From assembly GCA_030683995.1 (NCBI GenBank), contig JAUXPH010000015.1, positions 124,001 to 188,000 of the forward strand: 64,000 bases of DNA. The letters are read 5' to 3'. The position numbers were made by a program, and so were the translations under genes. The DNA comes from Lutibacter sp. (lineage in GTDB: Bacteria; Bacteroidota; Bacteroidia; Flavobacteriales; Flavobacteriaceae). Position 1 is the first letter of the stretch. Every line of letters begins with the position of its first letter. Positions 1-64,000 of this stretch are shown piece by piece. Under the pieces are notes generated by a model. It ran no database searches and was not told the origin of the DNA. It saw only the letters and a program-made list of their open reading frames with translations.

Positions 1-387
1 ATTATGTATAAAGTTTTGTTCGATATGCGAAACGACATTAACGATTTGAAAAAATTGACCCTCGATTTAATACAAAGCGGCAGTGTTGAGAAAGTTAAAG
101 AGGAAAGCAAAAAATTAATTCAGAAAATATACAAAGAAGACGTTTCAGATTCGGAAACTGAAAATCAGGTGGAAGTTGTAAGAATCAATGAAAAATACAA
201 AGAATCTGATGATTATGATTTTGAAGAAACCATTGATGCCGATGAAAGCCTGTCTATTCAGGATAAAGAAATTGAGTTGATCAAAAAATCGTTAGATCGC
301 AACAAGGGAAAACGAAAACTGGCAGCAAAAGAATTGGGAATTTCAGAAAGAACATTGTATCGTAAAATAAAACATTACGACCTTTAA
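1..387 (+). CDS. C-terminal part of a sigma-54-dependent response regulator (Fis-type HTH), truncated by the window start
   Basis: C-terminal SLSIQDKEIELIKKSLDRNKGKRKLAAKELGISERTLYRKIKHYDL is a Fis-family HTH typical of sigma-54 activators; the open frame runs to the window edge. Confidence 0.8.
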   Translation: MMYKVLFDMRNDINDLKKLTLDLIQSGSVEKVKEESKKLIQKIYKEDVSDSETENQVEVVRINEKYKESDDYDFEETIDADESLSIQDKEIELIKKSLDRNKGKRKLAAKELGISERTLYRKIKHYDL

Positions 388-447
388 TTTAAATAAGTAA
401 CTTTGGGACTTAATTATGGTTTTCCAAAACAACATCAAAACAGTAAA

Positions 448-954
448 ATGAAAAAAATTAGTCACCTTATATTATTGCTGCTTATCTTCACCTCGCAAAG
501 TTGCGGAATTTATTCATTTACGGGAACCAATATAAAATCGGACGTGAAAACAATTCAAATAGATTACTTCCCAAACAATGCCATTTTGGTTGAACCTACT
601 TTAAGTCAGACGTTTACCGTAAAATTACAGGATTTATTTTTGCAGCAAACCAATTTAAGTTTGGTTAAATCGGGAGGAGATTTACTGTTTGAAGGAGAAA
701 TTACCGGTTACAAAATTAACCCAATGACCGCAACAGCTGAACAAACTGCTGCACAAAACCGACTCACCATTACGGTAAATGTCCGCTTTTACAACAACAA
801 GCTTGAAGAAGACAATTTTGAACGTTCCTTTTCACACTATTATGATTATGATGGAAATGCGCAATTAACAGGCGGTATTTTAGATGACGCTTTGAATGAA
901 ATTATTGAACGAATCACACAAGATATTTTTAATGCTTCTGTGGCAAAATGGTAA
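448..954 (+). CDS. lptE: LptE-family LPS assembly lipoprotein
   Basis: MKKISHLILLLLIFTSQSCGIYSFTG lipobox; length and position after a sigma-54 regulator; the ATG at 448 fits better than the ORF-track start at 403. Confidence 0.75.
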   Translation: MKKISHLILLLLIFTSQSCGIYSFTGTNIKSDVKTIQIDYFPNNAILVEPTLSQTFTVKLQDLFLQQTNLSLVKSGGDLLFEGEITGYKINPMTATAEQTAAQNRLTITVNVRFYNNKLEEDNFERSFSHYYDYDGNAQLTGGILDDALNEIIERITQDIFNASVAKW

Positions 955-1769
955 ATATGAACAGCGCTGAATTCACCTTTTTACTGCAATATCCCGAAAA
1001 CATTGACGCCCTAAAAACGCAACAATTGAATGAGGTTATTGCTGAATTTCCCTATTTTCAGTCGGCCAGGGCTATTCAGTTAAAAGGACTCAATAAAACA
1101 AACAGCTTCAAATACAACCAAACATTAAAACAAACAGCCGCTTATACTATTGACAGAAAAGTGCTTTTTGATTTTATTACTTCACCTATATTCGTAAGCA
1201 ATCATAAAAAAGAAATTGAATCTTTAGAAGAAATTGAAGTCATTGATGCCGAAGATGTTAAAGCGCTTCATAAAAAAATTAACGATTCCTTTTTCAATAA
1301 AAGTTTAGAAATAGAAACCGATGCTATTGAGAATAAAGAAATTGAAAAAACTGAAGAAAAATCGACTGATGTACTGGAAATAGGCAAACCTATTCCATTC
1401 ATAAGCTCTGAACCGCATTCATTTAATGAGTGGATGCAGTTAATATCCCAAAAACCAATAGTACGAGAGGAAAATCAAGCTCGAAAAATTGAAAAGATTG
1501 AAGATAAATTTAACTTAATAGACAAGTTTATTGAGTTAAATCCTAAAATAAAACCGGTTGACAAAAACGTCATAAATATCGACGTTACAAATGAAAGCAC
1601 AACAGAAAATGAAAGTTTAATGACAGAGACCTTGGCCAAGGTTTATCTTGAACAAAAAAAATATGAAAATGCCATCAAAGCTTATCGCATTTTAATTTTG
1701 AAATATCCAGAAAAAAGTGGTTTCTTTGCAGACCGAATTAAAGCAATAAAAAAATTACAAAAAAAATAA
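948..1769 (+). CDS. Hypothetical protein with C-terminal TPR-like repeat
   Basis: C-terminal TETLAKVYLEQKKYENAIKAYRILILKYPEKSGFFADRI resembles a TPR; lies between lptE and secG. Confidence 0.7.
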   Translation: MVNMNSAEFTFLLQYPENIDALKTQQLNEVIAEFPYFQSARAIQLKGLNKTNSFKYNQTLKQTAAYTIDRKVLFDFITSPIFVSNHKKEIESLEEIEVIDAEDVKALHKKINDSFFNKSLEIETDAIENKEIEKTEEKSTDVLEIGKPIPFISSEPHSFNEWMQLISQKPIVREENQARKIEKIEDKFNLIDKFIELNPKIKPVDKNVINIDVTNESTTENESLMTETLAKVYLEQKKYENAIKAYRILILKYPEKSGFFADRIKAIKKLQKK

Positions 1770-1772
1770 GTC

Positions 1773-2120
1773 ATGACGTATACATTATTTTTGGTTCTGA
1801 TTATGATCGTAGCACTTTTGCTCATATTAATCATTATGGTTCAAAATCCAAAAGGCGGAGGATTGTCATCTTCTTTTGGCGGTGGCGGAACACAAGCTTT
1901 AGGAGGCGTTCAAAATACAACCAACTTTTTAGACAAAAGTACTTGGGCACTTTCAATCGTTTTGTTAGCCTTAATTTTATTGTCAAACTTTGCAGCACCA
2001 AAAGCAAATGTTGTTGAGACAAGCTCAGAAATTGAAAACACTATTCAAAATCGTGAAGTTCAGGACGCGCCAGCACAACCGGCAACTTCAACACCTGTTA
2101 CACAAGATACTGTTCAATAA
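1773..2120 (+). CDS. secG: Preprotein translocase subunit SecG
   Basis: Two TM helices with the IMVQNPKGGGLSSSFGGGG motif. Confidence 0.9.
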   Translation: MTYTLFLVLIMIVALLLILIIMVQNPKGGGLSSSFGGGGTQALGGVQNTTNFLDKSTWALSIVLLALILLSNFAAPKANVVETSSEIENTIQNREVQDAPAQPATSTPVTQDTVQ

Positions 2121-2144
2121 TATTTATTGAAAAAATATATTCTT

Positions 2145-2180
2145 AAAAATGCCAATGTAAATGACACGTTGGCATTTTTT
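2145..2180 (+). terminator. Intrinsic terminator after secG
   Basis: AAAATGCCAA...TTGGCATTTTTTT stem-loop plus T-run. Confidence 0.75.
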
Positions 2181-2226
2181 TATTCAATATTATCCCGTTA
2201 AAAACACATTTGTCAGTTTTATTGAA

Positions 2227-2243
2227 TTGGCACAATTTTGGAA
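2227..2243 (+). promoter_or_regulatory. Weak sigma-54-like (-24/-12) candidate upstream of groES
   Basis: TTGGCACAATTTTGGAA: perfect TGGCAC -24 box but a poor -12 match. Confidence 0.25.
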
Positions 2244-2284
2244 CATTTATCCAAATAATTAATAATTTTTAAAATCAATTAAAA

Positions 2285-2563
2285 ATGAGTAAAATTAATA
2301 TTAAACCATTAGCAGATAGAGTTTTAGTAGAACCTCTTCCAGCTGAAAAAACCACTGCTTCCGGACTTATTATTCCTGATTCAGCAAAAGAAAAACAACA
2401 AAAAGGTACAGTAATAGCCATTGGCAACGGATTAAAAGATGAGCCAATGACCGTGAAAGTTGGTGATACCGTATTATTTGGAAAATATGCAGGCACCGAG
2501 CTTGCTGTAGATGGCACCGAATACCTTATTATGAGAGAAAGCGATATTTTAGCAATTGTTTAA
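2285..2563 (+). CDS. groES: Co-chaperonin GroES
   Basis: [41 protein letters not shown]... Confidence 0.97.
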
Positions 2564-2651
2564 ATTATAATTAATAAAATTAAAAGTTTTAATGTTGAAA
2601 GTTATTAATATGACTTTCAACTTATAAAACAAAACTAAAAAAAATACTTAA

Positions 2652-4283
<1,632 letters not shown>

Positions 4284-4304
4284 TATTATTTCAACACAAA
4301 TAAA

Positions 4305-4338
4305 AGAAGCCGCTTAATTTTCATTAAGCGGCTTCTTT
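4305..4338 (+). terminator. Intrinsic terminator between convergent groEL and metal-binding lipoprotein gene
   Basis: GAAGCCGCTTAAT-TTTC-ATTAAGCGGCTTC stem followed by TTT. Confidence 0.8.
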
Positions 4339-4360
4339 ATGCGGTCAAGTTAGTGGAATT

Positions 4361-4756
4361 TTATGCTTTACACGCACATTTTCCCGGTTCACATTTTGAT
4401 GTTGTTTTTACGTTTGAAGCCATTTCGGTTTTACAGGTGCATTTCCCTGTTTCACACTTACACTCGCCTGAAGCAATACATTTGCATCCTTCAACATGTT
4501 CCATGGAAGTTGCCAATGGCTTTAAATCCATTTTACAAACCGGACAAGTTCCTGCTGTTTCATAAGTTTTGCCTTTTTCGCAATCCATAGGACATTGATA
4601 AATACTTGAAGACATTTCTCCTTCTTCATGGTCATGGCCTTCGTGACTTTCTATTTTCACTTCTTCCTTCACCTCTTCTTTTTTGGTTTCCTTACAAGCC
4701 GTGAATAATACAGTTAAGGAAAAAATTGCTGCAAATAATAATATTGATTTTTTCAT
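4361..4756 (-). CDS. Heavy-metal-binding lipoprotein with metallothionein-like Cys-rich C-terminus
   Basis: Lipobox VLFTAC; YQCPMDCEKGKTYETAGTCPVCKMDLKPL (CusB-type metal-binding motif); tail CKCIASGECKCETGKCTCK...CEPGKCACKA. Confidence 0.8.
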   Translation of the reverse strand: MKKSILLFAAIFSLTVLFTACKETKKEEVKEEVKIESHEGHDHEEGEMSSSIYQCPMDCEKGKTYETAGTCPVCKMDLKPLATSMEHVEGCKCIASGECKCETGKCTCKTEMASNVKTTSKCEPGKCACKA

Positions 4757-4910
4757 TTTTTTAGTTTTTAGTTCAAAAGTTTCTTTAATTATTATGATTA
4801 AAAATCTGATAAATTTTACGGTCGTCTAAAGTAGTAAAAAATTCATTGCTTATTTTGAATTTGTAAGATAATATTTTTTTGAGTTTTTTATTAATTAAGA
4901 ATTCAGCAAC

Positions 4911-4946
4911 AAAAAAATGCTTCCCAAAAATTGGAAAGCATTTTTT
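4911..4946 (-). terminator. Intrinsic terminator downstream of pnp
   Basis: AAAAAATGCTTTCC...GGGAAGCATTTTTTT hairpin (minus strand). Confidence 0.7.
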
Positions 4947-4971
4947 AATATTGAGTTCAAAAAGTATTTAA

Positions 4972-7206
4972 TTAATCTCTTCTTTCTCTAGGTTTTCTGT
5001 CTCTGTCGCCAACGCGATTGTCTCTGTCACCACCTCTATTGTCTCTGCTGTCTCTGCTGCTGTCGCGCGGAGGTCTTTCTACAAAGCCTTCCGGTTTAGG
5101 CAAAATAGCTTTTCTGGACACTTTATCTTTACGGGTTTTAGGGTCTTTTCCAAAATATTTAACGTCAAAAACATCACCCATATTGATAACATCGGTAACA
5201 TTGTCTGTGCGTTCCCAAGCCAATTCAGAAATATGCAATAACACTTCATTTCCTGGAGCATCAAGATATTCAACAACTGCACCAAAATCTAGCATTTTGA
5301 TTACTTTTACTTTGTAAACACCACCAACTTGCGGTTTAAACATTAAAGAATCAATTTTTGTTAAAACAGCTTCAATTCCGGCAGGTTTTGTACCTAAAAT
5401 TTCTACAATGCCTTCTCCTGTTAAAGGATCTTCATTGATAACAATGGTACAACCTGTTGCTTTCTGCAATTCTTGGATTACTTTTCCGCCTGGTCCAATT
5501 AAAGCCCCAATAAAATCGTTAGGGATTCTTCTGGTAATCATTTTTGGAGCATATGGTTTCACCTCAGGTTTAGGAGCAGCAATGGCTTCTTTAAGAATTC
5601 CTAAAATATGCAAACGACCATCACGAGCTTGTTTTAAAGCTTTTACCAAAATCTCATAAGCAAGTCCTTTTACTTTGATGTCCATCTGACAAGCAGTAAT
5701 GCCATCAACAGTTCCCGTAACTTTAAAGTCCATATCACCTAAATGATCTTCATCACCTAGGATATCAGAAAGTACCGCGAAACGATCGCCATCAGAAATC
5801 AATCCCATAGCAATACCTGAAACTGGTTTTTTCATTTGAATCCCTGCATCCATCAAAGCCATAGTACCGGCACAAACTGTTGCCATAGAAGAAGAACCGT
5901 TAGATTCCAATACTTCCGACACAATTCTAATGGTATAAGGGCATTCATCAGGAATCATTCCTTTTAAAGCACGTTGCGCCAAGTTTCCATGTCCAATTTC
6001 TCTACGAGAAGTTCCTCTTAATGGGTAGGCATCACCAGTACAAAATGGAGGGAAGTTATAATGTAAATAGAATTTTTCTTCACCTTGATGGGTTGGCATA
6101 TCTATCATATTGGACTCTCTTGAAGTTCCCAAAGTTACTGTTGCAAGTGCTTGCGTTTCTCCACGAGTGAAGATGGCCGAGCCGTGAACAGATGGCAGAT
6201 AGTCAATTTCACACCAAATAGGACGAATATCTGTAGTTTTTCTTCCGTCTAAACGAATTCCTTCTGTAAGTGTTAATTCTCTTACGGCTTCTTTTTCAAC
6301 TTTAGAATAATACGTTTTAATCAATGTTACGTTTTCAGCCAATTCTTCTTCAGAAAACAAAGCCAAAACTTCATCTCTTACTGCTGAAAAAGCTTCTTCG
6401 CGTTCTCTTTTTCCATGTCCGCCTTTTGCAATGGCATATATTTTATCATAAGCAGCGTCACGCACTTTTAAGGCAATGTCCGCATCGCTTTTTGCAGGTG
6501 CATATTCTCTTACAGGTTTTTTGCCAAAAGCTTCAGCCAAACGCAATTGCGCAGCACACTGAATTTTAATGGCATCGTGTGCAAATTTAATGGCATCGGC
6601 CATTTCTTCTTCTGAAATTTCTTTCATTTCACCTTCCACCATCATCACAGAATCTGCAGATGCACCGATAACCATATCGATGTCAGATTCTAACAATTGA
6701 CTGCGGCTTGGATTTAAAACAAACTGACCGTTTATTCTTCCAACACGTGCTTCAGAAATAGGGCATTCAAAAGGAACATCCGACAATTGAATGGCGCAAG
6801 ATGCTGCCAAACCTGCCAATGCATCAGGCATTACATCTTCGTCATGAGACATTAACTGAATCATCACCTGAGTTTCAGTTTTATAATCAGATGGGAATAA
6901 CGGACGCAAAACACGGTCCACAATTCTCATTGTTAAAACTTCACCATCACTTGGCCTTGCTTCTCTTTTGAAAAATCCACCAGGATAACGACCTGCAGCA
7001 GCAAATTTTTCTCTGTAATCAACAGTTAAAGGAAAGAAATCCATAGTGCTTTCTTTGTAAGATGAAACCACCGTACAAAGTAACATTGCATTTCCCATTT
7101 GAACAACAACAGACCCGTGAGCTTGTTTTGCTAATTTCCCGGTTTCTAATGAGATGGTTCTTCCATCTCCTAAATCAATAATTTCTCTAAATACCTTAGG
7201 TACCAT
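4972..7206 (-). CDS. pnp: Polyribonucleotide nucleotidyltransferase
   Basis: 744 aa with RNase PH, KH ([22 protein letters not shown]) and S1 domains. Confidence 0.98.
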
Positions 7207-7311
7207 AAATAATTTTTTATTTAATTAAACATTTGGTTTGTGCTGTTGTGTTGTGTGTGTTGCCCAATGAAAAGTTTAATTTGTTGCTTTTTTATTTTCA
7301 AATACATTAAA

Positions 7312-7341
7312 AAAAAAGAGGCAAAATAAGCCTCTTTTTTC
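7312..7341 (-). terminator. Intrinsic terminator downstream of rpsO
   Basis: AAAAAAGAGGC-TTATTTT-GCCTCTTTTTTT hairpin (minus strand). Confidence 0.75.
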
Positions 7342-7346
7342 TTGAA

Positions 7347-7616
7347 TTATTTTCTTATGCCTAATTCTTTAATTACTTCACGATATCTTACAATATCCGT
7401 TTTAATTAAATAATCAAGCAAATTTCTTCTTTTACCTACCAATCCCACTAATGAACGCTCGGTATTAAAATCTTTACGATTTCTTTTTAAGTGTTCTGTT
7501 AAGTGATTAATTCTGAAAGTAAATAAGGCAATTTGCCCTTCAGATGAGCCAGTATTAGTGGCTGATTCACCATGTTTGGCGAAAATTTCTTCTTTTTTCT
7601 CTTTTGTTAAGTACAT
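7347..7616 (-). CDS. rpsO: 30S ribosomal protein S15
   Basis: 89 aa, TGSSEGQIALFTFRINHLTEHLKRNRKDFNTERSLVGLVGKRRNLLDYL. Confidence 0.98.
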   Translation of the reverse strand: MYLTKEKKEEIFAKHGESATNTGSSEGQIALFTFRINHLTEHLKRNRKDFNTERSLVGLVGKRRNLLDYLIKTDIVRYREVIKELGIRK

Positions 7617-7677
7617 GCTAACATTAATTTTATTAATAATTTTTATGTATTGCTAAACCATTTTGGTTTGCAGTTGG

Positions 7678-7709
7678 CAAAGATACTATTATTATTATTG
7701 ATTTACAAT
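7678..7709 (-). promoter_or_regulatory. Bacteroidetes-type promoter for rpsO
   Basis: Minus strand: ATTG-N20-TATCTTTG, matching TTTG / TAnnTTTG with normal spacing. Confidence 0.5.
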
Positions 7710-7782
7710 AAATTACGAAATGATATTTTATTTAAAATTTAAATAATATCAAATCTATTTTTGAAGTTAAACCATTTGGCAA

Positions 7783-7816
7783 TAAAAGAAAACGAACCGT
7801 TAATGGTTCGTCTTTT
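7783..7816 (-). terminator. Intrinsic terminator downstream of accD
   Basis: AAGACGAACC-ATTAAC-GGTTCGTTTTCTTTT. Confidence 0.65.
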
Positions 7817-7818
7817 AG

Positions 7819-8679
7819 CTATTTTCTAACAGGAATATTTTGAATTAAATCAATGTATAGATTGATTTGTTTTTTCAAGTGTTTTCGTTCCACAATTTTG
7901 TCTAAAAACCCGTGTTCCATTACAAACTCCGATCGTTGGAATCCTTCGGGCAAATCTTTTCCCGTGGTGTCTTTTACAACTCTTGGGCCGGCAAAAGCGA
8001 TTAAAGCATTTGGTTCAGCAATGTTAATATCGCCAAGCATCGCGTATGATGCTGTTGTGCCACCAGTAGTTGGATCTGTGCACAAAGAAATATAAGGAAT
8101 ATTCACTTCTGAAAGTTGCGCCAATTTTGCCGATGTTTTTACCAGTTGCATTAAAGACAATGAAGCTTCCTGCATTCTGGCGCCACCAGATTTTGAGATG
8201 ATGAGAAATGGGACTTTATTTTCTATGGAATAATCAATTGCTCTCGCTATTTTTTCACCTACCACACTTCCCATTGAACCGCCAATAAAAGCAAAATCCA
8301 TGGCAGCAATCACCAAATCCTTGCCTAAAGATTTCCCAACCGCAGTTCTTACTGCATCTTTAAGTTTTGTTTTTTCATAAGCTTCTTCCAGCCTGTCAGT
8401 ATATTTTCTGCTGTCAGAAAATTTTAACGGATCTTTGGAAACCATATCCTTGTCAAATTCTTTAAACGTATTGTTGTCAAAAAGAATTTCAAAATATTCA
8501 GCGCTGCCTATTCTTACGTGGTAACCGTCTTCCGGGCTAACGTAATAATTATGTTTCAATTCGGCCGAATCAACAATTTTTCCGCTTGGTGTTTTATACC
8601 ACAAACCTTTCGGCACATCCTTTTTTTCTTCTGTAGGAGTTTGAATTCCTTTATCTTTTCTTTTAAACCAAGATGACAT
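7819..8679 (-). CDS. accD: Acetyl-CoA carboxylase carboxyltransferase subunit beta (lacks a 4-Cys zinc ribbon)
   Basis: 286 aa; [47 protein letters not shown]. Confidence 0.95.
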
Positions 8680-8720
8680 AACGATGTTGTTTTAGTGAAA
8701 ATAAGTGGTGCAAATTACTA

Positions 8721-8757
8721 AAAAAAATAAAGAGAACGTATAAAAATATGTTCTCTC
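8721..8757 (-). terminator. Intrinsic terminator downstream of fbaA
   Basis: AGAGAAC...GTTCTCT stem and A/T-run (T-rich on the minus strand). Confidence 0.65.
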
Positions 8758-8785
8758 TATGAAATTTTAATTATAAATCAAAGAT

Positions 8786-9853
8786 CTATAATGTGTTAAC
8801 GTTGTTTAAATCTTTAAAAGCTTGGGCTAAACGCTTTTTAAAAGTAACTTCACCTTCACGCAACCATCTTCTAGGGTCGTAATACTTTTTATTTGGTTGG
8901 TCATCTCCATCTGGATTTCCTATTTGTGTTTTTAAATAATCGATATTGTTCACCATATAATCTCTAATTCCTTCAGTAAAAGCAAATTGAAGATCAGTAT
9001 CAATATTCATTTTAACTACACCGTAGCCAATTGCTTCCCTAATTTCTTCTAACGTTGAACCTGAGCCTCCGTGAAATACAAAATCTACCGGATTTACGCC
9101 TGTTTTATATTTATTCTGAATAAATTTTTGGGAATTGTCCAATATTTTTGGTGTTAACTTCACATTTCCCGGTTTGTAAACCCCGTGAACGTTACCAAAT
9201 GATGCAGCAATGGTAAAGCAATCGCTCACTTTTTTAAGCTCTTCATAAGCATAAGCAACTTCTACAGGCTGGGTATATAATTTTGAAGAATCAACATCAG
9301 AATTGTCCACACCATCTTCTTCACCTCCGGTAATTCCAAGTTCAATTTCTAAAGTCATCCCCATTTTACTCATACGCTGAAGATATGTTTTACAAATTTC
9401 AATATTTTCTTCGATTGGCTCTTCAGATAAATCTATCATATGTGAACTAAAAAGCGGCACGCCAGTTTCTTTAAAAAACTGTTCTCCGGCATCTAACATA
9501 CCATCAATCCAAGGCAACAATACTTTTGAGCAATGATCGGTATGTAAAATAACAGGAATTTCATAGGCGGTTGCTAACAAATGAATATGTTTTGCTCCCG
9601 CGATAGCGCCTGCGATGGCAGCTTTTTGATTTTCATTAGACAATCCTTTTCCTGCATTAAATTGAGCGCCGCCATTTGAAAACTGAATAATTACAGGTGC
9701 TTTTAACTCTTTTGCAGTTTCTAAAACAGCATTAATGGTATTTGATCCTATAACATTTACTGCAGGTAATGCGAAATTTTTGGCTTTTGCCAATTTAAAA
9801 ATTTCTTGTACTGTTTTTCCTGATGCAACTCCTGATTTAATTGTTTGAGCCAT
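8786..9853 (-). CDS. fbaA: Class II fructose-bisphosphate aldolase
   Basis: 355 aa; HTDHCSKVLLPWIDGML; ELGITGGEEDGVDNS; FHGGSGS. Confidence 0.96.
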   Translation of the reverse strand: MAQTIKSGVASGKTVQEIFKLAKAKNFALPAVNVIGSNTINAVLETAKELKAPVIIQFSNGGAQFNAGKGLSNENQKAAIAGAIAGAKHIHLLATAYEIPVILHTDHCSKVLLPWIDGMLDAGEQFFKETGVPLFSSHMIDLSEEPIEENIEICKTYLQRMSKMGMTLEIELGITGGEEDGVDNSDVDSSKLYTQPVEVAYAYEELKKVSDCFTIAASFGNVHGVYKPGNVKLTPKILDNSQKFIQNKYKTGVNPVDFVFHGGSGSTLEEIREAIGYGVVKMNIDTDLQFAFTEGIRDYMVNNIDYLKTQIGNPDGDDQPNKKYYDPRRWLREGEVTFKKRLAQAFKDLNNVNTL

Positions 9854-9966
9854 AATATTTTGTGTATAGTTATTGTAAATTATTGTAGCAAAATTAATGA
9901 ATTATCCCTTTTAAATAATCATAAGAACAGAAAAAAAACGAAAACGAAATAGTTTTAATCTCGGAT

Positions 9967-12486
9967 TTAAAAAGGATAGCTTATCCCAAAATTATAAACA
10001 GCATGTCCCATATTGTAATTTTTAAACCATTTATCTCCTTCTGGAAGGTATGGTTCATAGGTTTTAAATCCTAAATCCAATCGCAATAGAATAAAGCTTA
10101 AATCGTATCGAAGTCCAAAACCCGATCCTATCGCAATGTCTTTTAACGAAGAAAACCCGTTAAATTTTGCTTCAGGTTCTGTTATTGAAGTGCTTGAAAT
10201 GTCCCAAATATTGCCCGCATCAACAAATAAAGCGCCGTTAATGCTGTTTACTATATTGAATCTATATTCTACAGTATTGATAAACTTTAGGTTTCCAACA
10301 TTAAATTCCAATCCGCTTTTGGTTGAACCCGGACCTAAATCGTAAATTTTCCAAGCGCGTAAGTCATTTGGACCGCCAATAAAATAATTTCGGCTAAAAG
10401 GGATAGTACTTGAATTTCCGTAAGGTATTGCCACGCCTAAAAAACTTCTAAAAACCAACACATTATTCCCTTTAAAATCCCAGTATTTTTTGTATTCCAA
10501 ATCTAACTTTACATATTGGGCTATTGGAATGTTAAAAAGTGTTTTTTTGTTGTTGGCATCTTTTTCTTGTGCTAACAACGTGGTTAAATTACCAGCAGCC
10601 GCCAATCGAGATCTGAAAAATGAAAAATTGGTGTCTTTGTAATTATCAGCATTGTTATAGGTAAAGGTATAAGCCATTAACGGAACCAAAACATCTTCTG
10701 TAATAATATTGTAACGGTTTCTGATATTTCTTACAATTTTGTAATCCTCCGGATTGCTCTCCTCAAAATTCTCATCAATGTTACTGTCGATAAATCCTAT
10801 AACATTATTAGGCGTTAAGGTTTGATCAAAATAGGTATTTGCGATTTCGTTAATTTTATTAAATTCAGATTTATAAATACTAAAGTAAGAATCAATATTT
10901 AAATTTTTGATAAATTGTGCATTCAACAACTGAAAACTATGATTTTTTGTTCTTGATGATTCCCATGTATAATCAACAATTCCGGTGAATTTTTGTTTAT
11001 CAAGTCCAATATTTTTTTGCAGACTTGTTCCCAAAGTAAATATTGTTTTGGGCGCCATACTTTTTGGGATTAATTTTTCAAATTTAACCGGAAACACAAA
11101 TCTTGGAAGCTCTAATGAAATATCTCCACCTATTTCCCAAGCATTTAATAATTTTCCTTTTTCGGCAGCATCTTTTGAATCTAAAAATGATCCTTGAATT
11201 GAAAATTTCAACAACTCGGCTCCCCTAAAAATATTTCTGTCTAAAAACGAAAGTTTGCCTGAAATTCCTAGCTGCCTTATATTTGAATGTGTCAATTCGG
11301 TGTTAACGCCAATAGAATACTTTTTTAAAGGCGATAAATAAATGGAAGCTTCCAACATATCATTTTCCAACTCCACATATTTTATGTCTACCGTTCTGAA
11401 ATTTTGAAGACCCCTAAGGTTTTTGCGGGTCAACTCCCTTGTATCATCCTTATATAAATCGTTTGGTTCAATAAAAATAGAATTTAGCAGATACTTTGGA
11501 TTGTATTTTAATTTTTCCTGGGCATAAAATGAATAACCATTATAATTTATGCTGTCTTTAATTGTATTATTTGCATCGTTTGTAAAGGAATAATCAGTAT
11601 AAATATTGACTTTCTGGATTTTCTGAACGATGAATGGAACAGATCCAACACTGCCGTCGATCAACAACACCACATCCGATTTATAATTGGTGGTTGAAGT
11701 ATCCGCTTCAAAAGTTATGGCATTTTTATTAAATCTATAGATTCCAGTATTTCTAAATAAATTGGTTAACCTGTTTTGCTCTTTTATAAATGATGACAAC
11801 TTAAATTGATTACCTTCAACAATAGCCGATTCTTTTTTATGAATTTCGTATATGGAATCTAAAACTGCAGATTGTATAACGGTTGTAATACTGTCTAATT
11901 GATAAGGTTTATCAGTGTTTACAAAATAATTAACGGTGGCTTTCTTGTTTTTTAATTGATTTTCTTCTGAAGTGACCTTCACCTTAAAAAAACCTTCATT
12001 ATAGTAATGTTGGGTTAAATTTTTAACGGTTTGCGATGTTTTTTTTGAATCTAAAATAACGGGAGGTTCTCCATTTTTTAAAATCCATTGATGCATTTTA
12101 AATTTGAAATTTCGAACACCTCGCGTTTGTTTTTCGGAAAACACGTTTGTTGTAAAATTATACCAACCCGGACTGTCTAATTTCCACTGGTCAAAATCGG
12201 CTTCAAAATTTTTATTCCCTAAATTATAAAAATGCAATGGTATTGCAACGCCAAGAACCAATGTATTGGGACGTTGCACAATATAATCGTTTATTGCGTC
12301 GCTGCCATTTTTCTTGTCGTTGACAACAATTTTGTTTTTAGTGAGAAGAAATTCATTTTCACCCACGTATTTCACTGAATTGCAAGATGAAAACCCTAAA
12401 ATGATACCTGCAAAAATTAAAAAAATTATAAAATTGGTTTTCAATAAATAAGCGTTTAAATTTGTTCCAAAAGTATAACTTTTCAA
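9967..12486 (-). CDS. tamL: BamA/TamA-family outer membrane assembly protein (TamL-like lipoprotein)
   Basis: 839 aa; lipobox GFSSC; POTRA-like region; C-terminal Omp85 motifs FFIGGPNDLRAW, GSGFGLRYDLSFILLRLDLGFK, C-terminal F. Confidence 0.85.
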   Translation of the reverse strand: MKSYTFGTNLNAYLLKTNFIIFLIFAGIILGFSSCNSVKYVGENEFLLTKNKIVVNDKKNGSDAINDYIVQRPNTLVLGVAIPLHFYNLGNKNFEADFDQWKLDSPGWYNFTTNVFSEKQTRGVRNFKFKMHQWILKNGEPPVILDSKKTSQTVKNLTQHYYNEGFFKVKVTSEENQLKNKKATVNYFVNTDKPYQLDSITTVIQSAVLDSIYEIHKKESAIVEGNQFKLSSFIKEQNRLTNLFRNTGIYRFNKNAITFEADTSTTNYKSDVVLLIDGSVGSVPFIVQKIQKVNIYTDYSFTNDANNTIKDSINYNGYSFYAQEKLKYNPKYLLNSIFIEPNDLYKDDTRELTRKNLRGLQNFRTVDIKYVELENDMLEASIYLSPLKKYSIGVNTELTHSNIRQLGISGKLSFLDRNIFRGAELLKFSIQGSFLDSKDAAEKGKLLNAWEIGGDISLELPRFVFPVKFEKLIPKSMAPKTIFTLGTSLQKNIGLDKQKFTGIVDYTWESSRTKNHSFQLLNAQFIKNLNIDSYFSIYKSEFNKINEIANTYFDQTLTPNNVIGFIDSNIDENFEESNPEDYKIVRNIRNRYNIITEDVLVPLMAYTFTYNNADNYKDTNFSFFRSRLAAAGNLTTLLAQEKDANNKKTLFNIPIAQYVKLDLEYKKYWDFKGNNVLVFRSFLGVAIPYGNSSTIPFSRNYFIGGPNDLRAWKIYDLGPGSTKSGLEFNVGNLKFINTVEYRFNIVNSINGALFVDAGNIWDISSTSITEPEAKFNGFSSLKDIAIGSGFGLRYDLSFILLRLDLGFKTYEPYLPEGDKWFKNYNMGHAVYNFGISYPF

Positions 12487-12522
12487 CGGTTAAAAAAATA
12501 ACAATTTTTTATAATTAAATAA

Positions 12523-13251
12523 ATGAGTTTAAGCAAAAATCAGTTAAAAATAATTACAAGCCTCAATCAAAAAAAGTACCGAACAGCGCATCATTTATTT
12601 GTTGCTGAAGGCACTAAAATAGTGGCTGAATTTTTAAACTCAACTTTTGAATTGGAGCAATTATTTTGTGTTGACAATGCCATCTATAAAAATATAGAGA
12701 AAGTCACTGAAATTTCTGAAATTGAACTAAAAAAAATAAGCACTTTGGTAACGCCAAACAATGTTTTGGCACTTTTTAAGATACCTTCAAAATTACCTCC
12801 CGTAAAATCTGGTTTAATTGTGGCGCTGGATGGAATTAATGATCCGGGAAATTTAGGCGCCATTATTAGATTGTGTGATTGGTTTGGCGTGGATCAGTTG
12901 ATTTGCTCTAACAACACAGTCGATTGCTATAACCAAAAAGTGGTGCAATCTTCTATGGGTTCTTTGGCCAGAGTTTCAATAATTTATACAGATTTGGAAA
13001 ATTATTTGCAACAATCCAATCTGCCAAAATATGCTGCGAATATGGACGGTGAAAATGTGTATAAAAGCAATTTGCCTAAAAATGCAGTGTTGATAATGGG
13101 AAATGAAGCAAACGGAATTAGCAATTTCATTTTAAAATTAGTCACCAATACCATTTCAATACCAAGATTTGGGATCTTAAAACAAACCGAAAGTTTAAAT
13201 GTGGCAACGGCCACGGCAATTTTATTGAGTGAATTTAAGCGATTGACCTAG
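12523..13251 (+). CDS. TrmH/SpoU-family RNA methyltransferase
   Basis: ALDGINDPGNLGAIIRLCDWFG; MGNEANGIS; IPRFGILKQTESLNVATATAILLSEF (SPOUT motifs). Confidence 0.92.
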   Translation: MSLSKNQLKIITSLNQKKYRTAHHLFVAEGTKIVAEFLNSTFELEQLFCVDNAIYKNIEKVTEISEIELKKISTLVTPNNVLALFKIPSKLPPVKSGLIVALDGINDPGNLGAIIRLCDWFGVDQLICSNNTVDCYNQKVVQSSMGSLARVSIIYTDLENYLQQSNLPKYAANMDGENVYKSNLPKNAVLIMGNEANGISNFILKLVTNTISIPRFGILKQTESLNVATATAILLSEFKRLT

Positions 13252-13254
13252 TGC

Positions 13255-13950
13255 TTAATGAAAAGCAAATTTTATAAAAACGCCTCTTGTTCCAAAATAA
13301 TCAACTTGTCCAGTCCATTGACTATTAGGGTTATTATCCCTGACCAACTCGTCATTAATTGCAAAAACGCCTCTAATGGATGGTGAAAAAATAAAGTACG
13401 GCAAGTATAAATCTACGCCAATACCCAATTCATAAGAAAAATTGTTCTTTTTGGCTCTGAATTCTCCATCGGAATTATCCTGTGGATTGTCTTGGTTGCT
13501 TGAAAAATTATAATCGTAAGATAGGCCGCCGATTGCATAAGGCCGCATATTATCGAGCCGATCTGTATTAAATTTCAGCAATAATGGAACTCTAAAATAA
13601 GTTGAATTCACATTTCTGATACTGTCTTTTTTCCCACCATAAATATGCGTAAACGCCAATTCTTTTGAATTGCTTGAAAGTCCAGGCTCTAATCTTAAGC
13701 TAATATTATTATGCAATCGCAAATCGCCAATAAGTCCAACTTCAAAACCCATACCTGGGGTTGAAACAATAAAAGCGTTGTTTGTTTTATAAGATATTTT
13801 ATAATCTTTCATATTCAAACCTAAAAAATATCCCCAAAAAACCTGTTGCTTGTCCCAATTTTGCTTGTATTGAACAATATCTCTTCTTTGGGCTTTCAAA
13901 TTGGTTATTGAAAAGACGACCAAAAAAATCACAACAAATACTCTTTTCAT
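13255..13950 (-). CDS. porT: PorT (type IX secretion system outer-membrane protein)
   Basis: Signal peptide MKRVFVVIFLVVFSITNLKAQ; outer-membrane beta-barrel, 231 aa; adjacent to ubiE as in other Flavobacteriia. The ORF-track start at 13995 lies inside the 89-bp repeat. Confidence 0.8.
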   Translation of the reverse strand: MKRVFVVIFLVVFSITNLKAQRRDIVQYKQNWDKQQVFWGYFLGLNMKDYKISYKTNNAFIVSTPGMGFEVGLIGDLRLHNNISLRLEPGLSSNSKELAFTHIYGGKKDSIRNVNSTYFRVPLLLKFNTDRLDNMRPYAIGGLSYDYNFSSNQDNPQDNSDGEFRAKKNNFSYELGIGVDLYLPYFIFSPSIRGVFAINDELVRDNNPNSQWTGQVDYFGTRGVFIKFAFH

Positions 13951-14036
13951 CTGTTTAAATTTTATTTTTTTATTGGTACAGATGCAGTTCGCCATTAATC
14001 ATTTCTGTTTTTATCAAAATTTGTTATGGCTCGTTT
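13948..14036 (-). repeat. 89-bp dispersed/tandem element, copy A (leader of porT)
   Basis: catctgtttaaattttatttttttattggtacagatgcagttcgccattaatcatttctgtttttatcaaaatttgttatggctcgttt; 88/89 identical to copy B. Confidence 0.95.
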
Positions 14037-14128
14037 CATCTGTTTAAATTTTATTTTTTTATTGGTACAGATGCAGTTCGCCATTAATCAATTCTGTTTT
14101 TATCAAAATTTGTTATGGCTCGTTTCAT
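14037..14128 (-). repeat. 89-bp element, copy B (tandem with A, includes terminal CAT)
   Basis: Same 89-bp unit, one mismatch (atcatttctg vs atcaattctg), then CAT. Confidence 0.95.
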
Positions 14129-14131
14129 ATA

Positions 14132-14887
14132 TTATTTTTTTGCAATATAAATTGAAGCAACACCAAATGTTTGCGGTTTATTTTCTATACCTATAAACCC
14201 AATTTTATGCAAAATATTGTTGAAGGCCTGTCCGTAAGGAAAGGAAGCTGCGGAATCCGACAAATATTGATAAGCGACCTTATCTTTTGAGAATAATTTT
14301 CCAATTAATGGCAGTATGTTCTTGGCATAAAACTGATAACCTTGTTTAAAAGGTGTTTTGGTTGGAACAGACGTTTCCAAAACCACAAAAATTCCTCCCT
14401 TTTTTAAAACTCTGTAAATTTCGGCCAAACCTTTTTCGAGATGCTCAAAATTCCGAACACCAAAAGCAACGGTAATGGCATCAAATGAATTGTCATCAAA
14501 AGGCATTTTTTCAGAATCGTCAAGTACCATTTCAATGGTGTTGTTTAACTGAAGTTTTTCAATTTTTTTACGCCCAACTTCAAGCATTCCGTCAGAAATA
14601 TCCAAACCAACAATTTTTGAAGCCTTTGTTTTTGCTAAATTAATGGCCAAATCTCCTGTTCCTGTGGCAATGTCCAAAATTGAATCCGGATTTGTTTTTC
14701 CAACAATTTCAACCACTTTATTGCGCCATTTTACATCAATTCCAAAAGAAATAACACGATTTAAACCATCGTATTCATTGGAAATGGCATCAAACATTTT
14801 AGTGACTTGCTCTTTTTTGCTAAGATCTGAATCTTTGTAGGGTGTAACTTTTTCTGTCATCATCAATTTATTGGTTAACCGCCACAA
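14132..14887 (-). CDS. ubiE: Demethylmenaquinone methyltransferase (UbiE/MenG)
   Basis: [74 protein letters not shown]. Confidence 0.95.
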
Positions 14888-15791
14888 CTTCGTTAATTTT
14901 TCCTGGAATAAGTTGTTTCAACATATTTTCAATTCCGTTTTTTAAAGTAATTGTTGATGAAGGACAACCGCTGCAAGCGCCTTGCAATATGACGTTAACT
15001 ATTTTTGAAGCTGGTGAATAAGACTGAAACATAATATTTCCGCCATCGGCAGCGACAGCAGGTTTAATATATTCTTCCAGAATATCGATAATTTGTTTGG
15101 AAACATCATCCAGTTCAATATCGTGGTTATAAACTTCTGAGACTTTTTGTTGTACCGCGTTTTCCAAAGCAATTGTTTTACCGTCGGCGATATATTGCCT
15201 GATAAAACTTCTGATTTCAACGGTTATTTCAGGCCATTCAACAGTGTCGTTTTTTGTAATTGACACGTAATTTTCTGAAATAAATATTTCTTTTACAAAA
15301 GGAAAATTAAATAATTCCGTTGCCAAAGGCGCATTATCAGTTGTTTTCTTGTTTTTAAATTCCAAATCGTTTTCCACCAATTTTATGTTGGCAACAAACT
15401 TTAAAACTAAAGGATTTGGCGTTGATTCCGCATACACTTCCACCGGAATTTTTTTCGGCGCTGTTTCTTCTGAAATCACTACCCCGCCCGCGTTCAGATA
15501 TTTTTCAATTTGTTCTTTTACTTCCTCTTGCACATCACTCCATTCCACAATTGCAAATCGTTCAAGCGCAATAAAATTTGCTGAAAAATATACGCGTTTT
15601 ATAAATGGCAAATAAAATAATTGCTGTGCCAATGGCGAATTTTTTGCTTCATCAATATTATTGAATTGATGACTTCCACTTGTTAAAATATCGGTCGAAG
15701 TAAACTTCAAAATGGTTGGTATATTTGTTTTTTCTATGGTAAGTGTTCTATTTTTCATCGTTAATAGTTTGTGCAAAAGTACATAAAACAT
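14868..15791 (-). CDS. Nfu/NifU-family Fe-S protein with two tandem Nfu N-terminal domains
   Basis: C-terminal [55 protein letters not shown]; two related N-terminal modules. Confidence 0.88.
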
Positions 15792-15864
15792 AATTCATAT
15801 ACTTGGTTAAAAAATAAAAAACGCCTCATAGTTGAGACGTTTATATGGTGTTATATTCGTTCGT

Positions 15865-17202
15865 TTATAGATTCAAGACCAACGTTGCCGTAAATGTTGA
15901 AGTGTCAAAATCCAACTCCGCTGAATTGACATCATTGCTTTGCGGATAAAAATTATAAGGCGCTGTATTGCCCGATTTTTGGTAGGCGAAATCCAATTTT
16001 CCACCTCTAAATTTATAACCTGCGCCCAAAGAATATCCTTCTAAGTTGTCAGTGCTCACCGAACTTTTATACGGATTGTTTTCATAATGATAACCGCCTC
16101 TTACCGAGAAATTATCAAATCGCCATTCTGTTCCAATTCGCAACTCGCCCACATTTTCCATATTGGACTTAAACGCTTGATTTTCACCAATAAAATCAGC
16201 ATTGCTCAATTTAATGTTGCTGTAATTTTTTAAACTGTAATCAACACTTACAAGTCCGTTACCGCTAAAAATATAGGCAAAACTTCCTGTTAATTTACTT
16301 GGCGTTCTCATCTTATAATCGAAGGTATTAACCCCGGAATATTCATTGGTAAATAGCACATCGTTCTTGTAAACATCTTCATCATATTCCACAAAATCTT
16401 CAGAAAGTGTGTACCAAACCGGCGATTGATAGGCCAATCCCAATCTTAAATTTTCACTGGGTTTTAATATTGCGCCAAAATTAAAAGACACACCGTTGCC
16501 ATAGGTTAATAATTCCTGCCTTGAAGATACATCTAAAGTATTACCGCTTCCGTCGTTGTTGTATTCTTCTGTTAATGTTCGTTGAAAATATTCAATATCA
16601 TAGGTGTTTATGGCTGCACCAAGGTACAAGTTGTCATTGTGCTGTGCGGCAAAAGTAAATGAATATTTCCCGTTTTTTCCATCTGTAAAATTTTCAAAAT
16701 ATTGATTTTCGGCAGTTCCATAAACCACTTCAGGATCATAAAAATCTGTTAAAGGCGAATAACCGCTATTTCCTTCAGCAATCCATAAATTTTCAAAATC
16801 GTTGGCAATGCTGTAATTAAATCCCAAGGCGATGTTGCTCCATTCGGAGCTGTTGCCATAACCTCTAAACACAAATACTCCTCCCGCTTGGGATAAATTG
16901 GTGAAATCATTTTCAAATTGGGTATTGTTTCCATAAAAGCCGACCATCGTTTTGGTGTTTCTGTTGTTTAATGAAATGGCAAATTCACTTTTCAAAAACA
17001 CTGCTGCACCGGCCGGATTTATTTCCATAGCCGACAGATCGCCGCCCAAAGCCCCAAAAGCGCCGCTCATAGCATTGTAACGGGCGGTTCCGCTAATGTT
17101 TTCTTTTGAAAACAGCGCACCCAAATCATTATACCCCAATGTTTGTGCATTTATAATAAAACCAAAGCACAATAATGTTACCGCTAAATATAATTTTTTC
17201 AT
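15865..17202 (-). CDS. OmpP1/FadL-family outer membrane transporter
   Basis: Signal peptide; GTARYNAMSGAFGALGGDLSAMEINPAGAAVFLKSEFAISLNNR; C-terminal beta-barrel. Confidence 0.85.
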   Translation of the reverse strand: MKKLYLAVTLLCFGFIINAQTLGYNDLGALFSKENISGTARYNAMSGAFGALGGDLSAMEINPAGAAVFLKSEFAISLNNRNTKTMVGFYGNNTQFENDFTNLSQAGGVFVFRGYGNSSEWSNIALGFNYSIANDFENLWIAEGNSGYSPLTDFYDPEVVYGTAENQYFENFTDGKNGKYSFTFAAQHNDNLYLGAAINTYDIEYFQRTLTEEYNNDGSGNTLDVSSRQELLTYGNGVSFNFGAILKPSENLRLGLAYQSPVWYTLSEDFVEYDEDVYKNDVLFTNEYSGVNTFDYKMRTPSKLTGSFAYIFSGNGLVSVDYSLKNYSNIKLSNADFIGENQAFKSNMENVGELRIGTEWRFDNFSVRGGYHYENNPYKSSVSTDNLEGYSLGAGYKFRGGKLDFAYQKSGNTAPYNFYPQSNDVNSAELDFDTSTFTATLVLNL

Positions 17203-17236
17203 ACTTTTTCGAATTGTTTAAACTAAAATATTTTTA

Positions 17237-18415
17237 TTAATCTCTTCTAGAATTGCTTCTTGATGATGAATTTGAAGATGATGATTGTGTTGAACTGCTT
17301 CTGCTTTCATTATTTGAGCTCCTACTAACCGAAGAATTTTCATTTCTGGAACTTCCAGTGTTAGTAGAATTGTAATTTGTATTTGATTCTCGTCTGACCG
17401 TGTTCGTGTTATTTTCTCTTCTAACATTATTTGGGGTGGCGGTTGAATTTTGATTCGCCGAGTTGTAAGGATTCACCCTTATTATTGAAGTTCGGTTTGG
17501 GTTAACCGATGTTGCTCTGTTCAAATTGGCCGGTGAAAAATTATAGGACGAATTTCTTCTGGTTGATGAAGATCTTTGAATCGTATTGTTATTTGAACCT
17601 CTTTGAATGGTGTTATTTGATCTTGTAGACTGCCCTTCAATACTGTTATTTCTATTGGTATTGTTGCTTCTGTTTAAATTACCATCACCAGCCCTTCTTG
17701 TATTCGTATTGATGTTCCTTCTGGAAGAATTGGTTTCAACGCCGCTTCTTCTTGTATTGGATAAACTTGCATTTTCATAACCTCTTCTGCTTGTATTGTT
17801 ATTGGTTCTTTTTCCATAACTGTCATAGTTGCGGCCATAATAGTATGGATAATTATAATAAGAGTTGTAAGGATTGTAGTAATTGCCGTAATATCCGTAA
17901 TACTCATAACGGTAAGGATTGTATCCATAAGAATAATACGGATTGTAGTAGTTGAATCTCCAAGGATTGTAATAATATGGATAATAATTGTAATAAGGTT
18001 CGTAAAAGGGATTATACCAATAATAATTTGGACTCATATAGCCATAACCGCTGTTTATGTTTATTACAACATCGCCATCGTAACCCCAAGGCTCATTGTA
18101 GTTTGTATATAATTGGTCATCTTGAACGGTATTGTCATCATAATAATAACCGTCTATATCCGTAAAAGTATCTTCTTGTTTTAAATTTTGTAAATCTTCC
18201 AGTTGTTTTGAAAAATAATTTTGATCAAAATTAGATTGATTTTCAACAATTACCACTTCATTTCTGGTTTGCTTATTTGAAGCATAAATGCCATCATCGT
18301 CACCATTGTAAGCACTTTGATAAGTGCCACAAGAACTAAAACTGACAATTAACACCAATAAAAAGCTAATTTGCAAGTTTTTTAGGTTAATTATTTTTGA
18401 AGTTTTCATAATCAA
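17237..18415 (-). CDS. Tyr/Asn-rich low-complexity lipoprotein
   Basis: Lipobox VSFSSCGTYQSAY; Y/N/P-rich core followed by N/S/R/T-rich tail. Confidence 0.75.
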   Translation of the reverse strand: MIMKTSKIINLKNLQISFLLVLIVSFSSCGTYQSAYNGDDDGIYASNKQTRNEVVIVENQSNFDQNYFSKQLEDLQNLKQEDTFTDIDGYYYDDNTVQDDQLYTNYNEPWGYDGDVVININSGYGYMSPNYYWYNPFYEPYYNYYPYYYNPWRFNYYNPYYSYGYNPYRYEYYGYYGNYYNPYNSYYNYPYYYGRNYDSYGKRTNNNTSRRGYENASLSNTRRSGVETNSSRRNINTNTRRAGDGNLNRSNNTNRNNSIEGQSTRSNNTIQRGSNNNTIQRSSSTRRNSSYNFSPANLNRATSVNPNRTSIIRVNPYNSANQNSTATPNNVRRENNTNTVRRESNTNYNSTNTGSSRNENSSVSRSSNNESRSSSTQSSSSNSSSRSNSRRD

Positions 18416-18508
18416 TTGTGGTTTTTATTGTTGAACTATTTAAAAAAAACTAATTTTGTCGAAATTAATAATTTTCATTAAAATAGGCACAACATTTATG
18501 CCAAACTT

Positions 18509-19993
18509 TTGAATATGAGCAAGAATTTAACAAAGAGGGAAATCGACTATTCCAAGTGGTATAATGAGCTTGTGGTTAAAGCAAATTTAGCAGAAAACTC
18601 GGGCGTAAGAGGCTGCATGGTTATCAAGCCTTACGGCTATGCAATTTGGGAAAAAATGCAGGCGGAATTGGATAGAATGTTTAAGGAAACAGGTCACGAA
18701 AATGCCTATTTTCCGCTTTTTGTCCCTAAAAGTATGTTTGAAGCCGAAGAGAAGAATGCCGAAGGGTTTGCCAAAGAATGCGCCGTTGTTACGCATTATC
18801 GATTAAAAAACGATCCAGACAAGCCAGGAAAATTGATGGTTGACCCAAATGCAAAACTGGAAGAAGAATTAATTGTTCGGCCTACGAGTGAAGCCATTAT
18901 TTGGAGTACATATAAAGGATGGATTCAATCATACCGTGATTTGCCGCTATTGATCAATCAATGGGCAAATGTTGTGCGTTGGGAAATGCGTACCCGTTTA
19001 TTTTTGCGTACTGCTGAATTTTTATGGCAAGAAGGCCATACCGCACACGCATTGGAAACCGAAGCCATCAAGGAAGCTGAATTGATTTTAGATGTTTATG
19101 GCAATTTTGCCGAGAATTTTATGGCAATGCCCGTGATAAAAGGATTAAAAACCGAAAGTGAACGATTTGCCGGCGCCTTGGAAACCTATTGTATTGAAGG
19201 ATTGATGCAAGACGGAAAAGCATTGCAAGCAGGTACTTCTCATTTTTTAGGCCAAAATTTCGCAAAAGCGTTTGACGTAAAATTTACTTCAAAGGAAGGA
19301 AAACAAGAATACGTTTGGGCAACTTCCTGGGGTGTATCCACGCGATTGATTGGGGCTTTAATTATGACACATTCTGATGACTTAGGATTGGTATTGCCTC
19401 CAAATCTTGCACCGATTCAAGTCGTAATTATCCCAATTCATAAAACCGATGAGCAATTGGACGCAATTTCTGTCAAAATTAATGAAATTGTTGCCGAATT
19501 GCGCAAAAAGGGAATTTCTGTAAAATATGACGACCGAACCGCCTATAAACCAGGTTGGAAATTTGCTGAATATGAACTAAAAGGCGTGCCATTAAGAATC
19601 GCTATGGGGCCAAAAGATTTAGAAAATGGCACTTTAGAAATTGCACGAAGGGACACGCTTGAAAAGAAAAATATTTCTCAAAATACTGTTGTTGAATATG
19701 TTGAAAAAACATTGAAAGAAATTCAGGATAATTTATATCAGAAAGCACTCAATTATAGAGAAACACATATTACAGAAGTTAATTCATTTGAGGAATTTAA
19801 AGAAGTGTTGGAAACTAAGGGCGGATTTATTTCTGCACATTGGGATGGCACTTCAGAAACCGAAGAAAAAATTAAAGATTTAACAAAAGCAACGATTAGA
19901 TGCATTCCTTTAAATAATAAAATTGAGGCAGGAAAGTGCGTGTTTACTGGGGAAAAATCGACTCAAAGAGTATTATTTGCAAAAGCTTACTAA
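18509..19993 (+). CDS. proS: Prolyl-tRNA synthetase, eukaryote/archaeal-like type
   Basis: 494 aa; [57 protein letters not shown]; no internal editing insertion evident. Confidence 0.96.
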
Positions 19994-20009
19994 TTTCTTT
20001 AAAAAACAT

Positions 20010-20039
20010 TTTGTGGTGTAGAAAATAGTTGTATTTTTG
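20010..20039 (+). promoter_or_regulatory. Bacteroidetes-type promoter for tRNA-Glu/rpsT
   Basis: TTTG-N18-TATTTTTG (TAnnTTTG) about 42 bp upstream of the mature tRNA 5' end. Confidence 0.7.
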
Positions 20040-20080
20040 CATCCGCATTGACAAAATAGAATCGTCAGCAAATACATAAT

Positions 20081-20153
20081 GGTCCGTTCGTCTAGGGGTT
20101 AGGACGCCAGGTTTTCATCCTGGTAACAGGGGTTCGATTCCCCTACGGACTAC
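20081..20153 (+). tRNA. tRNA-Glu (anticodon TTC)
   Basis: GGTCCGT...CCAGG-TTTTCAT-CCTGG...AGGGG-TTCGATT-CCCCT-ACGGACT-A cloverleaf; CCA not encoded. Confidence 0.97.
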
Positions 20154-20176
20154 AAAAAAGTTAAAAAAAAATAAAA

Positions 20177-20428
20177 ATGGCAAATCACAAGTCAGCATTA
20201 AAGAGAATCAGAAGCAATCGCGCTAAGCAATTAAGAAATAAATATCAGCATAAAACAACTCGTAATGCTGTTAGAAACTTACGTGCTGCGACCGAAAAGG
20301 AAGAAGCTGTGGCGTTATTTCCAAAAGTAGTGTCAATGCTAGATAAATTAGCTAAAAAGAATGTTATCCACAAAAATAAAGCGGGTAACTTAAAATCTAA
20401 ATTGGCTAAGCACGTAGCTGCATTATAA
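20177..20428 (+). CDS. rpsT: 30S ribosomal protein S20
   Basis: [36 protein letters not shown]. Confidence 0.98.
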
Positions 20429-20448
20429 AATTTTTAAAGTTCAATTTA

Positions 20449-20479
20449 AAAAAAGCATCCATATTTTGGATGCTTTTTT
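20449..20479 (+). terminator. Intrinsic terminator after rpsT
   Basis: AAAAAAAGCATCC-ATATTTT-GGATGCTTTTTTA. Confidence 0.75.
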
Positions 20480-20513
20480 ATTTGGGATAGTTTCAATTTG
20501 TTAACAGAAACCT

Positions 20514-21791
20514 CTACCACTCGTAAATTTTATTGGCATCGAGTCTGATAAAGATAAAAAGCAGCACTGTAAATCCCCAAAGCGCCGATCCTCCATAGCT
20601 AAAAAATGGCAAAGGGATACCAATAGTTGGCACCAATCCTATCACCATTCCAATATTGATAACAAAATGCATAAAAAATATGGCCACGATGCTGTACCCA
20701 TAAATTCGGCTGAATTTGGCTTTTTGCTGCTCTGCCCTGTCGATAATTCTAAGTAAAAAAGCCACAAACAATATAATGACCAAGGCGCTGCCCACAAATC
20801 CCCATTCTTCACCAACGGTTGTAAATATATAATCTGTTTTTTGTTCGGGCACAAAATTCCCCTGTGTTCGTTCACCTTGTAAAAATCCTTTGCCAAAAAA
20901 ACCTCCTGAAGCTATTGTGGTAACCGATTGGTCGGTATTGTATCCAACACCTTTCATATCAACAGTTTTTCCAAGAATAATGTTAAAACGATCTCTGTGA
21001 TGTTGTTTAAACACGTGGTTAAAAACCAAATCTACACTAAAAATAAACATAGCCGACATTAGGTATATTCCAATTATTTTAATCCATCCTTTTCTAAAAG
21101 CCCTTGGCCTGTAAAAAATAAAATAAAGTAGGATACAAATAAATAAAACCAGCGAACTTATGAGAGTCACTTCGTAACCTAAAATAAGGGTAATCACAAA
21201 AAGAAACAAGGCTATAAAGCCGACTGTTATGTAGTAAAATGGCAATCCTTCCCTATACAACACAAAAATAAACGCTGCATAAACCAATGCCGAACCGGGA
21301 TCGGGTTGTAATATGATTAGAATTGCAGGGAAAAACAAGAGCAACAATGCTTGAACCTGTGTGCCTAACTTTTTTAAGTTAAACATTTTATCACTCACCA
21401 ATTTGGCTATTGCCAATGCTGTTGCAGCTTTTGTAAATTCTGAAGGCTGCAAACTAAAACTTCCTATGGCGTACCAAGATGTTGATCCGTTTATGTTTTT
21501 GCCTAAAACAAAAAGTCCGGCCAGCAACACCAAAAAAATAAAATAAATAATTGGCGCATATTTTTCATAAAACTTGGCTTCAAACATTAAAATCAGCAAG
21601 ATTATTGGAATGCAAAACCCTATCCAAATAAGTTGTTTTCCGTACTCTGTTGAAAAATTTAATAAGTCGAAATCATTTTCACTAATGGTTGCAGCATAGA
21701 TATTAATCCACCCTAAAAAGATAAAAATGAAATAAAATAAGACCAAGATCCAATCAATTCCGTGAAAAATATTGTCTTTTCTGCTTCTCAA
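20514..21791 (-). CDS. rodA: Rod shape-determining protein RodA (SEDS)
   Basis: Multi-TM; LQPDPGSALVY; GLVPTIGIPLPFFSYGGSALW. Confidence 0.95.
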   Translation of the reverse strand: MRSRKDNIFHGIDWILVLFYFIFIFLGWINIYAATISENDFDLLNFSTEYGKQLIWIGFCIPIILLILMFEAKFYEKYAPIIYFIFLVLLAGLFVLGKNINGSTSWYAIGSFSLQPSEFTKAATALAIAKLVSDKMFNLKKLGTQVQALLLLFFPAILIILQPDPGSALVYAAFIFVLYREGLPFYYITVGFIALFLFVITLILGYEVTLISSLVLFICILLYFIFYRPRAFRKGWIKIIGIYLMSAMFIFSVDLVFNHVFKQHHRDRFNIILGKTVDMKGVGYNTDQSVTTIASGGFFGKGFLQGERTQGNFVPEQKTDYIFTTVGEEWGFVGSALVIILFVAFLLRIIDRAEQQKAKFSRIYGYSIVAIFFMHFVINIGMVIGLVPTIGIPLPFFSYGGSALWGFTVLLFIFIRLDANKIYEW

Positions 21792-21801
21792 CTTTTATGT
21801 T

Positions 21802-23637
21802 TTATTTTAACTGTTTGTCATATTCCTCCTGAATGCTGCCTTCCATCATTCTTTCTTCAACCAATGGCCTTCCAATTTTGCCTGTTAAGTATTTTTCAAT
21901 CATTAACGTTGCAATTGGACCTGCCCATCGAGATCCCCAATAACCATTTTCAACAAAAACGGCGATGGCTATTTTCGGATTGTGCGTTGGCGCAAAAGCA
22001 ATAAATATGGAATGGTCTTGCCCGTGTGGGTTTTCAGATGTTCCTGTTTTACCACTAATTTCAAGTCCTTCTACCCTTGATCCCCTTGCAGTTCCTCTCG
22101 GATTTTCAAATACATCAAACAAACCATCTATCACAGGTTTGAAATGCTTTTTATCAATGGTGGTGTAAATGGGCGTGGTAAATTTCTTATCCAATGGTTT
22201 GCCTTTAATTTTTTTTGCAATATGGGGAATATAGTAAAAGCCTTCATTTGCAATTGCCGCAGTCATATTCGCTAACTGAATGGGCGTTGTTAACACCTCA
22301 CCTTGCCCGATGGCATTAGATATTGTTGCCGTGGAGCGCCATCTTCCATTGGGATAAATTTTGCTGTACAAATTTCCGTTTGGTATATTCCCTTTTTGCC
22401 CAACAGACAAATCGTTGTCTAAATAATTACCCAAACCAAAACTTTCTGCGTGCTTGCCCCATACGTTTACCCCTTCTGTCGGCGTAGGAAATTTATCTAT
22501 CACTTTTCTATAAGCTGTTGCAAAATAGCTATTGCAGGAACGATAAATTGCTACATTTAAATTAACCGGACTGCCACTGGTTTCGCAGTGGCATCTCATA
22601 AAAGAACTTTTTCCTGAACCATATTTGTAACCGCCAAAACATTGGATGGAGGATGCCGTGGTAATTACATTTTCCTGTAAGGCGACCAAAGCCGATATTA
22701 CTTTAAAAGGTGAACCAGGCGGATACTGCGCCTGTAAACCCCTGTCTAACAGCGGTTTGTTAATGTTGTCAAGATATAATTTAGTGAAATTTTTTGATCG
22801 ATCCCTGCCCACCATCAAATTTGGATCGTATGTTGGCATAGAAACCATAGCCAAAATTTCACCTGTTGATGGTTCAATTGCCACAATGCCGCCTCGTTTA
22901 TTTGTCATCAAAGCTTCACCGTATTGCTGAAGTACGGCATCAATGGTTAAGGTAATGTCATTTCCGGAAATTGGAAGCGTATCATACAATCCATTTTTAA
23001 AGGAGCCAATTTCTTTATTAAACCGATCGCGCTGAATAAACTTAACTCCTTTTGTTCCTCTCAACACCTCTTCATAAGATTTTTCAACGCCTGCCGTACC
23101 AATTAATTCACCCAAATGATACTTTGGATTGTTATTGATCATTGCCTCATTTACTTCGCTAATGTAGCCCAGCACATTTGCCGCTGATTTCTTTGGATAC
23201 TCTCGTAATGAACGTTTTTGAATATAAAATCCTTTAAACTTATACAATATTTCTTGCAAGGATGCATAATCGTCTTTTGAAACTTGCTGTAAAAAAGTAG
23301 AAGGTATTCTGGTGGAATAGCGTGAAGCATTTTCAATTTTTTCGATAAATTCTTCTTTTGTAATTTTAAGCAGTGCGCAAAATGCGATGGTGTCCATAGG
23401 TTTAACTTCTCTGGGAATAACCATAACATCGTAAGACAATTGGTTGGCAACTAACAACACCCCATTTCTGTCGAAAATATACCCTCTTTCCGGATAGTCG
23501 TACATCACTTTTACGGCCGAATTATTAAGCGTTGACGTGTTAAATGAATTGTCTAAAACTTGTAAATAAAACAACCTGGCAATGTATACAACACCAATAA
23601 ATATGATTAAAAATGACAATAAGCCTGTTCTTTTCAT
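21802..23637 (-). CDS. mrdA: Penicillin-binding protein 2
   Basis: YPPGSPFKVISALVAL (SxxK), YRSCNSYF (SxN), SGKTGTSENPHG (KTG). Confidence 0.96.
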   Translation of the reverse strand: MKRTGLLSFLIIFIGVVYIARLFYLQVLDNSFNTSTLNNSAVKVMYDYPERGYIFDRNGVLLVANQLSYDVMVIPREVKPMDTIAFCALLKITKEEFIEKIENASRYSTRIPSTFLQQVSKDDYASLQEILYKFKGFYIQKRSLREYPKKSAANVLGYISEVNEAMINNNPKYHLGELIGTAGVEKSYEEVLRGTKGVKFIQRDRFNKEIGSFKNGLYDTLPISGNDITLTIDAVLQQYGEALMTNKRGGIVAIEPSTGEILAMVSMPTYDPNLMVGRDRSKNFTKLYLDNINKPLLDRGLQAQYPPGSPFKVISALVALQENVITTASSIQCFGGYKYGSGKSSFMRCHCETSGSPVNLNVAIYRSCNSYFATAYRKVIDKFPTPTEGVNVWGKHAESFGLGNYLDNDLSVGQKGNIPNGNLYSKIYPNGRWRSTATISNAIGQGEVLTTPIQLANMTAAIANEGFYYIPHIAKKIKGKPLDKKFTTPIYTTIDKKHFKPVIDGLFDVFENPRGTARGSRVEGLEISGKTGTSENPHGQDHSIFIAFAPTHNPKIAIAVFVENGYWGSRWAGPIATLMIEKYLTGKIGRPLVEERMMEGSIQEEYDKQLK

Positions 23638-23726
23638 CAGATCTTTTTTATTGATTTTGAAAGGTACGAAGGAATGCCGATAATCATTCTTCTAAAGGTT
23701 AAAATATTTTGTGAAAAGTGTAGCAT

Positions 23727-24233
23727 CTATTTCTTTTTGGCAAACAGTGTAATTCCCAAAAAACTTATCATTATGGTAAAAATACTTGTTAAAACAGTGT
23801 TTGAAATTATGTTTAAGAATTCACTAAAACTAAAATATTCCAAGCTAAAAACGATGAAATGATGAATAACCGTCAGTATGGAAATAAATAAAATAGTTTT
23901 ATTGGCCGAAAGTGTTTTTAAATTGAATTGTCCATAATCAAGATCCGATTTTTTTAAAACTGCCATTAATATTGGCAGCCTAAAATATGCAATAAAAGTA
24001 ATCGCAAAAGCATTGATTCCTCCAGAATCTGAGAAAAAATCTATTGAAATTCCCAACAAAAAACTTAGTATCAAAAATAAACTCCTTGTTTTTCGCACGG
24101 GATATAAAAATACCCAAACAATATAAACCATCGGATTTATATGTCCGAATATATTTAAATAGTTCAATATGAGCACCTGTAAAAACAAAAGGCCTATAAA
24201 GCGAACGGCGTTATTTACTGCTAAATTATTCAT
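23727..24233 (-). CDS. mreD: Rod shape-determining protein MreD
   Basis: Multi-TM 168 aa between mreC and mrdA. Confidence 0.88.
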   Translation of the reverse strand: MNNLAVNNAVRFIGLLFLQVLILNYLNIFGHINPMVYIVWVFLYPVRKTRSLFLILSFLLGISIDFFSDSGGINAFAITFIAYFRLPILMAVLKKSDLDYGQFNLKTLSANKTILFISILTVIHHFIVFSLEYFSFSEFLNIISNTVLTSIFTIMISFLGITLFAKKK

Positions 24234-25056
24234 TTACAACGCTTTGTTCAAGAATTATTTGTTCATTCTTATGAAGATTTTTAACAATTTGAACTTCTCC
24301 TATAGCGCTCATATCATTAAATAACACAATATTAATTATTTGGTATTTGTTTTGTTCATAATTAAAATCTTTTACAACACCAACTGCAATTCCTTCAGGA
24401 AAAATTGCCGATTTGCCCCCGGTAATAATGGTATCTCCGGTTTTAACCACCGCTTGCCTTGGTATATCTATTATTTGCGTAATGTTATAATCTTTTCCAT
24501 CCCAAACCAAAGTGCCAAAATGATTGCTGTTTTTTAAACGCACATTAATTTTTGAATTGGTATTTAAAATGGAAAGCACACTTGCATAATTTGAAGAAAC
24601 ATTTTTTATGACGCCAATAATTCCTTTACTGTTTATAACGCCTAAATCAGGAGCCAATCCATGTTTAGCGCCTTTGTTTATTGTTAAAAAATTATTTCTT
24701 TTGGTGAAATTATTATTGATGATTTTTGCTGTTGAATAGTCATATTTTTGAAAGTACTGTGAAGTGTCTATAACGGTGAAACTATCTAAAACAAACTTGT
24801 TGGCTCTTGCTTCCAATAAGTTTTTTAAACGGACATTTTCTTCGCTTAGAAGTTGATTGTCCTTTTTTAAATGAAAAAATGCACTTACTGAATTTACTTT
24901 ATTATAAACACCGCCAGTAATGGCGTTGGCGGAATTGACAAATTTACTTTGATGATAAGAATGGTCTTGAACAATCACAATAAAAGCCAATATTTCTAAA
25001 ACTATAAACAGCAGAAAGTATCTGAATTTTTTAATAAAATAAATGATTTGCCGCAT
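24226..25056 (-). CDS. mreC: Rod shape-determining protein MreC
   Basis: N-terminal TM, coiled coil, GLAPDLGVINSKGIIGVIKNVSSNYASVLSILN. Confidence 0.95.
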   Translation of the reverse strand: MRQIIYFIKKFRYFLLFIVLEILAFIVIVQDHSYHQSKFVNSANAITGGVYNKVNSVSAFFHLKKDNQLLSEENVRLKNLLEARANKFVLDSFTVIDTSQYFQKYDYSTAKIINNNFTKRNNFLTINKGAKHGLAPDLGVINSKGIIGVIKNVSSNYASVLSILNTNSKINVRLKNSNHFGTLVWDGKDYNITQIIDIPRQAVVKTGDTIITGGKSAIFPEGIAVGVVKDFNYEQNKYQIINIVLFNDMSAIGEVQIVKNLHKNEQIILEQSVVNE

Positions 25057-25076
25057 ATAAACAATAGAAAATTAAC

Positions 25077-26105
25077 CTATTTCATTAATACATTTTTATA
25101 TTTTTCAAGATCTTTCAATGCAATTCCTGTACCTCTAACTACGGCTCTTAAAGGGTCTTCAGCAATGTACACAGGCAAATCTGTTTTTCTTGACAAACGT
25201 TTGTCCAACCCTCGCAGCATTGATCCGCCACCGGCCAAATAAATTCCGGTATTGTAAATGTCGGCGGCCAATTCGGGTGGGGTTTTAGACAATGTTTCCA
25301 TCACGGCATCTTCAATTCGCAATATGGATTTGTCCAATGCTTTTGAAATTTCTCTATAAGAAACCTGAACTTGTTTAGGTTTTCCGCTCAATAAATCACG
25401 CCCCTGAACAAGCATATCTTCAGGCGGAACTTCTAAATCTTCCGTTGCGGCACCAACTTGAATTTTAATTTTTTCAGCAGTGCGTTCCCCAACATATAAA
25501 TTATGTTGTGTTCTCATATAATAAGCAATATCATTGGTAAAAACGTCTCCTGCAACTTTTATGGATTTATCACAAACAATACCGCCCAAAGCAATTACGG
25601 CAATTTCAGTTGTACCTCCGCCTATATCAATAATCATATTTCCTTTTGGCTGCATAATGTCTATGCCAATACCAATGGATGCTGCCATAGGTTCGTGAAT
25701 TAAAAATATTTCTTTGGCATTCATATGTTCTGCCGAATCAATTACGGCACGTTTTTCAACTTCGGTAATTCCTGAAGGAATGCAAATTACCATACGCAAT
25801 GAAGGTGCAAAAAAACGTTTTTTAATGCTTGGAATATTTTTTATAAACTCTTTTATCATCTGTTCCGAAGCTTCAAAATCGGCGATTACGCCATCTTTTA
25901 AAGGTCGGATGGTTTTGATATTTTCGTGTGTTTTACCTTGCATTAAACTTGCTTTTTTACCAGTTGCAATAATTTTCCCACTGCTTCTGTCTCTTGCGAC
26001 AATTGAAGGTTCATCCACAACCACTTTGCCCTCATGAATAATAAGCGTATTGGCAGTGCCTAAATCAATTGCAATGTCCTCAGTCATAAAGTCGAAAAAA
26101 CCCAT
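25077..26105 (-). CDS. mreB: Actin-like MreB
   Basis: EDIAIDLGTANTLIIHEGKVVVDEPSIVA; DIGGGTTEIAVIALGGIV. Confidence 0.99.
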   Translation of the reverse strand: MGFFDFMTEDIAIDLGTANTLIIHEGKVVVDEPSIVARDRSSGKIIATGKKASLMQGKTHENIKTIRPLKDGVIADFEASEQMIKEFIKNIPSIKKRFFAPSLRMVICIPSGITEVEKRAVIDSAEHMNAKEIFLIHEPMAASIGIGIDIMQPKGNMIIDIGGGTTEIAVIALGGIVCDKSIKVAGDVFTNDIAYYMRTQHNLYVGERTAEKIKIQVGAATEDLEVPPEDMLVQGRDLLSGKPKQVQVSYREISKALDKSILRIEDAVMETLSKTPPELAADIYNTGIYLAGGGSMLRGLDKRLSRKTDLPVYIAEDPLRAVVRGTGIALKDLEKYKNVLMK

Positions 26106-26152
26106 ATTTTTTTAATGTTTATTAAATTTGAAATCCTACAAAGTTACTTAAA

Positions 26153-27679
26153 TTAGTGTTTGAAATGACGTGTGCCCGTAAATATCATGGACATTTTGTG
26201 ATCATTGCAATAATCAATCGATAATTGGTCCTTAATTGAACCGCCTGGCTGAATTACAGCCGTAATTCCAGCTTTATCTGCGATCTCCACACAATCGGGA
26301 AAAGGAAAAAAAGCATCACTCGCCATCACTGCGCCATTTAAATCGAAATTGAAATGTTTGGCTTTTACAATCGCTTGCTCTAAAGCGTCTACCCGACTTG
26401 TTTGTCCGGTTCCGCTTGCAAAAAGTTGTTTGTTTTTAGCAAATACAATGGTATTTGACTTGGTGTGTTTACAAATTTTTGAGGCAAATAGTAAATCTTC
26501 CAGTTCTCTGTCTGTTGGTTTTTCTAAGGTCACAAACTCTACAACGTCCACATTGTCAGTTTTGTTGTTTTTATCTTGAAAAAGAACGCCGTTTAATGCA
26601 GTTCTATATTGCGTGTTTGGCAATTCGACAGCTTTTTGCACTAAAATAATCCTATTTTTCTTGCCTTTTAAAAGTTCCAACGCTTCTTTATCGTATCCAG
26701 GTGCAATCACCACTTCACAAAAAAGTCCGTGAATTTCCTGTGCAGTTTCCAAATCAATCACTTTATTTGAAATTAATACGCCTCCAAAAGCTGAAGTTGG
26801 ATCGGCAGCTAAAGCATCCAAATACGCCTGTTTTAATGTGGCTCTTTGCGCAATTCCGCAAGCATTGTTGTGTTTTAAAATGGCAAATGTTGGGGCATCA
26901 TTTTTAAACTCATCCATTAAATTGATGGCCGCGTCAACATCCAATAAATTGTTGTAGGAAAGTTCTTTTCCGTGAAGTATTTCGAAAAGTTCGTTTAAAT
27001 CTCCAAAGAAGTAACCCTTTTGGTGCGGATTTTCGCCGTAACGCAAAACGGAAACTTGATCGAAACTTTGACGAAAAGCCAATCCGTCTTCATTTAAATA
27101 ATTAAAAATGGCACTGTCGTAATGGCTGGAAACCGCAAATGCTTTTGCCGCAAAATTTTTGCGTTGCGCTAAAGTTGTTTCGCCATTTGATGCTGAAAGT
27201 ATTCCTAAAAATTCATCATATTGATCAAGTGATGAAACGCAAATTACATCACTAAAGTTTTTTGCTGCAGCGCGTATCAATGAAATTCCACCTATATCAA
27301 TTTTTTCGATAATATCTTCTTCTGAAGCACTGCTCGCAACTGTTTTTTCAAACGGATACAAATCCACAATTACAATATCAATTTCGGGAATTTCATATTG
27401 CGCCAATTGCGAAATATCATTTTCATTTTCTCTTCTGGATAAAATTCCGCCAAAAACTTTTGGGTGCAATGTTTTAACCCTGCCACCTAAAATTGATGGA
27501 TACAATGTTAAATCCTCAACAGGTATTGCGTTAACTCCTAATTCTTTAATAAATTTTTCGGTTCCACCCGTTGAGTAAATTGTAATATTTAGGTCGTTTA
27601 ATTTTTGTATGATTGGAGCCAAACCGTCTTTGTGAAAAACTGAAATCAGTGCCGATTTTGCTTTTTTTGTAGTACCCAT
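26153..27679 (-). CDS. purH: Bifunctional AICAR formyltransferase / IMP cyclohydrolase
   Basis: 508 aa; ISVFHKDGLAPIIQKL; GGRVKTLHPKVFGGIL; LKHNNACGIA. Confidence 0.97.
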   Translation of the reverse strand: MGTTKKAKSALISVFHKDGLAPIIQKLNDLNITIYSTGGTEKFIKELGVNAIPVEDLTLYPSILGGRVKTLHPKVFGGILSRRENENDISQLAQYEIPEIDIVIVDLYPFEKTVASSASEEDIIEKIDIGGISLIRAAAKNFSDVICVSSLDQYDEFLGILSASNGETTLAQRKNFAAKAFAVSSHYDSAIFNYLNEDGLAFRQSFDQVSVLRYGENPHQKGYFFGDLNELFEILHGKELSYNNLLDVDAAINLMDEFKNDAPTFAILKHNNACGIAQRATLKQAYLDALAADPTSAFGGVLISNKVIDLETAQEIHGLFCEVVIAPGYDKEALELLKGKKNRIILVQKAVELPNTQYRTALNGVLFQDKNNKTDNVDVVEFVTLEKPTDRELEDLLFASKICKHTKSNTIVFAKNKQLFASGTGQTSRVDALEQAIVKAKHFNFDLNGAVMASDAFFPFPDCVEIADKAGITAVIQPGGSIKDQLSIDYCNDHKMSMIFTGTRHFKH

Positions 27680-27756
27680 AAGTTGTTTTTGTTATTGTTC
27701 GGCAAAGCTACTAATTATCAATAGTCTAAACAACACAAATTACTCATAAAATTTAA

Positions 27757-27915
27757 TTAACTATTTTTAATTTTTTGCTCAAAATTCGAGACCATTTCGT
27801 TATAGTTCAGTGAGGTATTTTTTGGGTGATTTTTTCCAAAAAGTTTATTCAAAAAAGAAAATTTGTCGAATAAACGCTTTTTTTTGATGGTACTTTTGGG
27901 GGATTTATTTAACAT
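27757..27915 (-). CDS. Small basic ORF (52 aa), below the ORF-track cutoff
   Basis: MLNKSPKSTIKKKRLFDKFSFLNKLFGKNHPKNTSLNYNEMVSNFEQKIKNS*; starts 26 bp after the GAF gene stop on the same strand. Confidence 0.4.
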   Translation of the reverse strand: MLNKSPKSTIKKKRLFDKFSFLNKLFGKNHPKNTSLNYNEMVSNFEQKIKNS

Positions 27916-27941
27916 TGAATATAGCTATTTATTGGGGTTAT

Positions 27942-28394
27942 TTATTTTAATTGCGCCACTTTTTCGCACACAAATTCCAGGAACTGTTCATCGGCTTCAG
28001 AAAAAGGATTTGTTATGTGAGAATCGATATCAATTTGTCCCACATTTTCTCCATTCACAAAAATGGGAATCACAATTTCGCTTTTCACTTTAAATCCGCA
28101 GGAAATATAATTGTCTTGCGCAGTTACATCCGGAACCACAAAATTTTTATTGCTGATGGCCACTTGTCCGCATATTCCTTTTCCAAACGGAATGATAGTG
28201 TGTTGGGTTGGTTCGCCTGCAAATTCGGCCAATTTTAATTCGGCTTTATCGCCGTTTTTAAAATAAAAACCCACCCAATGGTAATAGTCAATTTCTTGTT
28301 TTAAATAATCGCAAATTGCCTGTCTTTTTTCTGAAACCGATGTATTGCTTTCAGTTATGGCGGTCACCGATTCTTTTAATTGAGGAATATTCAT
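27942..28394 (-). CDS. GAF-domain protein (fRMsr-like)
   Basis: 150 aa; YHWVGFYFKNGDKAELKLAEFAGEPTQHTIIPFGKGICGQVAISNKNFVVPDVTAQDNYISC; lone GAF fold. Confidence 0.85.
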   Translation of the reverse strand: MNIPQLKESVTAITESNTSVSEKRQAICDYLKQEIDYYHWVGFYFKNGDKAELKLAEFAGEPTQHTIIPFGKGICGQVAISNKNFVVPDVTAQDNYISCGFKVKSEIVIPIFVNGENVGQIDIDSHITNPFSEADEQFLEFVCEKVAQLK

Positions 28395-28435
28395 ATTAAT
28401 TTGTAATTTTATGCAAAATTAAAATTCTTTTTTTT

Positions 28436-28972
28436 GTGAAAGGCAATAAAACGGTAGTATTATTTTTAATTAAATTTTTTGGCACGTATTTGCTGCTGTT
28501 TTTGGGATATTCCTATTATTTGGATAAAACACAAAATGAAACAGCGCCATTTGCGTGTGCGCCAATCACAAAAACTGTTGCCGAACAAACAAAATATTTA
28601 TTGAACATTTTTGGCTATCCAACTGAAATAGCACAAGATACCGAAACGGTGTCGGTTGAATTATTCATAAATGGCAAATTAACCGCTTTTATAGTGGAAG
28701 GCTGCAATGCCATTAGCATCATTATTTTATTTATTGCTTTTATTGTGGCGTTTGCAGGGAAATTTAAAACGACCGTTTTGTATATTTTGTTTGGAAGTTT
28801 GCTTATTTATTTCACAAACATTGTAAGGATATTCATTATTTCGATAGCGCTTTATGAATATCCGCAGTATCAACATTTATTGCACGAAATTATATTCCCG
28901 TCCATTATCTACGGAATGACATTTTTGCTTTGGTTTGTTTGGATTCGTTATTTTTCAAACTTGAAAAAATGA
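28436..28972 (+). CDS. xrtF: Exosortase family protein XrtF
   Basis: Multi-TM; VEGCNAISI (Cys), FTNIVRIFIISI (Arg), LLHEIIFP (His) exosortase triad; GTG start. Confidence 0.85.
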   Translation: MKGNKTVVLFLIKFFGTYLLLFLGYSYYLDKTQNETAPFACAPITKTVAEQTKYLLNIFGYPTEIAQDTETVSVELFINGKLTAFIVEGCNAISIIILFIAFIVAFAGKFKTTVLYILFGSLLIYFTNIVRIFIISIALYEYPQYQHLLHEIIFPSIIYGMTFLLWFVWIRYFSNLKK

Positions 28973-29412
28973 GGAAATCGGTTCGGATAGGTTTAATTAT
29001 GTTGCTTTTTTTAATGCTGATTTTAATTCGTGCATTGGTGCAGCCTTATTTTTATGATCCGCTTTTGGATTATTTTAAACACGATTATTTAAATACTTCT
29101 ATTCATGTACTCAATTTTACCGTTTATTTTTTGAACATTTTTTACAGATACTTTTTAAACACCTTAATTTCATTGGCCATTATTTATTTGGTTTTTAATG
29201 ATAAAAAAGCACTTTATTTTTCGGTCAAATTTTATGTGCTGGCTTTTGCAGTTTTAAGTTTGATGCTTTTTATCCTCTTAAAATTTAATGTGACACAAGG
29301 TTATTTGTTGACATTTTATGTTCGAAGGTTTTTAATTCAGCCGTTGTTTGTGTTTCTTTTATTGCCTGCTTTTTATTATCAGAGGTTGTTTGAAAAGGAG
29401 AATAAGAAATAG
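28969..29412 (+). CDS. Exosortase F system-associated membrane protein
   Basis: ATGA overlap with xrtF; about 147-aa TM protein MRKSVRIGLIMLLFLMLILIRALVQPYFYDPLLDYFKHDY. Confidence 0.8.
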   Translation: MRKSVRIGLIMLLFLMLILIRALVQPYFYDPLLDYFKHDYLNTSIHVLNFTVYFLNIFYRYFLNTLISLAIIYLVFNDKKALYFSVKFYVLAFAVLSLMLFILLKFNVTQGYLLTFYVRRFLIQPLFVFLLLPAFYYQRLFEKENKK

Positions 29413-29443
29413 TTTCAAGTTTAATGTTTCAAGTTTCAATTAG

Positions 29444-29552
29444 AAATTCAATTTGCGTTAGGGATTGAAGCGGAAATACTTTTTAGAGGTTTTTATCCGA
29501 AAAAAAGATTATAGCGTAAAGCCCAACCCGCCAGCTGGCGGGAAACGCCCAA
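29444..29552. repeat. Flavobacteria-type intergenic repeat remnant with palindrome CCCGCCAGCTGGCGGG
   Basis: gcgttagggattgaagcggaa...attatagcgtaaagccc then a 16-bp perfect palindrome at 29527-29542. Confidence 0.6.
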
Positions 29553-29682
29553 AATATTGCTATAAATTGCGTCGTTTTTAAAACAAATAAAATTGTTTGT
29601 GATTTATTTTGTAACATTTTGAAGAATACAACGTATAATACTATAGACCTTATATATTAACTAAAAAATTATTCGCTACTAC

Positions 29683-30546
29683 ATGAGACAGCTTAAAATA
29701 ACGAAACAGGTTACCAACAGAGAAACCGCATCTTTAGACAAGTACTTACAGGAAATTGGAAAAGTAGATTTAATTACTGCCGAGCAAGAGGTGGAATTGG
29801 CGCAGAAAATTAGAGCCGGCGACCAAATGGCTTTGGAAAAATTAACAAAAGCCAACTTGCGTTTTGTGGTGTCTGTTGCAAAACAATACCAAAATCAAGG
29901 ATTGACTTTGCCCGATTTGATTAATGAAGGAAACTTGGGATTGATTAAAGCGGCGAAACGTTTTGATGAAACTCGTGGATTTAAATTTATTTCTTATGCG
30001 GTTTGGTGGATTCGTCAATCGATTTTACAGGCTTTGGCGGAACAATCGAGAATTGTGCGTTTGCCTTTGAATAAAATTGGCTCGATCAATAAAATTAATA
30101 AAATGTATGCGTTTTTAGAGCAGGAAAACGAAAGACCTCCATCTGCCGAAGAAATTGCAAAAAAATTGGATATGACCGTTAATGACGTGAAAGAATCGAT
30201 GAAAAATTCGGGCCGTCACGTATCGATGGACGCGCCTTTAATTGAAGGAGAAGACTCGAACTTGTATGATGTTTTAAATACTGGCGAATCTCCAAATCCG
30301 GATAAAGCGTTGCTTCACGAATCTTTAAAAGTTGAAATTGAACGCGCTTTAGAAACTTTAACGCCAAGAGAAGCGGATGTTGTTCAGTTGTATTTCGGTT
30401 TGGGCGACACGCACCCGATGACACTTGAAGAAATTGGTGAAACTTTCGATTTAACGCGCGAACGTGTTCGTCAAATTAAAGAAAAAGCCATCAGAAGACT
30501 AAAACATACTTCAAGAAGTAAAATTTTAAAAACATATTTAGGATAA
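29683..30546 (+). CDS. rpoD: Primary sigma-70 factor (short Bacteroidetes type)
   Basis: [31 protein letters not shown]; regions 2-4 present, no long region 1.1. Confidence 0.97.
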
Positions 30547-30580
30547 AATTCCTTGGTTTTAAAACTTACGGATTGCCTTA

Positions 30581-30620
30581 AAAAGAAAAACGCTTCAAAA
30601 ATTTGAAGCGTTTTTCTTTT
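30581..30620 (+). terminator. Intrinsic terminator after rpoD
   Basis: AAAAAGAAAAACGCTTCAAA-AATT-TGAAGCGTTTTTCTTTTTTT. Confidence 0.85.
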
Positions 30621-30664
30621 TTTGCTTTATAAAACCTACTTTTGCACAAACAACAATCGAAAAA

Positions 30665-31324
30665 ATGAACAAATTTATTGCTCCTTCCCTTTTGGCCGCA
30701 GATTTTGGCAATTTACAACGCGATATTGAAATGATCAACAAAAGTGAAGCGGACTGGTTTCATATTGATGTGATGGACGGCGTTTTTGTCCCAAACATTT
30801 CATTTGGAATGCCCGTAATAAAAGCAATTTCAAAACACGCCAAAAAAACGATGGACGTTCATTTAATGATTGTTGATCCCGATCGTTTTCTTGAAGATTT
30901 TAAAAATGTTGGCACCGATATTTTAACGGTTCATTATGAAGCTTGTCCGCATTTACACAGAACTGTTCAAGCCATAAAAGCGCTAGGCATGAAAGCCGGC
31001 GTTTCTTTGAATCCGCACACGCCAATTGCGGTTTTGGAAGATATTATCACCGATTTGGATTTGGTGTTGCTGATGAGTGTGAATCCGGGTTTTGGCGGAC
31101 AAAGTTTTATTGAAAATACCTACAAAAAAGTGGAACAGCTAAAAGCATTGATCGAATTTTCCAGTTCCAATGCGCTGATTGAAGTTGATGGCGGCGTAAC
31201 CGATGAAAACATTGAAAAACTTTCAAATGCTGGCGTTGACGCTTTTGTTGCAGGAAATTTTATTTTTAAAAGTAAAAATCCGTTGAAAACAATCAGCGAG
31301 CTTAAAAAATTAGCGGCAGAATAA
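30665..31324 (+). CDS. rpe: Ribulose-phosphate 3-epimerase
   Basis: IAPSLLAADFGNLQRDIEM; HIDVMDGVFVPNISFG; MSVNPGFGGQSFI; EVDGGV. Confidence 0.97.
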   Translation: MNKFIAPSLLAADFGNLQRDIEMINKSEADWFHIDVMDGVFVPNISFGMPVIKAISKHAKKTMDVHLMIVDPDRFLEDFKNVGTDILTVHYEACPHLHRTVQAIKALGMKAGVSLNPHTPIAVLEDIITDLDLVLLMSVNPGFGGQSFIENTYKKVEQLKALIEFSSSNALIEVDGGVTDENIEKLSNAGVDAFVAGNFIFKSKNPLKTISELKKLAAE

Positions 31325-31526
31325 TTTCTATAACTTTTTATTTCACGGTTACAAGAATTTAAATTATGGAAACTTTTGATATAGGTTCGTTTTTCTTATT
31401 TTTAATCGATTAGAAGGCAATTTACTAAGAATTAAAGCCCTAATAATCAATACTAACAGAAAAAACCTGATTGTACCCTAATTTATTCTAATTTTGTGTT
31501 TTAAATTTTTAAAAAATCTCTTAAAA

Positions 31527-33296
31527 GTGATCGCTATACTAAAGCAAATTTTAAATTTTAAAACGTTTTTCCAAATCACCTTTTTATTAAGCCTTATAGG
31601 CCTATTCGTTTTAATAACCGATTTTGGTTATGACCAATCCAATCCTATTCAAGAGTACATAAACGGTTATTATTTTATTGTTTTAGCCTTGGGTATTTTA
31701 GCAACGGCAATCAGATACATCACCTTGAAAAAAAATATCAATGATAAAGTTTTTATATTTGATGTCGTCAGTTTATTGATTATTATTTACATCATATTTA
31801 TACATTTTTTTTCACAGGAAGCACATCAACACTTATCTATTTTGTACAATGACAATTGGTTGAAATTCGCCATCCTGCTGACTTTAATAAGAGAATTTGC
31901 CGAACAGAAAATAAATTATAAACGCACTTTATTAAATCCGGCCCAATTGTTTATAGCCAGCTTTCTGGCAATCATATTGATAGGAACTTTTTTATTAATG
32001 TTGCCCAATGCAACTTATACCGAAATTTCCTACTTAGACGCGCTATTCACTTCTACCAGCGCTGTATGTGTTACTGGATTGATTGTTGTGGACACCGGAA
32101 GTTTTTTTACGCAATTTGGCCAAACCATTATTTTGTTGCTCATTCAATTGGGCGGAATTGGAATACTTACCTTTGCCAGCTATTTTAGTTATTTCTTTAA
32201 AGGCGGCACAAATTATGAAAATCAGCTGGTTTTAAGCGATTTAACAAATTCACAAAAGTTAAGCGATGTTTTTTCAACACTAAAAAGAATTCTTGTTATT
32301 ACCTTTTCCATTGAAATTATTGGCGGTTTGCTAATTTACACCAGTCTGAATAATGCCGTGCTTCCCACTATTTTTGAACGTACTTTTTTTGCGGTTTTTC
32401 ATTCGGTATCCGCTTTTTGCAATGCCGGTTTTTCTACATTGCCCAACAGCCTTTATGAAAGCGGATTTAGATTCAATTATTCTTTGCAATCCTATATCAT
32501 TGTCTTATTTGTAATTGGCGGACTTGGATTTCCCATTGTGGTAAACATTTTAAAATATTTAAAGTATTGGATTGTAAATAAATTTCAGAATTTTTCAAAA
32601 CATAACATACAGCACAAACCTTGGGTGCTTAATTTAAATAGCCGGATTACCTTAATTACAACGTTCTCTTTAACAATTATAGGAACCGTTTTGTTTTATT
32701 TAAGTGAATATAACAATTTATTGGCACCACATTCAGGTGTCGGAAAAGTCGTTACGGCATTATTTGGCGCGACAACGCCAAGAACAGCAGGATTTAATAC
32801 GGTAGATATGGCTGCTTTAAATTTTTCAACATTGATGCTTATTTTTCTTTTAATGTGGATTGGTGCTTCACCAGCATCAACTGGAGGTGGTATAAAAACA
32901 AGCACTTTTGCCATTGCAACCCTTAATTTTTTGAGTTTGGCCAAAGGAAAAACAAGAATTGAGGTTTACAGAAGAGAAATTTCCAACATCTCAGTCAGAC
33001 GTGCATTTGCCGTTATTTCATTATCATTATTTGTTATTGGTTTTGGCATTATTGCAATCTCTATTTTTGATAGTGATAAAGATTTGAAAAGTATCGCTTT
33101 CGAATGCTTTTCTGCCTACAGCACTGTTGGTTTAAGCCTTGGCATTACGGCAAGTTTAAGTGAAGCAAGCAAACTTGTAATTATTATGGTTATGTTTATA
33201 GGAAGGGTAAGTATGCTCTCCATTTTAATAGCCGTTATCAGAAAAGTAAAACATAAAAATTATCGTTATCCAACAGAAGAAATCACCATCAATTAA
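31527..33296 (+). CDS. ktrB: TrkH/KtrB-family potassium uptake membrane subunit
   Basis: TSTSAVCVTGLIVVDTGSFF, SAFCNAGFSTLPN, GATTPRTAGFNTVD selectivity-filter loops; start moved from the TTG at 31494 to the GTG at 31527. Confidence 0.9.
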   Translation: MIAILKQILNFKTFFQITFLLSLIGLFVLITDFGYDQSNPIQEYINGYYFIVLALGILATAIRYITLKKNINDKVFIFDVVSLLIIIYIIFIHFFSQEAHQHLSILYNDNWLKFAILLTLIREFAEQKINYKRTLLNPAQLFIASFLAIILIGTFLLMLPNATYTEISYLDALFTSTSAVCVTGLIVVDTGSFFTQFGQTIILLLIQLGGIGILTFASYFSYFFKGGTNYENQLVLSDLTNSQKLSDVFSTLKRILVITFSIEIIGGLLIYTSLNNAVLPTIFERTFFAVFHSVSAFCNAGFSTLPNSLYESGFRFNYSLQSYIIVLFVIGGLGFPIVVNILKYLKYWIVNKFQNFSKHNIQHKPWVLNLNSRITLITTFSLTIIGTVLFYLSEYNNLLAPHSGVGKVVTALFGATTPRTAGFNTVDMAALNFSTLMLIFLLMWIGASPASTGGGIKTSTFAIATLNFLSLAKGKTRIEVYRREISNISVRRAFAVISLSLFVIGFGIIAISIFDSDKDLKSIAFECFSAYSTVGLSLGITASLSEASKLVIIMVMFIGRVSMLSILIAVIRKVKHKNYRYPTEEITIN

Positions 33297-33311
33297 CTAA
33301 AAAGAATAATT

Positions 33312-34004
33312 ATGAAATTTATAATCATAGGACTTGGAAATTTTGGCGCTTCCCTTGCAGAAAAGTTAACCTTGCAAGGAAACGAAGTTATCGGCATTGA
33401 TACCCGGATGAATAAAGTTGATGCATTAAAAGAAAAGGTTTCACATACTATTTGCATGGATGCCACCGATGAATTTACGGTTTCCGGATTGCCTTTAAAA
33501 GATACCGATGTTGTGGTTGTTGCCATTGGTGAAGACCAAGGCGCAAATATTATGGTAACTGCTTTGCTGAAAAATTTAGACGTTAAAAGATTGATTAGCC
33601 GCGCCATTAATCCCTTGCACGAAAAAGTGCTAAAAGCCATTGGCGTAGATGAAATTGTGCATCCTGAAGAGGAAACTGCCGAGCGATGGGCTAAAAAATT
33701 ATGTTTGGCCGGGGTTGTTAATTCTTTTGAATTGAGTGATGATTACAGTATTGTGGAAATAAATCTTCCACCAGAATATGAAGGGCAAACTCTCGCTGAA
33801 ATTGGCATCAAAAAAAAATACAATCTTTTGGTGCTAACCACCATAAAAAGCTCGCAGGTTAAAAGCAATGTTGGCCGTAGTCTTAGAGAAACAAAAGTTC
33901 AAGGCGTTGCCTCGGCCAATCTTATTCTTGAAAAAGATGATGTTTTAGTGGTTTATGGCGCAAATAAAGACATTCAAATGTTGTTGAAGAAAAAATTCAA
34001 TTAA
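33312..34004 (+). CDS. ktrA: TrkA/KtrA-family potassium channel regulatory subunit (RCK)
   Basis: KFIIIGLGNFGASLAEKLTLQGNEVIGID (Rossmann); TrkA-C domain. Confidence 0.95.
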   Translation: MKFIIIGLGNFGASLAEKLTLQGNEVIGIDTRMNKVDALKEKVSHTICMDATDEFTVSGLPLKDTDVVVVAIGEDQGANIMVTALLKNLDVKRLISRAINPLHEKVLKAIGVDEIVHPEEETAERWAKKLCLAGVVNSFELSDDYSIVEINLPPEYEGQTLAEIGIKKKYNLLVLTTIKSSQVKSNVGRSLRETKVQGVASANLILEKDDVLVVYGANKDIQMLLKKKFN

Positions 34005-34005
34005 A

Positions 34006-34200
34006 AAAGCAAGCTTTTATTTTACGCAGGATTATCTCCGATGATCCTGACAAAACTCCGCTTTGAAAATCAACAAAAGAAAACGCCGCTCATTAAAAAA
34101 ATAAAGCAAGCTTAATTTTATTGGTAGGATTATCTGCGATGATCCTGACAAAGCTCTGCTTTGAAAATCAACAAAAGAAAACGACGCAAGCTAAAAAAAT
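34006..34200. repeat. Imperfect tandem duplication (units 34006-34102 and 34103-34200) plus partial third copy
   Basis: aaagcaagctt...aggattatctccgatgatcctgacaaaactccgctttgaaaatcaacaaaagaaaacg repeated at about 97-bp period. Confidence 0.9.
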
Positions 34201-34230
34201 AAAGCAAGCTTTTATTTTTAGCTTGCTTTG
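34201..34230. terminator. Bidirectional-looking intrinsic terminator downstream of ktrA and tRNA-Arg
   Basis: AAAGCAAGCT-TTTATTTTT-AGCTTGCTTT perfect 10-bp stem. Confidence 0.75.
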
Positions 34231-34256
34231 TTTTCAACTTTTTGTTGATTTATTCG

Positions 34257-34330
34257 TGACCTCGGTAGGATTCAAACCTACAACCGCTGGAGCCGAAATC
34301 CAGTGCGCTATTCAGTTGCGCCACGAGGCC
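34257..34330 (-). tRNA. tRNA-Arg (anticodon TCG)
   Basis: Minus strand: GGCCTCG...CTGGA-TTTCGGC-TCCAG...GTAGG-TTTGAAT-CCTAC-CGAGGTC-A. Confidence 0.95.
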
Positions 34331-34460
34331 ATTTAGTTTTGCGAATTTAGTGAAGTTTTTAGGATTGCTTTAGCAATTTCCCTTTTAAAAACTAATATTA
34401 AATTTTAGAATTTCATTAAACTTTTGAAATCAAAAGATATTAAAATCAAAAACCTTAATT

Positions 34461-34910
34461 TTATCCCAATAATTGTTTTACGGCTGTGGAAATTGATTTT
34501 CCGTCGGTTTTGCCTGCCAGTTGTTTTGAAGCTTCGGCCATCACATTCCCCATATCTTTCATGGAAGTGGCGCCCACAGATTTTATAATTTCAGCCACGG
34601 CATTTTTCACTTCCTCTTCACTCATTTGCACCGGTAAAAACTGTGAGATCACTTCCACTTGCGCCAATTCAGGCTCGGCCAAATCATTTCTTCCTTGTTC
34701 CTTATAAATTGCGGCGCTGTCCTTTCTTTGTTTTACCAATTTTTGAAGCAGTTTTATTTCATCATCTTGGGTCAATTCCTCGGAAGCGGCACTTTTTGTT
34801 TGAATCAATAACAATTCAGATTTAATGGCTCTTAACGATTCCAAAGCAACTTTGTCTTTGGTTTTCATCGCCTCTTTCATCTTATCCATTATCTTTTCCT
34901 GTAAACTCAT
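34461..34910 (-). CDS. GatB/YqeY domain protein
   Basis: 149 aa; SLQEKIMDKMKEAMKTKDKVALESLRAIKSELL. Confidence 0.92.
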   Translation of the reverse strand: MSLQEKIMDKMKEAMKTKDKVALESLRAIKSELLLIQTKSAASEELTQDDEIKLLQKLVKQRKDSAAIYKEQGRNDLAEPELAQVEVISQFLPVQMSEEEVKNAVAEIIKSVGATSMKDMGNVMAEASKQLAGKTDGKSISTAVKQLLG

Positions 34911-34932
34911 AATCGTAGAATTTTATTGGGCA

Positions 34933-34986
34933 AAGATAAAAAAAAAGAACTCGAAAATCCTCATTATTACAAGAAGATTTTCGAGT
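34933..34986 (-). terminator. Intrinsic terminator downstream of ftsZ
   Basis: Minus strand: CTCGAAAATC...GATTTTCGAG then T-rich run. Confidence 0.75.
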
Positions 34987-35032
34987 TAAAAACTTAGTAA
35001 ATAATCTAAGTTTTTTGTCTTTGGGCTACATT

Positions 35033-36946
35033 TTAGTCTACATTATCATGCAGAAAAGAGTTGTTTGAACGAAACTGAATCGCATCGGTGTCATCAATTT
35101 GTAAAGTGGTCCGGGACTGATAAAAGTCGGAAGAATGATTGGGTTGGTCCAATTCAATTCCCATTCTTTTATAAGCTGGTTCTTTGTCCATTTCATCAAT
35201 ATTTTTGCTTAATTTATTGCTGAACTTGTAATTAAAATTTTTCATTTTCTCTCGTCTGTCAGCGGCTCTTTGCTGCAATTCGGCGATGGTCAAATCTAGC
35301 GGCGAAACCTCTTTGTAATCAACCACTTCATACTCTTTTACATCTATTTCAGCCTTTGAGCTCAGGGTGAAATTCATCTCGTCTTCAACGTATGACTTCA
35401 CCTCTTTAACAACCGGTTTGGCCGCTTTTGTTAAATTGTCTTCCAGTTCGGCATAATCTTCCAAAGTGAAATAAATATCCTCTTCCACTTTTTTGATAAC
35501 GCTTACATGTTGATGGTCGTTCACTTCAATGGCGTTGATATTGGTTTTTTGCGCTTCAACTTTTGGTTTATTTTTAAATTCTGAAAGCGGCAAATCGAAC
35601 GTAAATGAAATTTGCTTTTCCTCTTCAACCTGAAGAACAGGCTCTTCTATTTGCGGAGTGAAGGACGTAATTATAAAATCATTGTAGGTGTTGTTATGCG
35701 CAATTTCTTCATAAACCACGTCAATGTTTTTGATAAATTCTGTGGTTGAAATAATCTTAAAGTCTTCTTCCTCATCTTCCAATTCTTCACCTAAATCATA
35801 AATTATTTTGTCCTCAACTTGGGGAATATCTATAATTTTATGATTGGTTTGTTTGATTGGATAATCTCTATTTTTATTTTCAAAAAAATCAAAAGTAGCC
35901 TCTTGCTCGTCGTTAAGCGTATGAATTATTTTTTTTGCTTCAGTATTTGAAATTTCATGTTGTTGGTCTTTATTAAAACCTGTGGCTACAATGGTTACGG
36001 AAATGGCATCGCCTAAGGATTCATCTTCGCCAACACCCATAATAATATTCACGTTAGACTTGGCTTCAGCCTGAATATAGTCGTTGATTTCACCTATTTC
36101 ATCAATGGTAATTTCTTCGGATCCAGAAACAATTAACAACAGCACATTTTTGGCGCCTGTAATTTTGTTGTCGTTAAGCAAAGGTGAATCCAATGCTTTT
36201 GAAATCGCAATTTCCGACCTGTTTTCACCGGAGGCGCTTGCAGATCCCATAATGGCAGTTCCGCTATTTGAAAGTACGGTTTTAGCATCTCTTAAATCGA
36301 TATTTTGTGTGTAGTGGTGCGTAATTACTTCAGCAATTCCGCGAGCGGCGGTGGACAGCACTTCATCCGCTTTTGAAAATCCGGCTTTAAAACCAAGATT
36401 CCCATACACTTCTCTCAATTTGTTGTTGTTAATAACCACTAAGGAATCAACATATCCGCGTAACTTTTCAATCCCTTTATAGGCCTGGTCATTACGCATT
36501 TTGCCTTCAAAACCGAAAGGAATAGTCACAATACCAATGGTAAGCAAATCCAATTCCCTTGAAACTCTGGCAATTACCGGCGCAGCACCGGTTCCTGTTC
36601 CGCCGCCCATCCCAACAGTGATAAACACCATTTTTGAATTGGATGACAACATTTGTTTAATTTCCTGAATGCTTTCCATGGCCGCCTGCTCACCAACTTC
36701 CGGGTTTGCTCCTGCGCCCAATCCTTCGGTTAATGAAACGCCCAATTGAATTTTTGTGGGTATCGGACTGTTTTGCAATGCTTGTGCGTCAGTATTACAA
36801 ATTACGAAATCAACACCGTCAATTCCTTGTAAATACATATGGTTTACGGCGTTGCTGCCTCCGCCGCCAACTCCAATAACTTTTATAACGTTGGACTGAT
36901 TTTTTGGTAAATCAAATGAAATGTTGCTAAAGTCTGAACTGCTCAT
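35033..36946 (-). CDS. ftsZ: Cell division protein FtsZ with long C-terminal extension
   Basis: GVGGGGSNAVNHM; GMGGGTGTGAAPVIA; 637 aa. Confidence 0.99.
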   Translation of the reverse strand: MSSSDFSNISFDLPKNQSNVIKVIGVGGGGSNAVNHMYLQGIDGVDFVICNTDAQALQNSPIPTKIQLGVSLTEGLGAGANPEVGEQAAMESIQEIKQMLSSNSKMVFITVGMGGGTGTGAAPVIARVSRELDLLTIGIVTIPFGFEGKMRNDQAYKGIEKLRGYVDSLVVINNNKLREVYGNLGFKAGFSKADEVLSTAARGIAEVITHHYTQNIDLRDAKTVLSNSGTAIMGSASASGENRSEIAISKALDSPLLNDNKITGAKNVLLLIVSGSEEITIDEIGEINDYIQAEAKSNVNIIMGVGEDESLGDAISVTIVATGFNKDQQHEISNTEAKKIIHTLNDEQEATFDFFENKNRDYPIKQTNHKIIDIPQVEDKIIYDLGEELEDEEEDFKIISTTEFIKNIDVVYEEIAHNNTYNDFIITSFTPQIEEPVLQVEEEKQISFTFDLPLSEFKNKPKVEAQKTNINAIEVNDHQHVSVIKKVEEDIYFTLEDYAELEDNLTKAAKPVVKEVKSYVEDEMNFTLSSKAEIDVKEYEVVDYKEVSPLDLTIAELQQRAADRREKMKNFNYKFSNKLSKNIDEMDKEPAYKRMGIELDQPNHSSDFYQSRTTLQIDDTDAIQFRSNNSFLHDNVD

Positions 36947-36988
36947 AATATATATTTATTGGATTATTCTATGATTATATTTTTTTAA

Positions 36989-38329
36989 TTACTCGGCATT
37001 GTCTAAAAAGTCCCTAAATTTATCTCCCCATTTTTCAAATATGGATTTTTTAGGTTCTTTGAATTCTTCTGCGATAATTGTCTCTTTTTTAACGTCTTCT
37101 TTGGCTTCTTCGGTTTTTGGTTTTTCCTGAAAATGATGTTGGGCCATTTTGGCTTTTTTCGCTTTTTCAATTTTATTCAAACCGTTCATCAAAAGCCCGA
37201 CTGCCGTTGCATATTGTGGGCTCGACAAACTTTCGTCTGAATCTCCCGCTAAATTTTCATTTGGATAGCCAATTCTGGTATCCATTCCGGTTACATATTC
37301 AACCAGTTGTTTGATGTGTTTTAACTCTGCGCCGCCTCCTGTTAAAACGATTCCGGCAATTAATTTTTTCTTTGACTCTTCATGTCCGTAGTTTTTAATT
37401 TCCAGGAACACTTGTTCAATAATTTCAATAACCCTTGCATTGATAATTTTAGACAGATTTTTAAGGGTAATTTCTTTAGGGTCTCTGCCTCGTAAACCCG
37501 GAATTGAAACAATTTCATTGTCCTTATTGTCGCCTGGCCAAGCCGATCCAAATTTTACCTTCAGCAATTCAGCCTGTTTTTCAATAATGGAACAGCCTTC
37601 TTTTATGTCTTCGGTAATTACGTTTCCCCCAAAAGGAATTACGGCAGTATGACGAATAATTCCATTTTTAAAAATCGCCAAATCTGTAGTTCCTCCCCCT
37701 ATGTCAATCAATGCCACTCCGGCTTCCTTTTCCTCGGCGCTTAAAACGGCTTCTGCCGATGCCAAAGGTTCCAAGGTTATTCCTGCTAAATTTAATCCCG
37801 CACTTTTAATGCATCGTCCAACATTTCTGATGGAAGAAATTTGTCCAACAACCACATGAAAGTTGGCTTCAAGTCTGCCTCCATACATCCCAACAGGTTG
37901 TGTAATTTCGCCTTGGCCATCTACTTTAAATTCCTGCGGAAGCACATGTATAATTTCTTCACCCGGAAGCATCACCAATTTATAAACCTGTTTTTCCAAT
38001 TTTTCCAAATCCTCCTCGCTAATCACTTCTTCAGAATTTGGTCTTGTGATATAGTCGCTGTGTTGCAAACTTCTGATATGTTGCCCGGCAATGCCCACAA
38101 CAGTTTCAGTAATTTGAATCCCAGACACCGCAATTGCTTCATCCACAGCCTTTTGAATTGACTGTATTGTTTGTGTAATATTATTGACCACACCACGGTG
38201 AACGCCTAAACTTTTGGCTCTGCCAATCCCTAACAACTCTATTTTCCCATACTCATTTCTGCGACCAATCATAGCAACAATTTTGGTTGTTCCTATATCC
38301 AATCCTACCGAAATATCATCGTTTTCCAT
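36989..38329 (-). CDS. ftsA: Cell division protein FtsA
   Basis: SVGLDIGTTKIVAMIGRRNEYGKIELLGIG; DIGGGTTDLAIF. Confidence 0.98.
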   Translation of the reverse strand: MENDDISVGLDIGTTKIVAMIGRRNEYGKIELLGIGRAKSLGVHRGVVNNITQTIQSIQKAVDEAIAVSGIQITETVVGIAGQHIRSLQHSDYITRPNSEEVISEEDLEKLEKQVYKLVMLPGEEIIHVLPQEFKVDGQGEITQPVGMYGGRLEANFHVVVGQISSIRNVGRCIKSAGLNLAGITLEPLASAEAVLSAEEKEAGVALIDIGGGTTDLAIFKNGIIRHTAVIPFGGNVITEDIKEGCSIIEKQAELLKVKFGSAWPGDNKDNEIVSIPGLRGRDPKEITLKNLSKIINARVIEIIEQVFLEIKNYGHEESKKKLIAGIVLTGGGAELKHIKQLVEYVTGMDTRIGYPNENLAGDSDESLSSPQYATAVGLLMNGLNKIEKAKKAKMAQHHFQEKPKTEEAKEDVKKETIIAEEFKEPKKSIFEKWGDKFRDFLDNAE

Positions 38330-39056
38330 AATCTACTTTATTAGTGGCTACAACTTGCTTGTTGTATTTTAAATTAATTGAATCATACTTATAAATTGTG
38401 CTATCGGCCATTGTTTTTATATAAAATGCGCCCAGATTTTTAAATTTCTGATCCAAATTTTCAATTTTCCCTAAAATTATTTTCTGATCACCTACCCTTG
38501 TGTCCAAAACATATTCGTTTTTTGTTGTTTTTTCTATCGCAATTATCTGTTCTTTTAAAAATTCATCATTTAAAATTGCGGTTACCAATTCATGAATTTC
38601 ATTATTATTCTCCTCCTTTACGGCACCTGAAATAAGCAAAACCCTCGCTGAAAAATTGTCGGACAAAGGCATGATTTTTGCCTGTCTGTCAATATAATAA
38701 CTTTCATTATTATCCACCACTCTCGCTATTGGGGTTCGCTGTTTAATTTTAGTTTTGAGAAAACCGTCAACCGTTAAATAAACCGATACGCTTTCTACCA
38801 TGGGGTGTGATCGCACATTTGCTTCCAAATTATGTAAATCTATAACAGATTTAGTTAGATTCTTAGCACTTCCGCCATTTTGTATTAACAATTTATTAAC
38901 CATTTGGTAATCCATAAAAAGGTTGTCTCCCTGCTCAAATTCGATAGAAATATCGGCTACTTTTTTAGCGCTGTTTCTCATATTTGAAAAACCGTACAGA
39001 AACACCACCAACGACAACAATAAAATCCCTATGATGTAATTCCAATTAATTTTCAT
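38316..39056 (-). CDS. ftsQ: Cell division protein FtsQ
   Basis: MKINWNYIIGILLLSLVVFLYGFSNMRN TM + POTRA-like; position between murC and ftsA. Confidence 0.88.
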   Translation of the reverse strand: MKINWNYIIGILLLSLVVFLYGFSNMRNSAKKVADISIEFEQGDNLFMDYQMVNKLLIQNGGSAKNLTKSVIDLHNLEANVRSHPMVESVSVYLTVDGFLKTKIKQRTPIARVVDNNESYYIDRQAKIMPLSDNFSARVLLISGAVKEENNNEIHELVTAILNDEFLKEQIIAIEKTTKNEYVLDTRVGDQKIILGKIENLDQKFKNLGAFYIKTMADSTIYKYDSINLKYNKQVVATNKVDYGKR

Positions 39057-40392
39057 GGTCCAATGCATTTTTAATTACTTCCACCAATTCGCCTATATCA
39101 CCGGCACCTATCATTACAATCACTTGTGAATCAAGGCTTAATACATTTTTTACCAAATTCTTTTTTGAAGAAATCTGTTTTTCTTCAATAGTGATTTTAT
39201 CTAACAACCAAGCCGATGTCACGCCTTCAACCGGCAATTCCCTTGCCGGATAAATATCCAACAAAATCAATTGATCAAAGCGCGATAAACTAGCTGCAAA
39301 ATCATCTATAAAATCTCTCGTTCTGCTGTATAAATGCGGTTGAAAAATTCCCGCTATTTTTTTTGTGGGATACATTTCCCGAACAGAATCAACCACCGCG
39401 TTAATTTCGGTAGGATGGTGCGCATAATCATCAATCAGCACCAAATTTTCCGTTTTAATTTTGTAAGAAAATCGTCGTTCAATTCCCTTAAAAGTTAGTA
39501 AAGCTTCAGCAATGACCTGGAGTGAAACCCCAAAAATATGAGCCATTGCCAAAGCCGCCACCGCATTTAGCACATTGTGTTTACCCGGCAGGTTAATCTT
39601 TATGTTTTCTATAATTTCTGTTGGTGTTTTCACATCAAAAATGTAAGCGCCTTCTTCAACTTTTAAATTTTTCGCATCGTAATCGGCATTTTCTTCAATG
39701 CCATATGTTAGGCCTTTTAACGGCAATCCTTTTCTTATGATTAATGTTTGTGATACTTTATCGGCAAAATCCATAAATGATTTTTCCAGTTCAGCCTTTT
39801 CTCCATAAATATCCAAATGATCGGCATCCATAGAAGTGATACAGGCAATATTTGGCGATAATTTTAAAAACGATCTGTCAAATTCATCCGCTTCCACTAC
39901 TGATATTTCATCACCGCCCAAAATTAAATTGGACTTGTAATTTTCTGAAATTCCGCCTAAAAAAGACGTGGCATTTACCCCGGCTTCTTTTAAAATATGT
40001 CCTAAAATAGTAGACGTTGTTGTTTTTCCGTGTGTGCCGGCAACTGCCAAACAAAAAGTGCTTTTCGTAATTAAGCCCAATACTTCGGAGCGCTTTAAAA
40101 CCGTAAAATGGTTTTCCCACAAATAGTTTAATTCCAAATTATTCTTCGGAATTGCAGGCGTATAAACCACAATGGTTTCCTGGCTGTTTTTAAATTCAGA
40201 AGGAATTAAATCAACAGAATCATCATAATGAACCGCAATTCCCATATGTTGAAGGGACTCCGTAATTTTTGTTGAGACGCGATCGTAACCCGCAACATTT
40301 TTGCCGTTGCTTTTAAAATAATTTGCAAGAGCACTCATACCGATGCCTCCGATACCAACAAAATATACGTTATGTATGCGATCTAAATTCAA
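39046..40392 (-). CDS. murC: UDP-N-acetylmuramate--L-alanine ligase
   Basis: YFVGIGGIGMSALANYF; AVAGTHGKTTTST; DDYAHHPTEI. Confidence 0.98.
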   Translation of the reverse strand: MNLDRIHNVYFVGIGGIGMSALANYFKSNGKNVAGYDRVSTKITESLQHMGIAVHYDDSVDLIPSEFKNSQETIVVYTPAIPKNNLELNYLWENHFTVLKRSEVLGLITKSTFCLAVAGTHGKTTTSTILGHILKEAGVNATSFLGGISENYKSNLILGGDEISVVEADEFDRSFLKLSPNIACITSMDADHLDIYGEKAELEKSFMDFADKVSQTLIIRKGLPLKGLTYGIEENADYDAKNLKVEEGAYIFDVKTPTEIIENIKINLPGKHNVLNAVAALAMAHIFGVSLQVIAEALLTFKGIERRFSYKIKTENLVLIDDYAHHPTEINAVVDSVREMYPTKKIAGIFQPHLYSRTRDFIDDFAASLSRFDQLILLDIYPARELPVEGVTSAWLLDKITIEEKQISSKKNLVKNVLSLDSQVIVMIGAGDIGELVEVIKNALDHEN

Positions 40393-40394
40393 TT

Positions 40395-41492
40395 TTATGA
40401 TCTGTTTATTAATTTTACAATTTCTTCAACGATGTCTTTTGTGGCATTTGGCAATGCCAGTTTTTTGATGTTTTTACTAAAAGTTTGCTGCAATTCTTCG
40501 TTCTCCAGCAGCGTTATTACATTGGATTGAAACATATCCAATTCCGATTCTTTCAGCATTAAAGCCGCATTGCTATTCACCACCGCCAATGCATTTTTAG
40601 TTTGATGGTCTTCAGCCACATTTGGCGAAGGAATAAAAATTACCGGTTTCCCAACAATGCACAATTCCGAAATAGAACCTGCACCGGCACGACTTATAAT
40701 AAAATCGGCAGCGGCATAGGTTAAATCCATCCTGTTCAAAAAAGCGTGGGTTTGAACGCCATCTAAACGGTCGTATTTTTTAAATTCTTCATAATACAAT
40801 TTTCCGGTTTGCCATATCACCTGCAAGTTTTTGGAAACCAGCCAATCTAGGTATTTTTCAATCAAATTATTAATGGCTCTCGCGCCTAAACTTCCGCCAA
40901 GAATCAAAAGTGTTTTCTTATCGCTGTTAAGATTGAAAAACTTTTTGGCTTCTTCACCTTTACCTGCTATTTCAAGCAAATCCTGACGTACCGGATTTCC
41001 TGTTTTAACAATTTTGTTCAAAGGAAAAAAGCGCTCCAATCCATCATAAGCCACACAAATTTTATCGACTCTTTTCGCCAATAATTTATTGGTGATTCCC
41101 GGATAGGAATTTTGTTCTTGAATCAATGTTTTTATTTTTCGGTTGCTTGCAACGAATAATGTTGGTCCGCTGGCAAAACCTCCTGTCCCTATTACAATAT
41201 CCGGTTTAAATTCTTTGATGATTCTATATGCTTTTGACAAGCTGCTCACCAATTTAAAGGGAAATGAGAAATTTTTTAATATAAATTGTCGTTGAATTCC
41301 TGAAATCCACAATCCTTTAATAGCATATCCCGCTTCCGGAATTTTCTCCATTTCCATTTTATCCTTTGCGCCGACAAACAAAAAATTTGCTTCAGGATAT
41401 CTTAGTTTTAATTCATTGGCAATAGCGATTGCCGGGTAAATATGCCCGCCAGTGCCGCCTCCGCTTAATATGATGTTAACCGATTGCTTCAT
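40395..41492 (-). CDS. murG: UDP-GlcNAc--undecaprenyl-pyrophosphoryl-MurNAc-pentapeptide GlcNAc transferase
   Basis: [32 protein letters not shown]. Confidence 0.98.
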
Positions 41493-42666
41493 GTAGTACT
41501 GTTAAAGGGTTATCTTCACTGGCGATATCTGGGTTTATTTCTTTTTCGGCTGTAACGCTTAAAATTATGCCAATCGCAAAACATGTCATCCAAATAGAAG
41601 TTCCGCCACTGCTTATTAACGGCAATGTTTGTCCGGTCACCGGCATCAAATTAACGGCAACGGCCATATTTATGAGTGCTTGAAAAATGATGGGCAGACC
41701 AACGCCAATAATAATGAGCGTGGCAAAAATACTTCTTGCTTTTTTTGCCGCAATCACAATGCGAAACAGCAAAATAAAATACATCAGAATTACCAATAAA
41801 GCGCCAATCAATCCATATTCTTCCACAATAATGGCGAAAATAAAATCGGAGGAAGATTGTGGCAAAAAGTTTTTTTGGATACTTTTTCCCGGACCTCGGC
41901 CCTGCAAACCGCCAGTTGCGATGGCAATTTTTGCTTTTTCAACCTGATAGCCTTCTTCAGCACTCGGATTGGAAAAATTTTCAACCCTGCTAATCCAAGT
42001 ATCAACCCGGTTAGGGAAAACTCCGGGAAGCGCTTTAGCAGTCAATACAAATAATCCCAAAAACACGATGCCAAAACCCACAACACCCAATAAATATTTA
42101 ATAGGGTAACCTCCAATAAAACACACCATCAATATCATTAAAAAAGCGATAGCCGTGGTTGAAAAGTTTGCCGGTAAAATTAATGCCAGGGTAATGGCTA
42201 TTGGCAGCCATAACTGTAAAACACTATCTTTGAAAGATATTTCGCTCTCTTTTTTTCGCGCCAAATATCTGGAAACATAAATCATCAGCACCAAAACAGC
42301 CAATGTAGATGTTTGAAAACCAACGCCTATAAACGGAATTTCAATCCACCTGCTGGCGTTTGAACCCCCAATGGTTGTGCCCTGTGAAAGGGTATAAATT
42401 AATAACAAAATGACCAAAGGCAACATTAATACTGAGCCGCCGCTAAAATATCTAAACGGAATTTTATGAACGCCGTAAATAATTAAGAACCCAAGAAACA
42501 ACAAAATCACATGCTTAAATAAATAATAGAAAGGTGTGCCAATATTGGTTCCGTAAACCAAATTGGTGCTTGTGCTGTAAACAGGCAAAAATGACAAAAT
42601 TGCCATAACGGTCACAATTGCCCATATCGCTTTATCTCCTTCTATATTTTTAAGAATGTTTTTCAT
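41476..42666 (-). CDS. ftsW: SEDS-family cell division protein FtsW
   Basis: Multi-[21 protein letters not shown]; dcw position. Confidence 0.96.
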
Positions 42667-42774
42667 CTGTTTATTATTAATTTTTTATTGGTACAGATGC
42701 TGCCTGCCTGCCGGCAGGTAAATTCGCCATTAATCATTTCTGTGTGTATCAAAATTTGTTATGGCTCGTTTCAT
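42664..42774 (-). repeat. Dispersed 89-bp element, copy C (leader of ftsW) with nested CCTGCCGGCAGG palindrome
   Basis: catctgttt...attggtacagatgc[tgcctgcctgccggcaggtaa]attcgccattaatcatttctgtgtgtatcaaaatttgttatggctcgtttcat. Confidence 0.93.
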
Positions 42775-44163
42775 CTACAATCCGCGAACGGCTTCTTTAA
42801 ATTTATTTCCCCTGTCTTCGTAATTTTCAAACAAATCAAAACTTGCGCAAGCCGGAGACAACAACACGGTATCTCCTTTTTCGGCAATTTTGTAAGCCAC
42901 TTTTACCGCTTCTTCAGCTCCTGCAGTTTCAACAATTAAATCAACCACATTGCCAAAAGTTTGCATTATCTTTTGATTGTCCAATCCCAAACAAATAATG
43001 GCTTTCACTTTTTCTCTCACAAACGGCATTAAATCTAAATAATCGTTACCTTTATCTACGCCGCCCACAATCCATACAGTTGGCGTTTTTACGCTGTCCA
43101 ATGCATAAAATGTTGCGTTAACATTTGTTGCTTTTGAATCGTTGATGTATCGCACACCGTTAATTTTCAGCACAAATTCCAAACGGTGTTCTGCGCCTTC
43201 AAAATCTTCCAGACTTTCACGAATGGTATCTTTTCTAACTTTAAGCAACGAATTTGCCATAGAAGCTGCCATTGCATTTTTTAAATTGTGTTTTCCTTTT
43301 AAGGCTAAAGTTGAAATGTTCATTAGTGTATCTTCGGTTTTATATTTAATTATAATGTTATCGTTTTTCAAAAAAACGCCTTGTTCCAATTCTTTTTCTA
43401 TTGAAAAAGGAAGCAAACTTGCTTTTGTGTTGTTATTTTTTAACCATTCTGAAATCACTTTATCATCAGCATCATAAATCAAAAAATCATTTTCAGTCTG
43501 ATTTTCGGTAATTCTGAATTTTGAATGGATATAGTTTTCAAACTTGTAATCGTATCTGTCCAAATGATCGGGCGAAATATTTGTAATGATGGCGATGTGC
43601 GGGGCAAAATCCACGATCCCGTCCAACTGAAAACTGCTCAATTCCAATACGTGGATATCGTAGTTGTTTTCGGCCACCTGTTGCGCAAAACTATTCCCAA
43701 TATTTCCTCCCATCCCAACATTTAAATTTGCCTTCTTTAAAATATGGTTCACCAACATCGTTGTGGTGGTTTTTCCGTTTGATCCGGTGATGCCCACAAT
43801 AAGGCCTTTTGTATATTTTGAAGCAAACTCGATTTCAGAAATTACTGGAATTCCTTGGCTTTTCAATTGTTTAACCAAAGCAACTTTATCTGGTATTCCC
43901 GGACTTTTCATCACCAAATCGGCCTCCAATATTTTAGATTCAGTATGGTTTCCCTCCTCAAATAAAATGTCACTATTTAAAAGAACTTTTTTATATTTTT
44001 CAGCAATTTTTCCTTTATCAGAAACAAAAACATCAAAGCCTTTTTGTTTTCCCAAAATGGCGGTTCCAACACCGCTTTCGCCTGCGCCGAGAACAACCAA
44101 AAGCCCCCTTTTTCCCCCGAAGGGGGATTTTTCAATACTTTTATTTACATTTATATTCTTCAT
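42775..44163 (-). CDS. murD: UDP-N-acetylmuramoylalanine--D-glutamate ligase
   Basis: VVLGAGESGVGTAILGKQKGFDVFVSDKG; GSNGKTTTTML; N-terminal repeat-derived extension. Confidence 0.97.
   Translation of the reverse strand: MKNINVNKSIEKSPFGGKRGLLVVLGAGESGVGTAILGKQKGFDVFVSDKGKIAEKYKKVLLNSDILFEEGNHTESKILEADLVMKSPGIPDKVALVKQLKSQGIPVISEIEFASKYTKGLIVGITGSNGKTTTTMLVNHILKKANLNVGMGGNIGNSFAQQVAENNYDIHVLELSSFQLDGIVDFAPHIAIITNISPDHLDRYDYKFENYIHSKFRITENQTENDFLIYDADDKVISEWLKNNNTKASLLPFSIEKELEQGVFLKNDNIIIKYKTEDTLMNISTLALKGKHNLKNAMAASMANSLLKVRKDTIRESLEDFEGAEHRLEFVLKINGVRYINDSKATNVNATFYALDSVKTPTVWIVGGVDKGNDYLDLMPFVREKVKAIICLGLDNQKIMQTFGNVVDLIVETAGAEEAVKVAYKIAEKGDTVLLSPACASFDLFENYEDRGNKFKEAVRGL
44102..44135. 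repeat. Palindromic repeat inside the murD N-terminal coding region
   Basis: agccccctttttcccccgaagggggatttttcaa; CCCCC-GAA-GGGGG at 44114-44126. Confidence 0.75.
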
Positions 44164-44181
44164 TTTTATTTACTTTATCAA

Positions 44182-44214
44182 CCTCCCCTTCGGGGAGGAA
44201 TTAAAGGAGGGGCT
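44182..44214. repeat. REP-like palindrome in the mraY-murD gap
   Basis: cctccccttcggggaggaattaaaggaggggc. Confidence 0.75.
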
Positions 44215-44215
44215 T

Positions 44216-45442
44216 TTATCTCAATTTTAAAGTAACAATTGCCAACACGGCCAGCATAATTCCCACAATCCAAAATCTTGTCACAATTTTGCTTTCGTGA
44301 TAACCATTTTTTTGATAATGATGGTGTAATGGCGCCATTTTAAATATGCGTTTTCCTTCTCCAAATCTTTTTTTGGTGTATTTAAAATAACTTACCTGCA
44401 GAACCACCGATAAATTTTCCACTAAAAAGATGCCCGCTAAAATAGGGATGAGCAATTCTTTGCGCACGGCAATAGCCAAAACAGCAATTACAGCACCTAT
44501 GGTCAAACTTCCCGTATCGCCCATAAAAACCTGAGCCGGATAGGTGTTGTACCATAAAAATCCGATTAAAGCTCCTACAAAAGCTGCGATAAAAATGGTC
44601 ATCTCCCCAGAATCCGGAATGTACATTACGTCCAAATAGTTTGCGAAAATGATGTTACCTGAAACCCAGGCAAAAATTCCGAGTGTCAACACAATAATGG
44701 CCGATGAACCCGCTGCCAATCCGTCAATTCCATCTGTTAAATTGGCGCCGTTTGACACTGCCGTAATAATAAAAATGACGATTGCAATAAAAATGATCCA
44801 AGAATACTTTTTATAACCTTTACCTAAAAAAGCCAAGGCAGAAGCATAATCCAATTCGTTGTTCTTCACAAATGGAATGGTTGTTTTTGTCGATTTTTTA
44901 GCATCGGCAAACAATACTTGGGTTCCTGCTTCAGTGACATATTGAAACTTTGTCGGCAATTTTTCTTTCATTGTAACGCTTGGATGAAAATAAAGCATCG
45001 CGCCCACAAAAATTCCCAAAGTAATTTGACCTAAAATTTTGAACCTGCCTTTTAATCCCGCTTTATTTTGCCTAAATATTTTGATATAATCATCCAAAAA
45101 TCCAATAGTTCCCATCCATAATGTGGTAACCACCAACAAAATAATATACACATTGTCTATTTGCGCAAATAACAATACAGGAATAAGCGTAGCCAAAATA
45201 ATGATAATCCCTCCCATTGTTGGCGTACCCGCTTTTTCAACTTGGCCTTCCAAACCCAAATCCCTAACCGATTCGCCCACTTGTTTCAATTGCAAATAAT
45301 TGATAATTTTTTTACCGTAAATCATTGAAAACAGCAAAGAAATAATAAACGCCATTGCTGAACGAAACGAGATATACTTAAATAACCCCGCGCCGGTCAA
45401 ATCGTAATATTTATCTAGATATTCGAATAAATAATATAACAT
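44216..45442 (-). CDS. mraY: Phospho-N-acetylmuramoyl-pentapeptide transferase
   Basis: [35 protein letters not shown]. Confidence 0.98.
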
Positions 45443-45445
45443 AAT

Positions 45446-46909
45446 TTAGCTTTCTATGAGGTTTAACTGATTTGTAATTTGCTCATAATCATCGAAATGC
45501 GAACGTTTACCGTTTATTTCCTGATAGGTTTCGTGGCCTTTTCCGGCAATTAATATGATATCGCCTTTTTTAGCTAGTTTTGAAGCTGCTTTTATGGCTT
45601 GTTCCCTATCCAAAATGGACAGTGATTTTCTCAAATTTTGAGGTTCAATGCCTGCTTCTATTTCTTCTATGATTGTTTGTGGGTTTTCATTCCTCGGATT
45701 GTCGGAAGTCACCACTACCTGCGTACTTAATTGAGAGGCGATTCGCCCCATAACAGGGCGTTTCGCTTTGTCTCTATTGCCACCGCATCCCACAACGGTA
45801 ATTACTTGTTCGTTTCCGGTTCTTATTTCATTGATGGTTTCCAACACGTTTTTTAAGGCATCGGGCGTATGCGCATAGTCCACAATAGCCGTTACGCCTC
45901 CTTTAGAAATGAAATACTGGAATCTGCCCGTTACGTTTTCCAACTCGCTTAAATGCCGCAAAGCTTCATCCGAATCCAATCCCAAAAGGACAGAAACGCC
46001 ATAAACAGCCAGCAAATTATAAGCATTAAATCGGCCAATTAATTTGGTGTAAACTTCATTGTTATTGATATTGAGCACCAAGCCCGAAAACTGGTTTTCA
46101 ATTATTTTAGCCTTAAAATCGGCCATGGTTTTTAAGGCGTAAGACTGTTTTTTGGCTTCGGTGTTTTGAAACATCACCGCACCGTTTTTATCATCGATAT
46201 TCACCAACGCAAAAGCTGTTTTTGGCAATCGATCAAAAAATAATTTTTTTACGTCCCTGTATTCCGCAAATGTTTTATGATAATCCAAATGGTCGTGCGT
46301 TAAATTGGTAAATACGCCGCCGGCAAATTGCAATCCTTCCGTTCTTTTCTGATGAATTCCGTGAGAACTCACTTCCATAAAACAATAATCTACACCCAAC
46401 TCCACCATTTCATTCAAATAGAAATTTATGGCCACAGAATTTGGTGTGGTGTGCGTGGCTTCATATTGTTTGGTATCGACCAAAATTTTTACGGTTGATA
46501 ACAGTCCCGTTTTGTAACCGGCATTCTGAAATAATTTATACAACAACGTAGCAACAGTGGTTTTGCCGTTTGTGCCCGTAATTCCAATCAATTTTAATTT
46601 TGAAGACGGATTGCCGTAAAAATTTGATGCAATCAACGCCAATGCGCTGTTTGAATCTTCAACTTGAATATACGTGATGTTTTCATCCAAATTTTCAGGC
46701 AATTTTTCGCAAAGAATTGCAACAGCTCCTAATTCTATCGCTTTATCAATAAATTGATGGCCGTCAAACAACAAGCCTTTTTGCGCTGCGAACAGGCAAT
46801 TTTTTTGCACATTTCTTGAATCGAATACAATGGCGTTCACTTTTATGTCGGTGCTGCCTTGAATTACGTTTACCACAACTTTATTTATTATGTCTTTGAC
46901 TGATTTCAA
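45446..46909 (-). CDS. murE: UDP-MurNAc-tripeptide synthetase
   Basis: GITGTNGKTTVATLLYKLF; DYAHTPDALKNVL; SDNPRNENP (meso-DAP type). Confidence 0.98.
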   Translation of the reverse strand: MKSVKDIINKVVVNVIQGSTDIKVNAIVFDSRNVQKNCLFAAQKGLLFDGHQFIDKAIELGAVAILCEKLPENLDENITYIQVEDSNSALALIASNFYGNPSSKLKLIGITGTNGKTTVATLLYKLFQNAGYKTGLLSTVKILVDTKQYEATHTTPNSVAINFYLNEMVELGVDYCFMEVSSHGIHQKRTEGLQFAGGVFTNLTHDHLDYHKTFAEYRDVKKLFFDRLPKTAFALVNIDDKNGAVMFQNTEAKKQSYALKTMADFKAKIIENQFSGLVLNINNNEVYTKLIGRFNAYNLLAVYGVSVLLGLDSDEALRHLSELENVTGRFQYFISKGGVTAIVDYAHTPDALKNVLETINEIRTGNEQVITVVGCGGNRDKAKRPVMGRIASQLSTQVVVTSDNPRNENPQTIIEEIEAGIEPQNLRKSLSILDREQAIKAASKLAKKGDIILIAGKGHETYQEINGKRSHFDDYEQITNQLNLIES

Positions 46910-46914
46910 ATAAT

Positions 46915-48900
46915 TTAATTTAGTATGATGGTTGATCCTTTGATTATTTTTCCGCCGGCAAGCTGCGATTGCTCAGCCACTTTTCCTTTTCCCATATAAC
47001 TCACTTTTAACCCTAAATTTTCAAGAATGGAAATTGCGTCCATCCCTGCCATTCCTTTTACATTTGGAATCGTGTCAATTTCTTTGTTGGCAATGGTGAA
47101 ATAGGCGTTATAGTCATTTTCTATGCTTTTGAAATCTGGCGTTTTATTCTCAATTTTATTAATTTCGGATTTTGACAGGTAAATTTTTTGGGCGATATCC
47201 TTAAAAACCGGTCCGGAAACATCGGCACCATAATAACCTGTTTGCGCTTTTGGTTTATGAATGACCACAATGCAAGAATACTTCGGGTTCTCAGCAGGAA
47301 AATATCCCGTAAAGGAGGAAATATAACGCCTGTTTGTCTCCCAATCATCCATCCAATATTCGGTTCTGGCAGTTCCTGTTTTACCCGCCATAGAAAAATT
47401 TTCGGCATATAATTTTCTTCCGGTTCCGTGTACCACCACATTTTTAAGCATTTCCTGCATTTTATCTATGGTCTCTTTTGAACAAATTGCCGGATCAATG
47501 ACTTCTTTATCAAAAGATTCTAAATGTTGGTTGTCCCAAGATCGAATTTCTTTTATAAACCTTGGTTTTACCATTTCGCCGTCATTTGCAATGGCGTTAT
47601 AAAATGTCAAAATTTGAAGTGGCGTTAAGCTAATATTATAACCGTAAGCAATTGAAGGCAATGCGTTCTTGCTCCATTTTTTATCACCTGGTCCAGGAAT
47701 TTCTGGCAAACCTTCCCCTTTTATGGGCAACCCTAACTTATCATTTAAATGCATTCCCCTTAAAGCATTGATAAATTTCTCAGGATTTTTACTGAAATTT
47801 TCATTAATTAATCTTGCAAACCCAATATTTGAAGAAACTTCAAGTGCACGAGCTGCAGAAATCTTACCATAACCACCTTTTCTTGAGTCATTTATAGCCC
47901 TTCCGTGAATGATATATCTGCCTCCGCCAGTATCAACTATGGCACCTGTATCTATTGCTTTTGTTTCCAATGCAACAACCATCGACATCACTTTAAAGGC
48001 AGACCCTGGTTCATTGGATTCTCCAATGGCATAATTCAAACGTTCATAATAGGTGCCGTTGGCATTTTTCCCCAAATTAGAAATTGCTTTTATTTCTCCT
48101 GTTTTGGTTTCCATAACCACCACACAACCGTGATCGGCTTCATAAAATTCTAACTGTCTCAATAAAGAATGGTGCGCAATATCTTGTATATTTATGTCAA
48201 TGGTGGTGACAATATCTTTTCCGTCAACCGGTTCCTTTTCATTGTTGTCGTTAATTGGTTTCCACTGGCCTTTGGCTATTTTTTGCTTCAAACGCCATCC
48301 GAATTTTCCATTTAAATAATCGCGGTAAGCACCTTCAATACCTGGTGCGCCTCTGTAATCATCATAACCAATGGTTCGTTCAGCAACTTTTCCTAACGGA
48401 TGTGCCCTAACAGTTGATTGCTCGGCAATAAATCCGCCTTTGTACATTCCCAATTTAAAAATTGGAAAACTTTTTATTTTCATGTACTCGGTATAGCCCA
48501 ATTTTCGGGCGATAAATAGGTACCTGTTTTTGTTTGTTCTCGCTTTTCTTATTTTATTTTCCCATTCATTTGCCGGTTTTCCCAACATTTTTGACAGCTC
48601 CACAGAAAGATTTCTGATATTGGCTTCAAATTCTTCAGCCTCAACCGTATAAGCGTCCATCCTGATTTCATACTGCGACATAGAAGTTGCCAGCAAGCTG
48701 CCATCTGCAGAAAAAACATTGCCGCGATTCGCGAAAATAGTGTCGTTTTTTATGGTAAGATGCTCCGACATATCTCGGTACTTTTCGCCATCGGCAAATT
48801 GAATATCGGTTAGCTTCAGAATAATAGCCGCCAAAAAAAGTGTGATAAACACAAATACTACATAGAGTTTATTTAATATGCCTTTTTTTGTTGCAGCCAA
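46915..48900 (-). CDS. ftsI: Penicillin-binding protein FtsI with C-terminal PASTA domain
   Basis: EPGSAFKVMSMV (SxxK), SSNIG (SxN), GKTGTART (KTG); PASTA IPNVKGMAGMDAISILENLGLKV. Confidence 0.97.
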   Translation of the reverse strand: MAATKKGILNKLYVVFVFITLFLAAIILKLTDIQFADGEKYRDMSEHLTIKNDTIFANRGNVFSADGSLLATSMSQYEIRMDAYTVEAEEFEANIRNLSVELSKMLGKPANEWENKIRKARTNKNRYLFIARKLGYTEYMKIKSFPIFKLGMYKGGFIAEQSTVRAHPLGKVAERTIGYDDYRGAPGIEGAYRDYLNGKFGWRLKQKIAKGQWKPINDNNEKEPVDGKDIVTTIDINIQDIAHHSLLRQLEFYEADHGCVVVMETKTGEIKAISNLGKNANGTYYERLNYAIGESNEPGSAFKVMSMVVALETKAIDTGAIVDTGGGRYIIHGRAINDSRKGGYGKISAARALEVSSNIGFARLINENFSKNPEKFINALRGMHLNDKLGLPIKGEGLPEIPGPGDKKWSKNALPSIAYGYNISLTPLQILTFYNAIANDGEMVKPRFIKEIRSWDNQHLESFDKEVIDPAICSKETIDKMQEMLKNVVVHGTGRKLYAENFSMAGKTGTARTEYWMDDWETNRRYISSFTGYFPAENPKYSCIVVIHKPKAQTGYYGADVSGPVFKDIAQKIYLSKSEINKIENKTPDFKSIENDYNAYFTIANKEIDTIPNVKGMAGMDAISILENLGLKVSYMGKGKVAEQSQLAGGKIIKGSTIILN

Positions 48901-48902
48901 TT

Positions 48903-49235
48903 TTAATTTACTTTTTTTGCGGTTACTTTAATTACTTGTGGCGGATTTTCACTTGGTTTTAATCCGTAATTCAATACCTTATTTTTTATGGTCGATTCCA
49001 GTTTCATTTTCATTGAAATTGATCGTGTATCAACAAATTCTGCTCTTAATTCTTTAATATCTTTGTTCAGCTGCGCAATTTCCATTACTTTTTTGTCTGA
49101 ACTGTGTCCGCTCGCAATCATCAAAAGCACCAAGGCGACTATAAAAAAAATAAAACGCCAATTTTTAAAGGAATCTTCTTGTATCAAGAATTTCCCTTTT
49201 AATAAATCGTAAACGCTATTTGATATTTTTGCCAT
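48903..49235 (-). CDS. ftsL: FtsL-like cell division protein
   Basis: 110 aa, single TM + coiled coil, between rsmH and ftsI. Confidence 0.85.
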   Translation of the reverse strand: MAKISNSVYDLLKGKFLIQEDSFKNWRFIFFIVALVLLMIASGHSSDKKVMEIAQLNKDIKELRAEFVDTRSISMKMKLESTIKNKVLNYGLKPSENPPQVIKVTAKKVN

Positions 49236-50144
49236 TTATGCTAAAGTTGCGATTCTTAATTTTGCGCTTCTTGCCCTGCTGTTCTTCTTAATTTCCTGAA
49301 ATGACGGAACCACCATTTGCCCCACTCTTTTTAAAGGAACCGTGACATTTCCAAAATAATCCTTAACCGGTTCGCCTTCAAAAAGTCCGCTTCTGATAAA
49401 CCTTTTTACCAACCTGTCTTCCAAAGAATGATAAGAAAGCACGCTCAATCTTCCGCCTTCATTCAGCAATTCGGGCACTTGCAATAAAAATTCCTTCAAT
49501 GCTTCAATTTCCTGGTTCACCTCAATTCTAATTCCCTGAAAAATTTGGGCCAACACTTTATGTTCCTGTGATTTTGGCACAAATGCGGCCAAAACTTCCT
49601 TTAACTGAAAACTTGTTTTAATTTTTTCTTCTGACCGTTTTTCAACAATTCTTCTGGCAATATCTTTTGCATTGCGCAATTCGCTATAATTGAAAAGCAC
49701 GTTGGTCAATTTTTCCTCCTCATATTTATTGATGACCTCAAAAGCAGACAATACGCCTGATTGGTTCATTCTCATATCTAAATCGGCATCAAAGCGGGTT
49801 GAAAATCCGCGTTCCGCTTCATCAAATTGATGCGAAGACACGCCTAAATCAGCCAAAATACCATCCACTTTTTTGATGCCGTAAAACCGCAAATACCTTT
49901 TAATAAATCTGAAGTTCTGCGGAATCAACGTAAATCTCGGATCATCAATCGCATTGCGTTGGGCATCTTCATCCTGATCAAAAGCAAAAAGTTTTCCGCG
50001 CTCATTCAATCTGCTCAATATTTCTCTTGAATGGCCTCCGCCACCAAACGTAACATCAACATATACGCCGTCTGGCTTGATATTTAAACCATCCACACTT
50101 TCTTTTAACAATACCGGATTATGATATTCCATCTCCATTTTCAT
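49236..50144 (-). CDS. rsmH: 16S rRNA m4C1402 methyltransferase
   Basis: YHNPVLLKESVDGLNIKPDGVYVDVTFGGGGHSREIL; GILADLGVSSHQFDEAERGFS. Confidence 0.98.
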   Translation of the reverse strand: MKMEMEYHNPVLLKESVDGLNIKPDGVYVDVTFGGGGHSREILSRLNERGKLFAFDQDEDAQRNAIDDPRFTLIPQNFRFIKRYLRFYGIKKVDGILADLGVSSHQFDEAERGFSTRFDADLDMRMNQSGVLSAFEVINKYEEEKLTNVLFNYSELRNAKDIARRIVEKRSEEKIKTSFQLKEVLAAFVPKSQEHKVLAQIFQGIRIEVNQEIEALKEFLLQVPELLNEGGRLSVLSYHSLEDRLVKRFIRSGLFEGEPVKDYFGNVTVPLKRVGQMVVPSFQEIKKNSRARSAKLRIATLA

Positions 50145-50592
50145 TTACGTTACCCATCACACTTTCAGCCAAATCCGCAAAATCTACCGTTGCATCATCA
50201 ATCGCTTTTTCGTACTTGTCTTTGTCCCAAATTTCAATAATGTTCACTGCAGAAGAAAGCACCACATTTTTGTCGATTTCTGCGAAAATCTGCAAATCCT
50301 TCGGAATCAATAATCTTCCCAAACTGTCTAACTCCACAATTTTTACGCCCGCAGTAAAACGACGGATGAAATCATTGTTTTTTTTCACAAACCTGTTCAA
50401 TGTATTCACTTTTGCCATCATCGCATTCCACTCAGACATCGGATACAACTCTAAACATGGCTGAAAAACGGATCGTTTTATCACAAAACCTTCCTGCAAC
50501 ATTGGCATAAGCTGTTTCTTTAATGCGTTGGAAAGCAGCAACCTTCCTTTCGCATCAGCCTTAGCTTCGTATGTTCCAATTAAATTTATCAT
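50119..50592 (-). CDS. mraZ: Transcriptional regulator MraZ
   Basis: MINLIGTYEAKADAKGRLLLSNALKKQL; start placed at the internal ATG rather than the ORF-track start at 50679. Confidence 0.93.
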   Translation of the reverse strand: MINLIGTYEAKADAKGRLLLSNALKKQLMPMLQEGFVIKRSVFQPCLELYPMSEWNAMMAKVNTLNRFVKKNNDFIRRFTAGVKIVELDSLGRLLIPKDLQIFAEIDKNVVLSSAVNIIEIWDKDKYEKAIDDATVDFADLAESVMGNVNENGDGIS

Positions 50593-50801
50593 CATAATTT
50601 GAGTGTATTCAAAAATATAAATTTTTTCCCACAATTTACCACAATTATCCACTTTGTTGATAACTTTTAACACTTTCACTCATTTATTAGTTACTTTTTT
50701 GGAATTCAAGACGCTACTATTTTGTTTCCGTGCCTTTAAAAAAACCTGTATTTTCGAAAAAAAAGTTACCTTTGCGAATAGGTATAAAAACGAATATTTA
50801 A

Positions 50802-51566
50802 ATGAGCAGTAAACTTATCACAGATGGCAAGTATAGCTATGTTGAAGCCGGTGAAGGGCAACCAATAATCGTACTTCACGGACTTATGGGGGCGTTAAGT
50901 AATTTTGACGGTGTTTTAAATTATTTTTCTGAAAAAGGATATAAAGTGATTATACCTGAATTGCCAATTTATAATTTGCCGCTTTTAAAAACCAATGTTA
51001 AAAACTTATCGAAGTTTTTAAAAGATTTTATGGCGTATAAAAAAATTGACAAAGCCATATTGCTTGGAAACTCTTTGGGCGGACATATTGGGTTGTATTT
51101 CACAAAGTTAAACCCCGATAATGTTGCCGCACTTGTGTTGGCGGGAAGCTCTGGTTTGTATGAAAAATCAATGGGTGACACCTTTCCAAAAAGAGGAAAT
51201 TATGAGTATATAAAAGCCAAAACTGAAGAAGTTTTTTACGACCCGGCAATTGCAACAAAAGAAGTTGTTGATGAAATTTACGCATCGGTAAATGATCGCG
51301 TTAGGGTTATCAAAACTTTGGCCATCGCAAAAAGCGCCATTCGGCATAATATGGCAAAAGATTTGCCTAAAATGAATATTCCAACCTGTATTATTTGGGG
51401 AAAAAACGATTTGGTGACTCCGCCTGAAGTTGCTATAGATTTTCAAAAATTAATGCCCGACGCCAACTTGTTTTGGATTGATAAATGTGGCCACGCGCCT
51501 ATGATGGAACACCCAGACGAGTTTAATAAAATTCTTGAAAGCTGGCTAAAAGAAAGGAACCTTTAA
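50802..51566 (+). CDS. Alpha/beta hydrolase
   Basis: VLHGLMGALSNFDGVL; LGNSLGGHIGLYF; DKCGHAPMMEHPDEF. Confidence 0.92.
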   Translation: MSSKLITDGKYSYVEAGEGQPIIVLHGLMGALSNFDGVLNYFSEKGYKVIIPELPIYNLPLLKTNVKNLSKFLKDFMAYKKIDKAILLGNSLGGHIGLYFTKLNPDNVAALVLAGSSGLYEKSMGDTFPKRGNYEYIKAKTEEVFYDPAIATKEVVDEIYASVNDRVRVIKTLAIAKSAIRHNMAKDLPKMNIPTCIIWGKNDLVTPPEVAIDFQKLMPDANLFWIDKCGHAPMMEHPDEFNKILESWLKERNL

Positions 51567-51569
51567 CCC

Positions 51570-52181
51570 ATGAAAATTAAAACTGCTGATTTTGTAACCA
51601 GCAATACCGACGTCTCCAAATGCCCAAAAGAGCAAATCCCGGAGTATGCTTTCATCGGGCGGTCAAATGTTGGAAAATCTTCATTGATCAATATGATTAC
51701 CGGAAGAACCAAGTTGGCAAAAACATCAGGGAAACCGGGGAAAACCCAGCTTATCAACCACTTTAAAATTAACGAAAATTGGTTTTTGGTCGATTTGCCG
51801 GGCTACGGTTATGCACAAGTTTCAAAATCCAAACGACAAACATTTCAGGAGTTTATAAAAGATTATTTATTGCTTCGCCAACAATTGATTTGCACTTTTG
51901 TGTTGATAGATTCAAGGCTAGAACCTCAAAAAATAGATTTGGAATTTATGGAGTTTTTGGGCGAAAACAGCGTTCCGTTTTACATTGTTTTCACCAAAGC
52001 CGACAAGTTAAAACTTTCCGAATTGAACAGAAATATTCAGGTTTACAAAAAAGTGATGACCAAATCCAATTGGGAAAGTATGCCACCACATTTTGTGACT
52101 TCTGCAGTAGACACCACCGGAAAAGATGAATTGCTCAATTTAATCGACGAACTAAATCAGCAAGTAGCGACACAATCTTAA
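51570..52181 (+). CDS. yihA: Ribosome biogenesis GTPase YihA/YsxC
   Basis: FIGRSNVGKSSLINMITG; FLVDLPGYGYAQVSKSK; FTKADKL. Confidence 0.97.
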   Translation: MKIKTADFVTSNTDVSKCPKEQIPEYAFIGRSNVGKSSLINMITGRTKLAKTSGKPGKTQLINHFKINENWFLVDLPGYGYAQVSKSKRQTFQEFIKDYLLLRQQLICTFVLIDSRLEPQKIDLEFMEFLGENSVPFYIVFTKADKLKLSELNRNIQVYKKVMTKSNWESMPPHFVTSAVDTTGKDELLNLIDELNQQVATQS

Positions 52182-52183
52182 AA

Positions 52184-52873
52184 ATGGCTTCAACCAAAAA
52201 TAACCTGCAAATTTTGTTTGAAGACAACCACTTTATCATTGTCAACAAGCGATCGGGCGATATTGTTCAGGGCGATAAAACTGGAGATGAACCTTTAAGT
52301 GACGTTGTAAAATCGTATATCAAGGAAAAATACAACAAACCGGGCGCCGTTTTTTTGGGCACCGTGCATCGCCTCGACCGGCCAACCACAGGCATTGTTG
52401 TTTTTGCCAAAACTTCCAAAGCATTGGAACGTTTCAATAAAATGCTGCGCGATAAAAAAGTAAACAAAACCTATTGGGCAGTGGTTAAAAATAAACCGGC
52501 AAAAGAAGAAGATACCTTAATAAGCTACTTGATCAAGAATCCGAAAAACAACAAATCCACTTCTTATAACACCGAAATTGAAGGCAGCAAAAAAGCCGTT
52601 CTTCATTATAAAGTATTGAAATCACTGGATAATTACCACTTGTTGGAAGTCGATTTGGAAACGGGTCGCCACCACCAAATCAGGTGCCAGCTCTCCGCAA
52701 TCGGTTCGCCCATAAAAGGCGATTTAAAATATGGTTTTGACCGAAGCAATAAAGATGCAAGCATCCATTTGCACGCACATAAAATTGAGTTCATCCATCC
52801 AGTTTCCAATGAAAATATTTCCATTATTGCCCATCTGCCGAAAGATCCAATTTGGGATGCTTGTACAATGTAA
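52184..52873 (+). CDS. RluA-family pseudouridine synthase
   Basis: VHRLDRPTTGIVVFAKTSKALERFN; ETGRHHQIRCQL. Confidence 0.95.
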   Translation: MASTKNNLQILFEDNHFIIVNKRSGDIVQGDKTGDEPLSDVVKSYIKEKYNKPGAVFLGTVHRLDRPTTGIVVFAKTSKALERFNKMLRDKKVNKTYWAVVKNKPAKEEDTLISYLIKNPKNNKSTSYNTEIEGSKKAVLHYKVLKSLDNYHLLEVDLETGRHHQIRCQLSAIGSPIKGDLKYGFDRSNKDASIHLHAHKIEFIHPVSNENISIIAHLPKDPIWDACTM

Positions 52874-52916
52874 AATTGACGTTGTACGACTGAGGATTTT
52901 GAATTATTGATTAAAA

Positions 52917-54194
52917 TTAAGCCTTGTTTTTCTTATTTACAATTTCATCCAAGCATAAATTTCCCAGACTTCCTTTGTGCGTATGCACCACTTTTTTGTC
53001 TGGATTAAAAGTGCCTTCATCAATGCTTTTCCCTACAATTTTATAAGCGTCCCTAAAAGGAATTCCGCCTTGAACCAGCTTATTAACTTCCTCAACACTA
53101 AATAAATACAGGTATTTTTCATCTTCAATAATATTCGGTTTTACCTGAATATTTTTTAATGAATACGTCAACATTTCCAAACAGGATTTTAAGGTTGAAA
53201 ATGACGGAATCAATCCTTCTTTCAGCAATTGCAGATCCCGATGATAACCGCTTGGCAAATTGTTTGTGATCAAAGTAAACTCATAAGGCAAGGCCTGAAG
53301 CTTGTTGCATTTTCCCCGGATCAATTCAAAAACATCCGGATTTTTCTTGTGTGGCATAATGCTCGAACCTGTGGTCAATTCATCCGGAAAAGAGATAAAA
53401 CCAAAATTCTGGTTCATGTACAAACAAATATCCATACTCATTTTCGACAAGGTTCCTGCCACCGAACTCATTGCAAAAGCCGTTGATTTTTCTAATTTTC
53501 CCCTGCCCATTTGTGCAGCTACGGAATTGAATTTCAAGGTCTCAAAGTGTAACAATTTTGTGGTAAAATCTCTGTCGATTGGAAAGGAACTTCCGTAACC
53601 TGCTGCGGATCCCAGCGGATTTTGGTCGGCCACTTTGTACGCGGCTTTCAAAAAGTAAATATCGTCTATCAAAGTTTCGGCATAGGCTGAAAACCACAAT
53701 CCGAAAGACGAAGGCATCGCGATTTGTAAATGCGTATAACCCGGCAACAATACGTTTTTATGCTGTTCGGCCAAAGCAATTAACAAGTCGAAAAGTTCGT
53801 CTACGCCTTCATTTATTTCCTTTAAAGCGTCTTTCACAAATAAATGTACATCCACCAAAACCTGGTCGTTTCTTGATCGCGCCGTATGAATTTTTTTGCC
53901 GGTATCACCCAATTTTTCAGTAAGTAAGAACTCTATTTTAGAATGAACGTCTTCAAAAGAATCTTCAATTGTAAAGTTTCCTTCCTCAATAGTTTTTAAA
54001 ATATTTTTCAACTCAATCTCTAAATCAGCAATTTCATCATCCGTTAACAATCCAATTTTATGCAGCATTTTTGCGTGGGCAATATTCCCGATCACATCAT
54101 ATTTTGCCAAAATTAAATCGAGTTCCCTGTCGTTTCCAACGGTGAACAAATCTATTTTTTTATCGGTTGAAAAACCTTTATTCCAAAGTTTCAT
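52917..54194 (-). CDS. argH: Argininosuccinate lyase
   Basis: EDVHSKIEFLLTEKLGDTGKKIHTARSRNDQV; TTGSSIMPHKKNPDVFEL. Confidence 0.98.
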   Translation of the reverse strand: MKLWNKGFSTDKKIDLFTVGNDRELDLILAKYDVIGNIAHAKMLHKIGLLTDDEIADLEIELKNILKTIEEGNFTIEDSFEDVHSKIEFLLTEKLGDTGKKIHTARSRNDQVLVDVHLFVKDALKEINEGVDELFDLLIALAEQHKNVLLPGYTHLQIAMPSSFGLWFSAYAETLIDDIYFLKAAYKVADQNPLGSAAGYGSSFPIDRDFTTKLLHFETLKFNSVAAQMGRGKLEKSTAFAMSSVAGTLSKMSMDICLYMNQNFGFISFPDELTTGSSIMPHKKNPDVFELIRGKCNKLQALPYEFTLITNNLPSGYHRDLQLLKEGLIPSFSTLKSCLEMLTYSLKNIQVKPNIIEDEKYLYLFSVEEVNKLVQGGIPFRDAYKIVGKSIDEGTFNPDKKVVHTHKGSLGNLCLDEIVNKKNKA

Positions 54195-54221
54195 GGCTTT
54201 ATTGTTTAATCGTTTAGTTGT

Positions 54222-54312
54222 TTCCCTTCGGCTCCGCTCAGGGTGCCAAATCGTGTAATTAATTCATCATTCAAAAAATACACCCCTAACCCCTCTCAAG
54301 AGGGGAATTTAA
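54222..54312. repeat. Two REP-like repeats in the argH-argE gap
   Basis: cccttcggctccgctcagggtgcc and acccctaaCCCCTC-TCAA-GAGGGGaattt. Confidence 0.7.
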
Positions 54313-54386
54313 CGCTTTTGAATTGTTGAACTGTTTAATTTATAATCCATCATTCAAAATCCAAAATTAAATTCTTGGCATATTGA

Positions 54387-55451
54387 CTAATTAACTAGAA
54401 TTTCTTTTAATATTTTGATATACAACGCAATCCCTTCTTCAATTTCACTCACATAAATAAATTCATCGGCGGTATGTGAGCGAAAACTGTCGCCCGGACC
54501 TAATTTCAAGGACGGACAACTTAGTACGGCTTGGTCTGACAATGTTGGCGAACCGTAGGTTTTTCTGCCCAATTTAATTCCGGCTTCAACAATGGGATGG
54601 TCTTTTGGAATTGAGGATGAATTCAACCGCAACGACCTTGCTTTTACGTCACATTTTACATTCGACTGCACAATTTCTAATACTTCCTGGTTGCTGTAAG
54701 CATCAGTAACCCGCACATCCACCACAAAATTGCAAGTGGCCGGAATAACGTTGTGCTGATTTCCGGCATTGATTTGCGTTACGGTCATTTTTACCTTTCC
54801 CAACATTTCCGATTCCTTCGGAAATTCAAAATTTTGAAACCAATGAACATCTTCAATCGCTTTATAAATGGCATTGTCTCCAATTCCGTGCGCTGCGTGC
54901 CCCGAAGTTCCTTTCGCTTCGCAGTCCAAAACCAACAAACCTTTTTCTGCGATGGCCAAGTGCATTAAGGTTGGTTCGCCTATAATGGCAAAATCGATGG
55001 GCGGAATAATTTGCAACATACTGTTCAATCCGTTCATCCCCGAACTTTCCTCTTCAGCAGAAGCCACCATCACCACATTGTAATTTAAATCGTTCCTCTC
55101 GTAAAAATAAGTAAAAGTCGCCAACAGGGAAACCAAACTTCCGCCGGCATCGTTGCTTCCCAATCCGTACAGTTTTCCGTCCAAAACTTCAGGATTATAA
55201 GGATCTTTTGTGTACCCTTTATTCGGTTTTACGGTGTCGTGATGCGAGTTTAACAAGATCGTTTTTTTGGAAGCATCGAAATACTTATTTTTTGCCCAAA
55301 CATTGTGTTTGTCACTTTCAAAATTGATGTTGTGATTGGAAAACCACTGCATCATTAACTGCGCAGTTTCTTTTTCCTCTCCTGAAAAAGATTGGGTTGC
55401 AATTAAATTTTTAAGCAGTGTTAAGGCTTCCTTTGTTAGCTCGTTTATCAT
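54387..55451 (-). CDS. argE: M20 metallohydrolase, acyl-ornithine deacylase (ArgE-like)
   Basis: LLNSHHDTVKP; SNDAGGSLVSL; SAEEESSGMNG; genomic context. Confidence 0.88.
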   Translation of the reverse strand: MINELTKEALTLLKNLIATQSFSGEEKETAQLMMQWFSNHNINFESDKHNVWAKNKYFDASKKTILLNSHHDTVKPNKGYTKDPYNPEVLDGKLYGLGSNDAGGSLVSLLATFTYFYERNDLNYNVVMVASAEEESSGMNGLNSMLQIIPPIDFAIIGEPTLMHLAIAEKGLLVLDCEAKGTSGHAAHGIGDNAIYKAIEDVHWFQNFEFPKESEMLGKVKMTVTQINAGNQHNVIPATCNFVVDVRVTDAYSNQEVLEIVQSNVKCDVKARSLRLNSSSIPKDHPIVEAGIKLGRKTYGSPTLSDQAVLSCPSLKLGPGDSFRSHTADEFIYVSEIEEGIALYIKILKEILVN

Positions 55452-55532
55452 TTATTATTAGTTTCTAAATTTATAATATGCTTTAAAAAAACTGTTTATC
55501 AGAAATTAAAACTTTTCTTTTCTAAAATTCAC

Positions 55533-55586
55533 AACATCACTGTTACACGAAGGTTCACAAAGAATCACAGAGTTGCACAAAGAAAT
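55533..55586. repeat. CACAAAG-type degenerate intergenic repeat
   Basis: cactgttacacgaaggttcacaaagaatcacagagttgcacaaagaa. Confidence 0.6.
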
Positions 55587-55600
55587 ATATTTATAATAAT

Positions 55601-56395
55601 TCAACTTAAATAATCAATTGTTAATGTTGTATGCAAATTATTTGTTTTTTGAATGAGCGAAGCATCGCCAATGTTCACTTTTTTCACCCCTTTTTTTAGT
55701 GCGTTAAAACAATTGTGAAGCTTGGGAATCATTCCTTCTGAAATAATCCCTTCTTCAATTAATTGTTCATATTTATTTAAATTAATATGTTGAATGACCG
55801 AATTTTTATCGGCAATGTTTTCCAATACACCTTTCAATTCAAAAATATAATTCAATTCCACTTCATAAAAATCGCTCATCGCAATGGCCATTTCAGAAGC
55901 AATCGTATCGGCGTTAGTGTTTAATAATTGTCCGTTCTTGTCGTGCGTAATCGCGCAAAAAACCGGCGTCACTTTATTTTGCAACAACACCTTTATAAAT
56001 CCGGAATTAATCGCATCCACATCGCCCGCAAACCCGTAATCAACCTCAGCAACGATTCTTTTGTGCGCCAAAATGCAATTGGCATCGGCACCCGACAAAC
56101 CCAACGCATTGCAGTTCATTTTTTGTAATTGCGCCGTAATTTTTTTGTTCAGCAATCCGGCATACACCATGGTCACCACTTCCAAAGTCGCTTCATCGGT
56201 CACCCTTCTTCCCGCAACCATTTTTGGCTGTAAACCCATTGCTTCAGAAATTTCGGTTGCCCTTTTTCCGCCGCCGTGGACCAGAATTTTTGGAGCATCC
56301 AATTCGGCAAAATCTTTTAAAAATGAAATTAGGGCCACTTCATCATTGATGATGTTTCCGCCAATTTTCACTATTTTGAGCTTACTTTTTTTCAT
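55601..56395 (-). CDS. argB: Acylglutamate kinase
   Basis: IVKIGGNIINDE; LVHGGGKRATEISEAMG; GLLNKKITAQLQ. Confidence 0.95.
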   Translation of the reverse strand: MKKSKLKIVKIGGNIINDEVALISFLKDFAELDAPKILVHGGGKRATEISEAMGLQPKMVAGRRVTDEATLEVVTMVYAGLLNKKITAQLQKMNCNALGLSGADANCILAHKRIVAEVDYGFAGDVDAINSGFIKVLLQNKVTPVFCAITHDKNGQLLNTNADTIASEMAIAMSDFYEVELNYIFELKGVLENIADKNSVIQHINLNKYEQLIEEGIISEGMIPKLHNCFNALKKGVKKVNIGDASLIQKTNNLHTTLTIDYLS

Positions 56396-56408
56396 TTTTA
56401 TGATTTAA

Positions 56409-56463
56409 CCTCTCGACTGCGCTCGAGGAGACGTTTGTCAGGTCGAGCGAACTCGAGACCTCT
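56409..56463. repeat. TCGAG-rich REP-like element in the argB-argF gap
   Basis: ctctcgactgcgctcgaggagacgtttgtcaggtcgagcgaactcgagacctc. Confidence 0.75.
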
Positions 56464-56465
56464 TT

Positions 56466-57413
56466 TTAATTATTCTCCAATATTTTCTTCAACACAATTT
56501 GCGCTGAATATGTTCTGTTATTCGCCTGTTGAATCACTATGGAATTCTCGGAATCAATCACTTCATCAGCAACAATAACGTTTCTTCGAACGGGCAAACA
56601 ATGCATAAATTTCGCGTTGTTCGTCAGTTTCATTTTTTCTGAAGTAATTGTCCACGCGCTGTCCGAATTCATAACCCTTCCATAATCTTTAAAAGAACTC
56701 CAATTTTTGACATACACAAAATCGGCATTTTCAAATGCTTTTTCCTGATTGTGTTCTATGGTCGAATTTTTGGTGATTTCAGGATCCAGCTCATAACCTT
56801 CGGGATGCGTAATCACAAAATCAGCTTCCTGCAATTGCATCATTTCCACAAAAGAATTTGCCACTGCGTGTGGCAACGCTTTTGGATGCGGCGCCCAGGA
56901 CAACACTACTTTTGGTTTGTGCGCGGGTTTAAATTCTTCCATCGTAATGGCATCAGCCAAAGCCTGCAACGGATGTCCGGTTGCGCTTTCCATATTTACT
57001 ACCGGAATTCCGGCGTATTTTTTAAAGCTGCTAATCACAATTTCCGCCTGGTCTTTTTCTTTATCTGTAAGCGATGCAAAAGCCCTGATGGCCACAATAT
57101 CGCAATATTGCGCAATCACTTTGGCCGCTTCTTTTACGTGTTCCGATTTTGAGCCATCCATAATGGCGCCATCTTCATATTCCAACTCCCAGCCTTCACT
57201 GCCAAAATTCATCACTATCACCTTCATTCCCAGATTTTGAGCAGCTTTTTGTGTGCTTAAACGCGTGCGCAAACTGTTGTTAAAAAACAACATACAAATC
57301 GTTTTGCCTTCGCCTAAAGCTTTGTTTTGCAGCGGATTTTTCTTGATTTCAAGCGCTTCCTGAACCGCTTTTTGCAGATTTCCAAGATCGTTTATATTGG
57401 TAAAATGTATCAT
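56466..57413 (-). CDS. argF': N-acyl-L-ornithine carbamoyltransferase (ArgF')
   Basis: FFNNSLRTRLSTQKAAQNLGM; MDGSKSEHVKEAAKVI; MHCLPVRRNVIV. Confidence 0.92.
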   Translation of the reverse strand: MIHFTNINDLGNLQKAVQEALEIKKNPLQNKALGEGKTICMLFFNNSLRTRLSTQKAAQNLGMKVIVMNFGSEGWELEYEDGAIMDGSKSEHVKEAAKVIAQYCDIVAIRAFASLTDKEKDQAEIVISSFKKYAGIPVVNMESATGHPLQALADAITMEEFKPAHKPKVVLSWAPHPKALPHAVANSFVEMMQLQEADFVITHPEGYELDPEITKNSTIEHNQEKAFENADFVYVKNWSSFKDYGRVMNSDSAWTITSEKMKLTNNAKFMHCLPVRRNVIVADEVIDSENSIVIQQANNRTYSAQIVLKKILENN

Positions 57414-58192
57414 TTTAAAGTGATTTTTGTGAAAACAGATTTATTTTGAATGGCATCAATCATAAAATTATCATTTAAGCCATTGAGAATCCACGTTTCT
57501 ATATTGGCATTTTGGGCGATTTCCGCGGCCTCAATTTTTGAAATCATTCCGCCTGTTCCTCCTGATGAAATGGTTTTTTCAGCTTCCTTTTTCAGCGATT
57601 GAATGTCGGAAGTTTCCAAAATCGTTTTTTCATGGTGATTGTGCATCGATTCTTTCGTGTAAATCCCATGGGTGTTGGTGGCTATAATCAATAAATCAGC
57701 TTGTAACAATGCCGCGGTTAAAGCCGACAATTTATCGTTGTCGCCAAATTTAATTTCATCGGTGGCAACGGTGTCATTTTCATTGATAATAGGAATGTAA
57801 TTGTTTTCAACTAAAACATTGATGGTATTCACAATATTTATTTTAGATTGTTCTTTTTCAAAATCGGAATACGACAGCAAACATTGGGAAGTAAGCAATC
57901 CCAATTCCCTGAAACATTCCTGGTAAATTCGCATTAAATGCGGCTGTCCGATCGATGCCAACGCCTGTTTTACGTTTATTTTTTTTCCGTTGCTTTCCAG
58001 TTTCACAAACTGTTTTGCCACCGCAATGGCGCCGGAACTCACAATCACAAATTCATAATCGTCCTGTAAACGGGCAATTTGTTTTGCAATATCTTCCATT
58101 TTGCCTCTGGAGATGTTGTCGCTCTCTTTGGTCAGCACATTTGTGCCGATTTTCAACAATATTCTTTTCTTACCTAATTTGCCCATTTCCAT
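57410..58192 (-). CDS. proB: Glutamate 5-kinase (short form, no PUA domain)
   Basis: RILLKIGTNVLTKESDNISRGKMEDIAKQI; VSSGAIAVAKQF; NENDTVATDEIKFGDNDKLSALTA. Confidence 0.95.
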   Translation of the reverse strand: MEMGKLGKKRILLKIGTNVLTKESDNISRGKMEDIAKQIARLQDDYEFVIVSSGAIAVAKQFVKLESNGKKINVKQALASIGQPHLMRIYQECFRELGLLTSQCLLSYSDFEKEQSKINIVNTINVLVENNYIPIINENDTVATDEIKFGDNDKLSALTAALLQADLLIIATNTHGIYTKESMHNHHEKTILETSDIQSLKKEAEKTISSGGTGGMISKIEAAEIAQNANIETWILNGLNDNFMIDAIQNKSVFTKITLK

Positions 58193-59366
58193 ATATATAC
58201 CACTTGTTAGTCACTAAATGTTGCAGTCCCATCGGACCTCTGTGATGCAGTTTATCGGTGCTTATCGCCAATTCTCCGCCCAAACCAAACTGTCCGCCAT
58301 CCGTAAAACGCGTCGACGCATTTTGGTAAACTGCTGCCGAATCAACCGATTCCATAAATATTTGGGCTGTTTCACTGTTTTTGGTAATGATCACTGCCGA
58401 ATGACCGCCTCCGTACTTGTTGATTTTTTCAATGGCTTCTTCGGATGAATTTACGCTTCCCAAAACAATTTTATAATCCAAAAACTCTTCAAACCAAACG
58501 GATTCATCTGTAAAAGCAGCAACATTTTTAAAAGTTGACAATGCATTATCACCCAAAATTTTAACATTGAATTCCAATAATGCAACAATCAGTTTTTCAA
58601 TGAATATTTCTTTATTCGGCAAATTTGAATTGATCAACACTTTGTCGGCCGCGTTGCAGGCCGATATTTTTGTGATTTTTGCGTTGAGAATTACTTTTAG
58701 CGCTATTTCTAAATCAGCATCCTTGTCCACATACATAAAATTATTGCCGCGACCGCTCACAATCACCGGACAAGTGGCGTATTGTTTCACAAAGTCGATT
58801 AAATTTTCACCCCCGCGCGGCACAATCAAATCCACTTTTTGGGTTGGATGTTGCAAAAACGCCTGCGTTTCTGTTCTGTTATAATTTAAATATTCAAACC
58901 AATCGCCTGGAATATTGTTTTCTCCCAAGGCCTTGTGCCACAAATCCACAATCATTAAATTTGAATTTACCGACTCTTTTCCGCCTTTCAACAAGATTTT
59001 ATTTCCCGATTTAAAGGCAATTCCGGCCGCTTCAACAGTAACATCTGGCCTTGATTCATAAATGATTAAAACCGTACCGAATGGCGCTGTTTTATTGGTG
59101 ATTTTCATTCCGTTTTCATGGGTGAAATGATACAATTCTTTCCCAACCGGATCCACATCAGCCACCAATTGCTTCAGCGACAAAATCATTTCCTTAATTT
59201 TTGCTTCATCCACTTTTAAACGGTCGGCCATCGCCAAATCATTGCCCGTATAATTATTAACGTCCGTTTTATTGGCCTCCAGCAAAGCCAATTTTTCACC
59301 TTCAATCAATGCTGCCATCGATAGCAAAACGGCGTTTTTTTGTTGTGAAGTCAGAGCAATGTTCAT
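58170..59366 (-). CDS. proA: Glutamate-5-semialdehyde dehydrogenase
   Basis: APFGTVLIIYESRPDVTVEAAGIAFKSGN; ASTRFTDGGQFGLGGELAIST. Confidence 0.97.
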   Translation of the reverse strand: MNIALTSQQKNAVLLSMAALIEGEKLALLEANKTDVNNYTGNDLAMADRLKVDEAKIKEMILSLKQLVADVDPVGKELYHFTHENGMKITNKTAPFGTVLIIYESRPDVTVEAAGIAFKSGNKILLKGGKESVNSNLMIVDLWHKALGENNIPGDWFEYLNYNRTETQAFLQHPTQKVDLIVPRGGENLIDFVKQYATCPVIVSGRGNNFMYVDKDADLEIALKVILNAKITKISACNAADKVLINSNLPNKEIFIEKLIVALLEFNVKILGDNALSTFKNVAAFTDESVWFEEFLDYKIVLGSVNSSEEAIEKINKYGGGHSAVIITKNSETAQIFMESVDSAAVYQNASTRFTDGGQFGLGGELAISTDKLHHRGPMGLQHLVTNKWYIYGNGQIR

Positions 59367-60493
59367 CAGATTAAAATTTCTTTCAAAGCGTTTATAAAAA
59401 TATCGATGTGCTCTTTTTTGGCACTTAAAGGCGGCAAAATTCTGAGCAGGTTTTTATTGTTTGATCCACCGGTAAAAATAAGCTTGTCGAAAATGAGTTT
59501 TTTTCGCAATTCGCCCACTTCAAAATCGAATTCCACGCCCAGCATCAAACCTTTTCCTTTTACTTTTTTAATTTGGGGAACCGTTTTAATTTCTTCAGAA
59601 AAATATTGGAAAACTTCATTCACATTGTCCATCAATTTCTCTTTTTCAATAATATCCAAAACAGCAATTCCTGCTGCGCAAGCCAAATGATTTCCGCCAA
59701 ATGTTGTACCCAACATGCCGTATTTGGCTTTGTATTTATCGGCAATCAACACGCCGCCAATGGGAAATCCGTTGCCCATTCCTTTTGCCGTGGTGATCAC
59801 ATCAGGCTGAATATGGTGGTGCTGAAAAGCGAAAAATTTTCCGCTTCTTCCATAACCCGATTGCACTTCATCTAAAATCAGCAATACGCCATTTTCATTA
59901 CATTCCCTCTGAACTTCCTGAAAAAACGCAGTAGTTCCTTCATCCAAACCGCCAACCCCCTGAATTCCCTCAATGATTACGGCAGCCACATCTCCTTTTC
60001 CAATTTCGTGAATCACCAACTCAATATCATTCAACGGCAAAAAAGTCACTTTTTGCTGCAAATTTATGGGAGCGTTTATCGAGGCATTGTCGGTTACCGC
60101 CACCGCTGCGGATGTTCTTCCGTGAAACGCATTTTTAAAAGCGATTATCGTGCTTTTTCCGGTTTCAAATGAAGCCAGTTTTAGCGCATTTTCGATCGCT
60201 TCGGCACCAGAATTACACAAAAACAAGTTGTAATTTTCACAACCCGATAATTTTCCCAATTTATGGGCCAATTCCTGTTGAAGCGGATTGACAATTGAAT
60301 TGGAATAAAATCCGATTTTAGTCAGTTGTTCGCTCAAGGATTTTACATATTCGGGATGCGAATGTCCGATAGAAATGACACCGTGGCCGCCGTAAAAATC
60401 CAAATATTTTGTATTGTTTTCATCCCAAACATAAACGCCTTCTGCCTTTACTGGCGTTACGTTGTAGAGCGGATAAACATCAAATAATTCCAT
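59366..60493 (-). CDS. argD: Acylornithine aminotransferase
   Basis: NSGAEAIENALKLA; ILDEVQSGYGRSGKFFAFQHH; TTAKGMGNGFPIG. Confidence 0.94.
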   Translation of the reverse strand: MELFDVYPLYNVTPVKAEGVYVWDENNTKYLDFYGGHGVISIGHSHPEYVKSLSEQLTKIGFYSNSIVNPLQQELAHKLGKLSGCENYNLFLCNSGAEAIENALKLASFETGKSTIIAFKNAFHGRTSAAVAVTDNASINAPINLQQKVTFLPLNDIELVIHEIGKGDVAAVIIEGIQGVGGLDEGTTAFFQEVQRECNENGVLLILDEVQSGYGRSGKFFAFQHHHIQPDVITTAKGMGNGFPIGGVLIADKYKAKYGMLGTTFGGNHLACAAGIAVLDIIEKEKLMDNVNEVFQYFSEEIKTVPQIKKVKGKGLMLGVEFDFEVGELRKKLIFDKLIFTGGSNNKNLLRILPPLSAKKEHIDIFINALKEILI

Positions 60494-60503
60494 TTTTTAT
60501 GTT

Positions 60504-61298
60504 TTAAATCTGATTTATTTTTTCAAAGGAAGTGATCAAACCTTTGATTAAAGATGAACTCAGTCCCTGATGTTCCATTTCATTCAAGCCTTCAATTGTA
60601 CAGCCGCTTGGCGTGGTCACTTTGTCTATTTCCTGCTCGGGATGGTTGCCCGATTGTATCAACAGACTCGCCGCACCTAAACAGGTATGCATTGCCAGTT
60701 CCTGCGCTTCTTTGGCGTCAAATCCCAACTGAATCGCGCCTTGTGAAGTTGCCCTGATCAACCGCATCCAAAATGCGATGCCGCTGGCGCAAATCACGGT
60801 GGCGGATTGCATTAATTTTTCTTCAATGCAAAGTGTTTTTCCCAATGAATTAAATATGGTTTTGGCCAATTCAATATTTTCCATGCCTTTTTGGTTGGCA
60901 CTGATGCAAGTCATCGATTTCCCAACCGAAATTGCCGTATTTGGCATTGACCTGATGATTGCTGTATCTGATCCCAAAAAACTTTCAATCTCTTCAATTT
61001 TTCGGCCGGTTACCGTTGAAATAATGGTGTGTTTCTTCGGATTTACAACCTCTTTTATTTCTTCCAGCACCGTTTGCAACTGTTTTGGCTGCACAGAAAT
61101 AATGACGATATCCGAAGATCGGACGGCTTTTTTGTTTTCCGTAGAAATTTTAACATTCGGCAGTTTTTCCCAAGAACTTAAAGAAGACGTGTCTCTTTTT
61201 GTTAAATACAAATTCTTTACCTTAAAATCTTTTTGCGTTAAAATTCCGATTGCGATGGAATACCCTAAATTTCCTGCGCCGATGATTGCTATTTTCAT
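60504..61298 (-). CDS. proC: Pyrroline-5-carboxylate reductase
   Basis: IAIIGAGNLGYSIAIGIL; MPNTAISVGKSMTCI; TTPSGCTIEGLNEMEHQG. Confidence 0.96.
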   Translation of the reverse strand: MKIAIIGAGNLGYSIAIGILTQKDFKVKNLYLTKRDTSSLSSWEKLPNVKISTENKKAVRSSDIVIISVQPKQLQTVLEEIKEVVNPKKHTIISTVTGRKIEEIESFLGSDTAIIRSMPNTAISVGKSMTCISANQKGMENIELAKTIFNSLGKTLCIEEKLMQSATVICASGIAFWMRLIRATSQGAIQLGFDAKEAQELAMHTCLGAASLLIQSGNHPEQEIDKVTTPSGCTIEGLNEMEHQGLSSSLIKGLITSFEKINQI

Positions 61299-61320
61299 TT
61301 CCTATTTCTATTTATATCTT

Positions 61321-62298
61321 TTAAAATGCGGTTGCTTTTAAATTCAACCCTTCCGATTCATTCAATCCAAGCATCAAATTCATATTTTGAATGGCCTGCC
61401 CTGAGGCTCCTTTCAGTAAATTGTCTATCACCGAAGTGATTAACAACGTGTTGTTGTGTTTTTCCAAATGAATAAAACAATTGTTGGTATTGACCACTTG
61501 TTTTAAATGAATGGGCACTTTTGAAATATGGGTGAATTGCGCGTCTTTATAAAAATCCTCATACAATTTGTAAGCATTTTCCAACGTATCTTCAAACTTT
61601 AAATACACCGAAGCAAAAATTCCCCTGCTGAAATTTCCCCTGTTCGGAATAAAAAACAATTCCTCCGAAAAACCAGATTGCAATGCAATCAAACTTTCAT
61701 TTATTTCACCCAAATGCTGGTGCGTAAATGCTTTATAAATCGAAAAATTATTGTCTCTCCAGCTAAAATGCGTGGTTTCTCCCGTCGAAACCCCTGCGCC
61801 TGTTGACCCTGTTGTTGCATTGATATGAACAGAATAATGTAACAAATGATGTTTCGCCAAAGGCAATAAAGCCAGTTGAATGGCGGAGGCAAAACAACCC
61901 GGATTTGCAATATAATTGGCCGCTTTGATCTTCTCTTTTTGAAGTTCGGGCAAACCGTACACAAATTCATTACCTTGAAAATCAGCATCATTTTTCAACC
62001 TGAAATCGTTGCTTAAATCGATAATTTTCGTGTATTTGGAAAATTGATGCTGTTCCAAAAACTTTTTTGAATTTCCGTGACCCAAACACAAAAAGAGCAC
62101 ATCAACAGTCGGATTTATTTTATCAGTGAATTTCAAATCAATTTGACCCAACAAATCCTGATGAACCGCATAAACAGCATTGCCGGCATTTGAAGTGCTG
62201 TACACAAAATCCAATGCAACTTTTGAATGGTTCACCAGCAACCTAATCAATTCGCCTGCGGTATAACCTGCGCCGCCAACAATACCTGCTTTAATCAT
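61321..62298 (-). CDS. argC: N-acyl-gamma-glutamyl-phosphate reductase
   Basis: AGIVGGAGYTAGELIRLLVNH; ANPGCFASAIQLALLPL. Confidence 0.97.
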   Translation of the reverse strand: MIKAGIVGGAGYTAGELIRLLVNHSKVALDFVYSTSNAGNAVYAVHQDLLGQIDLKFTDKINPTVDVLFLCLGHGNSKKFLEQHQFSKYTKIIDLSNDFRLKNDADFQGNEFVYGLPELQKEKIKAANYIANPGCFASAIQLALLPLAKHHLLHYSVHINATTGSTGAGVSTGETTHFSWRDNNFSIYKAFTHQHLGEINESLIALQSGFSEELFFIPNRGNFSRGIFASVYLKFEDTLENAYKLYEDFYKDAQFTHISKVPIHLKQVVNTNNCFIHLEKHNNTLLITSVIDNLLKGASGQAIQNMNLMLGLNESEGLNLKATAF

Positions 62299-63482
62299 AA
62301 TTCTGAATTTACGCTGTGATAAATTTTTGTGGCGTTGCCCACTATTTTAATAAAACCTTTTGCTTCATCGGCGGTCCAGTCTTTATTGGTTTCTCCATAC
62401 ACCCCAAATTTCGATTTCATTAAATCGTGTTTGGACTCAATGCCATTGATACTGAAATGATAAGGTTTTAAAGTTACAAAAACTTCGCCGGATACAGTTT
62501 GTTGCGAATCGGTTAAAAAAGCTTCAATATTTCGCATTACCGGATCAAAATACTGGCCTTCGTGCAACAACATTCCGTACCAATTTCCCAATTGTTCCTT
62601 CCAATATTGCTGCCATTTGGACAAAACATGTTTTTCCAACGTATGGTGCGCTTTTATGGTAATTAAAGCAGCGGCGGCTTCAAAACCAACCCTTCCTTTG
62701 ATTCCGATAATGGTATCGCCCACGTGGATGTCTCTTCCGATGGCATATTTTGAAGCGATTTCCTCTAATTTTAGAATATTATTTACGGGTGTATCAAATT
62801 CATTGTTAAAACCAACAAATTCCCCTTTTTCAAAATGAAGCGTCACTTCAACCGGTTCCGTTTTTTCCAATTGGCTCGGATAAGCGCTTTCAGGCAAAGA
62901 TTTATCGGAAGTCAGCGTTTCCACGCCGCCAACACTGGTTCCCCAAATTCCTTTATTGATGGAGTATTTTGCCTTTTCCCAAGAATATTCCACACCTTGT
63001 TGTTTCAGGAATTCAATTTCTTCCTGACGAGACAGTTTTAAATCCCTAATTGGGGTAATAATTTCAATTTCCGGCGCCAAAATTTGAAAAATCATGTCAA
63101 ATCGCACCTGGTCATTTCCTGCTCCCGTGCTTCCATGTGCCACATATTTTGCTCCAATTTGCTTGGCATACTCAACCACTTCAATGGCCTGAAAAACCCT
63201 TTCGGCACTTACGGAAAGCGGATAGGTGTTGTTTTTTAAGATATTTCCAAAAACCATATATTTGATGGCTTTTTCATAAAATTCTTCCAGAATATTTTTA
63301 TTGGTATGGGAAAAAACCCCCAATTCATACGCTCTTTTTTCTACGGATTCCAATTCATTTTCTGAAAATCCGCCCGTATTCACCAATACGCTGTGTACTT
63401 CTAAATGCAATTCGTTTTTTAAATATTTTACGCAAAACGAAGTGTCTAAACCTCCGCTGTATGCCAACACTACTTTTTCCAT
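62295..63482 (-). CDS. argG: Argininosuccinate synthase
   Basis: VLAYSGGLDTSFCVKYL; AHGSTGAGNDQVRF. Confidence 0.97.
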   Translation of the reverse strand: MEKVVLAYSGGLDTSFCVKYLKNELHLEVHSVLVNTGGFSENELESVEKRAYELGVFSHTNKNILEEFYEKAIKYMVFGNILKNNTYPLSVSAERVFQAIEVVEYAKQIGAKYVAHGSTGAGNDQVRFDMIFQILAPEIEIITPIRDLKLSRQEEIEFLKQQGVEYSWEKAKYSINKGIWGTSVGGVETLTSDKSLPESAYPSQLEKTEPVEVTLHFEKGEFVGFNNEFDTPVNNILKLEEIASKYAIGRDIHVGDTIIGIKGRVGFEAAAALITIKAHHTLEKHVLSKWQQYWKEQLGNWYGMLLHEGQYFDPVMRNIEAFLTDSQQTVSGEVFVTLKPYHFSINGIESKHDLMKSKFGVYGETNKDWTADEAKGFIKIVGNATKIYHSVNSEL

Positions 63483-63516
63483 GATTTTATATTTTTTTTA
63501 TTAATCCTATCCCCAA

Positions 63517-63601
63517 CCCTTTCCTAAGGAAAGGGAGTTTGATTTGGAATTAGAAAGATGTTTAAAACAAATAACTTTTAACCTGCCTGCCGGCAGGCAG
63601 G
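63517..63601. repeat. Two palindromic repeats upstream of argG
   Basis: CCCTTTCCT-A-AGGAAAGGG (63517-63535) and CCTGCCTGCCGGCAGGCAGG (63582-63601, perfect 20-bp palindrome). Confidence 0.85.
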
Positions 63602-63637
63602 CTTTTAACTTTTAACTTATAACTTTCAAACTACGCA

Positions 63638-64000
63638 CTAATCTTTTTTTTTTAGAAACAATGCTTGTTTAATTTTTTTCAATCGTGACAATACTTTTGA
63701 ATCATACTTATGCTGTTTGATGTTTTTTTCATGATTTGGATCGTACAACATTCCGGTGCACAAACACATTTTTCGATTGGTTCTTGTTAGAATATCGTAA
63801 TTCTTGCAAGTTCTGCAGCCATCCCAAAAAGCTTCATCTGTTGTTAACTCTGAAAATGTAACCGGCTGATAACCCAATTCGTAATTAATTTTCATAACCG
63901 CCAGTCCGGTAGTGATTCCAAAAATTTTAGCATTTGGATACAGTTCTTTTGAATGTTCTAAAATCCGCTTCTTAATTTCTTTTGCCAAGCCCTGATTTCT
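63638..64000 (-). CDS. GNAT-family acyltransferase, C-terminal part (truncated by the window end)
   Basis: Frame is open to the window edge: RNQGLAKEIKKRILEHSKELYPNAKIFGITTGLAVMKINYELGYQPVTF (acetyl-CoA binding motif A). Confidence 0.85.
   Translation of the reverse strand, partial: RNQGLAKEIKKRILEHSKELYPNAKIFGITTGLAVMKINYELGYQPVTFSELTTDEAFWDGCRTCKNYDILTRTNRKMCLCTGMLYDPNHEKNIKQHKYDSKVLSRLKKIKQALFLKKKD

Follow-up and report, generated by a model that had tools for sequence, protein, structure and literature searches.

The window, the whole stretch of 64,000 nucleotides analyzed here, spans positions 124001-188000 of contig C71 in a Lutibacter genome of 3.08 Mb and 71 contigs. It contains three minus-strand copies of a short element, at the ubiE-porT and murD-ftsW junctions. 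Copies A and B lie head to tail between the ubiE ORF and porT and are 88/89 identical. The features are as follows (^ marks the edge of an element).

13255..13950, minus strand: porT; its ATGAAA start is the target of copies A and B; empty in genomes G005 and G006
13948..13955, minus strand: right end of copy A with the target start codon, AACAG^ATG; partner of the internal guide
13951..14039, minus strand: element copy A, 89 bp, ATGAAACGAGCC...AAACAG, directly upstream of porT (sequence and genome match search)
13977..13984, minus strand: guide of copy A, CATCTGTA on the minus strand, complementary to ACAG^ATG
14040..14128, minus strand: element copy B, 89 bp; its right neighbour is copy A's own ATGAAA
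14066..14073, minus strand: guide of copy B, CATCTGTA, complementary to its own end and the ATG of copy A
41476..42666, minus strand: ftsW; copy C targets its ATGAAA start, a site that is empty in G003, G026 and G034 and in every more distant Lutibacter examined
42667..42774, minus strand: element copy C, 108 bp, with an inserted palindrome, between the murD stop and the ftsW start
42692..42699, minus strand: guide of copy C, CATCTGTA, complementary to ACAG^ATG at the ftsW start
42700..42720, no strand assigned: palindrome CTGCCTGCCTGCCGGCAGGT in copy C; the same variable interior position is occupied in many other copies

All three copies begin with ATGAAACGAGCC and end in AAACAG, and ATGAAA comes next with no gap. 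The core motif occurs 2 times in the window against 0.00 expected (100 shuffles). Copy C has about 20 extra bases relative to A and B, which form a GCCTGCC/GGCAGGC palindrome. A preliminary description, made from the sequence alone, had reported the 89-bp tandem, the third copy before ftsW and the ATGAAA that follows each of the three. These observations held, with copy C longer by its extra palindrome. Another GCCTGCC/GGCAGGC palindrome is present at 63585-63602 of the window, alongside the one at 42700-42720.

A search of the own genome with the unit gave 60 matches, and right-end and profile searches found further copies, many with palindromes. In total there are at least 62 insertion sites and about 77 full copies counting tandem arrays; the copy number is a lower bound, and no base-by-base scan of the whole genome was made. 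The right-end motif TAAACAGATGAA has 82 exact occurrences among the right-end matches, some of which are native leaders and not elements. The right flank is ATGAA in 62 of the 64 distinct sites reconstructed (50 single, 11 double and 1 triple array). At these 62 sites, which had been selected on ATGAA, the left columns carry little information and right columns 1-5 are full. When relatives are included, the hexamer that follows is ATGAAA in 273 of 289 distinct copies and ATGAAT in 8, a count made without boundary adjustment. Insertion is always in one and the same orientation, directly 5' of ATGAA(A/T). Arrays appear to break assemblies: contigs C56 and C59 of the own genome start within or next to them.

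Comparison with related genomes revealed empty sites at both junctions. At porT, the two empty genomes read AAATAATAT^ATGAAAAAA with no unit, G002 has one copy, and G029 has two, as does the own genome. At ftsW, the site is empty in three sister species and in every more distant genome examined. When 25 joined flanks were compared with three sister species (G005, G006 and G021), 32 clean empty alleles and 25 filled ones were obtained. Filled alleles are longer than the joined flanks by 85-277 nt; several empty alleles differ by 0 nt in length, with up to 99% identity over the junction, and no base was lost in the alignments at insertion sites. One site has ATGAAT as its target: the empty allele is ATGAATTTT in two species, and the filled allele carries the element (ATGAAACTAG...AAACAG) directly before ATGAATTTT. 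The left ATGAAAC is the element's own and not a copy of the target, therefore there is no 6-bp target duplication, and any duplication is of 5 bp at most. The five bases ATGAA are common to element and target, and a duplication confined to them is therefore not ruled out. The ATGAAAC at the left edge comes with the element, so a resident copy offers a further ATGAAA target, and insertion there yields a tandem. Clean empty sites with precise insertion thus identify a mobile element and not a duplicated UTR. Mobility is almost certain on this comparative evidence; neither live transposition nor a circular form was observed.

About 53 of the 63 non-tandem own copies precede an ORF, and about 10 precede no real ORF. 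The downstream genes include miaA, lipB, ddl, coaE, thrB, aroQ, xerD, lysC, ftsW and porT (names assigned by eye) and share no common theme. One copy (L038, on contig C32 of G000) interrupts a short ORF, which by visual inspection seems antitoxin-like, at an ATGAAA that is out of frame; when the flanks are joined, the ORF reads through. Because such non-start and in-ORF insertions exist, we infer that the real target is the one-sided hexamer ATGAA(A/T) and not the start codon as such. In the window, 128 ATGAAA occur, of which 17 are gene-start-like, 9 intergenic and 102 inside ORFs. The bias towards start codons is likely to result mostly from selection, with insertions inside genes being removed. 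ATGAAA is a frequent gene start and insertion there breaks no ORF, and in this inference it is mainly the copies at start codons that survive.

In the element read 5' to 3', an internal CATnTG(TT) is reverse-complementary to the final bases of the unit together with the ATG of the target. The variable pair between this guide and the end is C-G in 254 copies, G-C in 29, T-A in 5 and A-T in 3, with about a dozen wobbles or mismatches. Among 38 diverse copies, 92.7% of cells are paired, the covariation score was reached by 0 of 500 shuffles, and sliding the guide partner by 1-3 columns destroys the covariation. Since the ATG is fixed by the target, the evidence for covariation rests chiefly on one base pair. 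RNAalifold found no stable consensus fold for the element, and its single-stranded DNA folds no better than shuffles (z 0.06, 0.67 and -0.16). With so weak a free-standing fold, guide pairing stabilized by a protein fits better than a riboswitch.

After insertion, the stem between guide and end covers the downstream start codon, and a modest effect on translation is therefore predicted. In a simple partition-function calculation on filled and joined empty alleles, the accessibility of bases -5 to +3 of the downstream gene was 0.31 in the filled state against 0.50 in the empty state (n=62, p 3e-5). The model thus predicts that the leader supplied by the element pairs with the start codon and does not expose it. 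Several inferences of the preliminary description can be judged at this point. A small non-autonomous element that lies before ATGAAA and leaves the downstream ORF intact is upheld by the comparative data. That it supplies a new leader also held, but this leader is predicted to hide the start codon. The proposed duplication of ATGAAA failed at the ATGAAT site, and the targeting of start codons held only in part, the target being the hexamer and non-start copies being present. A lack of further copies, random flanks, or relatives with divergent leaders of the same length had been named as refutations. The genome-wide copy and flank check was positive and the flanks are thus not random; the empty-site check was positive at porT, ftsW and in the 25-site comparison, and the divergent-leader alternative failed since the empty alleles lack the whole unit. 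Its statement that no described family was recognized held in our search of Rfam and open-access PMC.

The element usually measures 87-90 bp, and up to about 145 bp, and has no gene of its own. Its ends, ATGAAACGAGC and ...TAAACAG, are not inverted repeats, unlike those of a classical MITE. As for a MITE-type target duplication, there is no 6-bp one, and one of ATGAA is indistinguishable from the element's own ATGAA. Both ends and the guide are conserved and the interior is exchangeable, as expected if only the sequences needed in mobility persist. GCCTGCC/GGCAGGC palindromes, sometimes doubled, occupy one fixed interior position in many copies, and in relatives TCCCGAATTTTCGGGA palindromes are found at the same position. 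These palindromes are another small repeat that apparently targets the element. A second type of about 88 bp, ATGAAACGCCTACAACAGAATCATC...AAAAAATAGCAA^ATGAAA, has an unlike interior and the same boundaries, and its guide, CATTTG with CAA^ATG, obeys the same rule. This type is interleaved with the first in arrays of relatives, at ten loci. In G017, eight loci carry a 145-bp form, where a structured segment of about 75 bases (GGAGGGCGGAGCGTAAAGAATTTGTCC...GGACAAATTT...GCCAGCTGGC) stands in place of about 22. A covariance-model search of Rfam 15 with the window locus and this 145-bp variant gave no match.

Within Lutibacter, a strict pattern found 15-87 copies in 13 genomes and 0-3 in the rest; the reversed pattern found 0 in every Lutibacter genome. 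A more open query detected diverged copies in most of the remaining Lutibacter genomes tested, with more than 50 in G017 alone, where 70 left ends are present. A covariance model detected relatives in 99 of 301 Flavobacteriaceae genomes, from 89 of 238 genera. This model takes in eight flank bases, which biases the family-wide copies towards ATGAAA. The queries used within Lutibacter stopped at the edge of the element, and the flank figures for Lutibacter are thus free of such bias. Searches of IMG/VR contigs (exact pattern), PLSDB plasmids and phages revealed no carrier. A Gelidibacter-labelled MAG has two copies with the Lutibacter-type left end (L131), which may reflect horizontal spread or a binning error. 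In G073, at least three tandem copies lie directly before a pyrH-like gene (L382), and their left ends are ATGAAT, not ATGAAA.

No mobilizing enzyme was identified, and its class is a guess among possibilities. The own genome has three PF01797 (Y1) matches, all RAYT-like genes, each flanked by its own, differing palindromic repeats (GTCCCTAACGGGAC; ATTGCAAATCCGCGC; CACGAGCGGGACGCTCGTG). No unit match was found within about 1.5 kb of the Y1 genes examined, and the high-copy genome G017 (assembly 88% complete) has no PF01797 match. Neither the own genome nor the genus yielded a Y1 transposon whose ends match, and the IS200-like elements elsewhere in Lutibacter have different ends. A larger autonomous form with the same ends was considered and rejected: no transposase was present at the TAAACAGATGAA right ends examined in G000, nor at partial copies or unmatched left ends in G017.

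The account that we favor, with moderate confidence when taken as a whole, is a transposase-less family spread across the Flavobacteriaceae and mobilized in trans with the aid of its guide. The complementary strand reads TTTCAT^C-TGTTTA...GCTCGTTTCAT^, with the target retained in the 5' flank and that sequence recurring as the 3' end of the element. An enzyme supplied in trans would cut one strand at TTTCAT^, both at the 5' flank and at the 3' end of the element. The guide would help to select the cleavage site, as in the single-strand transposition of IS200/IS605; there are no cleavage data. That this enzyme is itself IS200/IS605-like is inferred by analogy, and we regard it as tentative and less likely than not. 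As there are no hairpins and no Y1 transposon with matching ends, we say that the element works like IS200/IS605, not that it is one.

Site-specific recombination is another possible explanation. Here a 90-bp circle with the junction ...AACAG^ATGAAAC... would cross with a chromosomal ATGAA(A) through short core homology. The catalyst may be a tyrosine or serine recombinase, whether of the host or resident, or else an enzyme of IS110 type (bridge-RNA); no co-distribution data are available for these recombinase families. This model fits the core of 5-6 bp common to both junctions, the exact head-to-tail arrays, the precise empty sites and the absence of a longer duplication. A guide spanning an end and the core also resembles a donor-binding loop. 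However, there are no inverted-repeat arms beside the core, and the target is conserved on one flank only. Circle integration explains the tandem arrays and the shared core as well as the IS200/IS605-like model does. A bolder reading, which also remains possible, is that the element represents an undescribed class of nucleic-acid-guided, transposase-less elements, whose insertion is programmed to ATG-containing hexamers by base pairing. Throughout a whole bacterial family such elements would reside at start codons, with an unknown, widely conserved chromosomal enzyme as their mobilizer.

The remaining alternatives are weaker. A cis-regulatory 5' leader, acting as a riboswitch-like translational attenuator with secondary or rare mobility, would account for copies that stand before genes in the gene's orientation, and for a covarying guide that pairs with the start codon and lowers its predicted accessibility. 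We consider it unlikely, however: the downstream genes lack a shared theme, presence is polymorphic between sister species, copies also precede gene-less ATGAAA and one splits an ORF, and neither an Rfam match nor a stable RNAalifold consensus was obtained. It is more doubtful still that the element is a mobile mini-ORF cassette, whose ATGAAACGA... would take over initiation and let the downstream gene restart by translational coupling. In some copies the frame does run from the ATG to a stop that lies 4-5 nt short of the next ATG, e.g. MKRALQILTHKGMINGELHLLPLKNKN, but it stays open to near the end in only 41 of 261 copies, and in most it stops after MKRA or MKRAC; a conserved peptide was rejected on the same count. 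An ordinary duplicated UTR or local tandem duplication would explain the near identity of copies A and B, but the dozens of unrelated sites, the precise empty alleles and the family-wide spread all but exclude it.

The element illustrates how a mobile repeat can build up dozens of copies even in a compact genome: the sequence it uses is often a gene start and at the same time a safe harbour. From species to species it alters the leaders of many essential genes and may alter their translation as well. If the guide does act by base pairing, insertion might be reprogrammable. The element is also a hazard for annotation, where its ATGAAACGA can be mistaken for a gene start.

Among known systems, IS608 likewise has an internal guide and retains the target at the 5' flank alone [PMC5934647]. 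In both IS608 and our element, insertion takes place 3' of a short sequence that is retained in the 5' flank (TTAC for IS608, TTTCAT on the complementary strand for the element). The cleavage sites of IS608 are read by its internal guide [PMC5934647], and the element has a complementary and covarying one, but without cleavage data, and its position and length differ: it covers at most 5 end bases plus the target ATG, whereas in IS608 a tetranucleotide at the hairpin foot is involved. The IS200/IS605 criterion of no target duplication and a target on one side only is met, with the reservation that a duplication of ATGAA alone cannot be excluded. However, the element lacks tnpA, tnpB and hairpins, while IS200/IS605 ends carry clear hairpins.

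PATEs, which are palindrome-associated and derived from IS200/IS605, and the SMRs of Haloquadratum walsbyi are short, high-copy repeats without transposase [PMC3119063]. Like the element, PATEs and SMRs insert precisely with no target duplication; PATEs also have no terminal inverted repeats and are invaded by small repeats [PMC3119063], as the element is by GCCTGCC/GGCAGGC palindromes. PATEs differ from the element in having palindromes near their termini and related transposons whose ends match, none of which was found here, and the relevant sections of PMC3119063 mention no start-codon target. REP/BIME sequences with their RAYT (TnpA_REP) are likewise short, high-copy intergenic repeats, presumably moved in trans. 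However, REPs are palindromic and the element does not fold, and the RAYTs of the own genome adjoin other repeats. The TAACTGA direct repeats of Beggiatoaceae, also found in some Bacteroidetes, are present in many copies, many of which end a few bases from a start codon [PMC4679880], but they are 7-bp tandem repeats without the structure of the element, defined ends or reported empty sites. No description of the element was found by sequence string or topic in the open-access PMC literature, subscription papers being outside the scope of the search. On the basis of this literature and Rfam, it is likely that neither the element nor its mobilizing machinery has been described. Mobile repeats without transposase are already known, and it is possible that what is new here is the mobilizing principle itself.
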